Shown one piece after another: positions 1 to 64,000 of a stretch of 64,000 bases of DNA. Origin of the DNA: Pseudomonadota bacterium (lineage in GTDB: Bacteria; Pseudomonadota; Gammaproteobacteria; Burkholderiales; Sulfuriferulaceae). The stretch covers positions 62,001 through 126,000 of the forward strand of contig JAJZUW010000003.1 of assembly GCA_021845925.1 (NCBI GenBank), in the 5' to 3' direction. Both the position numbers and the translations under genes were made by a program. The notes beneath the pieces are model-generated. The model had not been told where the DNA came from. It did not search any database and saw only the letters and a program-made list of their open reading frames with translations. Each line of letters begins with the position of its first letter. Position 1 is the stretch's first letter.

Positions 1-687
1 GATTTCCTGCAACTTGTCCCAGGCTTCCTTGCCGGTTTTGGTCATGATGTAAGGCGCGCCCATGCCAGACAATCCCTGTTCGATCAGCGAGCGGGCGACC
101 ACCGAATCATCGGCGGCCAGAATGATGGTGCCATTGCGCAAATGGACTTTCTGGGTGGTGTTTTCGGTTGACAGTCTCTCATCGTCCGGCGGCATCAGAT
201 CGCGCAGGATGGTTTCCACATCCAGCACCTGTGCCAGACGGGAATTGTCCCCCTGGCCGTCCAGACGGGCGATGCTGGTCACCATGCCGTTGGCATTGCT
301 GGATTCTGCCGACAGCACCTGGTTCCAGTCCAGGCGAACGATATCTTCCACCGATTCGACGGCAAATGCCTGCGTGGTGCGTGCGTATTCGGTCACCAGA
401 ATGATATTGAGGCCGGTTTTCGGGATGCAACCGACCACGGACGGCAGATCGATGACCGGAATCACCTGGCCACGCAGGTTGACCACCCCCAGCATGTGCT
501 GGTGCGAGCCGGCCACCGCAGTGATCTGTGGCATGGCAACAATTTCGCGCACCTTGAACACATTGATGCCGAACAGTTCGGAATGGTTGCCTTCCGCATC
601 GCCGCCGAGCCGGAACAGCAACAGTTCGAATTTGTTGGTGCCGGCCAGGTTGGTGCGTTCATCGACTTCCTGTTGTACCGATTTCAC
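1..687 (-). CDS. cheV: Chemotaxis protein CheV, C-terminus beyond window
   Basis: CheV couples chemoreceptors to the CheA kinase and has its own receiver domain, probably for adaptation. The reading frame translates from a GTG at 687 preceded by AGGAGG at ideal spacing. About 160 residues form a CheW-like domain (FELLLFRLGG near the start, then NLRGQVIPVIDL). A receiver domain follows, beginning IILAADDSVVARSLIEQGL with the two acidic residues of the phosphorylation pocket. The window edge cuts the gene inside the receiver, so the phospho-acceptor aspartate is not visible. It follows argH on the same strand after a 42-bp gap. The family call is firm; the ligand or receptor partner cannot be inferred. 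Confidence 0.88.
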   Translation of the reverse strand, partial: MKSVQQEVDERTNLAGTNKFELLLFRLGGDAEGNHSELFGINVFKVREIVAMPQITAVAGSHQHMLGVVNLRGQVIPVIDLPSVVGCIPKTGLNIILVTEYARTTQAFAVESVEDIVRLDWNQVLSAESSNANGMVTSIARLDGQGDNSRLAQVLDVETILRDLMPPDDERLSTENTTQKVHLRNGTIILAADDSVVARSLIEQGLSGMGAPYIMTKTGKEAWDKLQEI

Positions 688-729
688 AGTGCTTCCTCCT
701 GTTATACGTGCCGGTATGACTCGCCAGGT

Positions 730-2112
730 TCAGTCCAGCATTCTTTTTGCCCGTTGTGCTGCAGCGAGCACCTGCGCAGGGGCGGTGCCACCTGGGTGAT
801 TCCGGCTGGCAGCCGATCCTGCAAGGGATAATACACCATAAACATCCGTTTCGATCAAGTCCGAAAACGATTGGAGCTCATCCAGAGTCAGCCCGGCCAG
901 ATCGCAGCCTCTGGTTTCAGCCAGCCGGACTGCACGCGCAACAGCTTCGTGAGCATCGCGGAATGGCAACCCTTTCTTGACCAGATAGTCTGCCAGGTCG
1001 GTGGCCGTGGCGTAGCCGTCGCGCAAGGCGTCCAGCATGGCTTGCGGCCTTAGCTGGATGCCGGCAATCATTTCTGCCGAAATGGTCAGCGTATCCAGCA
1101 AGGTATCCACGGTATCGAAAAGCGGCTCCTTGTCTTCCTGATTGTCCTTGTTGTACGCCAATGGCTGGCTTTTCATCAACGTCAGCAGGCTGACGAGATG
1201 GCCATTCACCCGACCAGTCTTGCCGCGCATCAGCTCGGGCACATCCGGATTCTTTTTTTGCGGCATGATCGAGGAACCGGTACAAAAACGGTCCGGCAGG
1301 TCGATGAAACCAAAACGCGGATTCATCCAGAGGATCAGTTCTTCGGCGAAACGGGACAGATGTGTCATGATCAGACTGGCCGCCGCACAGAATTCAATGG
1401 CAAAATCACGATCCGATACCGCATCCAGCGAATTGGCACAGATGCCGTCAAACCCCAGCTCACGGGCAACCATGTCACGGTCTATCGGATAACTGGTGCC
1501 TGCCAGAGCGGCAGAACCCAGCGGCAGCCGGTTGGTACGCCTGCGACAGTCGGTCATTCGCTCGATATCACGCGCGAGCATCTCGTAATACGCCAGCATG
1601 TGGTGGCCAAAGCTGACCGGTTGAGCCACCTGCAAATGGGTGTGGCCCGGCATCAGCACATCGGCATGCTGTTCGGCCAGCGTTGCCAGCGCCCGCTGGT
1701 TGTCACGCAGCGCGGCGAGTATCATGTCGATATGGTAACGCAGCCAGAGACGGATATCGGTGGCCACCTGGTCATTGCGCGAACGGCCGGTGTGCAGCCG
1801 TTTGCCGGCATCTCCCACACGTTCGGTCAGTGCCTTTTCAATGTTCAGGTGAACATCTTCAAGTTCGAGCTTCCATTCAAAATGACCGGCACGAATGTCC
1901 TGCAAGATGGCCTGCAGACCGGTTTCAATATCAGCCAGATCGACTGCGCTGATGATTCCGCAATGCGCCAGCATGCGGGCATGGGCAAGAGACCCTTGAA
2001 TATCGAATTCTGCCAGCCGATAATCAAAACCAATGGACGCCGTATAGCGCTGAACACGCGCCGACACGGGCTCACTGAACCGGCCCGACCAGAGTTGCGG
2101 AGATGAAGACAT
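730..2112 (-). CDS. argH: Argininosuccinate lyase
   Basis: Catalyses the last step of arginine synthesis, argininosuccinate to arginine and fumarate, in the cytoplasm. The protein is 460 residues, the usual ArgH length, and begins [17 protein letters not shown]. Family hallmarks are [13 protein letters not shown] in the N-terminal third and the mobile signature loop [12 protein letters not shown], which carries the catalytic serine. The open frame continues far upstream of 2112, but that extension lacks ArgH character and runs antisense to the divergent kinase gene, so the ATG at 2112 is preferred. It diverges from the AlgZ-like kinase across about 50 bp, which must hold both promoters. Confidence 0.97.
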
Positions 2113-2166
2113 GAATCCAACCTGTCTGAATGAACAAAAAAAAAACGACTGAAACCTGTGAGCATT

Positions 2167-3180
2167 ATGCCAAAGCCGGCTGACATCGGCTATCCCGACC
2201 GTCTGCCCGATTGCCGGAATCTGGGAATCCTTCTGCGCATCCTGCTGCTGGTTGAAGCCGGCGGATTGCTGGCCGCCTGGCTGACGACCCCGGCCGGACT
2301 GCCGGCGTGGGCAACGTTTGTCGGCATGGCGCCGTTGCTGCAAGGGATGCTGCTGTTGTCCTTGCTGGTGCTCTGCATCCTGAGTCCCTGGCTGCGCAGA
2401 CTGCCATATGCAGCAGGATGGCTTGCCATCCTGCTGATCACCAGTCTGGTGTGGTATGGCCTGGTCAGCTGGCTGCACATGCTGGCTGGCGAAATCAGCC
2501 ACCATGGTCGCACACTGGTCGTGGTCTGGCTCAGCACGGCAACAATCCTGGAATATTTCCGTCTGCGCGACCGCTCCCTGCAGCCGGCACTGACCGAAGC
2601 ACGCCTGCAAGCCCTGCAGGCGCGTATCCGGCCGCATTTCCTGTTCAACAGTCTGAATGCGGTTCTCAGCCTGGTGCGTGCCGAACCCGCGCGGGCGGAA
2701 CGCGCGCTGGAAAATCTGGCCGAACTGTATCGTGCCATGCTGTCGGACATCCGTCGCATGGCAAGCATGGCTGACGAGATCGCACTGGCCCGTGAATATC
2801 TGGAACTGGAATCGCTGCGTCTGGGTGACCGGCTGAAGCTGGACTGGCACATCGACGAGCACAGTCTGGGATTCAGCGTTCCGCCACTGATCCTGCAGCC
2901 GCTGCTGGAAAATGCCGTGTACCATGGCATCGAAATGCTGCCGGCTGGCGGTGTCATCCAGATTTCCGTCCGTCACGAGCATGACACCCTCAACATTTGC
3001 GTCAGCAATCCCTTCAGTCCCGGCAACAGCCGTTCCGGTGGCAACAACATGGCACTGGACAACATCCGCAATCGCCTGATGCTCCACTTTGACGCCGAAG
3101 CAAGCGTTTACAAACGTATCCGGGATTCCTTGTACGAGGTGGAACTGGTTTTACCTGCGAGGCTGACAGATGACCGGTGA
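2167..3180 (+). CDS. algZ: LytS/AlgZ-family sensor histidine kinase
   Basis: Probable inner-membrane sensor kinase of the AlgZ (FimS)/LytS type that works with the response regulator encoded next. Roughly the first 140 residues form about four hydrophobic segments. The His_kinase domain then shows [17 protein letters not shown] with the phospho-acceptor histidine, followed by an ATPase domain with [11 protein letters not shown]. The ATG at 2167 is chosen; a GTG three codons earlier (2158) is possible, and neither has a strong ribosome binding site. The stop overlaps the start of the regulator gene by 11 bp, so the two are translationally coupled. The signal sensed is unknown. In pseudomonads this pair controls twitching and alginate, but that role is not evident here. 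Confidence 0.85.
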
Positions 3181-3898
3181 ACTGCGTGTCTTGCTGGTGG
3201 ATGACGAAGCGCCGGCGCGCAACCGTTTGCGCGATCTGCTGGCCGATTGCCGGGACCAGTTGCCGGTCCGGGTAGTGGGCGAGGCTGGCGATGCCACGGC
3301 CGCTCTTGCGGTCCTGGCCAGAGAAACCATCGATGTGGTTCTGCTCGATATCCACATGCCGGGTGAAGACGGGCTGGCCCTGGCCCAACGGATAGGCGAA
3401 CGGAATGCACCGCCAGCCATCATCTTCATCACGGCACATGATGCCCATGCCATTCGTGCATTTGACCTGGCTGCCACCGACTACCTGCTGAAACCGGTTC
3501 GTATGGAACGACTGCTGGCCGCCTTGCGCCGGATTCCGGCGGTACCTGGCCGCCTGCCCAGCCTGCGCATCACCGAACGCGGCCAGATTCTGCTGGTGCC
3601 GCTGGACCAGGTTCTGTGGATGCGCGCTGAACAAAAATACGTGACCGTGCATGCCATCAGCCGCAACTATCTGGTCGAGGAAAGCCTGTCCGCGCTGGAG
3701 GAAAGCTGGCCCGGACGTTTTGTCCGCATTCACCGGAATACCCTGGTATCGGTCGCTGCGGTCAGCGGTCTGCGTCAGACTGGCGAAAATCCGGATGCCG
3801 ACAACACCGGCTGGACGGTTCTCATCACACAGACCGGCGAAGAACTGCCAGTCAGCCGGCGCCAGTTGCCGATCGTGCGCAACCAGCTACGCCGGTAA
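3170..3898 (+). CDS. algR: LytTR-family response regulator (AlgR-like)
   Basis: DNA-binding regulator partnered with the upstream LytS/AlgZ kinase. The 242-residue protein has a receiver domain (LLVDDEAPARNRLRDLL at the N-terminus, VVLLDIHMPGEDGL with the phospho-acceptor Asp, then the conserved KPVR segment). A C-terminal LytTR DNA-binding domain follows (YVTVHAISRNYLVEESL, then FVRIHRNTLVSVAAV). The start at 3170 overlaps the kinase stop. It ends 10 bp from the convergent topA stop, leaving no room for an intergenic terminator. Its target genes cannot be read from this window. Confidence 0.9.
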   Translation: MTGELRVLLVDDEAPARNRLRDLLADCRDQLPVRVVGEAGDATAALAVLARETIDVVLLDIHMPGEDGLALAQRIGERNAPPAIIFITAHDAHAIRAFDLAATDYLLKPVRMERLLAALRRIPAVPGRLPSLRITERGQILLVPLDQVLWMRAEQKYVTVHAISRNYLVEESLSALEESWPGRFVRIHRNTLVSVAAVSGLRQTGENPDADNTGWTVLITQTGEELPVSRRQLPIVRNQLRR

Positions 3899-3908
3899 AC
3901 CTGCGCCG

Positions 3909-6368
3909 TCAGCCTGCTTTTGCCTTCCGTCCACCCGCTTTGCGGGTTTTGCCGGCCGTAGCCCGGGCTGCCAGCAATGGCAAGGCATCTGCCAGGGACA
4001 CGGTATCCTGGTCGAGGTCGGCTGACAGGCTGGCGCTAAGCTTGCCATGCTTGACGTACCAGCCATAACGTCCTTCATGCAGGGTAACCGGCTGGTCATC
4101 ATCCGGGTGTTTGCCAAGCAGCTTGCCGGCAAACCGGCTGCCGCGCGGTGAACGTTCCTGTGCCAGAATCTCGACAGCCCGCGCCAGGCTGATTGTATAC
4201 ACATCATCTGCCTTGGGAATCGAACGGAATTTTCCATCGTGCTGCAGATAAGGGCCGAACCGGCCGATGTTGGCCACAATGGGCAATCCGTTGTCCGGAT
4301 GGTTGCCCAGCTGACGTGGCAGGGATAACAGCCGCAGGGCGGTAGCCAGATCGGCCTGTTCGACCGGAACTCCCTTGGGCCAGCTGGCACGGCGCGGCTT
4401 GATGGATTTGTCTTCCGGCGTTGCGCCCACCTGCACGTACCAGCCGTAACGTCCATTGAGCAACAGGATTTCCTGGCCGCTGTCCGGATCGACCCCGAGT
4501 ATGGAAGGCTCGCCAGCCTGGCTGAACGGTCTGGTGTAGTCGCAGTCCGGGTAATGCGAACAGCCAATGAACAGTCCGCGCTTGCTGGCTTGCAGAAACA
4601 GCCTGCCGCCGCACTTGGGGCAGACCTCGTTGTCCACCGGACAACCGCGCTCGACTTCGGCTTTTTCGTTCAGTGTGGCCGAAAAGGACTGCCAGAATTC
4701 ATCCAGCAGGGGAACATGACGCATTTCGCCATTGGCGACATCGTCCAGACGATCCTCAAGACGCGCGGTGAAGTCGTAATCGACATAATCGGTAAAATGG
4801 GTGGTCAGAAAACAGTTGACCAGCCGGCCGGTCGGCGTCGGAACGAAGCGTTTTTTGTCCAGCTCGGCGTATTCCCGGTCTTTCAGCGTGGAAATAATGC
4901 TGGCATAGGTCGAAGGACGACCAATGCCGTATTCCTCAAGGGTCTTGACCAGACTGGCTTCGGTATAGCGCGGTGGCGGCTGGGTAAAATGCTGTTCGCC
5001 CCGGAAACGGTCTGCCGGGAGAATTTCGCCTTCTTCCAGGGCGGGCAGTCTGGCCTCTTCTTCCTCGGCACTGTCATCCTGGTTTTCCTGATAGACCGCC
5101 ATGAAACCGGCAAATGCCAACGTCTGGCCGCTGGCACGGAACACGCTGTCCGGCCCGGCTTCCAGGTCAACGCCAACCGTATCGAACTGGGCGCTGGTCA
5201 TCTGGCAGGCCAGCGTACGTTTCCAGATCATGTCGTACAACCGGAACTGGTCTGCGGTCAAAAAAGCCCGCAGGCTATCCGGCGTGCGCGACATGGCCGT
5301 CGGACGGATAGCCTCGTGGGCTTCCTGCGCGTTCTTGGCCTTGTTACGGTAGTACACTGGTGCGGATGGCAGATAATCGGCTTCGAATTGCTTGCCGATG
5401 TAAGTGCGAATTTCCTGTATCGCTTCATTGGCCAGATTCACCGAATCCGTACGCATGTAGGTAATCAATCCGGTGGTTGAACCACCCATTTCAATACCTT
5501 CATACAACTGTTGCGCCGTGCGCATGGCGCGATCGGTCGTCATGCCAAGCTTGCGGACTGCCTCCTGTTGCAGGGTCGATGTGGTAAACGGCGCTGCCGG
5601 GTGACGGGATTTGCGCTTGCGTTCGATGCGGCCAACCTTCACCGTCGTCACGCTGGCCAGACTGTCCAGCACCGACTGCTGTGCCGCCTGGTCGGCAAAA
5701 CTGAATTGTTCGACCTTTTCGCCACGATGCTGGACCAGCCGTGCCGCGAACGCCTGACGAGCCTTGCGGGTATCCAGATGGATGGTCCAGTATTCCTGGG
5801 CGACAAAGCGTTCGATTTCGGCTTCCCGCTCCACGATCAGTCTCAGGGCCGGACTTTGCACACGACCGGCCGACAGTCCGGGACTGATCTTCCGCCACAG
5901 CAGCGGAGACAGGTTGAAGCCCACCAGATAATCGAGCGCACGGCGCGCCTGTTGTGCGTCGACCAGATTCATCGAAATCTGGCGGGGATGGGCAACTGCC
6001 TGACGGATTGCCGATGGCGTGATTTCGTGGAATTCGATCCGCTCGACCGGTTTGGCCGATATGCCGCGCTCATCCCGCAAAATCTCGGACAGATGCCAGG
6101 CAATGGCTTCCCCCTCGCGATCCGGGTCAGTTGCCAGCAAAATGCGGTCCGCCTTGCGCGCCGCCTTGAGAATACTGGCGACATGCCGTTCATTGCGTTC
6201 GATGAGCTGATATTTCATGGCAAAACCATGTTCCGGTTCTACCGCACCACTCTTGGGCACCAGATCACGCACATGGCCATAGCTGGCCAGGATTTCGTAA
6301 CCATCGCCCAGATATTTCTTGAGGGTTTTTGCCTTCGACGGCGATTCGACAATAACGAGCGCTACCAT
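3909..6368 (-). CDS. topA: DNA topoisomerase I
   Basis: Relaxes negative supercoils by transient single-strand cleavage. The 819-residue protein opens with the Toprim domain (ALVIVESPSKAKTLKKYLG). It shows LSAGRVQSPALRLIVERE and the active-site tyrosine motif TGLITYMRTDS near residue 310. One zinc finger is evident near residue 590 (CPKCGG followed by CSHYPDCDY). After it come repeated Topo-C-like units with RYGWYV and RFGPYL, and a Lys/Arg-rich tail. The length fits enzymes with C-terminal repeat extensions. It is the last gene of the leftward LysM-dprA-smg-topA cluster, starting 3 bp after the smg stop. Confidence 0.97.
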   Translation of the reverse strand: MVALVIVESPSKAKTLKKYLGDGYEILASYGHVRDLVPKSGAVEPEHGFAMKYQLIERNERHVASILKAARKADRILLATDPDREGEAIAWHLSEILRDERGISAKPVERIEFHEITPSAIRQAVAHPRQISMNLVDAQQARRALDYLVGFNLSPLLWRKISPGLSAGRVQSPALRLIVEREAEIERFVAQEYWTIHLDTRKARQAFAARLVQHRGEKVEQFSFADQAAQQSVLDSLASVTTVKVGRIERKRKSRHPAAPFTTSTLQQEAVRKLGMTTDRAMRTAQQLYEGIEMGGSTTGLITYMRTDSVNLANEAIQEIRTYIGKQFEADYLPSAPVYYRNKAKNAQEAHEAIRPTAMSRTPDSLRAFLTADQFRLYDMIWKRTLACQMTSAQFDTVGVDLEAGPDSVFRASGQTLAFAGFMAVYQENQDDSAEEEEARLPALEEGEILPADRFRGEQHFTQPPPRYTEASLVKTLEEYGIGRPSTYASIISTLKDREYAELDKKRFVPTPTGRLVNCFLTTHFTDYVDYDFTARLEDRLDDVANGEMRHVPLLDEFWQSFSATLNEKAEVERGCPVDNEVCPKCGGRLFLQASKRGLFIGCSHYPDCDYTRPFSQAGEPSILGVDPDSGQEILLLNGRYGWYVQVGATPEDKSIKPRRASWPKGVPVEQADLATALRLLSLPRQLGNHPDNGLPIVANIGRFGPYLQHDGKFRSIPKADDVYTISLARAVEILAQERSPRGSRFAGKLLGKHPDDDQPVTLHEGRYGWYVKHGKLSASLSADLDQDTVSLADALPLLAARATAGKTRKAGGRKAKAG

Positions 6369-6371
6369 AGC

Positions 6372-6824
6372 TCAGTGCAGGGTCGGCGCAGCGCCATGAT
6401 TGAAGACCATGTCCTCCAGCAGGAGAAAATTCTGGCCGGGGTGCTGGCTCCACAACAGAACCAGCGCCACCCAGCGGATCTGCTCGGCGACGTCGTCCTC
6501 ATCCATTGCCATGACCCGGTCAATGATCCATTCCCGTTGCGCGGCATTGATCAGACCGGACTGTTCCAGAAACAGCAGGAATCCGCGCGCCTGGGCATCC
6601 AGTTTTGCCTCTTCTGTATCGGCATAGCTGCGCAGACTGCCGGAATGTTCCTGCAAGCCACTGTCCATGGCATCCAGTTCGCCCAGCCAGTCAAGCACCT
6701 GTTCGATTTCGCCCAGTTCGAAACCGGCCGCATTGAGCTTGATGGCGAGCGTATCGCGATCAGGCGCGTATTCGACCTGCGGGTAATTTTCAAAGAGAAA
6801 CATTAGGATATCAAACATCATCAT
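6372..6824 (-). CDS. smg: Smg family protein (DUF494)
   Basis: A small acidic protein of about 150 residues. It matches the Smg/DUF494 family by its FDILMFLFENY start and by its position between dprA and topA, a conserved arrangement in beta- and gammaproteobacteria. Its biochemical function is not established. Three ATG codons in a row occur at 6824, 6821 and 6818; relatives usually begin at the last, so the true start may be 6 bp shorter. The start lies 3 bp from the dprA stop, consistent with coupled translation. Confidence 0.9.
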   Translation of the reverse strand: MMMFDILMFLFENYPQVEYAPDRDTLAIKLNAAGFELGEIEQVLDWLGELDAMDSGLQEHSGSLRSYADTEEAKLDAQARGFLLFLEQSGLINAAQREWIIDRVMAMDEDDVAEQIRWVALVLLWSQHPGQNFLLLEDMVFNHGAAPTLH

Positions 6825-6827
6825 CCG

Positions 6828-7937
6828 TCATACCAGGCGTTGGAACAACCCGCCAGGCAAGCTTGCGACCTTGCCTGCGAGCTCCTTTTCCAACAGGATG
6901 GCTGAAACTTCCTGCGCCGTCAACCCGGAGCGCTCGACCAGCGAATCGAGCGAAACCGGCACGTGCCCCATGCAGTCCAGCAACGGATGGCCGATTTCTG
7001 TCCGGGCATCCACAACCGGCACCGGAACTGGCAGGTGCAACTCCTCCAGCACATCGGCTGCCGACTCGACCAGCTTCGCACCTTCTCGAATCAGCCGGTG
7101 ACACCCCCTGGACTGCGGAGAATGGATGGAACCCGGAATGGCGAACACTTCCCGTCCCTGTTCGGCTGCCAGACGCGCCGTGATCAGCGAACCGCTGTCC
7201 AGGCCGGCCTCGACAACCAGGCAGCCCAGCGAAAGACCACTGATAATGCGGTTGCGCCGCGGGAAATTGCCTGCCATGGCAGGAGTTCCGGGCGGGAACT
7301 CGCTCAACAGCAAGCCATGTTCTGCGATTGACAACGCAAGCTCGCGGTTGCGCGCAGGATACACCGTGTCCGGACCGGTGCCGATAACCGCGATGGTGCC
7401 GCCCCCCGCTGCCAGTGCACCGCGATGTGCTGCCGCGTCCACGCCAAGCGCCAGGCCACTGACAATCACCAGCGACTGACTTGCCAGTTCGCGGGCAAAA
7501 CTTTCCGCATCCCGTTCGCCTTGCCGGGTGGCGCTCCTGCTCCCGACGATCGCCAGTGCAGGCAAAGCCAGCCAGTCCAGCCGCCCGCGAGCAAACAGGG
7601 CCACCGGCGGATCGGCGGTATCCAGCAGACGGGCGGGGTAGGTGTTGTCTGCAAGCGTGAGCAGATGGTGGCCTGGCCGTTCCAGCCAGGCGAGCGACTG
7701 CTCGATACGGGCAGCATCGCCACCCTGGCGGATGGCCCGGGAAATGTCTGGCGATACCCATCTGGCCAGCTGGTCGGCGCCAGCCGACATCACCGACTCC
7801 GGATCACCAAACGCCTGCAGCAGTTTGCGCAGGGTCGCCGGACCGACGCCGGGTGTATGCAACAAACCCAGCCAGGCGCGCCGCTCGCCGTCAGTCATGC
7901 GACTGCCGCCAACGGGAAGGGAGCCGGGTTCCGCCAC
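6828..7937 (-). CDS. dprA: DNA processing protein DprA
   Basis: DprA loads RecA on incoming single-stranded DNA during natural transformation and protects it. The protein has an N-terminal helix-hairpin (LLHTPGVGPATLRKLLQAF) and a central Rossmann-like domain with IVGSRSATRQGERDAESFA, VSGLALGVDAAAH and FPRRNRIISGLS. A C-terminal winged-helix-like tail ends at residue 369. The start at 7937 is the longest; an internal ATG at 7898 (MTDGERRAW) would also give a normal DprA. The gene sits 17 bp after the LysM gene, with which it is probably cotranscribed. No other competence genes are in the window. Confidence 0.93.
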   Translation of the reverse strand: MAEPGSLPVGGSRMTDGERRAWLGLLHTPGVGPATLRKLLQAFGDPESVMSAGADQLARWVSPDISRAIRQGGDAARIEQSLAWLERPGHHLLTLADNTYPARLLDTADPPVALFARGRLDWLALPALAIVGSRSATRQGERDAESFARELASQSLVIVSGLALGVDAAAHRGALAAGGGTIAVIGTGPDTVYPARNRELALSIAEHGLLLSEFPPGTPAMAGNFPRRNRIISGLSLGCLVVEAGLDSGSLITARLAAEQGREVFAIPGSIHSPQSRGCHRLIREGAKLVESAADVLEELHLPVPVPVVDARTEIGHPLLDCMGHVPVSLDSLVERSGLTAQEVSAILLEKELAGKVASLPGGLFQRLV

Positions 7938-7954
7938 CCCGCGCGCCAGACTGG

Positions 7955-9025
7955 TCAGGGATTCTGCACCAGATACCCATTCATGATCGATCGGTTGGTG
8001 GTCATGATCAGGGCGTATGACACTTTGTCAAATACCCGGTACACCATGCAGACACCAACGCGGCTGGCCGGAATGGCGATATTGGCCTGCTGCTGGGCGG
8101 GCGGGCTGGATTGCATGGCGCCGGAAGAACCATAGCCTATCCCCGCGTCTTGCCGCTGGCCCGGCTGGTAGATCGCCAGCACGGTGCCAACATCCAGGCC
8201 ATCGCTCAGTCCCTTGTCAAGCAGAACCGTATTGTAGTTGCCCGCTTCGGCCAGGATATCGACCGTGTCGAGGATTCTGCCCTGGACCGGATGATCCGGC
8301 TCATGCGGAACATAATTGATCCGGATGTTGTTGTCCTGCGGAATCAACCGGTTGCCGATCTCGACTTCACTGGTTGTGGTATCAATGACGATTTTCATCG
8401 GATCACCGGCAATCGCGGTATGTCCGGTACCCAGCACGCGAACGCTGTACCCCAGAATGTTCTTGGTGCCTGGTTCCACGATAGGCTCAGGTGCGGAGAC
8501 GATATCCCAGTTTTCGGTATTGCCGGCATGCCCGGCCGCCCAGACGGCATCGCCCGCGCCCACCACGATATGACCGTCACGGTAATCAATGATCACCGGT
8601 GCATTGGCCATGGTGGCCGGATCAACGACCCTGGGCTGGGTGGCAAAGGCATTGATCACGCTGGCGGGAATCGGCAGGATGCCGCCATTGTTCAGTCCTG
8701 AGCTTCGGATTTCCGGTCCGAGCTTGATGGTCGGCATGTCCTGGCCGGACTGGACGCTCAGGTGGGGCTGGCCGTTCACCAGCTCAAGTACAATCACGTC
8801 ACCCGGATAAATCCAGTGCGGATTTTTGATCTCGTCGCGATTCATGCCCCAGATTTTGGGCCATTTCCAGGGATCCTTGAGAAAACGGCCGGAAATGCCC
8901 CACAGGGTATCGCCCTTGACCACAGTGTAACGGGTCGGCGCATCAGGCTGCAGGACCAGATTGTCGGCTAATGCGGTCACACTGGCCAGACAGGACAGAA
9001 TCAGTGCGATCATGGCAGATTTCAT
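7955..9025 (-). CDS. Secreted LysM-domain peptidoglycan-binding protein
   Basis: A 356-residue exported protein. A signal peptide (about 20 residues, ending in the region VTALAD) is followed by one LysM domain (YTVVKGDTLWGISGRFLK, then PHWIYPGDVIVLE). A long C-terminal region without a recognisable catalytic motif completes it. It is probably periplasmic and binds peptidoglycan. LysM proteins upstream of dprA are common in betaproteobacteria. The start at 9025 is preceded by a G-rich ribosome binding site. The exact role is unknown. Confidence 0.88.
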   Translation of the reverse strand: MKSAMIALILSCLASVTALADNLVLQPDAPTRYTVVKGDTLWGISGRFLKDPWKWPKIWGMNRDEIKNPHWIYPGDVIVLELVNGQPHLSVQSGQDMPTIKLGPEIRSSGLNNGGILPIPASVINAFATQPRVVDPATMANAPVIIDYRDGHIVVGAGDAVWAAGHAGNTENWDIVSAPEPIVEPGTKNILGYSVRVLGTGHTAIAGDPMKIVIDTTTSEVEIGNRLIPQDNNIRINYVPHEPDHPVQGRILDTVDILAEAGNYNTVLLDKGLSDGLDVGTVLAIYQPGQRQDAGIGYGSSGAMQSSPPAQQQANIAIPASRVGVCMVYRVFDKVSYALIMTTNRSIMNGYLVQNP

Positions 9026-9329
9026 GCGCCCCCCTCGGTGCTAAAGATATGAGCCGGCCTTGTGAACAGGTATAATAACCGACCCGGATGCATGGTAGGC
9101 CACCCGTTTTTCGCGCAAATGCCTGGTCCGGCAACGCGGTTCCCGATCTGGACAACCAGTCCGATGGACGGGTTTGCCAGGCATCAGGATGCGTGACCTT
9201 CATGGTCATCCTCACAACGTTATTGGCGGCCTGCTAGGCTCGTCTACTACGGCTCGGCACAACTGGCACGAGCACTGACGAGCGGTTACCGTCGATTTTG
9301 CATGTAATTGTTTAACCAGGCAAGCGATT
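9026..9329. other. Divergent intergenic region between LysM gene and def
   Basis: About 300 bp separate two divergent transcription units, so it should hold both promoters. A perfect TATAAT lies on the plus strand at 9071-9076, but no good -35 is spaced before it. The complementary strand there reads TATTAT, usable by the LysM gene. An imperfect stem based on TGACC/GGTCA lies near 9192-9210. No convincing gene is seen; a 90-codon minus-strand frame across it has no coding character. Confidence 0.4.
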
Positions 9330-9833
9330 ATGGCCAAATTGGATATATTGCGCTACCCCGACCCCCGGTTGTATACCCGGGCAGTCCCGGTCAGCATGGT
9401 GGACGACAGCATTCGTCGTCTGGTTGCCGACATGGCCGAGACCATGTACGCAGCACCAGGCATCGGACTGGCCGCCACCCAGGTGGACCGTCACATCCAG
9501 CTGATCATTGTGGATACCAGCGAAGCCCAGAATGACCTGCAGGTGTTCATCAACCCCGAGCTGATCGCCAGCACGGGCGATGCGGAACGCGAAGAAGGCT
9601 GTCTGTCGGTTCCGGGAATCTACGACAAGGTACACCGCGCCGAATGGATCCGCGTGCGAGCGCTGAATCTGGACGGCCAGCCCTTCGAACTCGAAGCCAC
9701 CGGTCTGCTGGCCATCTGCATCCAGCATGAAATGGATCACCTGCTGGGTAAGGTATTTGTCCAGTACCTGTCTTCACTCAAGCAGAGCCGCATTCGTAAC
9801 AAGTTGAAAAAACGCCTGCGCGAAACCCTGTGA
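9330..9833 (+). CDS. def: Peptide deformylase
   Basis: Removes the formyl group from the N-terminal methionine of new proteins. The 167-residue protein has all three family motifs: GIGLAATQ near residue 45, EEGCLSVP near 90 with the metal-binding cysteine, and QHEMDHL near 133 with the two metal-binding histidines and the catalytic glutamate. The start ([14 protein letters not shown]) is typical. It is followed directly by fmt, the enzyme that adds the formyl group, in the classic def-fmt pair. Confidence 0.98.
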
Positions 9834-9841
9834 GACCGACG

Positions 9842-10792
9842 ATGCGACTGGTTTTTGCCGGAACACCCGAATTCGCCCGCGTGGCACTGCTTGCGCTGGC
9901 CGAGGCTGGCCATGACATCCTGGCTGTCCTGACCCAGCCCGACCGGCCGTCCGGTCGCGGCATGAAACTGCAGCCAGGCGCAGTCAAACAAGCCGCGATG
10001 CAGCTTGGCCTGCCGGTCTGGCAACCTACCAGCCTGCGCGATGCCGCCACACAGGCCAGCCTGTCCGCCCTGGACATGGATGCCATGGTGGTTGCCGCTT
10101 ACGGCCAGATTTTACCGCAGGCCATTCTGGACCTGCCCCGGCAGGGCTGTTTCAACATTCATGCTTCCCTGCTGCCGCGCTGGCGCGGAGCAGCACCGAT
10201 CCACCGCGCGATTGCCGAAGGCGATACGCAGACCGGCATCAGCATCATGCGCATGAATGCTGGCCTCGACACCGGACCGGTCTGCCGGATGACCGCGCTG
10301 CCCATTCTCGCGGAGGACACAACCGGCAGTCTGCATGACCGGCTGGCAATCCTGGGCGGCGAAATGATAGTCCGCGCACTGGCCGATGCGGCCAGCGGCC
10401 TGCTGACATGTACTCCCCAGCCTGCCGAAGGCGTCACCTACGCAGCCAAGATTGGCCGCGAAGAAGCGCAACTCGACTGGCGGCTGCCGGCCACCGTCTT
10501 GCACAGACAGATCAGGGCATTCAATCCGGCGCCGGGCGCATTCTGTTTCTGGCAGAACCAGCCGCTCAAATGCTGGCAGGCCGATGTTGTGACGCAGTCT
10601 GGCGAACCCGGTCGCGTGCTGCAAAGCAACGCCGACGGCATTGTGGTGGCCTGCGGAGATGCAGCCCTGGCGCTGCGGGTGATTCAGCCGGCCGGTGGCA
10701 AACGCCTCACTGCAGCGCAGTTCCTGAGCGGCCATCAACTGACGGCAGGGACGCTGCTGGTTTCGCAGCACGGCACTGGCCAGCCTGACTGA
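9842..10792 (+). CDS. fmt: Methionyl-tRNA formyltransferase
   Basis: Formylates the initiator Met-tRNA using 10-formyltetrahydrofolate. The 316-residue protein begins MRLVFAGTPEFARV, the family consensus, so the ATG at 9842 is preferred over a GTG at 9830 that overlaps the def stop. The catalytic region reads NIHASLLPRWRGAAPIHRAI. The C-terminal tRNA-binding domain ends at 10792. The last 86 bp overlap the convergent lipoprotein gene, so the two 3' ends are read on both strands. Confidence 0.97.
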   Translation: MRLVFAGTPEFARVALLALAEAGHDILAVLTQPDRPSGRGMKLQPGAVKQAAMQLGLPVWQPTSLRDAATQASLSALDMDAMVVAAYGQILPQAILDLPRQGCFNIHASLLPRWRGAAPIHRAIAEGDTQTGISIMRMNAGLDTGPVCRMTALPILAEDTTGSLHDRLAILGGEMIVRALADAASGLLTCTPQPAEGVTYAAKIGREEAQLDWRLPATVLHRQIRAFNPAPGAFCFWQNQPLKCWQADVVTQSGEPGRVLQSNADGIVVACGDAALALRVIQPAGGKRLTAAQFLSGHQLTAGTLLVSQHGTGQPD

Positions 10793-11351
10793 CCGTCCAC
10801 GCAGCCAGCATGTCCAGCAACCGGTTACCCGCCGCATCGAGCGCCTGGGCTGCCGATGCGCCATCGTAATGCTGCAACGGGACCGTGGCACGGAAAGTCT
10901 GCCGGCTGACCAGATGCTGGTCGGGGAATCCGTACAGACTTGCTCTTACCGACACAACAGCCTGACCGGGCTGCGTCGAGGTATCGTGGTACCAGTCCAG
11001 CAGTACCGTTTCCAGATCGCACTGTTCGTTGCCCGGCGCATAACTGTCCAGCACCGCCGAAAATGCCGGCGAACCATCCAGCCGGCGAAACAGCAGTTCG
11101 TGCAGCCGTTGTGATGGCAGGGTGCTCCAGCGGGCATACTGGTAATGTCCCCGCTCGCCCGTCGGGGTGCCAAAGGTCAGGTCCTGCCGGTCATCATAGC
11201 TGTCCGAGCGGGTGGCCAGCATGCGCAGCACCGGTGCGTGCGCAGTGCGAGGTGCCGCTGTCGCCGTTTTCCGGGCATCTTCCATCTGGTAGACATGGGT
11301 GGTAGTCGCACAGCCAGCCAGCAAGGGCAACAGCCAATAACACCATTTCAT
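10707..11351 (-). CDS. ABC-type transport auxiliary lipoprotein (PqiC/DUF330-like)
   Basis: A 214-residue predicted lipoprotein. The signal peptide ends in the lipobox LLAGC, giving a lipid-anchored cysteine near residue 14. The rest resembles the PqiC/DUF330 type of auxiliary component that accompanies MCE transporters (segments DLETVLLDWYHD and TFRATVPLQ). It is the last gene of the leftward Mla-type cluster, 3 bp after the MCE protein gene. It probably links the MCE barrel to the outer membrane. Its final 29 codons are antisense to the end of fmt. Confidence 0.8.
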   Translation of the reverse strand: MKWCYWLLPLLAGCATTTHVYQMEDARKTATAAPRTAHAPVLRMLATRSDSYDDRQDLTFGTPTGERGHYQYARWSTLPSQRLHELLFRRLDGSPAFSAVLDSYAPGNEQCDLETVLLDWYHDTSTQPGQAVVSVRASLYGFPDQHLVSRQTFRATVPLQHYDGASAAQALDAAGNRLLDMLAAWTVSQAGQCRAAKPAASLPSVDGRSGTALQ

Positions 11352-11354
11352 GGT

Positions 11355-12287
11355 TCATTCTCCCGGAGCAGACTGGTCACGCCCGGTGCCAAAAATCAGC
11401 GAACCCGGCTGACCGAGGCGACGGGCAGTTTCGCCAAAACGCGCCTGGCTTTGCTGCAGATCGCTGGCAGTTTCGTTCAACCGGTCTGTCACCGTATTCA
11501 TCAACGCCTGCAAACGGTCGGACAGAATCACCGATTGCCGCTTCACCGTCACCAGCGCATCGGTAGACTGTTGCAGACTGAGCCTGGTCTGGGTGCCAAG
11601 ACTGGCAAAACCGCTGTCAAAATCACGGCTGGTGGCATCCAGACTGTCGGCAGCCCGGTTCAGCGAATCGGCAGCCTGACGCACGCTCCGCAGCGTCATG
11701 CCGATCTCCTGCCGGTCTGTAGCCAGCGTTGCCGTGACTTTCTGCAGGTTGTTCAGGGTGGCTGAAATGGCATCAATATTTGCCGGACTGAGTGCCTGAT
11801 TGATGCTGTCGAGCATGCGTGCCGTCTTCACCGACATCTGGGTCACATTGGTGGTCACTTTTTCCAGGTCGGAACTGCCTTCGGCAATCACTGGCCATGG
11901 CGGTTCCTGCGGAGATTTCACCAACGGCGAGTTGCTCGGCGGATTGGTGATTTCGATCGCCGCCAGGCCAGTCACGATATTGCGGTCAACCACGGCCCGA
12001 CTGTCCGCATGAATCGGCGTGGCGGGATTGATGCGGATCTGCACCCGCACGGCGTCTTGTGAACCGGGCACGAAAGCATAGCTGCTGACTTCGCCAACCT
12101 TGATGCCACGCAATTTGACCGGACTGTTGATATCCAGCCCATCCATCGACTGGTTGCGAAAATAGATCGTGTAGTGCGCATAGGCAATCCGGCTGCCTCC
12201 GGCCAGCCAGACCAGACTGGCCAGCATCAGCAGACTGACTGCCACAATCAGGCTGCCTGCCAGGATATAGCGGGCTTCGTTTTCCAT
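11355..12287 (-). CDS. MCE-domain substrate-binding protein (MlaD-like)
   Basis: Periplasmic lipid-binding subunit of an MCE (Mla-type) ABC transporter. The 310-residue protein has one N-terminal membrane anchor (about residues 8-28) and a single MCE domain (HYTIYFRNQSMDGLD, then SPVKLRGIKVGEVSSYAF). A long helical C-terminus rich in Ser, Ala and Gln is consistent with an extended coiled coil. It is longer than E. coli MlaD (about 183 residues), a known variation. The start overlaps the ATPase stop by one base, showing tight coupling. Confidence 0.9.
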   Translation of the reverse strand: MENEARYILAGSLIVAVSLLMLASLVWLAGGSRIAYAHYTIYFRNQSMDGLDINSPVKLRGIKVGEVSSYAFVPGSQDAVRVQIRINPATPIHADSRAVVDRNIVTGLAAIEITNPPSNSPLVKSPQEPPWPVIAEGSSDLEKVTTNVTQMSVKTARMLDSINQALSPANIDAISATLNNLQKVTATLATDRQEIGMTLRSVRQAADSLNRAADSLDATSRDFDSGFASLGTQTRLSLQQSTDALVTVKRQSVILSDRLQALMNTVTDRLNETASDLQQSQARFGETARRLGQPGSLIFGTGRDQSAPGE

Positions 12288-13078
12288 TACCGGGTCTCCC
12301 GAGGGGGCGGCGCGAGAATATCGCCCCGACTGGCAAAATAGGCCTGCAGCCAGGGGTCATCCAGCTGTCGGATGGAGGCCAGGTCTCCGGCGCCCAGAAC
12401 CTTGCCATTCGCCAGCACAATGATCTTGTCTGCAATCGACAGCAGTGTATCCAGATCGTGGGTGATGAGCAACGCAGTCAGGCCGAGATTGTCACACAAC
12501 GTGCGCAGCAGCTGATCGAAAGCCCGTGCCGAAACCGGGTCCAGTCCGGAAGTGGGCTCGTCGAGAAACAGCAGCTCCGGATCCAGCGCCAGAGCACGGG
12601 CCAGCGCCGCGCGTTTGCGCATGCCACCGGACAGCTCGTCCGGCAGCTTGTCGCCGGCATCGGCCGGCAGACCGACCATCGACAGTTTGAGCCGGGCCAG
12701 GTCAAAGCAGGTGTCTCGCGGCAACCTGGTATGTTCCAGCAGCGGTGCGGCGACATTCTGTTCGACCGTCAGATTCGAAAACAGCGCGCCATCCTGGAAC
12801 AGCATGCCAAAGCGCGTACGCAACTGGTTGATCTCGCCGCTTCGGACTGCAGCGACAATATCCTTGCCGAACAGCTGGGCGTGTCCGGATACCGGAACCA
12901 GCAACCCGCACAGAACCCTGAGCAACACTGATTTGCCAGTGCCGCTGCCGCCGATCAGCGCCGTGATCTGACCCTGTTCGACACGCAGGCTGACGCCGCG
13001 ATGAATGGTCTTGCCACCCAGACGGGTGACCACATGGCTGGCTTCGGCCAGCGCCTGGCGCATCACAGGTTGAGCCAT
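12287..13078 (-). CDS. ABC transporter ATPase (MlaF-like)
   Basis: Cytoplasmic ATPase of the MCE lipid transporter. The 263-residue protein has Walker A GGSGTGKSVLLRVL, the signature LSGGMRKRAALARAL, Walker B ELLFLDEPTSGLDP and the switch histidine in LLITHDLD. These match the MlaF/Ttg2A branch. The start region overlaps the permease gene by 16 bp. Whether the substrate is phospholipid moved inward or outward cannot be decided from sequence. Confidence 0.93.
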   Translation of the reverse strand: MAQPVMRQALAEASHVVTRLGGKTIHRGVSLRVEQGQITALIGGSGTGKSVLLRVLCGLLVPVSGHAQLFGKDIVAAVRSGEINQLRTRFGMLFQDGALFSNLTVEQNVAAPLLEHTRLPRDTCFDLARLKLSMVGLPADAGDKLPDELSGGMRKRAALARALALDPELLFLDEPTSGLDPVSARAFDQLLRTLCDNLGLTALLITHDLDTLLSIADKIIVLANGKVLGAGDLASIRQLDDPWLQAYFASRGDILAPPPRETR

Positions 13079-14178
13079 GACAGACTCACTGCAATGATGG
13101 CATTGAGCAGGATGACCGCCACAATGCTTTCCACCACGGTTGCCGTGGTGGACAGACCAATGCTGCGCGCGTTGCGCTCGACCTTGAGCCCGGTATGACA
13201 GGCGATCAGGCCGATAAATATGCCAAACAGCGGGGCCTTGGCCAGGCCGGTGATAACAGTACCCGGATCAATGGCGGTATCAATCCGGTCAATGAACATG
13301 GACGGCGGAATGGCCAGCTGCAGATTCGCAATCAGCATGCTGCCGGCAATGCCGGCCAGATCGCCGATGAACACCAGCAGCGGCATCGCCACAATCAGCG
13401 CGAGCAGGCGGGGAATGATCAGCACGGTCCACGGCGACAACCCTAGCACGCGCAATGCGTCGAGTTCTTCGTCGAACTTCATGGTGCCCAGCTGGGCCGT
13501 GATCGCAGAGCCCGAGCGACCCGCTACCAGAATGGCCACCAGCACCGGAGATAGCTCGCGACAGGTGGCCAGCGTTGTCCCATCCACCACATAAATGCTG
13601 GCGCCATACTGCATCGCCTGCCGGCCCAGCAGATAGGTAAACACGACGCCCAGCAGGAACATCATCAGGCTGACCAGCGCAATGGCCTGCACGAACACGG
13701 CATCGAACTGGGCAAAGGTTTCCTTGAGCCGGAAACGGCCCGGGTGGCGCAACATGCCCAGCATTTCTTCACTGATGTGCCCAATCATGCGCAGACTGTC
13801 TCCGGCATGACCAGCCAGACGATGCGAAAATCTGCCCAGAGCCAGCACCCATGCACGCTCGCGGCCGCGTTTTGGCGCGCCCCTGACGGCATGCTGGCCA
13901 ACCAGCGTCAGAATGGCCGATGTGGCCGGACTGAAACCGCGCAGCGCCAGCCGGTTGACAGGCAACCCGTGCCGCCCGAGCAGGTCCAGCAGCCACCAGG
14001 CCCCGCTCGGATCGAGTGATGCCAGCTGACTGCCGTCCAGAACCGCAGAAGATGGTCGTCTGGACGCGCTTTCCGGCCAGACAGGCCATTGTCCGGCCTG
14101 CTGCAGACGCCAGTCGCCGGCAACAGCAATCACCATGGTGTCGCCGGCGAGTGTCACCTGCAACGACGGAACAATCAT
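13063..14178 (-). CDS. MlaE-family permease with N-terminal STAS-like domain
   Basis: Inner-membrane permease of the MCE transporter. The first 110 residues lack membrane segments and look like a STAS domain (VLDGSQLASLDPSGAWWLLDLL). The permease domain follows with the diagnostic block SPVLVAILVAGRSGSAITAQLG and several membrane helices. This domain-fused form is typical of the non-E. coli subtype of MlaE. The ATG at 14178 overlaps the metW stop by 4 bp (ATGA). An open frame extends further upstream but is antisense noise. Confidence 0.9.
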   Translation of the reverse strand: MIVPSLQVTLAGDTMVIAVAGDWRLQQAGQWPVWPESASRRPSSAVLDGSQLASLDPSGAWWLLDLLGRHGLPVNRLALRGFSPATSAILTLVGQHAVRGAPKRGRERAWVLALGRFSHRLAGHAGDSLRMIGHISEEMLGMLRHPGRFRLKETFAQFDAVFVQAIALVSLMMFLLGVVFTYLLGRQAMQYGASIYVVDGTTLATCRELSPVLVAILVAGRSGSAITAQLGTMKFDEELDALRVLGLSPWTVLIIPRLLALIVAMPLLVFIGDLAGIAGSMLIANLQLAIPPSMFIDRIDTAIDPGTVITGLAKAPLFGIFIGLIACHTGLKVERNARSIGLSTTATVVESIVAVILLNAIIAVSLSWLNL

Positions 14179-14759
14179 GCCAACCTGCGCCGGAACCGGT
14201 AAATCGCGAGGCTGCCGGTCAGGTTGCGCAACCAGTTCACCGGACGACCTTCGGTCATCACCACACGCTCCAGGATCTGGATGTCCAGCCGGTCGCACAA
14301 CGCTTCAAAATCATGCATGGTGCACAAATGGACGTTGGGTGTGTCATACCACTGGTAGGGCAGGTCTGCCGATACCGGCATGTGCCCCTGCAAAACCTGC
14401 CAGCGGTTTTTCCAGTAGCCGAAATTGGGGAATGTCACAATGCCTTCCCGACCGACGCGCAGGATCTCGCGCAGGATGGCTTCGGTGTTGTGCACCGCCT
14501 GCAGGGTTTGCGACAACACGATGTGATCAAAACTGCCGGCAGAAAACTCGGCCAGACCCGCTTCCAGATCGCGCTGGATGACATTCACGCCATTGCGGAT
14601 GCACCCCAGGATGCGGTCCTCGGCGATTTCGACGCCATAACCATGAATTTGCCGGGTTTCACGCAGATATTTCAGCAGATCGCCGTTGCCACACCCCAGA
14701 TCGAGCACCTTGGCTCCAGGCTGAATCCAGGCAGCGATGGTTTGCAGATCATGGCGCAT
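14175..14759 (-). CDS. metW: Methionine biosynthesis protein MetW
   Basis: A SAM-dependent-methyltransferase-like protein found next to MetX and needed for its acyltransferase function in several proteobacteria. The 194-residue protein shows the SAM-binding motif KVLDLGCGNGDLL near residue 19. Acidic VEIAEDRI follows, then DHIVLSQTLQAVHN. The start at 14759 overlaps the metX stop by 1 bp, confirming the metXW pair. It is followed by the MCE transporter genes with a 4-bp overlap. Confidence 0.95.
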   Translation of the reverse strand: MRHDLQTIAAWIQPGAKVLDLGCGNGDLLKYLRETRQIHGYGVEIAEDRILGCIRNGVNVIQRDLEAGLAEFSAGSFDHIVLSQTLQAVHNTEAILREILRVGREGIVTFPNFGYWKNRWQVLQGHMPVSADLPYQWYDTPNVHLCTMHDFEALCDRLDIQILERVVMTEGRPVNWLRNLTGSLAIYRFRRRLA

Positions 14760-15889
14760 CAGACGGATATCCTGTTCATGTAGGCACCAACCAGGGCGTG
14801 ATAATGCGGATCCGGCATCAGGAATGCATCGTGGCCATGGCTGGAATTGATTTCCGCATAACTCACGTCACGTTCGTTGACCAGCAACGCCTGCACGATC
14901 TCGCGCGAACGCTCGGGCGCAAACCGCCAGTCGGTGGTAAACGAAATCACCAGAAATCCCGCCTTTGCCGGTGCAAGGGCCTGACTCAGGCTGTGGCCCG
15001 GCACGTGGTGCGCCGGATCAAAATAGTCCAGAGCCTTGGTCATCAGCAGATAAGTGTTGGCATCGAAAGCATCGGCGAACTTGTCACCCTGGTAACGCAG
15101 ATAGGATTCGATCTCGAATTCGACATCATAACCGTAGGCAAAACTGCCGTTGCGCAGCAACCTGCCAAACTTGCTGCCCATCACGTCATCCGACAGATAG
15201 GTGATGTGCCCCAGCATGCGCGCCAGCCTGAGGCCGCGGCGCGGCCAGGTTCCATGGGCGTAATAATCGCCGCCATGAAAATCCGGATCGGTCAGGATGG
15301 CCTGCCGGGCAACATCATTGAAAGCGATGTTCTGGGCAGTGAGGCCGGGAGCAGCCGCAATCACCAGACAGTGGCGCATGCGCTCCGGATGCATGATGCT
15401 CCACTGCAGTACCTGCATGCCACCCAGCGATCCGCCCATGATGGCGGCAAACTGGTGAATGCCCAGTCTGTCGGCCAGTCTGGCCTGGGCAGCCACCCAG
15501 TCTTCCACGGTGACCATCGGAAAGCGCGATCCCCAGGGTTGTCCGGTTTGCGGATCGATGCTGGCCGGTCCAGTGGAACCATGGCAGCCACCCAGATTGT
15601 TGACGCCGATCACACAGAACCTGTCGGTATCGACCGGTTTGCCCGGTCCGATCATGTTGTCCCACCAGCCGGGCTTTTTTTCCGCGGGATCATGGTAGCC
15701 GGCGATATGGTGATTGCCGGACAGTGCATGGCAGACCAGCACGGCATTGCTGGCATCGGCATTCAGCGTGCCATGCATTTCATAAACCAGATCATAGGCT
15801 GGCAACACCGCGCCAGAACGGAGCACCAGCGAGGTATCGAAATGGGCGACCTGGGGTACGACGATCCGGCGGTCTGCAGCAGCATTCAT
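14759..15889 (-). CDS. metX: Homoserine O-acyltransferase MetX
   Basis: Activates homoserine for methionine synthesis. The 376-residue alpha/beta hydrolase-fold protein has the nucleophile elbow [12 protein letters not shown] near residue 146. The oxyanion region reads HALSGNHH, and the aspartate and histidine of the triad lie near TTDWRF and NSSHGHDAF. The family includes acetyl- and succinyl-transferases; the sequence alone does not settle which donor is used. The start at 15889 is 3 bp after the cyaY stop, so cyaY, metX, metW and the Mla genes form one probable transcript. Confidence 0.95.
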
Positions 15890-15892
15890 GCG

Positions 15893-16213
15893 TCAGTCCT
15901 GCCCGAAGCGCACATCGCCACCGTCCTGACTGGCAATCATGGCCGACAGGCTGGCCAGCAGTTCGCTGTTGTCGCGCGTATTCAGCCAGACAGCCCCATC
16001 CCACCGGTAATGAAAACCGCCCGAACGGGCAGCCACCCAGATTTCCCGCATCGCAGGCTGGCGATTGACAATGATCTTGCCGCCCGGACAGTCAATCTGC
16101 AGAACATTGCCGGCTGCCAGTTCAAAATCGATATCGCCGTCTGCCTGCTCAAGTCCGGCTTCGATCCTGTCAAAAGTGACATCGGTCAGTTCGTTGAATT
16201 CGGTTTCGGTCAT
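15893..16213 (-). CDS. cyaY: Iron donor protein CyaY (bacterial frataxin)
   Basis: Frataxin homologue that binds iron and modulates iron-sulfur cluster assembly. Starting at MTETEFNELTD the protein has 106 residues, the same as the E. coli protein. An acidic first helix (FDRIEAGLEQADGDIDFE) and the sheet with IIVNRQPAMREIWVAA and FHYRWDGAVWLNTRD match the fold. It diverges from lptM-lysA across 45 bp, the usual arrangement in proteobacteria. Confidence 0.95.
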   Translation of the reverse strand: MTETEFNELTDVTFDRIEAGLEQADGDIDFELAAGNVLQIDCPGGKIIVNRQPAMREIWVAARSGGFHYRWDGAVWLNTRDNSELLASLSAMIASQDGGDVRFGQD

Positions 16214-16258
16214 GATAGACTGCACAACTGTTGATTATACGGAAAAGTGGTTTGCTAC

Positions 16259-16408
16259 ATGTTACGGATCATACGTTACGCTGCCTGCCTGGCTCTTGTG
16301 CTTGCGATGAACGCCTGCGGCACCAAAGGTGCGCTGTATCTTCCCAAAAACCCTGCACCGGCTCAAGCTGGTCAGGCACAGACTGACAAGGCAGACCAGC
16401 AGCCATGA
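16259..16408 (+). CDS. lptM: Small outer-membrane lipoprotein LptM (YifL-like)
   Basis: A 49-residue lipoprotein. After a short signal peptide the sequence CGTKGALYLPKNP gives the lipidated cysteine followed by the GxKGxLYxP pattern of LptM. LptM helps the LPS translocon LptD fold and form its disulfides. The gene overlaps lysA by 4 bp (ATGA). Its position between cyaY and lysA is the conserved one and is the strongest support for so short a gene. Confidence 0.9.
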   Translation: MLRIIRYAACLALVLAMNACGTKGALYLPKNPAPAQAGQAQTDKADQQP

Positions 16409-17640
16409 GTACGACTCCTCTCGATGGCTTCGACCGCCAGCAACTGATTGCCGCTGCCGACCTCTATGGTACACCTTGTTACGTCTATGATGAAGCAAAG
16501 CTGGTAGCCGCCTGGCAGGCATTCAATGCGGACTGGCAGGATCAGCCGCATCAGGTGTGTTATGCCGTCAAAGCCAATCCATCACTGGCCATCCTGCAGA
16601 TCTTTGCCCGTCTTGGCGCCGGTTTTGACATCGTCTCGGGCGGCGAACTGCAGCGCGTGCTTGCCGCCGGCGGCGATCCGGCCAAGGTCGTGTTTTCCGG
16701 CGTCGGCAAACGCACAGATGAAATCCGGCTCGCCCTGGCCAGCGGCATCGGCTGTTTCAATGTCGAGTCCGAACCGGAGCTGATGCGCATCAGCCGGATT
16801 GCCGTTGAGGAAAACTGCGTTGCGCCGGTGAGCCTGCGCGTGAATCCGGACGTGGATGCCAGAACGCATCCTTATATCTCCACCGGGCTCAAATCGAACA
16901 AGTTTGGCGTTCCGCATCAGGATGCACTGCAGCTGTACCGGCTGGCCGCCCGGCTGCCCGGCGTGCGCATTGTCGGCATCGATTGCCACATTGGTTCCCA
17001 GCTGACCGAAATTGCACCGTTTGTGGATGCGCTCGACCGGGTCCTGCATCTGGTCGACGCACTGCAGTCTGAAGGCATTGTACTGCACCATATCGATATC
17101 GGGGGCGGGCTTGGCATCTGTTACCGCGATGAAACGCCGCCAGACATTTCCGATTATCTGACTGCCCTGCGCACACGGCTGGCCGGCAGGCCGCTCAAAA
17201 TCCTGCTGGAACCCGGACGCGCCCTGGTTGGCAATGCCGGCGTGCTGCTCACCCGGGTGGAATACCTGAAACCTGGCGAAGAAAAATCGTTTGCCATTGT
17301 CGATGCTGCCATGAATGACCTGATGCGGCCGGCACTTTACGATGCCTGGCACGAGGTCGCGTCGCTGTCGCCTCCCGGTAACCAGCAACGGGTCTGGGAG
17401 ATTGTTGGCCCGGTGTGCGAAACCGGCGACTTTCTGGCCCATGACCGGGAGCTGGCGCTGAACGAGGGCGATCTGCTGGTCATTGCGTCAACCGGCGCAT
17501 ATGGCATGTCGATGAGTTCCAATTACAACACCCGCCCCAGAGCTGCCGAAGTGATGCTGCGTGACTCAGGTCCGGTTCTTGTACGGTCTCGCGAAACTGT
17601 GGAAGACCTGATTAAACCTGAACATTTGCTGACGTTCTAA
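16405..17640 (+). CDS. lysA: Diaminopimelate decarboxylase
   Basis: Converts meso-diaminopimelate to lysine with PLP. The 411-residue protein has the PLP-binding lysine in CYAVKANPSLAIL. It also has the VSGGELQRVLAAG and FNVESEPELMRI segments, the glycine-rich phosphate-binding DIGGGLGICY, and the active-site GPVCETGDFLA. It is cotranscribed with lptM. Roughly 110 AT-rich base pairs follow before the porin-cytochrome gene. Confidence 0.98.
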   Translation: MSTTPLDGFDRQQLIAAADLYGTPCYVYDEAKLVAAWQAFNADWQDQPHQVCYAVKANPSLAILQIFARLGAGFDIVSGGELQRVLAAGGDPAKVVFSGVGKRTDEIRLALASGIGCFNVESEPELMRISRIAVEENCVAPVSLRVNPDVDARTHPYISTGLKSNKFGVPHQDALQLYRLAARLPGVRIVGIDCHIGSQLTEIAPFVDALDRVLHLVDALQSEGIVLHHIDIGGGLGICYRDETPPDISDYLTALRTRLAGRPLKILLEPGRALVGNAGVLLTRVEYLKPGEEKSFAIVDAAMNDLMRPALYDAWHEVASLSPPGNQQRVWEIVGPVCETGDFLAHDRELALNEGDLLVIASTGAYGMSMSSNYNTRPRAAEVMLRDSGPVLVRSRETVEDLIKPEHLLTF

Positions 17641-17676
17641 CCCGAACTATCGGTTAAAGTTAATATAAAAATACAT

Positions 17677-17705
17677 TTGAATCTTTTAATACTGTTTGTT
17701 AGCAT
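17677..17705 (+). promoter_or_regulatory. Candidate sigma-70 promoter for porin-cytochrome gene
   Basis: TTGAAT and TAGCAT are separated by 17 bp in an unusually AT-rich 110-bp gap. The predicted start of transcription is about 40 bp before the ATG at 17754, which has a GGGAGG ribosome binding site. The -10 box is weak, so the assignment is tentative. Confidence 0.35.
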
Positions 17706-17753
17706 CAAATCGTCGTTGTCAGAGCAGACGTCGTCTGCAGATGGGAGGATGGT

Positions 17754-19175
17754 ATGAAACTCGAAATGAACAGCAGCAATATTTTTATCAACAGTCGGCG
17801 TGGCCTTGCAGCCATGCTACTCGCCGGAGGTGCCCTGGCTTCCTGGCAAGCATCCGCTACGCCAATTTTTGCCCGCCAGACCGGTGAAAACTGTCTTGCC
17901 TGCCACGCCGGCGGACAGTTCCCCGAACTGACCCCTTATGGCCGTCTGTTCAAGCTGACCGGCTTCACCCTCGGCAAGCGCACGCCAGTCCCGCTGGCTG
18001 TCATGGCGGTTTTCGGTTCCACCACCAACGGTCCGGCACTGGCTCCGGCAGCCAGCTCTCCTGGCCATACAGCCAGTGACGGCACCCCTACCATCTACAC
18101 TGGCAGCCTGTTTTTTGGCGGCAAGATCACTGACAACATCGGCATGCTGGGCCAGTACACCTGGGGCAACTATAACGGTGCAAACAGCGACGCCATCGGC
18201 GGTGGTTCCGACAACACGGATATCCGCTATGCCAACCGTATTTTCCGCAATGGCAACGACATCATCTACGGCATGTCGCTCAACAACAATCCGGGCGTGG
18301 AAGATGTCTGGAACAGCAGCCAGACCTGGGGTTATGGCGTGGTGCCAGGCAGCGCCGGCTCTCCGGCCGGCTATACCATTCTGGATGGCGGACTGGCCGC
18401 CCAGGCCGTCGGCATCGATGCCTACCTGTACTGGAACCAGACCTATTATGCTGCGGTTGGCGCTTACCGCACCGGCAACGGCGTGTTCTCTTTCCTGACC
18501 CAGAACAATGGCGGCCAAACCTATCTGGCTAACACCAGTCCGTATCTCCGCCTGGCATATACCCACGAGTGGGGACCGCAGAACATCGAAGTAGGCTACA
18601 CCCTGTTCGACGCCGATGTATACGAAGGCAGCGACAGCCTGGGCAACAGTTACACCAATTCCGGCCCGTATGACGAGCATCGCGACAACGCCATTGATGT
18701 GCAATACCAGTATCTGCTGGATCCACACACAATTACGGCCGAATTCTCGCGCATCAACGAAGTCATCAACCCGAGTGGCGCCAACCCTAACAACTACAAC
18801 GCCAGTCTGGGTGGTCAGGGAGTGGTCAACGAAACCAAAGCCAAAGTCTCATACACCTATGAAGCGCGTTATGGAGCGGCGCTGGGGTATTACAACTTTT
18901 CGTCCAACGAGGCATATGGCAACACCTATTGGCAAAACAGTCAAGCAGCCTCGGCACCCGACTATTTTGGCCCAGGCACTGTGACCGCCTTTGTGCCGGA
19001 ACTATTCTACATTCCGCTGCAAAATGTCCGGATCGGTCTGCAGTACACCATGTACACGCAGATTCCGACGCAAAATGCCTTTAACCAGAACTTTACGGGC
19101 AGCAACAGCAATGGTCAGGCCTGGCATGCCAGTGATTTCAACCAGACCTTCCTGTATGTGTGGGCAGCCTACTGA
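17754..19175 (+). CDS. Outer-membrane porin fused to mono-heme cytochrome c (Cyc2-like)
   Basis: A 473-residue exported protein. A signal peptide containing RRGLAAMLLAGGALASW ends near residue 35. It is followed at once by TPIFARQTGENCLACH, one c-type heme site, and PELTPYGRLFKLTGFTL. The remaining roughly 400 residues are rich in aromatic and polar alternation and end in tyrosine (TFLYVWAAY), as expected for a beta-barrel. This order and length match fused cytochrome-porins such as Cyc2, the iron oxidase of acidophilic and neutrophilic iron oxidisers, but related proteins also occur in other bacteria. A diheme cytochrome follows 70 bp later, suggesting electron transfer across the outer membrane. 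The electron donor is unknown. Confidence 0.75.
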   Translation: MKLEMNSSNIFINSRRGLAAMLLAGGALASWQASATPIFARQTGENCLACHAGGQFPELTPYGRLFKLTGFTLGKRTPVPLAVMAVFGSTTNGPALAPAASSPGHTASDGTPTIYTGSLFFGGKITDNIGMLGQYTWGNYNGANSDAIGGGSDNTDIRYANRIFRNGNDIIYGMSLNNNPGVEDVWNSSQTWGYGVVPGSAGSPAGYTILDGGLAAQAVGIDAYLYWNQTYYAAVGAYRTGNGVFSFLTQNNGGQTYLANTSPYLRLAYTHEWGPQNIEVGYTLFDADVYEGSDSLGNSYTNSGPYDEHRDNAIDVQYQYLLDPHTITAEFSRINEVINPSGANPNNYNASLGGQGVVNETKAKVSYTYEARYGAALGYYNFSSNEAYGNTYWQNSQAASAPDYFGPGTVTAFVPELFYIPLQNVRIGLQYTMYTQIPTQNAFNQNFTGSNSNGQAWHASDFNQTFLYVWAAY

Positions 19176-19245
19176 GCGCAGCGCGCAACCTGCCTAATGG
19201 ACACGCTGGCGGCGTGTCCCGACCCGAATAGAGTGGAGAAGTCCC

Positions 19246-19893
19246 ATGAAAAAAATGACCTTGATCCTGTCGCTTGCACTGGCTGCCACGGCTACCGGCT
19301 GCAGCAATGTCGAACACTCGCGCGACGTCGCCAACCCGGCCGTATCCGGCAAGGTTCTGGCCCAGCAAGTGTGTTCCATGTGCCATGGCGTCACCGGCAA
19401 TTCCGTCAATCCGACATTCCCGAAACTGGCTGGCCAGCAAAAAGACTATCTGACCGATCAGCTCAAGTTCTTTCGCAAGCACAACCGCAGCGATCCAGCC
19501 GGCTCGGAATACATGTGGGGCATCAGCCGCCACCTGACCAACGACCAGATCGCGCAACTGGCTGATTACTACGCTGCCCAGACACGCATTCCAGACCCTT
19601 CAGTCAATCCTTCCCTGGAAGAGCTGGGCAAGCAGATTTTCACCCATGGCGTGAATGACGGCGCCCGTACCGTTCCGGCTTGCGAAACCTGTCACGGTAC
19701 GGATGCCCATGGTCGCGGAAGTTTCCCTTTCATTGCCGGCCAGCACGAGGACTACATTCTGAAGCAACTGAACATTTTCAAGGAAACTGAAGAGCGCGAT
19801 GAAAAACTGGGCCAGATGATGAAGAATGAAACCCATGATCTGTCATCAGAGGAAATGAAAGCCGCTGCAGCTTACATCGCCACCATGCCCTGA
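19246..19893 (+). CDS. Diheme cytochrome c (c4-like), possibly lipidated
   Basis: A 215-residue exported cytochrome with two heme sites, CSMCHG near residue 44 and CETCHG near 145. These form two similar domains, each with a likely axial methionine (SEYMWGISRHL and LGQMMKNETHDL). The architecture resembles cytochrome c4. The signal peptide ends TATGC, a weak lipobox, so it may be anchored in a membrane. It follows the porin-cytochrome gene and precedes a strong terminator, so the pair is probably one operon. The likely role is to carry electrons from the outer-membrane protein to the inner-membrane chain; this is inference. Confidence 0.85.
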   Translation: MKKMTLILSLALAATATGCSNVEHSRDVANPAVSGKVLAQQVCSMCHGVTGNSVNPTFPKLAGQQKDYLTDQLKFFRKHNRSDPAGSEYMWGISRHLTNDQIAQLADYYAAQTRIPDPSVNPSLEELGKQIFTHGVNDGARTVPACETCHGTDAHGRGSFPFIAGQHEDYILKQLNIFKETEERDEKLGQMMKNETHDLSSEEMKAAAAYIATMP

Positions 19894-19962
19894 TTTTTCC
19901 GGACGGCGGGCGGCGGCACGCTGCCGTCCGCCAGACCGGAAACCTTGGCGGCAGTCTGCCTG

Positions 19963-19989
19963 ACGGAGCGTTGCTGACGCTCCGTTTTT
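19963..19989 (+). terminator. Rho-independent terminator after cytochrome operon
   Basis: A perfect 9-bp stem (ACGGAGCGT and its complement) with a 5-base loop is followed by TTTTT. It lies 70 bp after the cytochrome stop. A second GC-rich stem (GGACGGC/GCCGTCC, 19901-19929) precedes it. It separates the cytochrome pair from the TraB-like gene. Confidence 0.9.
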
Positions 19990-20027
19990 ACGTCAGAATA
20001 CCGTCTGTTGGTAACAATGGATATCGC

Positions 20028-21191
20028 ATGGATATCGTCATGGCAGCCATTGCTGGCGGTGTCATTGCCTGGTTGGGCTGGCATGCCGGCTTGCCGGCCA
20101 TCCTGCTGTTGCTTGCCCTGGCGTGGCGCCACCAGCAAATCAGCCAACGCTTTGCGATGCTGTTGGCTTACAGTCTCGTGCTAGCCACTGGCGTACCCGA
20201 CGCATACAGGCAGTTTTTTCCGCACCGTCCGGAATGGCACGGCTATGCATGGTGGTGGCTACAGGCAGTGCTGCTGGCTTCGCCGGCGCTGGCATTCAGG
20301 GGAGCCTGGGGCTGGGCGGCCTGTCTGGCGCTGGCCCTGTTGCCATTTCCAGGCATCATCACCTGGGGGTCACCGTTGCTTGCCGCAGGCTGGTGGTTCC
20401 CTTCCGCCGGAATTGGCGGAATCATGGCAATGCTGGTACTTCACCACCTGCTGGCTGCCGGCAATATCCATTCTCGATACCAGTCTGGCCTGACGATAGC
20501 ATTGCTGTTGTGGTCGCTGTTTTTGCATATGCATCCACTGCCAGTCCAACCCCTCCCGGCAGGATGGATAGCGCTCAACACGCATCTGGGCCGATTTCCG
20601 CCAGACCCGGTGCAGACAGTCATGCGCCAGCAGCAACTCATGCATCGAGTTGCGCTTGCCATCAACAGGAATGCCAGAGTCGTTCTGCTGCCCGAATCGG
20701 CTGCCAATGTCTGGACAGCCCAGAGCGAATACTGGTGGCGCAAGGTGATCGCGCAGGCAGCCCGTCGTCATGCCGTCGTCCTGATTGGCGCCGGTCGTTT
20801 GTTGCCCACTGGGCAGTGGCAGGATGTGATGCTGATGCGCGGCGCACAGAACGGGGAGATGCACGCGCGTGTTCCAATACCGGTTGGGCTGTGGAACCCG
20901 TTCAGCCAGCATGCCTGGCAAGCAGACTGGCTGGCCGCAGGCGAAACCAGTCTTCTGGGCCGGCGGGTGGCCGTTTCGTTCTGTTATGAAGATCTGCTGG
21001 TGTTTCCATTACTGATCAGCCAGTTGCATGGCAGACCTGCTGTACTGCTGTCGCTGGCAGATGACTGGTTTGCCAGCGACAGCGACGAAAGCCAGATGCA
21101 AGCATTAAGTATCGGGTTGCAGGCCAGTCTATATGGAATACCCCTATTGCGTGCACTTGATGATGCTTCATCAACGCGGCTTGCGCTGTGA
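20028..21191 (+). CDS. TraB-like conjugal protein, carbon-nitrogen hydrolase (Lnt-like) fold
   Basis: A 387-residue protein with about 190 residues of hydrophobic segments. A nitrilase-type domain follows with VVLLPESAANVW (catalytic Glu position) and VAVSFCYEDLLVF (catalytic Cys in SFCYED). This is the layout of apolipoprotein N-acyltransferase. It is much shorter than chromosomal Lnt (about 510), as is TraB of conjugative plasmids, and it lies close to trb genes. The third catalytic residue, a lysine in Lnt, is not obvious: the equivalent stretch reads HARVPIPVGLWNPF. The ATG at 20028 is chosen because earlier codons lie in the terminator. The function of TraB in conjugation is poorly defined. 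Confidence 0.65.
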   Translation: MDIVMAAIAGGVIAWLGWHAGLPAILLLLALAWRHQQISQRFAMLLAYSLVLATGVPDAYRQFFPHRPEWHGYAWWWLQAVLLASPALAFRGAWGWAACLALALLPFPGIITWGSPLLAAGWWFPSAGIGGIMAMLVLHHLLAAGNIHSRYQSGLTIALLLWSLFLHMHPLPVQPLPAGWIALNTHLGRFPPDPVQTVMRQQQLMHRVALAINRNARVVLLPESAANVWTAQSEYWWRKVIAQAARRHAVVLIGAGRLLPTGQWQDVMLMRGAQNGEMHARVPIPVGLWNPFSQHAWQADWLAAGETSLLGRRVAVSFCYEDLLVFPLLISQLHGRPAVLLSLADDWFASDSDESQMQALSIGLQASLYGIPLLRALDDASSTRLAL

Positions 21192-21320
21192 ATCAAAAGC
21201 TATCATAATCATGGAAATCAGGACAATTCCTACAAATTCTTTCTTGCGTATGGCCAGAACAAAAGCGGGGAATGGTTCGATACAGACGAATTGGCAGTAA
21301 ATTCATACGGACAGGACATC

Positions 21321-22061
21321 ATGCTTAACAAAACCGAAACCACCTCCGCCTCGCCGCGCATCCATGGCGAAGCCCTTGCGCTCAAACGAGCCCAGGACGA
21401 ACTGAAATCGTTGAAAAACCGGCTCAACCTCTCCGATGAAGCCATGGCGAATGCCGTTGGCATCAGCCTGCCCAGAATGGTGGTCATGCTGTATGGCGAA
21501 CCGGAAAAGATTCCTGGCAAAATCGCATCCAAGATCAAGGTACTGCAGGCACTCAGCAAAGCCCGCGAACCGCGTGAAGAAGATGTGGTCACGGCACCAG
21601 CACCACGCAAGCGCAACAAGCCGGAACTCAGGCCGGACCAGCAGGAACTGCTTTCGCTACAAAAGGAACTGGGTCTGACACACGACGATCTGGCCCGCAT
21701 TGCCGGCATACCGCGCTCGCGGATGATGACTTACGTGTATGGTCGCACGCGCTCCATTCCGGAAGAGGTCCTGGTGGCCATCCGCAAAGTGCGCGATGAA
21801 GGCCATGACAACGAACAACCCTTCCTGACTGAGGCCATGCGCGAACTGGAAGGCTCCCTGCCGGATTTCATCGCCCGCTGGCAGGACAAGCTCGGCATCG
21901 ACCGCAATGACCACCAGACCATTGCCCAGGCCATGGGTATTTCCAAATCCACACTGCTGCGCTGGCTGGATGGCAATTCGGGAACCCGACCGTCATTCGT
22001 GCGCAAGTGCCTGGTTTCCCTGCGCGAATTTGAAGCCGCTCGCCAGGCGGCCGCGCGCTGA
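21321..22061 (+). CDS. DNA-binding protein with three tandem helix-turn-helix repeats
   Basis: A 246-residue protein not recognised as a named family. Three stretches of about 46 residues resemble one another: LNLSDEAMANAVGISLPRMV, LGLTHDDLARIAGIPRSRMM and LGIDRNDHQTIAQAMGISK. Each is followed by a short sheet-like turn (LYGEPEKIP, VYGRTRSIP, LDGNSGTRP) and a basic helix. Each fits an XRE-like helix-turn-helix. Basic linkers (APRKRNKPEL) join them. The ATG at 21321 has AGGA six bases before it. The position between traB-like and trb genes suggests a regulator of the element, but this is inference. Confidence 0.7.
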   Translation: MLNKTETTSASPRIHGEALALKRAQDELKSLKNRLNLSDEAMANAVGISLPRMVVMLYGEPEKIPGKIASKIKVLQALSKAREPREEDVVTAPAPRKRNKPELRPDQQELLSLQKELGLTHDDLARIAGIPRSRMMTYVYGRTRSIPEEVLVAIRKVRDEGHDNEQPFLTEAMRELEGSLPDFIARWQDKLGIDRNDHQTIAQAMGISKSTLLRWLDGNSGTRPSFVRKCLVSLREFEAARQAAAR

Positions 22062-22067
22062 CGCAAC

Positions 22068-22111
22068 CATCCGGACCGTCCGGTCCGGATGAAACCGGTG
22101 CACAGCACCGG
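22068..22111. terminator. Two tandem perfect hairpins between convergent genes
   Basis: CATCCGGACCG and its exact complement form an 11-bp stem with a 2-base gap (22068-22091). CCGGTGC/GCACCGG forms a second 7-bp stem (22095-22111). They sit between the converging HTH gene and the unknown gene at 22121. No T-run follows, so a factor-assisted or bidirectional stop signal is likelier than a classic terminator. Confidence 0.5.
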
Positions 22112-22120
22112 AGCACAGTC

Positions 22121-22663
22121 TCAGTTGTGCAGGAGAGTAGGCGCCAGCATTTCGATCACCATTCTGTGAATCTGGCTCAGAAAGCAGAAGTGCAGGTAGC
22201 GCAAACCCAGAACATACCGTTCCGAACTGGACCAGTCGTCGGGATGAAAGTTGCGGAACGTCCATTCGTACAGCACCCCGTTACCATAGTCCAGCATGCA
22301 GTAGCTTTCATCCGACCAGGTCCGTTGCAGCCTTGCTCTCACCTCCGAATGCACCGGTACTGTCAGCAGCTGCGAAACCGGCATGAAAATGCCGATGCGC
22401 AGAATATCACCCGTCACCAGCACCGAATAATAGAACCGGCTTTCTTCACCTTCGCCGATAAAATTGGGCGTCACTTCCAGTACCAGCGAACCGAGTTCGA
22501 CATTCATGGCCAGCAAACGGGGCGGAACAAAGTCACCGTCGTTGCCCAGCAGCACTTCCAGCGTATTGGGCTCGCACAACAATGTCCGGTAGATGTTTTC
22601 AAAAAAGAATTCGCGTGCGGCAAGCAGGTTGATTTTGCTTTGCAGATGTGGGGCAAGTGACAT
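22121..22663 (-). CDS. Conserved-looking protein of unknown function
   Basis: A 180-residue protein beginning MSLAPHLQSKINLLAAREF. It has no signal peptide, long membrane helix or known catalytic motif. It is mixed alpha/beta with hydrophobic strands (ELGSLVLEVTPNF, SVLVTGDILRIGIFM) and a C-terminal aromatic helix (YLHFCFLSQIHRMVIEMLA). The ATG at 22663 has AAAGGA nine bases upstream. A longer form from 22765 (214 residues) is possible: it has AGGGA upstream, and a minus-strand TATAAT at 22797-22802 lies close. Its orientation opposes the flanking HTH and trb genes. No function can be given. Confidence 0.6.
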   Translation of the reverse strand: MSLAPHLQSKINLLAAREFFFENIYRTLLCEPNTLEVLLGNDGDFVPPRLLAMNVELGSLVLEVTPNFIGEGEESRFYYSVLVTGDILRIGIFMPVSQLLTVPVHSEVRARLQRTWSDESYCMLDYGNGVLYEWTFRNFHPDDWSSSERYVLGLRYLHFCFLSQIHRMVIEMLAPTLLHN

Positions 22664-23055
22664 GACGGGCAGTCCTTTCTGGTGGCAAGCGAAAAAATAC
22701 CGACGAACAGCCCGCCTCAAGGACATGCCGGACGATTCCCGAAACATGACCACAGGAAAATGCATCAGCGATTCCCTGACGAAGGACTGCTCAAGGATTA
22801 TACGTATGGAAAGCCATTGATAAAATGCCGCAAATTACGTATATCCATATGTTTATAAAAAGATTTCTGCCGCACGACAGGAGTGTCTTGTCGTCAGACC
22901 AGCCAATGCTGGATGGCCGCCACAAGTCTCTGCAGACGCGGCGATCAGGCAGGGTGCGTGTGCGATTGCCCTGCTGATGTTACAAAATGTTTCCGGGTGG
23001 AACCGTTTGTCTCCTGCGACAGTCTCTCCTGCATCCGACATTCTGACCTCCCGAG

Positions 23056-23163
23056 ATGAAACATCTGACCAGCTGGACCATTGCCGTGCTGCGCCTGCCC
23101 TTGCGCATCTGGACACTGTTCGTCATTCTTACCGCGCTACTCGCCGGTCTGGCGCGGCCCTGA
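23056..23163 (+). CDS. Possible 35-residue hydrophobic peptide
   Basis: A short frame from ATG to TGA gives a peptide starting MKHLTSWTIAVLRLPLRIW. Its hydrophobic stretch then reads TLFVILTALLAGLARP, a single plausible membrane segment with positive N-terminal charges. There is no good ribosome binding site (CCTCCCGAG precedes the ATG), so it may be fortuitous. If real, it would be a small membrane protein at the head of the trb cluster. Confidence 0.25.
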   Translation: MKHLTSWTIAVLRLPLRIWTLFVILTALLAGLARP

Positions 23164-23219
23164 GCCGACCCGCCTGATTCCCAACTCCTCCCGTACCTGC
23201 GTTCTGTACCAGACAATAT

Positions 23220-23312
23220 GCATTGTTTACAATTGCAACTGTCGGCGTAACAGTGATCGGTACGAACCACCATGCCATTGGCTTCCGATGGCATGACCTG
23301 GCGGCTCGTACC
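23220..23312 (+). promoter_or_regulatory. Nested inverted repeats upstream of trb cluster
   Basis: An outer 7-bp stem (GGTACGA 23259-23265 with TCGTACC 23306-23312) encloses a perfect 8-bp stem (CATGCCAT 23271-23278 with ATGGCATG 23288-23295) around a 9-base loop. A smaller operator-like palindrome (TTGTTTACAA core) lies at 23220-23236. Together they look like an operator plus a structured leader about 40 bp before the first trb-type gene. Function is inferred only from position. Confidence 0.45.
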
Positions 23313-23353
23313 ATTTCGCCGGACATTGACAGGATCCTCCGGGGAGAAGCTTG

Positions 23354-23824
23354 GTGCGAAAATCATGGCTGCTCGTGTATGGCGGTTTCGGCATTCTGCT
23401 GGGCGAGCAGCACCCGGCGGCACATGCCGACTGCTGGCAGACAACCGAAGATCGTTTCGGGGTGTCCAGATACCTTTTGCTGGCCATTGCCGAAACCGAA
23501 TCTGCGATGAATCCGTCCGCAATCAGCCATAACCCGGATGGCAGCGTCGACATCGGCCTCATGCAGGTCAATTCCCGCTGGCTACCGGCACTGGCAGCGC
23601 AGGGCATCAGCATGGCAGACCTGCTGGACCCATGCACAAGCCTTGAGGTTGGTGCATGGATACTCGCCGGCAATTTTGTCCGTTACGGCTATAACTGGCG
23701 CGCCATCGGTGCTTATAACGCCAGAACCGAATCCTTGCGCATGCGTTATGCGTGGCAGATTTCCCGCAAACTGAAGATGCTTGCCAAGGAGTACCCGCTT
23801 GAAACGCATGGAACCACTCGCTGA
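23354..23824 (+). CDS. Conjugation-type lytic transglycosylase (VirB1/TrbN-like)
   Basis: A 156-residue exported enzyme that probably opens peptidoglycan for a transfer channel. A signal peptide (LLVYGGFGILLGEQHPAAHA) precedes an SLT domain with the catalytic glutamate in AIAETESAMNPSA. IGLMQVNSRW and IGAYNAR complete the family pattern. GTG at 23354 is chosen because GGGGAG lies seven bases upstream; a TTG directly before it is possible. It overlaps the trbB start by 26 bp, tying it to the trb operon. Confidence 0.85.
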   Translation: MRKSWLLVYGGFGILLGEQHPAAHADCWQTTEDRFGVSRYLLLAIAETESAMNPSAISHNPDGSVDIGLMQVNSRWLPALAAQGISMADLLDPCTSLEVGAWILAGNFVRYGYNWRAIGAYNARTESLRMRYAWQISRKLKMLAKEYPLETHGTTR

Positions 23825-24860
23825 AGCCGGCCATGCCCGCGCCCTGGAAGTGCTCGATAGCGTTCTGGCGCCGGTCAGGCATCATCTCGAAGACGAACAG
23901 GTTCAGGAAATCATGATCAACAACCCTGCCACCATCTGGATCGAACGCGCCGGACAGATGTTCAGGGCTGCCGAACATCTTCGTGCACTGGATCTTGAAC
24001 TGGCCGTGCGAGCCGTGTCTGCCGTCAACAGCAAAAAATCAGGCTTGCTCACCGACGCACGTTTACCGGGCATTCGCATCGCCGCAGTCATGTCGCCGGT
24101 GGCCCTGCATGGACATGCCATGTGCCTGCGCAAGCACGCAGCACGCAAAACCTCTCTGGAAACCTGTGTCAATCCGGACCAGACCAGTCAGCCAACCAGC
24201 CAGCCACAATCCGGGCATCATGGCCGGACCAGCCTGCCAGCGGACGAATGCATCCGCAAGGGCGGGGAGGGTCTGCTTGCATTCCTGCGCTGGGCAGTTG
24301 AAACGCGCTGCAACCTGCTGGTGGCAGGCGGCACCAGCTCCGGCAAAACCACCCTGGCCAATGCTCTGCTGGACAACATACCGCCAGAACATCGCGTCAT
24401 CACGCTGGAAGACACCGCCGAACTGCGCCCCGAACTGCCCAATTGGGTTGCCTTTGAAGCCAATCCGAACCTGGGCGTCGATATCCGCGCACTGGTCAAA
24501 ATGTGTTTGCGCTTTCGTCCCGACCGCATTGTGGTGGGCGAAATACGCGGCGCCGAAGCCTACGATCTGATTGATTCGCTCAACACCGGTCATCCGGGGG
24601 GCATCACCACCATTCATGCCGACCGGGCCGAATCGGCCGTGGACCGGCTGGAAACCCTCATGCGCATGTCACCGGACACGTCCGGCTTTCCACATGAATT
24701 CCTGCGCCGACGCATCGCCGGCACATTCCGTTTCGTGATCGAAACCGCCAACCGCAACGGCATGCGGGGTCCGGTCCGGATCGTGGAAGTACTGGGCTAC
24801 GCAAACGATCGATATTCCTTCCGCGAAATCTACAACAGCACTGACAGGAGACGGCCGTGA
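23799..24860 (+). CDS. trbB: Type IV secretion ATPase TrbB (VirB11 family)
   Basis: Hexameric cytoplasmic ATPase of the transfer apparatus. The 353-residue protein has an N-terminal domain (VQEIMINNPATIWIERAG) and Walker A in LVAGGTSSGKTTLANALL. It also has ITLEDTAELRPE, Walker B-like RIVVGEIRGAEAYDL, and the GHPGGITTIHAD box. A TTG start at 23799 (MKRMEPLAEAG) is preferred because AAGGAG lies seven bases upstream; the ATG at 23808 is 16 bases away. A Gln/Ser-rich insert near residue 130 (SQPTSQPQSGHH) is unusual. All catalytic motifs are intact. Confidence 0.92.
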   Translation: MKRMEPLAEAGHARALEVLDSVLAPVRHHLEDEQVQEIMINNPATIWIERAGQMFRAAEHLRALDLELAVRAVSAVNSKKSGLLTDARLPGIRIAAVMSPVALHGHAMCLRKHAARKTSLETCVNPDQTSQPTSQPQSGHHGRTSLPADECIRKGGEGLLAFLRWAVETRCNLLVAGGTSSGKTTLANALLDNIPPEHRVITLEDTAELRPELPNWVAFEANPNLGVDIRALVKMCLRFRPDRIVVGEIRGAEAYDLIDSLNTGHPGGITTIHADRAESAVDRLETLMRMSPDTSGFPHEFLRRRIAGTFRFVIETANRNGMRGPVRIVEVLGYANDRYSFREIYNSTDRRRP

Positions 24861-25105
24861 ACCCCTTGTTTCAACCCTTTTGCTATGTTCTGAATACCCT
24901 GCTGATCAGCAGGTCCATGATTGCACTGACCGTTGCCATCATTCTGGCGGTCGGCATCATCGCCTGGATGACAGACCTTGGCGGCAGGGGATTTCCACTC
25001 ATGACCTTTCTTGTGGTCGCCATGGGCATCGGCATTCTGCTCGGAATTCCAGCCATTCTGACCGGCATGGGTGTCGATATCCCCTGCATGGCGCCCACCA
25101 GCTGA
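24857..25105 (+). CDS. trbC: Pilin-like subunit TrbC (VirB2 family)
   Basis: An 82-residue very hydrophobic protein with two membrane segments (MIALTVAIILAVGIIAWM and LMTFLVVAMGIGILLGIPA). It occupies the trbC position between trbB and trbD. TrbC forms the conjugative pilus. It is shorter than IncP TrbC, with a short N-terminal part and no evident long leader. The GTG start at 24857 overlaps the trbB stop (GTGA) and has GGAG upstream. No TraF-type maturation peptidase is in the window. Confidence 0.75.
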   Translation: MNPLFQPFCYVLNTLLISRSMIALTVAIILAVGIIAWMTDLGGRGFPLMTFLVVAMGIGILLGIPAILTGMGVDIPCMAPTS

Positions 25106-25135
25106 ATCGGGCATCCGCAGAAAAAGGAGCCTCAC

Positions 25136-25450
25136 ATGTCCATCCGCCTCACTCCGGTCGCAACCCGCCTGTCCGAAGTCAAGATGCTCGCCGGTGGTGA
25201 ATTCAAGCTGGTCGTCGCCAACATGGCATTCGCCGGACTTGCCATCGTCATGCTGCACGTCTGGCAATACCTGCCGGTCCCGCTTGCCGTGCATGGCGCA
25301 CTGGTGATGGCCGCCCGGCACGATCCGCGCTTGCGTGAAATCTATCTGGCATATGCCAGACAGGGGGACGAATACCTCGCATGGCCCGCTACCCGGCTGC
25401 AACGGTACAACCGGCGTCCGCACGGTTTTGCGCGACACGGGCAATGCTGA
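25136..25450 (+). CDS. trbD: Conjugal transfer protein TrbD (VirB3 family)
   Basis: Small inner-membrane component that works with the VirB4-type ATPase. The 104-residue protein has a hydrophobic pair of segments (VVANMAFAGLAIVMLHVW and VPLAVHGALVMAA). The VirB3-type motif HDPRLREIYLAYARQGDEYL follows. AAGGAG lies before the ATG. The gene ends 1 bp before the trbE start. The C-terminal basic tail (RYNRRPHGFARHGQ) probably faces the cytoplasm. Confidence 0.85.
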   Translation: MSIRLTPVATRLSEVKMLAGGEFKLVVANMAFAGLAIVMLHVWQYLPVPLAVHGALVMAARHDPRLREIYLAYARQGDEYLAWPATRLQRYNRRPHGFARHGQC

Positions 25451-25451
25451 C

Positions 25452-27908
25452 ATGGCACACAGGGACGCCAGGCCATTTGCCGAGTTGCTACCCTGGATGC
25501 TGGTGGCCGGCAATGATGATGTCATCGTCAACAAGGACAGCAGCCTGACGGTCATCTATGAAACGCGCGGTCTGGACCGGGATTCGGCCACCACGGAAGA
25601 CATGGCCTGGTATGCACAGGCCCTGGATCAGGCATATGCCGTGTTTGATGAAAGCGCCTGTGTCATCAGCTGGATCGTGCATCGCAGGCGAATCGCCGAA
25701 TATCCACAGGCCGGATTTCCCGACCAGTGGAGCGCCATGCTGGACAACATTCGCCGCGAACGCATGGTTTCCGGAAACCAGTATGTCAACCGGCACTATC
25801 TGGCCATCACCCTGACGGCCGAAAAGGGCATGAGCAGCGTGGCCAGCCGGTTATCGTTTTACCTGGCACAGGGCATGGGCAACATCCGCGCTGTCTGGCA
25901 CCTGCTGACAGCCGTATTCCGGCAGAATGAATCGTTTGCCTGGAATGCTGCCGAACTGCAGGAACAGATCGCGCGGTTTTCGGGATTGCTCCAGGCATTC
26001 GAAGAACGTCTGGCCGGCATCGGACTGAAACGACTTCACGGCGATGTCCTGCGAGGTGTGTTGCGCCGTTGCGCCAATCCGGCTTCAAGCCAGCAGAAAG
26101 TCGTTCACATGCCATTTCTGGACACCCAGATGGCTGACGGCAATCTCAGGGTCGACGCCAGCAGCCTGATCATCGATGACATCCGCTGGCTCAAGGGGCT
26201 GTCGCTGCGCGAACCGCCCCGACACACCCACCAGGGCATGTATGACAGTCTGCTTGGCATCAGGGGCGAAATCGTCTTCAGCCAGAGCTTCCGCCTGGCA
26301 CGCCGCAAGGAAATCAGCGCCTGGCTGGTGAGCGTGCGGCAATACAACGATCTGCTCAAGTATTCGCCGCTGACCTGGCTGTATCTTGCGATCAACCGGA
26401 ATGCGGATGTGCGCATGAACGACGCACGGGTCGAAGCTGCCGAGGATGCACACCGCATCAGCAGTCTGGTGGACATGAAAGAAATGTCCTTCGGCTGGTA
26501 TGCAGCACAGGTCATGGCCATCGGTCGCAACGAAGCCGAAGCGGACGACCTGTTGCAGGACATTTCCGGCGCGCTGGCCCACAATGGCCTGACAACGGTC
26601 CGCGAAGGCATGCATCTGCTGTCTGCCTTCGCCGGCGGACTGCCCGGCATGCACACGGCGCTCACACGCTGGTTTTTTCTGGAACTCGCCTCGCTGTCAG
26701 ATCTCACGCCACTGCTGACCATCGATCCGGGCAAGCCCGACAACGACTATCTTGCCCAGCAGCGAGGCCGGCATTCACCATCGCTGATCATGCTGGAAAC
26801 CGCATACAACACCCCGTGGCATTTCAATCTGCATGTTGGCGATCTCGGACATGCGCTGGTGGTCGGGCCATCCCGATCCGGAAAATCAAGCGCGATGAAT
26901 GTACTGATTGCGCAATTTCGCAAATACACACCCTGTCGCATCGTCATTTTCGACAAGGACCGTTCGTGCAGGATTGCCACCAGCATGATGGGTGGCGACC
27001 ACATCGATGTCACGCGGCCAGGCATTCAGTGGAACCCGCTCAGCCTGCTGGCCGATCCGGCTGCTCTCGAATGGCTGGCCGGTTGGATCGAAGGTCTGAT
27101 CTGTCATCGCGGTTACCAGTATTCCGCAGAAGATATCGCGGATGTCTGGCGCGCCCTGCAAGGACTCGCCCTTCAACCACCCGGATTGTGGACGCTGGGC
27201 CATCTGCACGCGGTGCTGTCACCACATTTGCGCAATGAGCTGGACACCTGGGTTGGGCATGGTGCGCTGGCCCACTATTTTGACAACCCGGAGGACACCT
27301 TCAGTCTGACCGACTTCTGCTGCATCGAAATGGGCGAGATCCTGACCCGCCAACACGTGGCACGCGCGTTTATCGATTATGCGTTTTTCCGCATTTACCA
27401 GTCCCTGCGCGATACCGGCCGGGGCGTTGTTCCAACGCTGGTCTATGTGGAAGAATGCTGGTTCATGTTCGAACACCCCTGGTTTGAACAAAAAATCCGC
27501 GACTGGACAAAAACCTTCGCCAAGCTGGTGGCACAGCTGGTTCTGGCAACCCAGTCACTGGAAGACATTGCCGCCTCGACTGTCTTTGCCAGTCTGCGCG
27601 ACAACATTCAGACACGGATCTATCTGCCCAATCTCAACGCCGGCTCACCACAGCTGCTGTCGCTTTACCGCGATCAGTTCGGCCTGCATCCCGACCAGAT
27701 CGGCATGATTTCGCAAGGCAGGCCCAAACGAGATTACTTTATCCAGCAACCCGGTCTGTTCCGCAAGGCGGAAATGTCGCTCGACCCGGCAACGCTCGCC
27801 GTTGTGCGCTCGGACACCCGCGCGCAGCAGATATTTCAGCGTCACCAGGACGGCGGTCGTCCGGACTGGCGACGGGAATACATGATGGAGATGCTTGATG
27901 AACACTGA
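25452..27908 (+). CDS. trbE: Conjugal transfer ATPase TrbE (VirB4 family)
   Basis: Large ATPase that energises the type IV channel. From ATG 25452 (MAHRDARPFAELLPWM) it has 818 residues, near the usual 820-850. The N-terminal CagE/VirB4 domain is followed by Walker A in VVGPSRSGKSSAMNVLI near residue 475. Walker B appears in VPTLVYVEECWFMFEHPWF. The conserved LVLATQSLEDIAAS follows. The frame is intact with no stops. The start follows the trbD stop by one base. Confidence 0.95.
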   Translation: MAHRDARPFAELLPWMLVAGNDDVIVNKDSSLTVIYETRGLDRDSATTEDMAWYAQALDQAYAVFDESACVISWIVHRRRIAEYPQAGFPDQWSAMLDNIRRERMVSGNQYVNRHYLAITLTAEKGMSSVASRLSFYLAQGMGNIRAVWHLLTAVFRQNESFAWNAAELQEQIARFSGLLQAFEERLAGIGLKRLHGDVLRGVLRRCANPASSQQKVVHMPFLDTQMADGNLRVDASSLIIDDIRWLKGLSLREPPRHTHQGMYDSLLGIRGEIVFSQSFRLARRKEISAWLVSVRQYNDLLKYSPLTWLYLAINRNADVRMNDARVEAAEDAHRISSLVDMKEMSFGWYAAQVMAIGRNEAEADDLLQDISGALAHNGLTTVREGMHLLSAFAGGLPGMHTALTRWFFLELASLSDLTPLLTIDPGKPDNDYLAQQRGRHSPSLIMLETAYNTPWHFNLHVGDLGHALVVGPSRSGKSSAMNVLIAQFRKYTPCRIVIFDKDRSCRIATSMMGGDHIDVTRPGIQWNPLSLLADPAALEWLAGWIEGLICHRGYQYSAEDIADVWRALQGLALQPPGLWTLGHLHAVLSPHLRNELDTWVGHGALAHYFDNPEDTFSLTDFCCIEMGEILTRQHVARAFIDYAFFRIYQSLRDTGRGVVPTLVYVEECWFMFEHPWFEQKIRDWTKTFAKLVAQLVLATQSLEDIAASTVFASLRDNIQTRIYLPNLNAGSPQLLSLYRDQFGLHPDQIGMISQGRPKRDYFIQQPGLFRKAEMSLDPATLAVVRSDTRAQQIFQRHQDGGRPDWRREYMMEMLDEH

Positions 27909-28797
27909 ACGGTCCCGGCCAGCACAATGGCGGGCTGCCAAAGTCATGCCACATCCCGGCATCCTTCTGTCTGACATGAAACGGCACTGGTTGACGACGG
28001 GCCTGCTGCTGGCCATGGCCAGCCAACCGACCCAGGCTGGCGGAGGCACCGTGGCCGGCACTGGCGGTGCCCTGGAATGGACCCAGGAACTGAATTATGG
28101 CCAGCTGCTGAAAAACACCGTCAGCCAGGCCAATCTGGTGGCCCGCGAAGTCAGTGCAGAAATCCAGAGAGCACAGATGCTGGTGAACGAAGCCACCAAT
28201 CTGGCCAATGCGCCGGCCAGCGTGGTTTCGCAAATGGTCACACCTTACCAGCAAATGGTCAGCGAGGGGCAGAACATGCTTGACCAGCTTGACCAGTTGC
28301 AGACCAGTTATCAGCAGGCGCTCCAGATGGTACAACAGCGATATGCAGAAGCCCAGGCGCTTGGCACGACGCCGGCGCAGTACATCGCGCTGGAATCTGG
28401 TCTGGCTGCCACAAGACAGGGCCAGTATGCCTTGTTGTATGCCCAGGACAAGGCTACCCTGCAGGCTGTGCAGGCACGCTCGGAATCGCTGCAGAACGCC
28501 ATCGACAGCGGACAGCTGCAAAGTCACGGGACTGTGGATGGCCTGGACAGACTGAATGCGCTGGTTGCCATGGTCGGCGGCGAAACACAAACGCTGAACC
28601 GGCAGATTGCCCAGGCCGAAGCCGCCAAAAACCTGAGTCATCTCAACGAGGTGCAAAATCTGGCTCTGCACGAACAAAACCAGAACCAGACCATCGCGAC
28701 ACAGGACCAGGAAACATCAACCCTGCTCGGCAATGCAGCCCGGGCTTCCGGTTATCACCAGCAACAGATAGAGCAGCAGGCGTGGGCCGGCAAATGA
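27898..28797 (+). CDS. trbJ: Conjugal transfer protein TrbJ (VirB5-like)
   Basis: Predicted periplasmic pilus-tip or assembly protein. The signal-like stretch WLTTGLLLAMASQPTQAGGG lies near residues 30-50 if the ATG at 27898 is used. That ATG has GGAG seven bases upstream and overlaps the trbE stop. A shorter form from 27976 places the signal peptide at the N-terminus but lacks a clear ribosome binding site. The mature part is a long Gln/Ala-rich coiled-coil helix bundle (QANLVAREVSAEIQRAQML), typical of TrbJ. About 299 or 273 residues. Confidence 0.85.
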   Translation: MNTERSRPAQWRAAKVMPHPGILLSDMKRHWLTTGLLLAMASQPTQAGGGTVAGTGGALEWTQELNYGQLLKNTVSQANLVAREVSAEIQRAQMLVNEATNLANAPASVVSQMVTPYQQMVSEGQNMLDQLDQLQTSYQQALQMVQQRYAEAQALGTTPAQYIALESGLAATRQGQYALLYAQDKATLQAVQARSESLQNAIDSGQLQSHGTVDGLDRLNALVAMVGGETQTLNRQIAQAEAAKNLSHLNEVQNLALHEQNQNQTIATQDQETSTLLGNAARASGYHQQQIEQQAWAGK

Positions 28798-29060
28798 TGC
28801 TCAACCGGTGCCTGCAACGCCTTGCCCTGCAAACCGTTCCTTCCGGAATCCGCAGACCGGTATTGCGAGCGCTCCGTCTGTATGCCGGCATGCCTCCCGA
28901 ACGCCGGCAGACATTCAGACTGCCAACCGGGCTGTCGCTCCGGCATCGCATCCTTCTGGCCCTGATCATGGTCCTGCTTGAACAGCCGGAAAAACTCTTC
29001 TGGCTGGTTCTGGCATGCCTGCTGTTCTGCATGACCCACCTGCGGGAAATCCACGCGTGA
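28794..29060 (+). CDS. Small membrane protein at the trbK position
   Basis: An 88-residue basic protein with one strong membrane segment near the C-terminus (LFWLVLACLLFCMTHL) and a shorter one before it. It overlaps trbJ (ATGA) and trbL (GTGA), so it is part of the operon. In Ti-type clusters this slot holds trbK, an entry-exclusion lipoprotein. This protein has no N-terminal lipobox, so it is not a normal TrbK and may be a different protein. Confidence 0.6.
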   Translation: MMLNRCLQRLALQTVPSGIRRPVLRALRLYAGMPPERRQTFRLPTGLSLRHRILLALIMVLLEQPEKLFWLVLACLLFCMTHLREIHA

Positions 29061-30496
29061 CAGGCCAGAACAGGCTGCCGGCAGCCCGTCTGATGACCGG
29101 GGTTCTGGCCGTTTTCCTGCCCGGGATCGTCCAGGCATCGACGACTGTCGTCAGCGGAAGTCCGCCAGACCTGGCCAGTATCATCGTAACCACGATGTCT
29201 GCCATGAACAGTGCTGGTGCAAGCATGGCCGGCAAACTGGTACACACGGGCGAACAGCTTTCTGCCGTTCTGTTTGCCCTGATGTTTGCCTGGCAGGTGC
29301 TTCAGGGCATCATGGCGCAACGGATGGATGCACTTATCCGCAACATACTGTCCTTGTGTCTGACATTTGCCATTGTGATGCTGATGCTGGGCAGCTGGGG
29401 CAGCAACGCCGGCATGGGCATCCGTGCCTTTGTCGTGGATGGCATGAACAGTCTGAGCGCCGCCTTTGCACCGTCAGGCGCAGACCCGACAGACCGGGTC
29501 ATTGACCAGTTCGGTCTGGCCATTGGTGACTGCGTCACCCTGGTGTCGCGTGCAGTCGCCTACATGCCGCCGTTCCGGATGGATGACCTGGCTGCCAGCA
29601 TGTACGGACTTGGCCTGGTTGCCATCATCGCGATTGTCTCGGGTATTTGCATTTACGCGCTGGTCATCGCCCTGGCATTCAGTATCCTGTACATCAACCA
29701 GGGCGCATTCATTGTCTATATCGGTCTCGCGGTCGGCCCGGTATTTGTTGCCCTGCTGCTGTTTCCTCCTGCCAACGGCTTCTTCCAGAGATGGGCGGAT
29801 TTCATCATTTCCGGTGGCGTTCTGAAGCTGGTTTCGGTACTGGTCAGCGCGCTGCTGGCTGCGTTGTTCGGCAACCTGCAGACCAGCGGAACCCAACTCC
29901 TGCAACTGGTCACCCGTCAGGCAATCCAATCCGGCAGTTTTGACATCACCGGTTTTCTGGCCTGGTGCCTCGAAATGCTGTTCTGGGCTTTCTTTTCGTA
30001 TCAGCTGGTCAAGGAAATCCCCTCATTTTCCCATGCGCTGTCCGGAGGGGCCCGTGGCGGCGTAACCAGTCTCGCAAATATCCTGCCGGGTGGAGTCGAT
30101 ACCATGCTTGCCGGCAAAGGCAAGGAAACGGCTGGCGCAGCCGCCGGCGTGGCAAAGACAATGGCGAGAAGTGCGGCCGGTACGGCGGGCAGTCTGGCCT
30201 GGCGTGGCCTCAACCAGGCAACCGGCGGATTTCCGCAGGCGGCCCGGGATTACTTTCACCACAAACAAGTCCACGAGTCGGCGCTGGATGCCGCCCGGAA
30301 AAGCCATGACAAGGCCGCCATCAAGAACTGGGCCGAAGACATGGTGGCGCGCGAGCACGCACCAGACCGCCATGAACAGGTACAGGCCGAATTGCGCGAA
30401 CAGGCGGACAAGGAAGCCACGCGCAATTTCCGTCAGCAGGTCAGTACGATGGCCGGGCAAATTCAGCAGGAACGTGAACGCGGCGAACGGGAATGA
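29057..30496 (+). CDS. trbL: Conjugal transfer protein TrbL (VirB6 family)
   Basis: Polytopic inner-membrane channel component. From the GTG at 29057, which overlaps the preceding stop, it has 479 residues. A signal-like segment (TGVLAVFLPGIVQA) is followed by about six membrane helices (for example ILYINQGAFIVYIGLAVGPV, a VirB6/TrbL signature region). A long hydrophilic tail rich in charged residues follows (EQVQAELREQADKEATRNF). The frame appears complete. It is the last recognisable transfer gene; trbF, trbG and trbI, which normally follow in this order, are absent. Confidence 0.92.
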   Translation: MTGQNRLPAARLMTGVLAVFLPGIVQASTTVVSGSPPDLASIIVTTMSAMNSAGASMAGKLVHTGEQLSAVLFALMFAWQVLQGIMAQRMDALIRNILSLCLTFAIVMLMLGSWGSNAGMGIRAFVVDGMNSLSAAFAPSGADPTDRVIDQFGLAIGDCVTLVSRAVAYMPPFRMDDLAASMYGLGLVAIIAIVSGICIYALVIALAFSILYINQGAFIVYIGLAVGPVFVALLLFPPANGFFQRWADFIISGGVLKLVSVLVSALLAALFGNLQTSGTQLLQLVTRQAIQSGSFDITGFLAWCLEMLFWAFFSYQLVKEIPSFSHALSGGARGGVTSLANILPGGVDTMLAGKGKETAGAAAGVAKTMARSAAGTAGSLAWRGLNQATGGFPQAARDYFHHKQVHESALDAARKSHDKAAIKNWAEDMVAREHAPDRHEQVQAELREQADKEATRNFRQQVSTMAGQIQQERERGERE

Positions 30497-30660
30497 TGAC
30501 AGCGACGGTTTCAGGCGGTGCAATCGGGTGATTAACAGCCCGTCGAACATTGACACGAAACTGACTTCGAATTGTCTCCGAATTGTTATGAAATTTTCAC
30601 AGCTTCGTCACCAGAACTGATTAAGGTTAGTCCAGTGCAAAACTGTCAATGGAGTCTGCC

Positions 30661-31416
30661 ATGCTTGAACAAGGAAGCCTGGTCCAAACCCGTCCACGGG
30701 CAAATACCCTGTCTGTTTCAATGGCCCGCAATACCGGCGAAATCGGCGAAGCCCAGCGTTTGCGTTACAAGGTTTTTGCCGAAGAAATGGGCGCACAGCT
30801 TGTATCGGCCGCCAGTGGCATCGATCGCGACGAATTCGATCCGGTTTGCGAACACCTGATTGTACGCGACAACGTCAGCGGAGAGGTCGTTGGCACCTAC
30901 CGCATCCTGTCGCCGGAAAATGCCGCTCGCATTGGCGGATATTATTCCGAGCAGGAATTTGACATTTCCAGGCTGGGCAACCTGCGCTCGCGCATGGTCG
31001 AAATTGGTCGTTCCTGTGTCCACCAGGATTACCGCAGTGGTGGTGTCATCACCTTGCTTTGGGCCGGACTGGCCGATTACCTGCGCAGAACCGATTACGA
31101 CTATCTGATGGGCTGTGCCAGCGTTGGCATGCAAGATGGTGGTCACGAAGCCGCAAACCTGTATCGCAAGCTGTCTGCCGAAGCGCTGGCTCCGGTTGAA
31201 CGGAGAGTCTTTCCGCGCAACCCGCTGGCACTGGAACGACTGGGCAACCAGAACCGGGTTTCTGTTCCGCCGCTGATCAAGGGCTACTTGCGGGTTGGCG
31301 CGCACATTCTTGGCGAACCTGCCTGGGACTCCGAATTCAATTGCGCCGATTTCATGATGTTGCTGTCGGTCAAACAGATGAACGAACAGTACGCCCGCCA
31401 TTTCATGAACCGCTGA
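30661..31416 (+). CDS. olsB: Ornithine N-acyltransferase OlsB (GNAT, hemolysin-like)
   Basis: Acylates ornithine with a 3-hydroxy fatty acid, the first step of ornithine lipid synthesis. The 251-residue protein shows the OlsB/acyl-homoserine-synthase-like core: AQRLRYKVFAEEMGA, DHxVRD-type HLIVRDNVSGEVVGTYRIL, and MVEIGRSCVHQDYRSG. ATG 30661 is chosen because GGAG lies six bases upstream. The next gene is an acyltransferase fitting OlsA, which adds the second acyl chain. Confidence 0.85.
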   Translation: MLEQGSLVQTRPRANTLSVSMARNTGEIGEAQRLRYKVFAEEMGAQLVSAASGIDRDEFDPVCEHLIVRDNVSGEVVGTYRILSPENAARIGGYYSEQEFDISRLGNLRSRMVEIGRSCVHQDYRSGGVITLLWAGLADYLRRTDYDYLMGCASVGMQDGGHEAANLYRKLSAEALAPVERRVFPRNPLALERLGNQNRVSVPPLIKGYLRVGAHILGEPAWDSEFNCADFMMLLSVKQMNEQYARHFMNR

Positions 31417-31511
31417 ACAGCTCCACGTGACTGGCGCCGTCAGTGCCAGTCAGACAAAATATCCGGTATTGACTGACGGACAGGGTAAAATACGGCCTGC
31501 GGCATTTGCGG

Positions 31512-32279
31512 ATGATCATTGTGTTGCGAATTTTTCGTTTGCTGGGCATTGTATTCTGGATCGTGCTTGGCCTGGCCACCCTGACCTTTGTCTTTCCGTG
31601 GACCGGCCGACGAAAACAGGGGCGAATCGCCAGTCGATGGGCAGGCGGCCTGCTCAAATTGCTCGGCCTGCGCCTCAGGGTTACCGGCCACCCTCCGACC
31701 GATCGCGCCCTGGTCGTTGCCAACCATGTGTCCTGGCTGGATCCTTTTCTGTTGATGGCCGCGTTTCCGGTCCGTTTTGTTGCCAAATCGGAAATCCGGC
31801 ACTGGCCGGTCATCGGCTGGCTGGCATTGCGGGCCGGCACTGTATTTATCGAAAGAGAACGGCACCGGGATATTTCACGGGTTGCGGGCACCTTTGCCGA
31901 CCATCTGGAAAATGGCGAGGTTGTGGGAATGTTTCCGGAATCCACAACCGGTGATGGAAGTTTCTTGCGCCCGTTCAAGACATCCCTGTTTCAGGTTGCC
32001 CTGGCGCCCGGAATCCGCTGTGTGCCGATCGGCATCCGCTACAATCAGTCTTCGGCAGCGTGGATTGACGACATGGGCTTTGCCGAATCGCTGTGGCGAA
32101 TCGCCGGATTGTCGGATTTACAGGCGGATGTGATCATCACGCCCTCCCTGGCGACAGATGGACTGGATCGCCGGACAGTTGCGGCGCTGAGTGAGCATGC
32201 CGTATCAGAGGCCTTGTCCCTGGCAGTCCGGCACAGTCCACCTGCACCACGGCACGGTCTTCCAGTCGCAGGGCACTGA
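31512..32279 (+). CDS. olsA: 1-acyl-sn-glycerol-3-phosphate/lyso-ornithine-lipid acyltransferase (PlsC/OlsA family)
   Basis: A 255-residue membrane acyltransferase with N-terminal hydrophobic helices. The PlsC motifs are VANHVSWLDPFLL (HX4D) and GMFPESTTGDG with IRCVPIGIRY. Its position right after olsB argues for OlsA, which completes ornithine lipids, over a general PlsC. The ATG at 31512 is used; a TTG two codons earlier is possible. The last 143 bp overlap the end of apaH on the other strand, giving a Pro/His-rich tail. Confidence 0.75.
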   Translation: MIIVLRIFRLLGIVFWIVLGLATLTFVFPWTGRRKQGRIASRWAGGLLKLLGLRLRVTGHPPTDRALVVANHVSWLDPFLLMAAFPVRFVAKSEIRHWPVIGWLALRAGTVFIERERHRDISRVAGTFADHLENGEVVGMFPESTTGDGSFLRPFKTSLFQVALAPGIRCVPIGIRYNQSSAAWIDDMGFAESLWRIAGLSDLQADVIITPSLATDGLDRRTVAALSEHAVSEALSLAVRHSPPAPRHGLPVAGH

Positions 32280-33021
32280 GTTTTCCACCCCACAGACACC
32301 CCGTATCCAGGGCCAGGGTATCGCTTTCGATGCGCAAACCCAAAGCCGACCAGTGTCCGAAGATGACCGGCGATCCGCTGCTTTTGCGTCCCGGAACCTG
32401 GAACCATGGCAAACAGCCCTCCGGTGGCTGGTCGAGACTGCCCTTGAGCTGGAATTCCATCGTCCCTTCCGGGGTGCAGAAACGCAACCGGGTCATGGCA
32501 TTGGTGATGATGCGCAGCCGGTCAATTCCGCACAGGTCATCCCGCCATTGCGCCGGCTGGTTGCCATACATGTGTTGCAGAAAATCCCGCCACCCCGGAC
32601 CACGCAGGACATCAGTCACCTCGTCGGCAAGGCGGCAAGCCTGCTCGATGCTCCATTGCGGCAGCAGACCCGCATGCACCAGCAGATAACCTTGATCCCG
32701 TACCGCCAGCGGACGATAACGCAACCAGTCCAGCAGTTCATCCCGGTCGGACGCCCCCAGTATGCCGTGCAACGTATCCCCTTCACGGACCGGAGCATGC
32801 CCACTGGCCACAGCAAGCAGATGAAGGTCATGGTTGCCGAGTACCGCACCAATGCCATTGTCTCTTGCCCAGCGCAGCACGGCGAGCGAGTCTTCACCCC
32901 GATTGACCAGGTCGCCCAGCAGCCAGATCCGGTCTTGCGCCGGATTGAAGCCGATTTTGTCCAGCAGCAGCCGCAGGGCGGCATGACACCCCTGCAGATC
33001 GCCAATCGCCCAGGTACTCAT
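32137..33021 (-). CDS. apaH: Symmetrical diadenosine tetraphosphatase
   Basis: Hydrolyses Ap4A to two ADP. From MSTWAIGDLQGCHAALRLL it has 294 residues, slightly longer than the usual 275-280. The metallophosphatase motifs are GDLQGC, LLGDLVNRGEDS, VLGNHDLHLLAV and VIFGHWSALG. The family core ends near GCLWGGKLSALRLED; the extra tail is encoded in the region antisense to the olsA end. The frame continues upstream of 33021 but without family character. Confidence 0.95.
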   Translation of the reverse strand: MSTWAIGDLQGCHAALRLLLDKIGFNPAQDRIWLLGDLVNRGEDSLAVLRWARDNGIGAVLGNHDLHLLAVASGHAPVREGDTLHGILGASDRDELLDWLRYRPLAVRDQGYLLVHAGLLPQWSIEQACRLADEVTDVLRGPGWRDFLQHMYGNQPAQWRDDLCGIDRLRIITNAMTRLRFCTPEGTMEFQLKGSLDQPPEGCLPWFQVPGRKSSGSPVIFGHWSALGLRIESDTLALDTGCLWGGKLSALRLEDRAVVQVDCAGLPGTRPLIRHAHSAPQLSGDPVHLSPGRA

Positions 33022-33426
33022 GCGTAATGCACCCCGTGCCGGTTGCTGTCTCCCGCACATGTTGCATGAACGCATTGCATCACTGCCACCTTTCTTGAAC
33101 TGAAATCCGCGCTTCCCCAAGGAAGCACTGATTAAATCCTCCACGGATCGCGTTGCCGATCAAATCGTGATGATCACGAGGAATACGCCGCAGGTCGTAG
33201 CCGGGACTACGATGCCAAGGCGTCTGACGAAGTGAGCGCACGATTTGATCTCAACCCGGATGGGACGTGGTCTGGCGGGCGGCTTGCCGTGTTGCGCTTC
33301 TCGTCAAGGGTGTCAGCCATTGACTTCGACGCGCGCCTTGCAATCCATCCCGCCAGACCTTCGTCGCGACCGCGCGGGATTTAATCAGTGCTTCCCTACC
33401 GGCGAACAGATTCATTTTACGTTAAA
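33022..33426. other. Gap between apaH and rep, mostly the 275-bp element
   Basis: This 405-bp stretch between divergent apaH and rep holds about 100 bp of apaH upstream sequence, then the inverted-repeat element at 33121-33395, then 31 bp leading to the rep start. No protein gene is supported in it. Any rep promoter must lie in or across the element. Confidence 0.6.
33121..33395. repeat. MITE-like element with 19-bp terminal inverted repeats
   Basis: Both ends carry GGAAGCACTGATTAAATCC in perfect inverted orientation (33121-33139 and 33377-33395). Inside, GATCAAATCGTG (33158-33169) pairs with CACGATTTGATC (33239-33250), enclosing TCGTAG/CTACGA (33195-33212). GGTCTGGCGGG (33269-33279) pairs with CCCGCCAGACC (33349-33359). 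The whole would fold into a closed stem bearing two arms. It encodes no transposase or protein. Size and structure fit a non-autonomous miniature transposon or a structured repeat family. No clear target-site duplication is visible at the borders. Confidence 0.75.
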
Positions 33427-35439
33427 ATGGTCTCTGTTGTTCATCCGGTTTCTGCTGTGCCCGATCATCTCAACCCTTCGCAACGCGAGGCTGTCAGTTA
33501 TCTCGATGGCCCACTCCTGGTCCTTGCTGGCGCCGGTTCCGGCAAAACCAGAGTCATCACGCAAAAGATTGCCTGGCTCATCGACGGTTGCGGTTATGAA
33601 CCGCGCCAGATTGCCGCCATCACCTTTACCAACAAGGCCGCTCTCGAAATGAAAAGCCGCATGGGCAAACTGTTGCCTGGACGCTCGTTGTCCGGACTGG
33701 TTGTCTGCACCTTTCATTCACTGGGCCTGGACATGTTGCGTCGGGATGCCGTCCGCCTGGGCTACAAGAGCCAGTTTTCCATTCTGGATGCTGCCGACAG
33801 CCAGCAGATTGTCGGCAGCCTGCTGGGCAGTGTCGACCGCCAGGCCTTGCGCAGGGTGCAATCGCGCATCAGCCAGTGGAAAAATGCCGTGATCCCTGCC
33901 GAGCAAGCATTGGCCAACGCCCAGGATGACGCCGAACGGTACGATGCCAACATCTATCGCGCCTATCAGGACACGCTGAAGGCCTATCAGGCCATGGATT
34001 TCGACGATCTGATCCGGCTGCCGGTCGAACTGCTGAGCGAACATGCCGACGTTCTTGAGCACTGGCGACGGCAGATCCGTTACCTGCTGGTCGATGAATA
34101 CCAGGACACCAATGCCTGCCAGTACGCGCTGGTCAAACTCCTGTGTGGACTGTCCGGTGCGCTGACCGCAGTTGGCGACGACGACCAGGCCATCTATGGC
34201 TGGCGTGGCGCAGATTCAGACAATCTGCGTCGTCTGCATGCCGATTTTCCACGCCTGAAAGTCGTCCAGCTGACCCAGAATTACCGTTCTTCCCTGCGCA
34301 TCCTGCAGGCAGCCAACAGCGTCATTGCCAACAATGAACGCATGTATGACAAATCCCTGTGGAGTGAACATGGCGTCGGTGATCCGGTGCAGATTGTCGC
34401 GGCCAAGGACGAACAGGATGAAGCCAGCATGGTGGTAATGCGACTGTTGGCGCACAAATTCGAGCACCGCACACGCTATGCCGATTACGCCATTCTCTAC
34501 CGCAGCAACCACCAGGCCCGTCTGCTGGAGGAAAGCCTGCGTGAAGAAAAAATTCCCTACGAAATGTCCGGCGGACAATCGTTTTTTGACCGGGCCGAGA
34601 TCAAGGATCTGCTCGCCTACATGCGCCTGCTGTCGAATCCGGATGATGATCCGGCATTCATCCGGGCTGCCACGACACCGCGTCGTGGCATTGGCGCCGG
34701 CACACTCGAAAAACTGGGCGAATATGCCGGTTCACGCAACATCAGCCTGTTCGCTGCAGCATTCGAAGCCGGATTTGCTCAACGCGCCGGAGCAGCGCAA
34801 CTGAACGACCTGCTCACGTTCTGCCAGTACATCAACCGGATGGAAGCACGGGTAGCACGCACGCCGGCCGGTGAACTGCTGACAGAACTGGTGCGCGACA
34901 TCGGGTATGAGGCCTGGCTGTTTGACAATGACGAACCGCGCAGGGCGCAGAATCGCTGGAACCAGGTGCAGGAATTCCTCGCCTGGATCAGCCGCAAAGG
35001 CGAAGCCGATGACAAGAATCTCCAGCAGCTAACGCAAACCATTGCGGTGATCAATCTGCTCGACAAGCGACATGACGAAACGGCAGATGTCGTTCGTCTG
35101 TCCACCATTCATGCTGCCAAGGGACTTGAATTCGGCCATGTCTTCCTCATCGGCGTCGAAGAAGATATCCTGCCGCACCGGGAAGCCGTGGAATCCGGCA
35201 TGCTGGAAGAAGAACGCAGGCTGATGTATGTTGCCATCACTCGCGCCCAGCGTTCGCTGACGCTCAGTTACTGCCGCAAGCGCAAGCGCGGCGGCGACTG
35301 GCAGCCATGCGAGCCGTCCCGCTTTGTGGCCGAAATAGACCGTGCCGTTGTCCAGCGCATGGATGAGGCGCCCGCTGCCGAACAATCCCGTGCGCTGGGC
35401 GCACAGAATCTCGCCCGCATCAAGGGCATGTTCAAATAG
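33427..35439 (+). CDS. rep: ATP-dependent DNA helicase Rep (UvrD/Rep family)
   Basis: A superfamily 1A 3'-5' helicase of about 670 residues that helps replication forks pass obstacles. Motifs: LNPSQREAV (Q-like), LAGAGSGKTRVIT (Walker A), ITFTNKAALEMKSRM, LLVDEYQDTNACQY (Walker B), GDDDQAIYGWRGA, LTQNYRSS, STIHAAKGLEFGHVF and RRLMYVAITRAQ. The start is uncertain: ATG 33427 or GTG 33454, neither with a strong ribosome binding site. The TTG at 33388 lies inside the repeat and is unlikely. The 275-bp element ends 31 bp before the ATG and may alter expression. Confidence 0.92.
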   Translation: MVSVVHPVSAVPDHLNPSQREAVSYLDGPLLVLAGAGSGKTRVITQKIAWLIDGCGYEPRQIAAITFTNKAALEMKSRMGKLLPGRSLSGLVVCTFHSLGLDMLRRDAVRLGYKSQFSILDAADSQQIVGSLLGSVDRQALRRVQSRISQWKNAVIPAEQALANAQDDAERYDANIYRAYQDTLKAYQAMDFDDLIRLPVELLSEHADVLEHWRRQIRYLLVDEYQDTNACQYALVKLLCGLSGALTAVGDDDQAIYGWRGADSDNLRRLHADFPRLKVVQLTQNYRSSLRILQAANSVIANNERMYDKSLWSEHGVGDPVQIVAAKDEQDEASMVVMRLLAHKFEHRTRYADYAILYRSNHQARLLEESLREEKIPYEMSGGQSFFDRAEIKDLLAYMRLLSNPDDDPAFIRAATTPRRGIGAGTLEKLGEYAGSRNISLFAAAFEAGFAQRAGAAQLNDLLTFCQYINRMEARVARTPAGELLTELVRDIGYEAWLFDNDEPRRAQNRWNQVQEFLAWISRKGEADDKNLQQLTQTIAVINLLDKRHDETADVVRLSTIHAAKGLEFGHVFLIGVEEDILPHREAVESGMLEEERRLMYVAITRAQRSLTLSYCRKRKRGGDWQPCEPSRFVAEIDRAVVQRMDEAPAAEQSRALGAQNLARIKGMFK

Positions 35440-35549
35440 CGCATTGCGGCCTGTGACGGTTTGCAGAACCCGGGATTCAGGCCAGGCAGTGACCAGAACA
35501 CACCAATCCGGTTTCCTGCCGCCAGAATGGCTGCAACCAATCGCAAGGC

Positions 35550-35879
35550 TCAAAAATTTTCGATCCGAGCCTCATAACGGAAGATGATCAGACGATACAG
35601 ATCATCACCAATCTGGATATGGGTGGATTCACGCCGTTCGAGATCGATGGTGCTGCCGCCCTGGGCCGACATGCCACGAAAACCAAACAGTTGACTGGCT
35701 ACCAGCGAATCCAGAATGGCCTGACATTCATCGGCAGGCAAAACCTTGCCGGTGTTGTCGATCAGGACACACTCCTTGCCATTTCCGGTTTTGCCCGGAT
35801 ACTGGCGTGCTTCCGGATGCAGTGGGTTACTGGTATCAAAATCGCTGAGCGGATCAACGAAAGAAAAGGATGAGTCCAT
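35550..35879 (-). CDS. Small protein of unknown function
   Basis: A 109-residue acidic protein beginning MDSSFSFVDPLSDFD, with AGGA six bases before its ATG. No signal peptide or membrane segment is seen. The middle (ECVLIDNTGKVLPADECQAI) and the end (HIQIGDDLYRLIIFRYEA) look like a compact alpha/beta domain. The upstream open extension to 35990 is not needed. It converges on rep and diverges from the zapB-like/zapA pair. No family was recognised. Confidence 0.6.
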   Translation of the reverse strand: MDSSFSFVDPLSDFDTSNPLHPEARQYPGKTGNGKECVLIDNTGKVLPADECQAILDSLVASQLFGFRGMSAQGGSTIDLERRESTHIQIGDDLYRLIIFRYEARIENF

Positions 35880-36003
35880 GGCAGGTCCTGTGCTGAATAA
35901 CAGTGCCGACTCCAATCCGGCTGGTATCGCTTTTTGATGCCAAACCTGAGAAGTCGCACATGAGTCATTGACGGAATTGAATTTAAGCAATTATAGTACG
36001 AAC

Positions 36004-36204
36004 ATGGATGCCGAACTCAACTCTCTCGAAACCAAACTGGGTCAATTATTGACCCAGTGTCGTTCCCTGCGCCTCGAAAACCAGCGCTTGCGCCAGCAGG
36101 TCGCCGTTGCCAATGACCAGAACAAACAGTTGAAAGAACGGGTGGATCTGGCTTCTGTTCGCCTGGAAGCGTTGCTGGACAGATTGCCAGGAGAACCATC
36201 ATGA
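36004..36204 (+). CDS. Small coiled-coil protein, ZapB/TIGR02449-like
   Basis: A 66-residue almost wholly helical protein (LNSLETKLGQLLTQCRSL, then ENQRLRQQVAVANDQNKQLK) with regular heptads. It immediately precedes zapA and overlaps its start by 4 bp. Small coiled-coil proteins of this type occur before zapA in many proteobacteria and are thought to act in cell division, though evidence is thin. The ATG at 36004 gives the family length. Confidence 0.8.
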   Translation: MDAELNSLETKLGQLLTQCRSLRLENQRLRQQVAVANDQNKQLKERVDLASVRLEALLDRLPGEPS

Positions 36205-36518
36205 CACAAAAGGCTGTCGATCTGTATATCATGGGTCGCGAATACCGGGTTGCCTGCGCCGAGCCGGACCAGGAGGCCCTGATACAGGCCTCGCATTACC
36301 TGGATCTCAAGATGCGCGAAATCCGTGAACAGGGCAAGGTGATCGGCACCGAACGGGTAGCCGTGATGGCTGCGCTCAACATCGCCTTTGAAATGCTTAA
36401 CCGTCCCGCCCAATCTCCGGTTGACATCAGTGACGCGCGGCGTAGAATCGTTTCCATGGAGACGCAGATCGACGAGCTCCTGCGCCCCCAGGACAGCCTG
36501 TTCGGTGCAGACGCCTGA
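36201..36518 (+). CDS. zapA: Cell division protein ZapA
   Basis: Stabilises FtsZ filaments at the division ring. The 105-residue protein begins KAVDLYIMGREYRVACAEP, the ZapA core. The helical section ASHYLDLKMREIREQGKVIG and AALNIAFEMLN follows, and a C-terminal coiled coil ends the protein. It overlaps the coiled-coil gene upstream and is followed by 6S RNA, the conserved zapA-ssrS-5-FCL order. Confidence 0.93.
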   Translation: MTQKAVDLYIMGREYRVACAEPDQEALIQASHYLDLKMREIREQGKVIGTERVAVMAALNIAFEMLNRPAQSPVDISDARRRIVSMETQIDELLRPQDSLFGADA

Positions 36519-36540
36519 TATGCGTTGACATTGTTCTGTG

Positions 36541-36716
36541 TTCCCTGCGGTGTCCGTTCGGGTTGCAAATTCTTTGAACCAATAATTGACGACTGGTTGC
36601 AGTAAATGGTGAAGGCTGTTGTGCGCGTTACAAGTTGATGTGCCTGAGGCGTCCCTGCTGCGACCCCTTGAACCTTCGGTTCAAGATCCGCAACCCAACG
36701 GCATTTGCGGGGGCTC
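36541..36716 (+). ncRNA. ssrS: 6S RNA
   Basis: Regulatory RNA that binds housekeeping RNA polymerase in stationary phase. It lies between zapA and the 5-FCL gene, the conserved location. The ends pair: CCCTGCGG and GGGTTGC near 36543-36566 with GCAACCC and GCGGGGG near 36690-36713. The 3' half contains CCTTGAACCTTCGGTTCAAG, which closely matches the 3' section of E. coli 6S RNA (CCTTGAACCAAGGGTTCAAG). The open bulge would be central, near 36600-36640. Exact ends are approximate; no promoter is assigned. Confidence 0.8.
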
Positions 36717-36726
36717 CCCAACCCCC

Positions 36727-37344
36727 ATGTCCCAGTCCGGCCTGAACCAGACAGACAAGTCTGTGCTGCGCCGGCAGCTGCTGCAGAAACGTCGCGCGCT
36801 GCCTGCCCATGTCCGCCGCCATGCCGAACAAGCCGTTTGCCGTCACTACCGGCAGGCCGGCTGGTTGCTCCGCTTTCACCGCATCGGTGTGTTCATGGCT
36901 TCTGGCAGCGAAATATCCACGCTGCCATTGCTCGACATGCTTCTGGCTGCTGGCAAGCAGGTTTTTTTTCCCCTCATCCCGCATGAACCACGCCTGCGCA
37001 AACTGTGGTTCACCCGTTTGCATGCCGATGCACGCTGGGTGGAAAACCGGCATGGCATTGCCGAACTGGCCCATGCGCATGCCGTACGCGCACGCGATCT
37101 GGACCTGCTGCTGATGCCGCTGGCCGGCTTTGATGCTGCCGGCAATCGCCTGGGCATGGGTGGTGGTTACTATGACGCCAGTCTGGCCTACCTGCGCCAC
37201 CGCCATCATTGGCGCACGCCAACCACCGTTGGCCTGGCATTTGGCTGCCAGGAATTGTCCGTACCGTTACCGGTGGACCCATGGGATGTCCCGTTATCTG
37301 CCTTGCTGACAGAATCGGGTGTGCGGATATTCCGGAAACGCTGA
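36727..37344 (+). CDS. ygfA: 5-formyltetrahydrofolate cyclo-ligase
   Basis: Converts 5-formyl-THF to 5,10-methenyl-THF with ATP. From ATG 36727 it has 205 residues: KSVLRRQLLQKRRALP at the start, LLLMPLAGFDAAGNRLGMGGGYYD as the nucleotide- and substrate-binding signature. DPWDVPLSALLTE is near the end. A longer frame starts inside the 6S RNA and is rejected. Its pairing with ssrS is conserved across proteobacteria. Confidence 0.93.
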   Translation: MSQSGLNQTDKSVLRRQLLQKRRALPAHVRRHAEQAVCRHYRQAGWLLRFHRIGVFMASGSEISTLPLLDMLLAAGKQVFFPLIPHEPRLRKLWFTRLHADARWVENRHGIAELAHAHAVRARDLDLLLMPLAGFDAAGNRLGMGGGYYDASLAYLRHRHHWRTPTTVGLAFGCQELSVPLPVDPWDVPLSALLTESGVRIFRKR

Positions 37345-37736
37345 ATTCGCAGTTTTTTGTGCTGCCGCTCTTGACGACTTGGTCATTGTCCGGGTGATTT
37401 ACGCACATTTTTCCAAGATGACAAAACGAAGCACAATTTTCGTGTCATGACACACAAAAAAAATTTATCTTTTTGATTTTTAATGACTATTACGACTGCA
37501 AATTTTTTGATCGATTTAGCAAAATCCTTGATGGAACGGGGGTTTTGCGAAATATGGTCAAATTACCCACATAATTATCCACAAGTTGTGTGGGTAACTG
37601 AAAAACCGCTTTTCAATGAAGAAACTACCTTCGTTTGTTAAACAATTTTGCCAGATTTTTCCGGAATGGCGAGATCGGGCGAACTCTTGACAATTCCGGC
37701 AAATGCAGTGGCTGTGGTCACCGGACCTGTCGACAA
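37345..37736. other. AT-rich gap between convergent genes, with DnaA-box cluster
   Basis: Two genes end at this 392-bp gap, so no promoter is required, yet it is strikingly AT-rich compared with its surroundings (about 37430-37545, with runs such as AAAAAAAATTTATC). It contains the DnaA-box-like group listed separately and a TTGTTAAACAA palindrome near 37637. No protein gene or strong terminator is evident. Confidence 0.6.
37399..37597. other. DnaA-box cluster, origin-like region
   Basis: Four 9-mers resemble the DnaA box TTATNCACA. TTACGCACA is at 37399-37407 and TTACCCACA at 37563-37571. The perfect TTATCCACA is at 37575-37583. TTACCCACA recurs on the minus strand at 37589-37597. The last three are within 35 bp. 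An AT-rich stretch with T-runs and a GATC lies between the first box and the others, like a DNA-unwinding element. This could be a chromosomal origin, a DnaA-titrating site, or coincidence. No dnaA or dnaN gene is in the window. Confidence 0.5.
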
Positions 37737-38804
37737 TCAGTCAGCATGCCAGGCCGGGCTCAACCGATGCACTGCTTCAACCAGAGCCGCCACGTTTTCA
37801 GGTGTTGCCTGTGGTGTGATCCCATGCCCCAGATTGAACACATGACCATGGCCATGACCAAAACTGGCCAGTGTGCGTGATACTTCGGTTTCAATGGTGG
37901 CCGGGTCGGTCAGCATGACTGCAGGATCCAGATTACCCTGCAACGCTACCTGGTCACCAACCCGCCGACGCGCGCTGCCCAGATCACAGGTCCAGTCCAG
38001 GCCAAGGGCATCACAGCCGGTAGCTGCCATCGATTCCAGCCAGAGCCCCCCACCTTTGGTAAACAGGACCACCGGAATACGGCGGCCTTCCCGTTCGCGC
38101 ACCAGCCCGCGCACCACCTGCTGCATGTAAGCCAGCGAAAAATCATGATAGGCAGTATGTGAAAGGGCTCCGCCCCAGGTGTCAAAAATCATCACGGCCT
38201 GGGCACCGGCTTCGGTCTGGGCATTGAGATAATCGGTGACAGCGCGCGCGTTGACCGTGAGAATATGATGCAGCAGATCCGGACGCTGATAGAGCATTTT
38301 CTTGGTCAGCGCGAAATCGGTGCCGCCTTGGCCTTCAATCATGTAACAGGCCAGGGTGAACGGACTGCCCGAAAACCCGATCAGCGGTACGCTGCCGTCC
38401 AGCGCGTGGCGAATCTGGCGTACAGCATCGGTAACATAGGACAGACTGCTGGCCGGATCAGGGGCCTGCAGATCGCGGATTTCCCATTCTTCCCGCAGCG
38501 GACGCTCGAATTTCGGGCCCTCGCCAGCGACAAAATGCAGACCGAGACCCATCGCATCCGGAATCGTCAGGATATCCGAAAACAAAATTGCGGCATCCAG
38601 CGGAAAACGGGCCAACGGCTGCATGGTCACTTCCGTGGCCAGGTCGGGTGATTTGCACAGACTCAGAAAATCACCGGCGCGAGCGCGGGTCTGATTGTAC
38701 TCGGGCAGGTAGCGACCAGCCTGACGCATGATCCAGATCGGGGTACGCTCGGTTGGCTGACGCAACAGTGCGCGCAGGAAGATGTCGTTGTGCAGATGGC
38801 TCAT
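37737..38804 (-). CDS. hemE: Uroporphyrinogen decarboxylase
   Basis: Decarboxylates uroporphyrinogen III to coproporphyrinogen III in heme synthesis. From [17 protein letters not shown] it has 355 residues. Family signatures are [15 protein letters not shown] and the catalytic-loop aspartate in [29 protein letters not shown] and [16 protein letters not shown] are also present. It follows gltD by 27 bp on the same strand and is probably the last gene of the glt transcript. Confidence 0.97.
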
Positions 38805-38831
38805 GGTCTCGTCATTCGTCAATGGATAGTC

Positions 38832-44683
<5,852 letters not shown>

Positions 44684-44823
44684 TGGCAATTCTGGAAAGT
44701 CAGGGCGAAATAGTCGGGATTCTACTCCTGTCGAGGGGGTGGCTGCAATGGCGACGCCACAATCGCAAAAGCACCGGCTGTCTCCGGAATGCGTCATTTC
44801 GGTCAGACCAGCCTCCCGCCAGA

Positions 44824-44841
44824 TCGTCAGCTACGCGTCAT
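44824..44841 (+). promoter_or_regulatory. Possible Pho box upstream of exbD
   Basis: TCGTCAG and GCGTCAT are spaced by 4 bp, giving the 11-bp period of PhoB direct repeats (consensus CTGTCAT, 4 bp, CTGTCAT). The core GTCA is present in both. It lies 89 bp before exbD. The match is partial; the phosphoesterase in the operon makes it worth noting. Confidence 0.3.
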
Positions 44842-44929
44842 AAAAGATTCACCCCATTTCAGTCTTTCTTTCATTTTTGACTGACAGAATGCCGGCTTTC
44901 GTTAGAAACTTGTCAGAAAGAGATGGGCC

Positions 44930-45334
44930 ATGTTCTGGAATGAGGAGCCGAAGCGGTCAGCCCGGATCGAATTGATTCCGATGATCGACGTGATGATGTT
45001 CCTGCTGGTGTTTTTTGTCCTGATCAGCCTCAACGTGATTCCGGCCAAGGGCGTCAAAACCGAATTGCCGGCCTCTTCACAGCGGGAAACCATCAAGCCG
45101 GCCCGCCACCTGGTTGTGGTGATTGCGCGCTCTGGCCAGATTTCCATGGGCAACCAGCAGTACAGCCTGCCTCAACTGGCGCAGCAACTCACCACTGAAC
45201 GCAAGACTGTTGACCATGTGGACATGGTTGTCAGTGGTGACAAAGGCGTGGACATGCAGGCGCTGATCGATGTCATGGATGCGGCTAGAGCTGCCGGCAT
45301 CACGGACGTATCGATTGCCAGCAAAGCACGCTGA
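44930..45334 (+). CDS. exbD: TonB-system proton channel subunit ExbD
   Basis: Inner-membrane partner of ExbB that couples the proton gradient to TonB. The 134-residue protein has one membrane helix with the essential aspartate in IELIPMIDVMMFLLVFFVL and a periplasmic domain ending VSIASKAR. AAAGAG lies upstream of the ATG. It is the first gene of exbD-tonB-receptor-exbB-phosphoesterase, an unusual order because exbB normally comes before exbD. Confidence 0.9.
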   Translation: MFWNEEPKRSARIELIPMIDVMMFLLVFFVLISLNVIPAKGVKTELPASSQRETIKPARHLVVVIARSGQISMGNQQYSLPQLAQQLTTERKTVDHVDMVVSGDKGVDMQALIDVMDAARAAGITDVSIASKAR

Positions 45335-45338
45335 CCAT

Positions 45339-46031
45339 ATGCTTTCTTTCGTCTTTCACAACCGTGACAAAACGGCAGCAATGGCAGCCTTGCTGCTGGC
45401 CGGACTGCTGATGCTGTTGCAGAGCATTTTTGTCATCCAGCGTGTCTCCGCCCCGCAACCTCCGATGCAGGTTCGCCTGGTCGATCTGCCCAAGCCACCA
45501 GAGCCTGTGCCACCCAAACCGGTACCGGTCACGCCAGCGCCTCCACGCCCGGTCACGCCTCGCCCGGTGGTGCAACACCAGCCGGCAGTCAAGACCCCAC
45601 TACCCGTGAAGCCTTCACCGGCACCAGCTCCGGCGTCGGTTGTGGCAGCACCACCAACCCAGGCTCCTGCGCCAGTTGCAGCACCCGTGACCCCAAACGC
45701 ACCGCCAGTGCAACAGGGCCCCACCGAAGATGCCGCTGGTGAAGAAGCCTTTGCTGCCGGGGTGCGCGCCAGCATCGAAGAACAGAAAACCTATCCGATG
45801 GCAGCCCGGCAAACCGGCATTTCCGGCACCGTCGACATTCGTTACGTGCTCTCGCGCAGCGGCAAGCTGCTGTCGGCCGAAGTTGCCGTGTCGTCCGGCT
45901 CTCCGCTGCTCGACCGGGCTGCCTTGCGCGCCGTGCAGGACGCCGTTTTCAGTCCCATGAAGGCCACCTTCTGGCCCGGCCAGAACCAGAAAGAATTCCA
46001 TACCAAAGTTGTATTCAAGCTGATTGATTAG
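45339..46031 (+). CDS. tonB: TonB energy-transducing protein
   Basis: Spans the periplasm and energises the outer-membrane receptor. From ATG 45339 it has 230 residues. One N-terminal membrane helix (MAALLLAGLLMLLQSIFVI) and a long Pro-rich linker (PKPPEPVPPKPVPVTPAP and further) come first. A C-terminal TonB domain follows (ISGTVDIRYVLSRSGKLLSA, SGSPLLDRAALRAVQDAVF, ending KVVFKLID). It is 4 bp after exbD. A second TonB is encoded at 62756. Confidence 0.93.
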   Translation: MLSFVFHNRDKTAAMAALLLAGLLMLLQSIFVIQRVSAPQPPMQVRLVDLPKPPEPVPPKPVPVTPAPPRPVTPRPVVQHQPAVKTPLPVKPSPAPAPASVVAAPPTQAPAPVAAPVTPNAPPVQQGPTEDAAGEEAFAAGVRASIEEQKTYPMAARQTGISGTVDIRYVLSRSGKLLSAEVAVSSGSPLLDRAALRAVQDAVFSPMKATFWPGQNQKEFHTKVVFKLID

Positions 46032-46054
46032 TTTATTAACCCAGGGAGTCACCA

Positions 46055-48289
46055 ATGCAAAACGTGAAACTCAAACCTGTACAGGCAGCCGTCATGCTGG
46101 CTTGCCTGTGCATTTCCGGTCTGGCGCAGGCGGATAACGGGGCTGTTACGACCCAGGACGTGTCCGTGCTCGGCCAGGGCGCAACCCGCGAAACCGAAAC
46201 CCTGACCCAGGCAGACCTGCAGATCGAGGCCGCCGGCACCAACCCGCTGAAGGCTCTGGAAATCCTGCCTGGCGTCCAGTTCGACTCATCCGACCCCTGG
46301 GGCAACTACGAGTGGTCCGAACAGATCACCATCCGCGGCTTCAACCAGAACCAGCTCGGCTTCACCCTGGATGGCATTCCGCTTGGCGACATGAGTTACG
46401 GCAACAACAATGGTCTGAGCATTGGTCGTGCCATTGCGCCGGAAAACATTTCCACAGTGTCGGTTGCCCAGGGCACCGGCGCTCTGGGGACTGCGTCAAC
46501 CAGCAACCTGGGTGGCACGGTTGAATTCACCTCCAGCGATCCACGCGCCAAGGCGGGCGTCGAGACCATGCTGACCGGCGGCGACAGCTCGACCGGCCGC
46601 GTTTTCCTGCGGGTGGACACGGGCACCTTCAGCCAGGGCAATACCACCGCCAAGGCTTATTTCAGCTACTCGAACGACAGCACCGACAAATGGAAGGGCT
46701 GGGGTTCGCAAAAACAGCAACTGTGGAATGGCAAGCTGGTGTTCAATGTCGGCAACAGCAGCAAGATCTCGCTGTTTGGCGACATTTCGCATCGCGATGA
46801 AACCGACTACGCCGACCTGTCCCTGCAAAGCGCAGCTCTGCTTGGTTTCGGCTTTGACAACTACGCTCCCAACTGGAATCGCGCCGTGAATGCTGCCAAT
46901 GGCGTTTACACCGGCGGCGTGCAGAATCTGCCTGATCCGCTGGACGCAGCCTACTATCTCGGTCGCGGCCTGCGTGATGACGAACTCACCGGCCTGACCG
47001 GCGATTTCCGCCTGTCCGACAGCGTGCAGTTCAAGGCTGTGCTGTACACCCACCACAACCGTGGCGAAGGACAATGGTATACCCCGTACACACCGTCTTC
47101 CACGTCTGTGCCAATCTCGGTGCGAACCACCGAATACGGCATCCGTCGCGAAGGTATCAATGCTTCGGTGACCTGGCAGGCCAACGATGTCAACACAGTG
47201 GCTGGCGGTCTCTGGCTTGAACACAACGTGCATGATCTGGCTCGGCGCTTTTATGCCATCAATGGTCCGGTCGACACCGATTACTACCTGACCAATCCGT
47301 TCTACACCCAGTTCCAGCAGCAGTTTGTGATCGATACCCGTCAACTGTGGGCCCAGGACACCCTGTCGCTGCTGAACGACCGTCTGACGCTGGTCATCGG
47401 CGCAAAATCGCCTGATGTCACCATCAGTTCCACCAACTATGTCGGCAACCTGGCTGCCGGTTCGATCAGTTCCAGCGGATTCCTGCCACAGGCCAGCATG
47501 AACTACCAGATCGACAGGCACAATGAAGTGTTTGCCACGGTGGCGGAAAACCAGCGCGCTTTCCAGCCGGGCATTTCCGGTCCGTTCTCGGCAACCCAGA
47601 CCACATTCAATTCGATTGCGCCCGGACTCAAGCCGGAAACATCGATTGAAGAAGACCTGGGCGTGCGCACGCACCAGAAAAACCTGGAAGCTTCGTTCGA
47701 CCTGTACAACGTGGATTTCAAGAACCGTCTGCTGACCATCAGCCAGTGTGCCGGCATCGTGGGTTGTGCCAATGCGCTGGCCAACGTGGGATCGGTGAAC
47801 ACCAAGGGCATGGAAGCCGCCGTGCGCTGGTTGCCGGTGGATCACTTCTCGGTGATGAACAGCCTGACCTACAACAACTCCCAGTACCAATCCGATTACA
47901 ACAACGGGGGTACGCTGGTCGCAACAGCCGGCAAAACCGTGGTTGATGCGCCGAAATGGATGTATGCGCTGCGCTTCGGCTACGAAAAAGATGGTTTCTT
48001 CGGCGATCTGACGGGTAAATACACTGGATCACGCTATATCACCTACCTGAACGATGCCCAGGTTCCATCATTCTGGGTGTGGGATCTCAGCGCAGGCTAC
48101 AAGCAGGATCATCTGGGTCCGGTCCAGGATTTCCGCATTCAGCTGAATGTGGTCAACCTGCTCAACAAGGACTACTTCAGCTCGCTGGGTACAAACGGTT
48201 ATGTTGCTTCCGATCCGACCGGAGCGTACTACACGTTGCAGGCTGGAGCACCACGCATGGCGTTCCTGACCCTGAGCGGCCGGTATTGA
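46055..48289 (+). CDS. TonB-dependent outer-membrane receptor
   Basis: A 744-residue receptor. The signal peptide ends in ISGLAQA, and a TonB-box-like stretch (TTQDVSVLGQG) follows. A plug domain with PLKALEILPGVQFDSSDPWG and TIRGFNQNQLGFTLDGIPLG leads to a 22-strand-type barrel ending in an aromatic residue (FLTLSGRY). Its position with its own tonB and exb genes and a phosphoesterase suggests import of one substrate class, possibly a phosphorylated compound or its metal complex. The substrate is not known. Confidence 0.93.
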   Translation: MQNVKLKPVQAAVMLACLCISGLAQADNGAVTTQDVSVLGQGATRETETLTQADLQIEAAGTNPLKALEILPGVQFDSSDPWGNYEWSEQITIRGFNQNQLGFTLDGIPLGDMSYGNNNGLSIGRAIAPENISTVSVAQGTGALGTASTSNLGGTVEFTSSDPRAKAGVETMLTGGDSSTGRVFLRVDTGTFSQGNTTAKAYFSYSNDSTDKWKGWGSQKQQLWNGKLVFNVGNSSKISLFGDISHRDETDYADLSLQSAALLGFGFDNYAPNWNRAVNAANGVYTGGVQNLPDPLDAAYYLGRGLRDDELTGLTGDFRLSDSVQFKAVLYTHHNRGEGQWYTPYTPSSTSVPISVRTTEYGIRREGINASVTWQANDVNTVAGGLWLEHNVHDLARRFYAINGPVDTDYYLTNPFYTQFQQQFVIDTRQLWAQDTLSLLNDRLTLVIGAKSPDVTISSTNYVGNLAAGSISSSGFLPQASMNYQIDRHNEVFATVAENQRAFQPGISGPFSATQTTFNSIAPGLKPETSIEEDLGVRTHQKNLEASFDLYNVDFKNRLLTISQCAGIVGCANALANVGSVNTKGMEAAVRWLPVDHFSVMNSLTYNNSQYQSDYNNGGTLVATAGKTVVDAPKWMYALRFGYEKDGFFGDLTGKYTGSRYITYLNDAQVPSFWVWDLSAGYKQDHLGPVQDFRIQLNVVNLLNKDYFSSLGTNGYVASDPTGAYYTLQAGAPRMAFLTLSGRY

Positions 48290-48302
48290 TCTGTTGAACG
48301 AC

Positions 48303-48366
48303 TGCCCGGCCTTGCGCCGGGCAACCCGGAAGATACCGGATGGGCTGTTGACCAGCCCATCGGATA
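48303..48366 (+). other. Two hairpins between receptor gene and exbB
   Basis: TGCCCGGC/GCCGGGCA (48303-48323, 5-base loop) is a perfect 8-bp stem. GATGGGCTG/CAGCCCATC (48339-48361) is a perfect 9-bp stem that extends further with mismatches. No T-run follows. They could slow decay or attenuate transcription so that exbB and the phosphoesterase are made at levels different from the receptor. Confidence 0.55.
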
Positions 48367-48397
48367 TCTCCTGATGACTGATGCGAAAGGAACAATG

Positions 48398-49054
48398 ATG
48401 AATTTCATGGCAATACACAACGCGGTGATGTATCTGATGGCCGCAATTCTTCTGGTGGCAACCTGGGTGATTGTGGAACGGTTCATCTATTTCATCTCCA
48501 CCGAACGCGAAGGCCGGCGGGTTGGTGAATTCATGAAAACCCATCTGCATGATGCCGACCTGCACCATGAAATTCTGGCCGAGTGCGGTGAACGGCGCAG
48601 CCCACAGGCCCAGGCGATGTGCGAAATCGTCAACGCCAGCCGGCTGGCGCACGATGAAACCGAATATTTCGTGCAGTCCGTGTATGTGGCAAAACAACCG
48701 GTACTGCATGCCCGTCTGTGGATTCTCGACACCGTGATCACCCTGTCGCCTCTGCTGGGCCTGCTCGGCACGATCCTGGGTATCATCGATGCGTTCTACA
48801 ACCTGTCTTCGGGCAATGGCAGCTCCGATCCAGCCGCTGTCAGCCGAGGTATCGGCACTGCGCTGTACGCTACGGGCTTCGGCATTTTCATTGCGCTCTA
48901 CAGCCTGGTATTCTTCAATTACTTCAACAGCAAGGTTGAAGCCATCAACGGCCAGATCAAGCTGCTTGCCCTGACTTACCTGTCTTCCGGCCGTCAGCGG
49001 GATCGCGGCACCCGCCGTGAAGGCGAGCCGACGCTGCAGGCCGTCAAGAGCTGA
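48398..49054 (+). CDS. exbB: ExbB/TolQ/MotA-family proton channel protein
   Basis: Inner-membrane channel subunit working with ExbD. About 218 residues with three membrane segments: the first in VMYLMAAILLVATWVIVERF, the second in TVITLSPLLGLLGTILGII, the third in TGFGIFIALYSLVFF. The motif LSPLLGLLGT is typical. The start may be ATG 48395 or 48398; AAAGG lies four or seven bases upstream, favouring 48398. It is placed after the receptor, far from exbD. Confidence 0.9.
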   Translation: MNFMAIHNAVMYLMAAILLVATWVIVERFIYFISTEREGRRVGEFMKTHLHDADLHHEILAECGERRSPQAQAMCEIVNASRLAHDETEYFVQSVYVAKQPVLHARLWILDTVITLSPLLGLLGTILGIIDAFYNLSSGNGSSDPAAVSRGIGTALYATGFGIFIALYSLVFFNYFNSKVEAINGQIKLLALTYLSSGRQRDRGTRREGEPTLQAVKS

Positions 49055-49057
49055 ACC

Positions 49058-50803
49058 ATGCCCCGCCCGTTCCGTCACGCCTGCCGTTTTTACCCTGGTC
49101 TGCTGATGCTGGCCTGGCCAGCCCTGGCTCTGGCCAGCGGAAACGGTGCCGACACGACGACGCCCATCCGCCATGTGATCGTGGTGGTAGGCGAAAACCG
49201 GACCTTTGACAACCTGTTTGCCACCTATATCCCGCCAGCCGGCGAACAGGTCTGGAACCTGCTGTCAAAAAACATCGTCCGTGCGGATGGCACACCTGGC
49301 TCAAACTACGCAGCTGCAGTACAGCACCAGGCACGCCAGTCGGGACGTTACAGCGTGCAGCCGGAGGATGCCGGCCCCTATCAGACACTGCCACAGCCCT
49401 GGGCCGGCGGTTCATTCGGTCAGCGCCATGATCTGCCAGACCAGCGCTTCGATGCCGATATGCCGCCGGGCCCGTTCCAGATCAGCCACTATGCGGGATA
49501 CGGGGCACATACCGGTGATCCTGCACACCGGTTTTTCCAGATGTGGCAGCAAGTGGACGGTGGACGACATGACCTGTTTGCCTGGGTTGGTGAATCGGTT
49601 GGTTTTGGTGGTGAAAACGGCATTGCCGCCCTGCAGCCAGGCCATACCTTCCAGGGAGGCGTGGCCATGGGTTTCTACAACATGCAACAGGGTGATGCGG
49701 CGTATTTTCGCCAGCTTGCCAAAACCTTCGCCCTTGCCGACAACTATCATCAGCCAGTGATGGGCGGAACCGGCCCCAATTTCTTCATGCTGGCAACCGG
49801 CGACATGGGCAGCTACCAGCAGGCCGGGCATCCTGCACAACCGCCCGTCAATCAGATCGAAAACCCGGATCCGGCTGCCGGCACCGAAAACTGGTATCAA
49901 CACGATGGCTATGCCGGCGGATCCTATGTGAACTGCGCAGACAAGGCACAACCGGGAGTTGCTGCAATCCGGCAATACCTGGCTGGATTGTCTTACCAGA
50001 CATTTCGCAATGGCAACTGTGCACCGGACACTTGGTATCTGGTCAACAACGCCGAACCTGGTTATTCCGCCAGCGGCAAGCCAGCCGCGCTCGGCGCACA
50101 GAAATTCGTTCTGCCGCCCCAATCGACCCCGACCCTGGCAGAAACCTTGTCTGCCCACCAGATCACCTGGAAATGGTATGCAGGCGGACGCGGTGATGGT
50201 GCGCATCCAGACAAGGAATATTGCACAATCTGCGATCCGTTTACCTATTCCACTGCTGTCATGACCGGTCCGATGCAACAGAATCTGGTGGATGCCGCCG
50301 AATTCTTCCGCGATGTGCGCGGTCGCGCCGATGATTTTCCTGCCGTTTCCTTCATCACGCCCTACGACAGCGTGTCCGGTCACCCTGGTTATGCCATGGA
50401 GCCTTCATTTGATGGTTTCGTCGCCGACATCGTCAATCATGTCCGCCGCAATCCGGCTTTGTGGCGCGACACGGTCATTCTGGTCACTTTCGACGAGGGT
50501 GGCGGCTACTATGATTCAGGTTATATCCAGACAATTGATTTCTTTGGCGATGGCACCCGCGTTCCTCTGCTGGCCATTTCGCCGTGGATCAGGCGCCCCG
50601 GACTGGTAGACCACACCTATTACGACCATGTCTCGATCCTGAAATTCATCGAACACAACTGGCGTCTGCCACCGTTGAGTGAACGCAGCCGCGACAACTT
50701 GCCCAACCCGCAACAGCAGGCTGGGTCCTATGTACCGGACAATCGCCCGGCCATCGGCGATCTGCTGGGGCTGTTTGATTTCACGATGCCGCGCCGCCAC
50801 TGA
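49058..50803 (+). CDS. Exported phosphoesterase (acid phosphatase/phospholipase C family)
   Basis: A 581-residue exported enzyme of the phosphoesterase family (PF04185-type). A signal peptide (LLMLAWPALALASG) is followed by IRHVIVVVGENRTFDNLFATY, the N-terminal metal/nucleophile region (ENRTFDN). VSFITPYDSVSGHPG, VILVTFDEGGGYYD and RVPLLAISPWIRRPG are later conserved blocks, and YYDHVSILKFIE lies near the end. It may release phosphate from organic phosphates or phospholipids in the periplasm or outside. Starting 3 bp after exbB, it is in the TonB operon. The 3' end overlaps phrB by 23 bp. Confidence 0.88.
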   Translation: MPRPFRHACRFYPGLLMLAWPALALASGNGADTTTPIRHVIVVVGENRTFDNLFATYIPPAGEQVWNLLSKNIVRADGTPGSNYAAAVQHQARQSGRYSVQPEDAGPYQTLPQPWAGGSFGQRHDLPDQRFDADMPPGPFQISHYAGYGAHTGDPAHRFFQMWQQVDGGRHDLFAWVGESVGFGGENGIAALQPGHTFQGGVAMGFYNMQQGDAAYFRQLAKTFALADNYHQPVMGGTGPNFFMLATGDMGSYQQAGHPAQPPVNQIENPDPAAGTENWYQHDGYAGGSYVNCADKAQPGVAAIRQYLAGLSYQTFRNGNCAPDTWYLVNNAEPGYSASGKPAALGAQKFVLPPQSTPTLAETLSAHQITWKWYAGGRGDGAHPDKEYCTICDPFTYSTAVMTGPMQQNLVDAAEFFRDVRGRADDFPAVSFITPYDSVSGHPGYAMEPSFDGFVADIVNHVRRNPALWRDTVILVTFDEGGGYYDSGYIQTIDFFGDGTRVPLLAISPWIRRPGLVDHTYYDHVSILKFIEHNWRLPPLSERSRDNLPNPQQQAGSYVPDNRPAIGDLLGLFDFTMPRRH

Positions 50804-52178
50804 CCTTGCGGAACAGATCCAGGGTGGTTGCCCGGGAACGGGCATGATCCACCAGCGGGGCCGGATAACCCGGGACGCCACCACGCAGCCAGGGTGAATG
50901 AATGTCCTTGCCATGGTATTGCGCGAGTTCGCTGACATGACGCCGGATATAATCGCCATCCGGATCATAACGTTCCGACTGGCTGACCGGATTGAAAATC
51001 CGGAACCATGGCTGGGCATCACAGCCCGTTGAAGCCGACCATTGCCAGCCGCCATTGTTGGCGGCCAGATCAAAATCCAGCAAATGACGGGCAAACCAGG
51101 CCTCGCCCTGACGCCAGTCCACGTGCAGATCCTTGACCAGGAACGATGCCGTGATCATGCGCAGCCGGTTATGCATGGTACCGCTGTCCCGCAACTCGCG
51201 CATGGCAGCATCGACCAGCGGATAACCGGTGCGTCCTTCTGTCCAGGCTTCAAAATGGCCAGGCGGATTGGGCCAGCGGATGTTTTCAGTCTCCGGACGA
51301 AATGCTCGTCCCTCCGCAAATTCCGGATGGTGCCAGAGCAATTGCTGGTAAAACTCGCGCCAGATCAGCTCAAGCAGCCACTTTTGTGCGCCATCATCGG
51401 GTTGCAGCCATGCATGACGCACCAGTTCGCGTATTGATACCGTCCCGAAACGCAAGTGAACCGACAACCCCGATGTCGCATGACGGGCCGGAAAATCGCG
51501 TTCGGTGGCATAGCCCGCCAGCCGGGCCTGGAAATTCCGCCATGCCAGCTGACCACCCGTGCTGCCTGGCGATACACCGTCTGGCAAGGTTGCCATGCGA
51601 AAACCAAGACTGGACAGGGCAGGCAAGGGTTGTGGCAGCAGTCGTGCCAGTGACGAACGGTTGACCGGCAGGCTTTCCGGTGGTTCGCCCGCCAGGCGCG
51701 TCAGCCAGGCGCGCGAATACGGCGTGAACACCCGGAACGGGGTGCCCTGGCCGGTCAGGACATCATCGCGTTCAAAAATCACCTGGTCACGAAAATCCAG
51801 CAACTTGCAGCCGATCGCGCGCAATTGTCCAGCCACGCGGTGATCGCGCCATACGGCGGCCGGTTCATGATCGCGGTTGCAGAACACCGCTTCGGCCTGC
51901 CACTGACGGGCCAGTTGCGGCAGGCAGACCTCCGGCTTGCCGTGCCCCACCAGCAGGGAACTACCCTGTGCCAGCAACTCGCGCTGAAGATCCTGCAGGC
52001 TGCTGTAAATGAACGTCACCCGCCGGTCATCGGCCGGCAATCCGCGCAGAATGTTGGTGTCAAACACAAAAACCGGTATCACGCGTTCGGCCTGCAGACA
52101 GGCTGCATGTAACGCGGCATGGTCGTGCAGGCGCAGATCGCGCCGCAGCCAGACCAGTACTGTTGTGTATCGCTTCAT
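50781..52178 (-). CDS. phrB: Deoxyribodipyrimidine photo-lyase
   Basis: Repairs cyclobutane pyrimidine dimers with blue light. The 465-residue protein starts with TTVLVWLRRDLRLHDHAAL (antenna domain). The FAD-binding domain shows HLRFGTVSIREL, REFYQQLLWHHPEF, TGYPLVDAAMREL, MHNRLRMITASFLVKDL and STGCDAQPWFRIFNP. This is the class I CPD photolyase pattern. It overlaps the nodJ-like gene start by 4 bp and converges on the phosphoesterase gene. Confidence 0.95.
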   Translation of the reverse strand: MKRYTTVLVWLRRDLRLHDHAALHAACLQAERVIPVFVFDTNILRGLPADDRRVTFIYSSLQDLQRELLAQGSSLLVGHGKPEVCLPQLARQWQAEAVFCNRDHEPAAVWRDHRVAGQLRAIGCKLLDFRDQVIFERDDVLTGQGTPFRVFTPYSRAWLTRLAGEPPESLPVNRSSLARLLPQPLPALSSLGFRMATLPDGVSPGSTGGQLAWRNFQARLAGYATERDFPARHATSGLSVHLRFGTVSIRELVRHAWLQPDDGAQKWLLELIWREFYQQLLWHHPEFAEGRAFRPETENIRWPNPPGHFEAWTEGRTGYPLVDAAMRELRDSGTMHNRLRMITASFLVKDLHVDWRQGEAWFARHLLDFDLAANNGGWQWSASTGCDAQPWFRIFNPVSQSERYDPDGDYIRRHVSELAQYHGKDIHSPWLRGGVPGYPAPLVDHARSRATTLDLFRKVSGGAAS

Positions 52179-52960
52179 GACAGCAGCCGGCGACGGGTCA
52201 AACCCACTGCCAGCCAGTAACTGCCAGCCGTCCAGGCCAGCATCACGCCGACATGCACACCGACATATGCCGGAATCCGGCCCTGAATCAGGGGTCGGAC
52301 CATGTCGATCGCATGGGTCAGCGGCAATCCGGTCGCCAGGATCTGCAGCAGTGCCGGCATGCGGTCAACCGGATAGAACACGCCACACAACAGAACCATC
52401 GGTGTGATCACGAGCGTGAAGTAGTAGATGAAAAACTCATAATTGGGCGAAACGGAGGTCATCACCAGACCCATGGCCGAAAAGGTCAGGCCAATCAGCA
52501 GCGTGAGCGGAATAGTCCACAAACTGAGCGCCCAGCTTTGCTGCAGACCAAGCAGCCAGATCACGACAAGAATGGCCAGCCCGGACAGCAGGCTTTTGCT
52601 GGCCCCCCAGACCAGTTCCGCCAGCAGGATGTCATCCAGCATCACCGGTGCATTCAGAATGGCATCCCAGGTTTTCTGGACATGCATGCGGGAAAATCCG
52701 GAATACAGCACCTCGAACGTGGCACTGTTCATGGTCGAGTAGCAAAGGGTGCCCGCCGAAAGGAAGGTCAGATAGCTGACACCACCGATATGGGGCATCA
52801 GGCTGCCCAGGCCATAGCCAAACCCGAGCATGTAAAACATCGGATCGGCCAGATTGCCCAGAATGCTGGTGCCGGCGTATTTCTTCCAGACCAGGAAGTG
52901 GCGTTGCCAGATTGGCCAGAAGCGCCAGGAAAAGCGAGGCAGAGCAAAGTTTCCGTTCAT
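52175..52960 (-). CDS. ABC-2 type transporter permease (NodJ-like)
   Basis: A 261-residue integral membrane protein with about six helices. It carries the NodJ/ABC-2 pattern (ILGNLADPMFYMLGFGYGLG, LSAGTLCYSTMNSATFEVLY, the region VMLLDDILLAEL-like before LVWGASKSLLSG, and MVLLCGVFYPVDRMPALLQ). Its start overlaps the ATPase stop by 1 bp. NodIJ-like exporters outside rhizobia are common in betaproteobacteria and their substrates are mostly unknown. Confidence 0.9.
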   Translation of the reverse strand: MNGNFALPRFSWRFWPIWQRHFLVWKKYAGTSILGNLADPMFYMLGFGYGLGSLMPHIGGVSYLTFLSAGTLCYSTMNSATFEVLYSGFSRMHVQKTWDAILNAPVMLDDILLAELVWGASKSLLSGLAILVVIWLLGLQQSWALSLWTIPLTLLIGLTFSAMGLVMTSVSPNYEFFIYYFTLVITPMVLLCGVFYPVDRMPALLQILATGLPLTHAIDMVRPLIQGRIPAYVGVHVGVMLAWTAGSYWLAVGLTRRRLLS

Positions 52961-53877
52961 CAGTCCCGCAACTCCCGACCCGTCAGTTTAAGAAACACAT
53001 CTTCCAGGCTGGAAGGTCGCTGGACATGGCGCAATGCTGGTGTCCGCTGCAGCAACGCCAGCAATGCACCATGGTCATGTCCGTAGCAATACAGGGTTTC
53101 ATCAGCCAGTTCGTGTCGTTCACACACCCCATCTGGCAACTGTTCCAGCCATGCTGCCAGCTGATCGCCATAAACCTCGACTACCTGTGGCTCGATCAAC
53201 CGGCTGATCAGATCGCGTGGCCGTCCCTCTGCAATCGACAGGCCATGGTCCATGATCACCAGCCGATCACACAGGCGTTCTGCTTCATCCATGAAGTGGG
53301 TGGTCAGCAGCACGGTCTTGCCCTGCTGGTTCAGCCGGCGCAGGCTCTGCCAGATGACATGCCTTGCCTGTGGATCCAGTCCGGTGGTTGGTTCGTCCAG
53401 CACAATGAGATCGGGATCATTGACCAGTGCGCGCGCCAGGGTGAGTCTGCGCTTCATGCCACCGGACAGTTCCCCGATACGGCTGTCTGCCTTGCCGGTC
53501 AGTCCGGCCAGTTCAAGCAGGGCGGGAATCCGCTCGTTCAGGATAGCGCGATCAATGCCGAAATAGCGTCCGTACACCAGCAGGTTTTCAGCCACGGTAA
53601 AATCCGGGTCCAGGTTGTCCATCTGCGGCATGATGCCGATTCGCATGCGTGCCTGCCGCGCCTGGACCGGCACCTGCCAGCCGTTGATGGCGATGCTGCC
53701 CGCTGTTGGTTGCACCAGGCCCAGCAGCATTTTCAGCGTTGTGGTCTTGCCTGCGCCATTCGGGCCCAGCAGACCAAAACATTCACCGGCCGGAATATCA
53801 AGATCCAGGCCACGCACCACCGCCTGTTCACCGTAACGCTTGACCAGGCCTCGAATCGTCACGCTCAGTCCTGGCAT
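52960..53877 (-). CDS. ABC transporter ATPase (NodI-like)
   Basis: The ATPase partner of the adjacent permease, 305 residues from MPGLSVTIRGLVKRYG. Motifs: Walker A in LLGPNGAGKTTTLKMLLG, signature LSGGMKRRLTLARALV, Walker B LIVLDEPTTGLDP and LLTTHFMDEAERLCDR. The C-terminal extension (VVEVYGDQLAAWLEQLP) is typical of NodI. The start overlaps the hydrolase gene by 13 bp, so the three genes are probably one unit. Confidence 0.9.
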   Translation of the reverse strand: MPGLSVTIRGLVKRYGEQAVVRGLDLDIPAGECFGLLGPNGAGKTTTLKMLLGLVQPTAGSIAINGWQVPVQARQARMRIGIMPQMDNLDPDFTVAENLLVYGRYFGIDRAILNERIPALLELAGLTGKADSRIGELSGGMKRRLTLARALVNDPDLIVLDEPTTGLDPQARHVIWQSLRRLNQQGKTVLLTTHFMDEAERLCDRLVIMDHGLSIAEGRPRDLISRLIEPQVVEVYGDQLAAWLEQLPDGVCERHELADETLYCYGHDHGALLALLQRTPALRHVQRPSSLEDVFLKLTGRELRD

Positions 53878-54470
53878 GCCAGCAATGCCTCCGATTTCAG
53901 TTCTGCCAGCTTGCCGTGGTAGTAGTGTCCGGCACCGGCAACCGGACGGAAGCCGATCTGGTGCGACAGGGCAAACTTCCATGCCGCATCAAAGGGAACC
54001 ACTTCATCCCGCTCGCCATGGATGATAGTGGTTTGCGGTGGCACGCCGCCAAATTCGTACAGGTTCACTGCAGGACTGACCAGCAGCAAATGCGCTGGCG
54101 TGATTTCGCGGGCCACCAGATGCTGGACATAACCGCCAAAGGAAAAGCCACCCAGATAAACCGGCAATGAATTGCCGAAATGGCCGCAAACAAAGCGGAT
54201 CACGGCCAGCATGTCCTCGCTTTCGCCTTCGCCACCCGTGTACGCGCCATCACTCTGGCCAACACCACGAAAATTGGGCCTTACGGTAACCAATCCGCGG
54301 TCATGGCACATCCGGGCCAGCATCTGTACCACCTTGTTGTCCATCGTTCCGCCATGCAGAGGGTGGGGGTGGGCAATGAAAGCAATGCCGGAACGGCTGC
54401 CTTCGGGGTCATTGACCAGAGTCTCGACATGCCCGGCACTCGATTTTATACGCAATTTTGCGCGTTTCAT
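53865..54470 (-). CDS. Alpha/beta hydrolase, unknown substrate
   Basis: A 201-residue cytoplasmic hydrolase. HPHPLHGGTMDNKVV near the start is the oxyanion region, GGFSFGGYVQHLVA holds the nucleophile serine, and the acid is in HGERDEVVPFDAAW. The histidine is in GAGHYYHGKL. This pattern matches the small hydrolases often annotated as CocE/NonD-like or dienelactone-hydrolase-like. It starts the unit that continues into nodI and nodJ. The substrate is unknown. Confidence 0.87.
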   Translation of the reverse strand: MKRAKLRIKSSAGHVETLVNDPEGSRSGIAFIAHPHPLHGGTMDNKVVQMLARMCHDRGLVTVRPNFRGVGQSDGAYTGGEGESEDMLAVIRFVCGHFGNSLPVYLGGFSFGGYVQHLVAREITPAHLLLVSPAVNLYEFGGVPPQTTIIHGERDEVVPFDAAWKFALSHQIGFRPVAGAGHYYHGKLAELKSEALLACQD

Positions 54471-54502
54471 GACATTCCAATTCCGGATTATCCCGGTTCC
54501 AG

Positions 54503-54820
54503 TCAGGCTTCGCCAGGTTCCGGCACCAACAGCCGTTCAACAATCTGATTGCCGATCAGATGCAGCTGAATGATTTCTTCCAGGTCTTCCTCATCCACCC
54601 AGTTGTACCAGACGCCTTCCGGATAGACCACCAGCAAAGGACCTTCAGCGCAGCGACCGAGACAGCCGGCAGTATTGATGCGGCATTTCCCCTCGCCATC
54701 AATTCCAAGAGCCTTGATGCGCGCCTTGGCATAATCGCGCATCCGCTGCCCCCGACACGCCTGCTCGCCAGCGGGCCGTTCCTGGCAGCAGACAAACACA
54801 TGGTGGGTATATTGCTTCAT
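54503..54820 (-). CDS. Thioredoxin-like [2Fe-2S] ferredoxin
   Basis: A 105-residue protein starting MKQYTHHVFVCCQERPAGE. Cysteines in CCQERPAGEQAC and in CRINTAGCLGRC fit the thioredoxin-like 2Fe-2S ferredoxin family, as at the end of the NuoE subunit. The C-terminal stretch YPEGVWYNWVDEEDLEEII is also characteristic. The role is unspecified electron transfer. It diverges from the cupredoxin gene across 159 bp holding a Fur box and may share that control. Confidence 0.9.
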   Translation of the reverse strand: MKQYTHHVFVCCQERPAGEQACRGQRMRDYAKARIKALGIDGEGKCRINTAGCLGRCAEGPLLVVYPEGVWYNWVDEEDLEEIIQLHLIGNQIVERLLVPEPGEA

Positions 54821-54904
54821 GGCTGGTCCAACTCCGGGAATCGACTGAGGTTGCAGTGTAGCACTGAAAATTGTTGCCCAGAAAGCCGCCATGTAGAATC
54901 TAAT

Positions 54905-54919
54905 TGATAATCGTTATCA
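54905..54919 (+). promoter_or_regulatory. Fur box
   Basis: TGATAATCGTTATCA is a near-perfect inverted repeat (TGATAA, 3 bp, TTATCA) matching the Fur consensus core. It lies 60 bp before the cupredoxin ATG and 85 bp before the ferredoxin start on the other strand. It predicts repression by iron-loaded Fur of the rightward operon, and possibly of the ferredoxin gene. Confidence 0.8.
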
Positions 54920-54979
54920 GTTAGATTATCATATGGGCTGACATCGTTACCATCAACCCAGAACCAATGGAGAACTGCA

Positions 54980-55324
54980 ATGCGAAACGTGACCACAGCC
55001 CTGCTGTTGCTGACCATGACCATCCCTGCCATGGCAAGCGAAACCATCACCCGGCAACTGAGCCTGAATGAACATGGTTTTGAACCGGCCCGGCTCGAAT
55101 TGCCGGCCAATGTGCGGATCAGACTGGTGGTACACAACGACAGCAGCCAGCCTGCGGAATTCGAAAGCTATGATCTGTCGCAGGAAGTGGAAATTGCCAG
55201 CCACGAACAGACCGCAATCTTTATTGGCCCGCTAAAGCCGGGCTCCTATGCGTATTTCAACGACTTTGATGACAGCATGCGCGGCACGGTTCTTGTCCAG
55301 CCCGTCGCACGGAAGGAACCGTAA
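54980..55324 (+). CDS. Periplasmic cupredoxin-like protein, iron-regulated
   Basis: A 114-residue exported protein. A signal peptide (TTALLLLTMTIPAMAS) is followed by a cupredoxin-type fold (LNEHGFEPARLELPANVRIR, then LVVHNDSSQPAEFESYDL, and PGSYAYFNDFDDSMRGTVLV). Such proteins accompany FTR1-type iron permeases and bind copper or iron. The classic Cys-His copper ligand set is not complete here; His, Glu and Met positions may serve. It lies downstream of a Fur box and 1 bp before the next gene. Confidence 0.75.
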   Translation: MRNVTTALLLLTMTIPAMASETITRQLSLNEHGFEPARLELPANVRIRLVVHNDSSQPAEFESYDLSQEVEIASHEQTAIFIGPLKPGSYAYFNDFDDSMRGTVLVQPVARKEP

Positions 55325-55325
55325 C

Positions 55326-56081
55326 ATGACCATGATTCGCACCACTTCCGCCCGTTTTCCGCGCAAACTGACCGGACTGCTGATGCTCTGCGCCATTGCT
55401 GGCCACGCCCGGGCAGATAACGATTTCATCGTCTATTCGCCAGACGTTGTCAAAGGACAGAGCGAAGTTGAAACCTATGCCTTCCTGAGCCAGGACAACC
55501 GTGCCGTTTTCAATGGCGCCAGCGGGCTCAACATTTCGGTTGCCCATGCCTTCACGTCCTGGTGGAAACCGGAAATCTACATCGGCGAATTCAACACCAA
55601 TCCCGGTGGGCCGAACTATCTGGCCGGCTATGAATTCGAAAACACGTTTCAGCTGACCGAACGCGGTGAATACTGGGCAGATCTGGGCTGGCTAGCCTCG
55701 TATGGCTACAGCAAGCTGGCCGGAATACCCGATACCTTCGAATTCGGGCCGTTGCTGGAAAAACGCAACGGCCACATTGACCAGCGGCTCAACCTGATCT
55801 GGAACCGGGCAATCGGCGTCGGTGCCGGTCCCGGCTATGATTTCCGTGCATCCTACAGTCTGGGTTATGCCATCGAACAGGGTAGAGTCACCTGGATTCC
55901 GGGACTGGAAGCCTATTACCGTCCTGCCGACGATGCCCACCAGATTGGTCCGGTCCTGTCGGGAGAAATTCGTACCGGACCCGGTCGGGAGATCGAATTC
56001 GGTTTTGGCATGGTGTATGGGATGAACCCCTGGGCGCCACAAAAAACCTGGCTGGCCAGACTGGAATACGAGTTTCTCTAA
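55326..56081 (+). CDS. Predicted outer-membrane beta-barrel protein, iron-regulated
   Basis: A 251-residue exported protein, signal peptide ending near GHARA. The mature part starts DNDFIVYSPDVVKGQSEVE. Aromatic-rich strands follow (WWKPEIYIGEFNTN, YWADLGWLASYGYSKL) and the C-terminus WLARLEYEFL ends in a hydrophobic residue after an aromatic. This is the pattern of a small barrel. It shares the Fur-controlled unit with the cupredoxin gene. The function is unknown; a role in metal uptake or sensing is an inference from its neighbour. Confidence 0.7.
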   Translation: MTMIRTTSARFPRKLTGLLMLCAIAGHARADNDFIVYSPDVVKGQSEVETYAFLSQDNRAVFNGASGLNISVAHAFTSWWKPEIYIGEFNTNPGGPNYLAGYEFENTFQLTERGEYWADLGWLASYGYSKLAGIPDTFEFGPLLEKRNGHIDQRLNLIWNRAIGVGAGPGYDFRASYSLGYAIEQGRVTWIPGLEAYYRPADDAHQIGPVLSGEIRTGPGREIEFGFGMVYGMNPWAPQKTWLARLEYEFL

Positions 56082-56178
56082 ATGTAAACCGCGGGTTATG
56101 CGCCGAGCTGCCTGTGCCCACGGCGGGGTTCAACAGTCTGTCACCCGGCCACCGGGGCTCGCCTGCCAGCGCAGAAAT

Positions 56179-57813
56179 TCAGGTCAGCATCAGACACCCG
56201 GTCAGCTCGAGCAGACTGGCCGGGGTATTGCTGTCACCCAGCTGCTCCAGCAGTCCGGCGCGACGCAGTTTTTCCAGAACCAGTGGCTGACATTCGCAAA
56301 CCACCAGCCGAATACCGCGCTGGCGACAGGTGCTGATCAGGTCATTCAGCGTTTGCAGACCAGTGGCATCGATGAACGGAACGTGATGCATGCGCAGCAC
56401 GAGCGTGCGGGTATTTTTTTCGACGCCACGCAAAGTGGAATGCAGACGTTCGACCACCCCGAAAAATACCGGCCCCTCGACGGTAAACACCACGGTGTCC
56501 GGATTGAGGCTGAACGCATCGTCGCCCAGTTCGCCCTGTAGGGTACCCGTATCCTGTTGCTGGATTTGCACCGTTTCGCCCATGCGTTTCATGAACAGCA
56601 GCGATGACAGAATGACGCCAATGTTCACGGCCACCACCAGACCGCCGAAGATGGTCAGCAGAAAGGTCAGCAGCAATACCGCCACATCAGGACGCGGAGA
56701 AGTACGGACCAGATAGGCAAACCGCTTGAGATCACTCATGTTCCACGCCACCACGAACAGGATGGCAGACATGGCGGCCAGAGGAATGTCGCTGGCCAGT
56801 GGCGCCAGCAACAGGAGAATGAGCACCAGTACCAGCGCATGAATGATGGAGGTGAGCGGACTGTTCGCGCCATTGCGGATACCAGTGATGGTGCGCGCAA
56901 TGGCCCCGGCCGAGGCAATGCCACCAAACAGCGGACTGGCAATGTTGGCCAGCCCCTGGCCGATCAGTTCCTGATTGGAATCATGGTGACTGCCGGTCAT
57001 GCTGTCGGCCACAACGGCCGTCAGCAACGACTGGATTGCCCCCATCAGCGCAATGGTGAACGCCGGGCCGATCAGGTGCGTGGCCGCGGCAAATTCGGGC
57101 AACTGCAACGAAAATTCGGGCAACCCGCGCGGTATCCCGCCATAAACACTGCCAATGGTGGCCACTCCGCGAAAATGGAAATGCGCCTGCAACAGACTGG
57201 CAGCAACCATGCCAATCAGCGGCGACGGAATGCGCGGGATCAGCCGCGGCGTGACAATCACCAGCACCAGGGTGAACAGGGCCAGCAGGGTGGTGGGCAG
57301 CTGCAGATCCGGCAAGACCCTGACCAGTGCCAGAAAGCGGTAAAGGAAAGTCGCACCGGTCGATGCGGGGTGCAAACCGAAAAATGGCTGCCACTGCCCA
57401 ACCCAGATCAGCACGGCAATGCCGGTGGTGAACCCGACAATCACCGGAGCCGAGATGTACTTGATGACGCTGCCCATCCGGGTCATGCCCATCACCAGTA
57501 ATATGCAGCCCGCCATCAGGGTGGCCATCTGCATGCCGGCCATGCCGTATTGTGCCGAAATGGCAGACAGAATCACAATGAACCCGCCGGTCGGTCCGCT
57601 GATCTGCGTCAGCGTGCCGCCCAGCAAGGCGGTGACCAGACTGGCGATGATGGCCGTATACAGTCCTTGTTCCGGTTTGGCGCCGGACGCAATGGCAAAC
57701 ACCAGCCCCAGTGGCAGAGCCACCACACCAACCGTCAGACCGGCAGCGAGGTTGATCAGCCAGAACCGCCGGCCGAACAATCCCTGCCTGCGGGCTTCAA
57801 GAAACGCGATCAT
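56179..57813 (-). CDS. SulP-family anion transporter with STAS domain
   Basis: A 544-residue inner-membrane transporter. The membrane domain starts INLAAGLTVGVVALPLGL, with SGPTGGFIVILSAISAQYG. A C-terminal STAS domain follows (VFTVEGPVFFGVVERLHSTL, then VPFIDATGLQTLNDLI). SulP members carry sulfate, bicarbonate, C4-dicarboxylates or other anions; the substrate is not evident. The ATG at 57813 is chosen; the frame continues upstream without family character. It diverges from aroB across about 100 bp. Confidence 0.92.
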   Translation of the reverse strand: MIAFLEARRQGLFGRRFWLINLAAGLTVGVVALPLGLVFAIASGAKPEQGLYTAIIASLVTALLGGTLTQISGPTGGFIVILSAISAQYGMAGMQMATLMAGCILLVMGMTRMGSVIKYISAPVIVGFTTGIAVLIWVGQWQPFFGLHPASTGATFLYRFLALVRVLPDLQLPTTLLALFTLVLVIVTPRLIPRIPSPLIGMVAASLLQAHFHFRGVATIGSVYGGIPRGLPEFSLQLPEFAAATHLIGPAFTIALMGAIQSLLTAVVADSMTGSHHDSNQELIGQGLANIASPLFGGIASAGAIARTITGIRNGANSPLTSIIHALVLVLILLLLAPLASDIPLAAMSAILFVVAWNMSDLKRFAYLVRTSPRPDVAVLLLTFLLTIFGGLVVAVNIGVILSSLLFMKRMGETVQIQQQDTGTLQGELGDDAFSLNPDTVVFTVEGPVFFGVVERLHSTLRGVEKNTRTLVLRMHHVPFIDATGLQTLNDLISTCRQRGIRLVVCECQPLVLEKLRRAGLLEQLGDSNTPASLLELTGCLMLT

Positions 57814-57917
57814 GATGCCAGTCCGGGATGGTGGGAAGATTGTGGCGCAGGCAGTATAATCTGATGTTGACTCTCCTCTTGTTGCCAGTGACCGCCGCCA
57901 TGAAACCCACGCAAGCC

Positions 57918-59009
57918 ATGCAAACCCTGACTGTTGCGCTCGGTACGCGCAGCTACCCGATTCATGTCGGCTCTGGCCTGCTGGATCAGGCAGAACGGAT
58001 TGCCCGCCATCTGGCACAGCCATCGGCCGCCATCGTAACCAATGCTACCATTGCCCCTCTTTATCTGGCAAGACTCAGCCAAGGCTTGCGCAATCAAGGG
58101 GTTAAAGTCACGGAGATCGTGTTGCCAGATGGCGAGCAATACAAGGACTGGCAAACACTGAACCAGATTTTTGATGCCCTGCTGGCGGCGCACGCCGAAC
58201 GCAAGACAACCCTGATTGCCCTTGGTGGCGGTGTCATCGGCGATCTGACCGGCTTTGCAGCCGCCTGCTATCTGCGCGGCGTGCCTTTTATCCAGGTGCC
58301 AACCACTCTGCTGTCGCAGGTGGATTCTTCCGTCGGCGGAAAAACCGGCATCAATCATCCGCTCGGCAAGAACATGATCGGCGCGTTTTACCAACCTGCG
58401 ATGGTTGTCGCCGACATCGACACCCTGCAGACGCTTCCCGCCCGCGAATTGTCCGCAGGCCTTGCCGAAGTGATCAAATACGGACTGATTCACGATGCGC
58501 CGTTTTTCGACTGGCTGGAACTGAACATCGAGCGCTTGCGTGCACTGGACGAGCAGGCACTGGTTCACGCCATCTATCATTCCTGTGCCGTCAAGGCAGA
58601 AATCGTGGCCGCCGATGAACGCGAATCAGGTGTGCGCGCGCTGCTCAATCTCGGTCATACCTTTGGCCATGCCATTGAAGCCGGCATGGGTTATGGCAAC
58701 TGGCTGCATGGCGAAGCCGTGGCTGCCGGAACCGTGCTGGCGGCAGAGGTATCACGCCGGCTTGGCTGGCTTGCCGAGACCGATGTCGAACGACTGCGCG
58801 CGCTCTACCAACGCGCCGGATTGCCTGTCACCGCGCCGGTCATGGCCGAATCGTTCTGGCTCGAATCGATGGGACTGGACAAGAAAGTGGAAAACGGCCG
58901 TATCCGTTTCGTCCTGCTGCGTGGCATTGGTCGGGCCGAAATCACCGATGCCGTTCCGGCCGAACTGCTGTCGGCCACACTGACAGAGCTGGCAAACGCG
59001 ACCAGCTGA
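57918..59009 (+). CDS. aroB: 3-dehydroquinate synthase
   Basis: Second step of the shikimate pathway, DAHP to 3-dehydroquinate, using NAD and a metal. From [18 protein letters not shown] it has 363 residues. NAD-binding [22 protein letters not shown] and the active-site [20 protein letters not shown] are present, and metal ligands lie in [12 protein letters not shown] and [10 protein letters not shown]. An upstream ATG at 57900 is an alternative start. No aroK is adjacent, although aroK-aroB is common elsewhere. Confidence 0.96.
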
Positions 59010-59200
59010 GGACATTCCTGCAGAAGCGGTCGTTCACTGTCGAGGCTTTGTCGGATACACGGTCGCACAACAGCGCGCGACAACACCACAGCGTCAGCCG
59101 GGTAAAGCCGGCTTTGCTGACTGTCGATGTGGGTATCGCGCCTTTTTGAAGGCAGCTTTCTGAAATGGAAGCGTTTTTGGACTGTCAGCTAGAATTTTTC

Positions 59201-59229
59201 TTGAAAAGTTCCCCAACCCATTCTATTTT
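59201..59229 (+). promoter_or_regulatory. Candidate promoter for D,D-endopeptidase gene
   Basis: TTGAAA and TATTTT are separated by exactly 17 bp in the AT-rich end of the 260-bp gap after aroB. The gene's ATG at 59271 is 41 bp further on and has AAAAGGAG. An imperfect GC stem (AGCCGG/CCGGCT, 59096-59113) upstream may help end aroB transcription. Confidence 0.45.
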
Positions 59230-59270
59230 TGATATATTCTCTCCGGTTATTCGGCGAAAAGGAGATCACG

Positions 59271-60260
59271 ATGAAATGGCTTAAAGTGTCTTCGCTCGTG
59301 CTCGCCATGTGCTCGCTGGTGCCCGCACATGCGGCCACCAAACATCCGCATCATCGCCGGCATCACCATCATGCGCCGGCACATGTGGCAACCGCCGATG
59401 GCGACATCGTTGTCCACGATCTTCCGGTAGTCAACCCGGCACTGATGCCTCGTTTCAGTTCTCACTCCGTGCTGGTCGTCAACGCACGCAACGGCGAGCC
59501 AATTCTGGAAAAAAATCCGGATGCCGAAGCCCCGATTGCCTCCATCAGCAAGCTGATGACCGCTCTGGTGGTGCTGGACGAACACCCGGACATGAACGAA
59601 AAAATCGAAATCACCGATGAAGACGTCGACACGCTGCGCCACAGCCGGTCGCGACTGACGGTGGGTACGGTGCTGACGCGGAACCAGATGCTGCATCTCG
59701 CTCTCATCGCATCAGAAAACCGCGCTGCATTTGCGTTGTCCAGGTACTATCCGGGCGGACGTCCGGCCTTCATCAAGGCCATGAACCGGAAAGCGGCCGA
59801 GCTGGGCATGAAACACACCCATTTCGAAGATCCCACCGGCCTGACCAGCCACAACCAGTCCACCGCTGAGGACCTGGCCATTCTGGTCCGTGCTGCGGCA
59901 AACAACACCACCATCCACAACATCACCACCACAGGCCGTTACGACATCACGCGCACGGCCATGGTACGCGAGCGACGGTCGGCCCGGCACAGCAAACTGG
60001 TTCCGGTCACACGGGATGTCACCTTCCTGAACACCAACCCGTTGGTACGGGCCGGCAAGTGGGATATCGGCGTTTCCAAAACCGGATTCATCAATGAGTC
60101 CGGCCACTGTCTCGTGATGCAGGCACGCATCGCCAGCAAGCCAGTGGTCATTGTTCTGCTCGATGCCAGTGGCAAGACCGGGCGGATTGACGATGCGCTG
60201 CGCATCCGGCAATGGCTGGAAACCCATACCCTGGAACCGGCCAAAGTTGCCAGCCGCTGA
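59271..60260 (+). CDS. pbpG: D-alanyl-D-alanine endopeptidase (PBP7 family)
   Basis: Periplasmic penicillin-binding protein that cuts peptidoglycan cross-links. The 329-residue protein has a signal peptide ending AHA. An unusual histidine-rich stretch (KHPHHRRHHHHAPAH) follows. The S11 peptidase motifs come next: SISKLMT (catalytic serine), SEN near residue 147, and KTG in VSKTGFINESGH. The His-rich segment could bind metal ions. AAAAGGAG lies before the ATG. Confidence 0.93.
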   Translation: MKWLKVSSLVLAMCSLVPAHAATKHPHHRRHHHHAPAHVATADGDIVVHDLPVVNPALMPRFSSHSVLVVNARNGEPILEKNPDAEAPIASISKLMTALVVLDEHPDMNEKIEITDEDVDTLRHSRSRLTVGTVLTRNQMLHLALIASENRAAFALSRYYPGGRPAFIKAMNRKAAELGMKHTHFEDPTGLTSHNQSTAEDLAILVRAAANNTTIHNITTTGRYDITRTAMVRERRSARHSKLVPVTRDVTFLNTNPLVRAGKWDIGVSKTGFINESGHCLVMQARIASKPVVIVLLDASGKTGRIDDALRIRQWLETHTLEPAKVASR

Positions 60261-60275
60261 GCGCCCCCCGGAAAC

Positions 60276-60833
60276 ATGCTGATTTATGTTCATGGATTCA
60301 ACAGCAGTGGCCGGTCAGCCAAAGCCGGTCAGTTGCATGACTGGATGGCCAGTCATGCGCCAGACCAACGCTTTCTGAGCCCCGATCTGCCGCACCGTCC
60401 AGCCGAGGCGCTGGCCCTGCTGGACAACGTCATTGCTGGCGCGTCTGGTGAACAGGTGAAACTGGTCGGCAGTTCCCTGGGCGGGTTTTACGCCACGGTG
60501 TTAAGCGAACGGCTGGGTGTCAAATCCGCCCTGATCAATCCAGCCGTGCGGCCACATCGACTTCTGGAAGCCGCTCTCGGGCCACAACGTTTCTGGCATT
60601 CCGACCAGACGTATGAATTCACCCGCCAGCACCTGGCCGAACTGGCCGCTGTCGAACCGACGGATCTGCAACACCCGGAACGACTGTTCCTGCTGGTGGA
60701 AACCGGTGATGAAGTGCTCGATTATCGTGATGCCGTGGCGTATTATAGCGGCTGCCGCCAAAAGGTGGTTGAAGGGGGTAATCACAGCTTTCAGTCATTT
60801 GCCGCGATGATCCCGGATATTCTGGCATTCTGA
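60276..60833 (+). CDS. YqiA-like esterase (UPF0227 type)
   Basis: A 185-residue alpha/beta hydrolase beginning LIYVHGFNSSGRSAKAGQL. The nucleophile elbow is in VGSSLGGFYATVL, aspartate candidates lie in ETGDEVLDYRDA, and the histidine is in EGGNHSFQSF. These match YqiA, an esterase of unknown physiological substrate. It starts 15 bp after the endopeptidase gene and is probably cotranscribed with it and the RNase gene. Confidence 0.9.
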   Translation: MLIYVHGFNSSGRSAKAGQLHDWMASHAPDQRFLSPDLPHRPAEALALLDNVIAGASGEQVKLVGSSLGGFYATVLSERLGVKSALINPAVRPHRLLEAALGPQRFWHSDQTYEFTRQHLAELAAVEPTDLQHPERLFLLVETGDEVLDYRDAVAYYSGCRQKVVEGGNHSFQSFAAMIPDILAF

Positions 60834-60863
60834 ATCCAGCTGACCCCGATGACGGGGGATTTC

Positions 60864-62720
60864 ATGTATCTTTTATACGAAGAAGACGGCGAATTCAAAG
60901 CCGGCAGCATTGTCGCCGACAACGACTCTTCCCTGCAGATCGACAGTCAGTTTGGCAAACGTCTGAAACTGCGCAGCGCCCAGGTGATGCTGCGTTTTGC
61001 CTCGCCAGCACCGGCCGAATTCATGCAGGCCAGCGAAACTGTTCGCGCAGGACTGGATGTCGATTTTCTCTGGGAGGTTGCCGGCGATGCCGAATTCGGC
61101 TACGAAGACCTGGCGCGCGAATATTTTGGCCACCCGCCAACGCCGGTCGAACTGGCCGGCCTGTTGCAGCTGCTGCATGCATCACCGATGTATTTCTACC
61201 GCAAGGGCCGCGGACGATACCGGCCGGCTCCGGCTGATGCGCTCGCTGCAGCCAAGGCGGGACTGATCCGGCGCAAACAGGAAGCGGAGCAACTCGCTGT
61301 CTGGGTCGCCGAGCTGTCTGCTTTCCGGCTGCCGGAGGCCCTGCAGGCTGAAGTTGCAGGGCTGCTGTTCTCGCCGGACAAACAGAAACTCCCCTGGAAG
61401 GCCGTCGAAGCCGCCAGCCGCAATACCGGACTGACAGTCCCCGCCTTGCTGCAAAAATGCGGAGCCATTCCCTCGGCACACGATTACCATGTGCAACGGT
61501 TTGTCCACGAGCATTTTCCACGCGGCACCGCATTTCCCGAACTGCCTGCACCCGACCTGCCGGACCATCTCCCCCTTGCCGATGTCCAGGCGTTCAGCAT
61601 CGACGACGAACTGACCACCGAAATTGATGATGCGTTTTCGGTGCGTGATCTGGGCGATGGTTTATGGCAAGTGGGCATTCACATTGCAGCGCCCGCGATC
61701 GGCATCCTGCCCGACAGCCCGCTGGACCAGATTGCCCGCAACCGCCTGTCCACCGTCTATTTTCCGGGCAACAAGATCACCATGCTGCCGGATCATGTGG
61801 TCGCCAGCTATTCGCTGGACGAGGGTGGTGACCGGCCGGCGCTGTCGATGTACCTGACCGTGGAAAACGACACCTGGCAGATACTTTCCGAACGGACGGT
61901 ACTGGAACGGGTGCCGATTGTCGCCAATCTGCGGCACGAATTCCTGCAGCACGATTTCAACGAACAGCAACTGGCTGGAGGTGGCGCCGACTATCCGTGG
62001 CGGAAAGAACTGGAAATGTTGTGGCGTTTTTCGGGTGCGCTGGAAGCGGCACGCGGCAAAACGCCCGACCCGTCGCAGCCGCCACGTGCCGATTACGTCT
62101 TCCGGATTGAGAATGAGCGGGTGAGCATCATCGACCGGCAACGCGGCAACCCGGTTGACCGGGTGGTCTCAGAACTCATGATCCGGGTCAATTCGGTCTG
62201 GGGAAGCTGGCTGGCCAGTCATGACGTTCCAGCGTTGTACCGGACTCAGCAGAACGGCAAGGTGCGCATGAGCACGCGCCCCGGCCCCCATGTCGGCCTG
62301 GGTGTCGAAAACTATGCCTGGTCCAGTTCGCCACTGCGCCGTTATGTTGACCTGGTCAACCAGCGCCAGATTCTGTCATTGCTGGCCGGCGAAGCGCCGT
62401 TGTATCCGCCAAGATCAGATATACTTTACGCCGTTCTGCGCGATTTCGAGCTGGCCTATGATGCCTACAATGAATTCCAGCGCCAGATGGAGCGTTTCTG
62501 GTGTCTGCAATGGCTGACCCAGGAACAGGCGCAGCGGCTGCAAGGCCAGGTGATCAAGGAAAACCTGGTGCGCATGGAAGGCATGCCGCTGGTTGCCAGA
62601 GTATCCGGCATGCCGGAACTGCCACCCGGGACGCGCGTGGATGTCCGGGTCGGCGAGCGGAACATGCTGGAACTGGAAGCGGAGCTGACCTATTGTCCGC
62701 CTGATGGTGCGCCGGCCTGA
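60864..62720 (+). CDS. RNase II-type exoribonuclease (RNB domain)
   Basis: A 3'-5' exoribonuclease of 618 residues. About 230 N-terminal residues with OB-like and winged-helix character precede the RNB domain. That domain begins FSIDDELTTEIDDAFSVRDL, with LSTVYFPGNKITMLPD and GPHVGLGVENYAWSSSPLRRYVDLVNQ later. A short C-terminal S1-like region ends the protein. At the catalytic cluster a glutamate (TEIDD) stands where E. coli RNase II has its second of four aspartates. The ATG at 60864 follows a G-rich site. A shared variant of this subfamily is likely. Confidence 0.88.
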   Translation: MYLLYEEDGEFKAGSIVADNDSSLQIDSQFGKRLKLRSAQVMLRFASPAPAEFMQASETVRAGLDVDFLWEVAGDAEFGYEDLAREYFGHPPTPVELAGLLQLLHASPMYFYRKGRGRYRPAPADALAAAKAGLIRRKQEAEQLAVWVAELSAFRLPEALQAEVAGLLFSPDKQKLPWKAVEAASRNTGLTVPALLQKCGAIPSAHDYHVQRFVHEHFPRGTAFPELPAPDLPDHLPLADVQAFSIDDELTTEIDDAFSVRDLGDGLWQVGIHIAAPAIGILPDSPLDQIARNRLSTVYFPGNKITMLPDHVVASYSLDEGGDRPALSMYLTVENDTWQILSERTVLERVPIVANLRHEFLQHDFNEQQLAGGGADYPWRKELEMLWRFSGALEAARGKTPDPSQPPRADYVFRIENERVSIIDRQRGNPVDRVVSELMIRVNSVWGSWLASHDVPALYRTQQNGKVRMSTRPGPHVGLGVENYAWSSSPLRRYVDLVNQRQILSLLAGEAPLYPPRSDILYAVLRDFELAYDAYNEFQRQMERFWCLQWLTQEQAQRLQGQVIKENLVRMEGMPLVARVSGMPELPPGTRVDVRVGERNMLELEAELTYCPPDGAPA

Positions 62721-62755
62721 GCAGGCCAGCATCCACCACAGGCATTGCATGCGTG

Positions 62756-63769
62756 ATGAACAGGCTGTTCGGGTACATGATGAGTCATGGCAAGACAAAA
62801 CGGAAACCGGCATCAACCGGGCAGCAACCTCCGGTGGCTGCCACACCGGCAGCGCTTGCCGTTGCCAGCTGGCCACAGGCCAGCCTGACCGCACGGCTCG
62901 CCTGGCTGAAGGGCTGGTCGGGCCTGTTCTGGTTCGCTCTGCTGACTTCCCTGCTGATCCACCTGACACTGCTTGCGCTTGGCGCTGGACTGCCACGGGT
63001 GAATCCGGACAATCTGTTTCGGCCTCCGCTGCAACTGGTGCTGGTCAACAGCAAATCGGTCCGGCCTCCGGACCATGCCGATGCTCTGGCCCAGAACAAT
63101 CTGGATGGTGGAGGCAATACCGACGCGGATCGGCATGCGCAGAGTCCGCTGCCCGCCAGCGCACTGGATGCCCAGCAACAGGATGTCCGCCAGGCAGAAG
63201 AACAGGTTCGCCGGCTGGAAGCGGAAAACCGGCAGCTCATGCTGCAACTCAAAGCCAGACAAGCGATGATGCAGACCACTGCCGGCTCGAGCACCGAAGG
63301 TGTTCCGGACAGCAGCGACAGTGGTCATGCCACAGACGCGCATACCCAGCAGGAAATGGCCCGGCTGGAAGCACGCATTGCCCGCCAGTACATGGCTTAC
63401 GAAAAGCGTCCGCGCAAACTGTTCATTGGCGCCCGCACGCGTGAATATGCCTTTGCCCGCTATGTGGAAGACTGGCGGGTCAAGATCGAACGGATCGGTA
63501 ACCAGCATTACCCGCCTCTGGCGCGTGAAGACAGGATTTTTGGCAAACTGCAGCTGACCGTCTCCATCCGCGCGGACGGGTCGCTGGAAAGCATCGTCAT
63601 CAACAAGTCTTCCGGCTCGCCGTTGCTCGACCAGGCCGCCGTGTCCATCGTCCGGATGTCAGCGCCTTTTTCACCGTTTCCGCAAGACATGCGCAACCGG
63701 GCTGATATCATTGCCATCACACGCACCTGGAGTTTTGAACCGGGCAACCAGCTCAATACCCAGGAATAA
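62756..63769 (+). CDS. TonB C-terminal-domain protein
   Basis: A 337-residue protein. Its N-terminal cytoplasmic part is basic (MMSHGKTKRKPASTG), and one membrane helix (LFWFALLTSLLIHLTLLAL) lies near residues 60-80. A coiled-coil linker (VRQAEEQVRRLEAENRQLML) and a TonB C-terminal domain follow (GKLQLTVSIRADGSLESIV, SGSPLLDQAAVSIVRM). The linker is helical, not Pro-rich, so it differs from the first TonB. There is no exbB or exbD beside it. It may serve other receptors or have a structural role. A GTG at 62753 is an alternative start. Confidence 0.85.
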   Translation: MNRLFGYMMSHGKTKRKPASTGQQPPVAATPAALAVASWPQASLTARLAWLKGWSGLFWFALLTSLLIHLTLLALGAGLPRVNPDNLFRPPLQLVLVNSKSVRPPDHADALAQNNLDGGGNTDADRHAQSPLPASALDAQQQDVRQAEEQVRRLEAENRQLMLQLKARQAMMQTTAGSSTEGVPDSSDSGHATDAHTQQEMARLEARIARQYMAYEKRPRKLFIGARTREYAFARYVEDWRVKIERIGNQHYPPLAREDRIFGKLQLTVSIRADGSLESIVINKSSGSPLLDQAAVSIVRMSAPFSPFPQDMRNRADIIAITRTWSFEPGNQLNTQE

Positions 63770-63816
63770 CCTGCTGGGGAATTCATGTCCGCGTTCGTCG
63801 GTGTATGGCAGGGTTC

Positions 63817-63825
63817 TGTTATAAT
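63817..63825 (+). promoter_or_regulatory. Extended -10 promoter for fbp
   Basis: TGTTATAAT gives a TG one base before a perfect TATAAT, an extended -10 element that does not need a strong -35. None is seen 17 bp upstream. It lies 36 bp before the ATG of the next gene. Confidence 0.55.
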
Positions 63826-63860
63826 CAGAGCATTCGAATCGCCACCCGGAGGATAAATCC

Positions 63861-64000
63861 ATGCATCTCGGTATCACGCTGTCGCAATTCCTCGCCGACG
63901 AACAACGCCGCAACGGCTCGGTTCCGGCTGACCTGCAAACACTGCTCAACCAGGTTGCCATCTCATGCAAACTGATTTCCAATGCCGTCAATCAGGGCGC
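63861..64000 (+). CDS. fbp: Class 1 fructose-1,6-bisphosphatase, C-terminus beyond window
   Basis: The first 46 residues begin MHLGITLSQFLADEQRRNG and continue to LLNQVAISCKLISNAVNQG. They match the N-terminus of class 1 fructose-1,6-bisphosphatase, a gluconeogenesis enzyme. GGAGGA lies ahead of the ATG. The window ends before the catalytic region, so the call rests on the N-terminal pattern alone. Confidence 0.75.
   Translation, partial: MHLGITLSQFLADEQRRNGSVPADLQTLLNQVAISCKLISNAVNQG

Follow-up and report, generated by a model that had tools for sequence, protein, structure and literature searches.

A Cyc2-family gene and its Cyc1-like diheme cytochrome c4 neighbor in a Sulfuriferula genome: a candidate electron conduit with a possibly lipid-anchored partner

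The cyc2–cyc1 locus

The window (the whole stretch of DNA that was analyzed, 64,000 nucleotides) carries a pair of cytochrome genes, encoding the proteins P0001 and P0002, whose features are listed in Table 1. The two reading frames lie on the same strand, 70 bp apart, and share a terminator.

Table 1. Features of the cyc2–cyc1 locus (positions in the window)
Feature	Position	Strand	Basis
cyc2-like gene (P0001), fused monoheme cytochrome-porin, 473 aa	17754..19175	+	ORF, homologues, motif as in PMC8406198
P0001 signal peptide, residues 1–35, MKLEMNSSNIFINSRRGLAAMLLAGGALASWQASA	17754..17858	+	by eye
Cyc2 cytochrome signature TPIFARQTGENCLACHAGGQFPEL with single heme site CLACH (residues 47–51)	17859..17930	+	
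Predicted outer-membrane barrel, residues 76–473, ending VWAAY	17979..19172	+	inferred from family membership (PMC8406198)
cyc1-like diheme cytochrome c4 (P0002), 215 aa, CSMCH and CETCH, lipobox-like signal ...ATATGC/SN	19246..19893	+	
Two hairpins; T5 follows the second, an intrinsic terminator at the end of the pair	19895..19990	+	MFE −62 kcal/mol for 19880–19995, z −5.7

P0001 starts at an ATG with the ribosome-binding site GGGAGG. Its signal peptide, read from the sequence, has a basic n-region (RR), a hydrophobic core (GLAAMLLAGGALA), and a cleavage site ASA/T; across this site the protein reads ASA-TPIFARQTGENCLACHAGGQFPELTPYGRLFK; it contains the stretch ATPIFARQTGENCLACHAGGQFPELTPYGRLFK, and runs to a YVWAAY C terminus with Tyr as the terminal residue. 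After residue 35, there are exactly two cysteines, both in CLACH. A preliminary description of this locus, made from the DNA letters and their translations, had noted the signal peptide, the single CxxCH, the C-terminal Tyr, and the length of 473 residues, and all four were confirmed for this reading frame; both reading frames also lie at the positions it had given.

The published Cyc2 signature consists of A-x-P-x-F-A-R-[QK]-[TY] upstream of a single CxxCH, with PxL downstream (Keffer 2021, PMC8406198). P0001 satisfies this signature, reading ATPIFARQT-GEN-CLACH-AGGQF-PEL; the gaps between the motifs are given as 5 and 4 residues in the published description and come to 3 and 5 in P0001, a comparison in which the counting convention matters (PMC8406198). 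Cyc2 proteins are further expected to have at least 365 residues with a porin segment, and P0001 has about 400 residues after the cytochrome part. In a profile of 25 P0001 homologues, A35, P37, Q42-T43-G44, C47, C50, H51, and L59 are invariant.

Two CxxCH motifs are present in P0002, which matches PF00034 at 3.6e-21. A cytochrome c4 is expected to have two class I cytochrome domains, two CxxCH motifs, and a mature length of about 180 to 200 residues, and P0002 agrees with this. Among solved structures, its closest relative is 1h1o (A. ferrooxidans cytochrome c-552/Cyc41; E = 2e-33), with an alignment that spans residues 41–213 and includes both heme sites; with the family profile, 1h1o scores 4e-58, and ordinary c4 ranks behind it. 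1h1o is the Cyc41/Cyc1 structure of A. ferrooxidans (PMC10879576). The sequence data support a Cyc1-like assignment for P0002, as a predicted diheme c4 of the Cyc1/Cyc41 type, which sharpens the earlier description of a c4-like diheme neighbor. The terminator noted earlier was also recovered: the second of its two stable hairpins, ACGGAGCGT-loop-ACGCTCCGT, runs into TTTTT, as in a textbook intrinsic terminator, and is absent from the list of a simple scanner.

The host genus and published Sulfuriferula Cyc2

The host genome (G000) comprises 2.34 Mb in 15 contigs. Two genomes of its GTDB genus carry plasmids whose first 20 kb match NZ_CP021139.1 (Sulfuriferula sp. AH1) in one case and NZ_AP021882.1 (S. 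nivalis) in the other at 100% identity, and on these grounds we place the window in Sulfuriferula.

Previous work has shown that four Sulfuriferula strains, including AH1, grow on Fe(II) and encode Cyc1 and Cyc2 (Hobart et al. 2025, PMC12285272). According to the same study, cyc2 occurs in all four described species, the Cyc2 of these strains has its nearest relatives in cluster 2, and the strains, which are obligate chemolithoautotrophs, also grow on pyrrhotite, sulfide, and thiosulfate (PMC12285272). The AH1 genome has one Cyc2-family locus (L012), 49 to 55% identical to P0001 and with a diheme c neighbor of the same kind; because it is the only such locus in that genome, we take it, by uniqueness and not by locus tag, to be the published Cyc2/Cyc1 pair. 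The present locus shares with AH1 and its relatives the genus, the gene pair, and the Fe(II) growth reported there (PMC12285272), and differs in sequence divergence only, P0001 being longer in a segment close to its C-terminal end and occupying a branch of its own with the MAG BP5.bin102. The cyc2–cyc1 pair is real but largely ordinary, as a genus with the pair and with growth on iron had already been published; what is added here is the extension of that case to another species.

Distribution and phylogeny of the Cyc2-family gene

Homologues of P0001 were found in most genomes of the genus (14 of 18) and, at the level of the order, in 67 of 300, which shows that the gene is not a chance reading frame. 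One Sulfuriferula genome (G017) shows no homologue of Cyc2 despite a completeness rated at 100, and not every member of the genus thus carries the gene. With P0001 as a single query, a contig search gave one relative and a search of viral contigs none.

Among loci with enough downstream sequence, the Cyc2 gene is directly followed by a cytochrome with at least two CxxCH in 39 of 74; for the full-length Sulfuriferula loci, a diheme c stands directly downstream in every case (15/15). The pairing of cyc2 with a diheme c is common to many Burkholderiales families.

A tree of 76 proteins was built with IQ-TREE and rooted at the midpoint; the verified A. ferrooxidans Cyc2 is not among these proteins. 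The 15 Sulfuriferula Cyc2 proteins form one clade (support 100/100), within which P0001 adjoins MAG BP5.bin102. In this midpoint-rooted tree, which lacks the verified A. ferrooxidans Cyc2, P0001 groups with a Cyc2 encoded in a rus operon, away from two cluster-1-like proteins. Plasmid-borne homologues of Paraburkholderia, Ideonella, and Caballeronia fall into neighboring clades, and the large clade to which P0001 belongs also contains Methylocystis. To our knowledge, none of these four genera is known for iron oxidation. The preliminary description had named clustering with organisms that do not use iron as the outcome that would count against it; by that measure its reading stands only by half, since the immediate clade is that of a genus reported to oxidize iron and the wider clade is mixed. 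Two previous studies have warned that function is unverified across much of cluster 2 (Keffer 2021, PMC8406198, and a Gallionellaceae paper, PMC10734462). Because homologues occur in soil Burkholderiaceae and in methanotrophs, we regard iron as the likely, yet unproven, donor.

As a separate observation, a Cyc2-family gene lies on plasmids of A. ferrooxidans YQ-N3 and Acidiphilium cryptum JF-5 (L035 and L115), with matching tblastn scores and coordinates and with FAAQT in place of FARQT. The match points to recent plasmid transfer between acidophiles.

Comparison with the rus operon and other known systems

Rusticyanin searches gave nothing across 398 genomes of the phylum and one rus operon (L108) when limited to genomes that carry Cyc2 homologues. 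The L108 operon, which was used as the functional anchor for P0001, reads cyc2-cup-coxBAC-ctaAB-rus (gene names by eye), with Cyc2 7 kb from the rusticyanin gene. Residues 18–470 of P0001 align to the L108 Cyc2 with a low identity of 29.5% (E = 1e-43); CxxCH and PxL are separated by 5 residues (AGGQF) in P0001 and by 3 in L108. The Cyc2-type match proposed earlier holds on two counts, the defining motif (PMC8406198) and this end-to-end alignment, and the assignment of P0001 as a putative Cyc2-family protein on the cluster 2 side is supported. As regards L108 itself (G928:C3:233500-247500), the operon lacks cyc1, and a second, stand-alone Cyc2 lies elsewhere on the contig; a rus-operon arrangement without cyc1 resembling that of L108 has been described for Thiobacillus prosperus (PMC2754497).

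A rus operon comprises cup, coxBACD, and rusticyanin in a cluster, and the neighbors of P0001 are lysA and unrelated genes. The present locus resembles the A. ferrooxidans rus operon in that a gene for a fused monoheme cytochrome-porin is directly followed by one for a diheme c4, the best PDB relative of which is 1h1o, but here rusticyanin, cup, and coxBACD do not lie alongside, and a cbb3 oxidase is encoded elsewhere in the genome. Ferrovum likewise has a diheme c4 (CytC-18) directly downstream of a Cyc2-like gene, with a proposed feed to a cbb3 oxidase (PMC10879576), and Ferrovaceae Cyc2 belongs to cluster 2 (PMC13390463). Ferrovum is, however, an acidophile, and its CytC-18 was treated as periplasmic, with the N-terminal signal peptide removed (PMC10879576).

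Cluster 1 Cyc2 proteins (Mariprofundus, Gallionellaceae) share family, motif, and single heme with P0001, whereas the two cluster-1-like proteins sampled (L025 and L095) align with it over the N-terminal approximately 130 residues only and sit on a very long branch. MtoAB/PioAB and the Pcc porin-cytochrome complexes are also electron conduits across the outer membrane, but in these systems the porin and a multiheme cytochrome are separate proteins, and no MtoA homologue was found in the host genome.

A lipobox-like signal on the Cyc2-linked cytochrome c4

The signal of P0002 ends in MKKMTLILSLALAATATGC-SN, Cys included. By eye, the hydrophobic signal closes with a cysteine in 33 of the 39 diheme partners (about 29 by a lipobox-like pattern), and all 15 Sulfuriferula partners have this residue; the residue that follows this cysteine in the Cyc2 partners is never Asp. 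The six partners without it (L018, L020, L058, L069, L112, and L113) all belong to other clades. By contrast, the stand-alone c4 proteins of the genus (8 loci) have an ordinary AxA site and no Cys, and this includes the one encoded in the host genome itself (L140, G000:C3:148210-148830).

By rule of thumb, these signals predict a lipid anchor and an outer-membrane location for P0002. This would distinguish it from A. ferrooxidans Cyc1, which has been termed periplasmic and membrane-bound (PMC2754497), so that membrane attachment of Cyc1 is in itself not new; no description of a lipobox-like signal on a Cyc2-linked c4 was found in the literature searched. We tentatively propose, at somewhat less than even chances, that in Sulfuriferula and sister lineages the partner of Cyc2 is a lipid-anchored diheme c4, held beside Cyc2 at the periplasmic face of the outer membrane, and no free periplasmic shuttle. 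If true, the two proteins would form a fixed three-heme conduit in the outer membrane, distinct from the ordinary soluble c4 of these cells. For species that lack rusticyanin, the apparent anchor offers a simple, testable idea of how a one-heme porin passes its electrons on through the periplasm, and this possible lipid-anchored partner is the sole part of the finding worth follow-up.

A solitary lipobox c4 was also seen, at L136:1501-3284 (G004:C90), with another diheme c downstream and no adjoining Cyc2; further upstream lies a gene that looks by eye like a GGDEF response regulator.

Proposed electron transfer and alternative functions

The suggestion in the preliminary description that the pair is a candidate electron conduit is well supported, although not new, by the Cyc2 motif, the rus-operon alignment, the Cyc1/Cyc41-like partner, and a genus that grows on Fe(II) (PMC12285272). 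That description had also proposed checking the genome for inner-membrane partners, and the host genome encodes a cbb3 oxidase operon and one cytochrome b, together with RuBisCO; a cluster resembling nitric oxide reductase is also present (by eye). A search of the same genome for MtoA and rusticyanin found neither.

We consider it probable that the Sulfuriferula pair consists of a cluster-2-type Cyc2, most likely taking electrons from Fe(II), and a Cyc1/Cyc41-type c4 that relays them. In such a scheme, dissolved Fe(II) at the cell surface would most likely be the electron source for Cyc2, whose single heme, within the barrel, would pass the electrons to the periplasm. The diheme c4, probably lipid-anchored, would accept them next to Cyc2; from there they would run downhill to the cbb3 oxidase and uphill to the bc1 complex, the latter route serving CO2 fixation. 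Gene content is what is shown here; the donor and the direction of flow are what we infer, with each transfer step modeled on A. ferrooxidans and Ferrovum (PMC10654088, PMC10879576).

The strongest competitor, to which we give a small but appreciable chance, is that the Cyc2-family conduit serves a donor other than, or beyond, dissolved Fe(II), such as sulfide-mineral surfaces, another metal, or a cathode-like surface, as part of general extracellular electron uptake by a sulfur and mineral oxidizer. The Cyc2 family is widespread beyond iron oxidizers, homologues have been implicated in electrode oxidation in Ca. Tenderia electrophaga (PMC5371394), and the range of substrates used by Sulfuriferula besides Fe(II) (PMC12285272) would suit such a role. 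On the other hand, strains whose Cyc2 is the orthologue of P0001 (AH1) do grow on Fe(II), and neither MtoA nor rusticyanin offers itself in the host genome as an alternative candidate for iron oxidation.

It is distinctly less probable that the pair is an export or protective system that oxidizes stray Fe(II) or dumps electrons with no energy gain, as is perhaps the case in soil Burkholderiaceae and methanotrophs. The plasmid homologues in Paraburkholderia, Caballeronia, Ideonella, and Methylocystis, which are also near or adjoining a diheme c, and the paralogous pairs in some genomes (G004 and G009) would fit this idea, but the RuBisCO, cytochrome b, and cbb3 oxidase of the host are as expected for chemolithoautotrophy, which is obligate in the strains of the genus that grow on Fe(II) (PMC12285272).

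Placement of P0001 in the outer membrane is predicted from family membership, the Cyc2 family having been described with a 16-strand β-barrel (Keffer 2021, PMC8406198), and the C-terminal part would presumably form such a barrel. The barrel-like region named in the preliminary description had likewise been deduced, and the computations described below gave no confirmation of it. Searches of solved structures with P0001, both as a single sequence and as a profile, gave no relative. That there is no outer-membrane conduit, and that P0001 is a monoheme protein, secreted or periplasmic, with a long C-terminal part of some other fold than a barrel, is very improbable: an AlphaFold2 pLDDT of 26 (from an input alignment of two sequences only), a period-2 hydrophobicity of the porin region not above that of shuffled sequences, and a C-terminal part without a Pfam, NCBIfam, or PDB match speak for it, but the end-to-end homology to the rus-operon Cyc2, a composition rich in Gly/Asn/Tyr and poor in Lys, and a terminal aromatic residue in nearly all homologues speak against it.

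Other features of the window

Conjugation and type IV secretion genes lie at 23351–30493 (SLT transglycosylase, VirB11-like ATPase, TraG/VirB4-like P-loop protein, and TrbL/VirB6) and represent an integrated conjugative element or its remnant. We considered whether the cyc2 pair might be part of these genes, 3 to 10 kb downstream of it, and rejected this, as the pair is found across the genus and as a 411-aa ORF, the length of lysA, lies directly upstream in a related MAG (L003) too. A 6S RNA is located at 36539–36717 (Rfam RF00013, 58.6 bits). Approximately 25 kb from the cyc2 pair, at 44930–48289, genes for an ExbD-like protein and a TonB-like protein (both by eye) and for a TonB-dependent receptor form an iron/metal-uptake unit.
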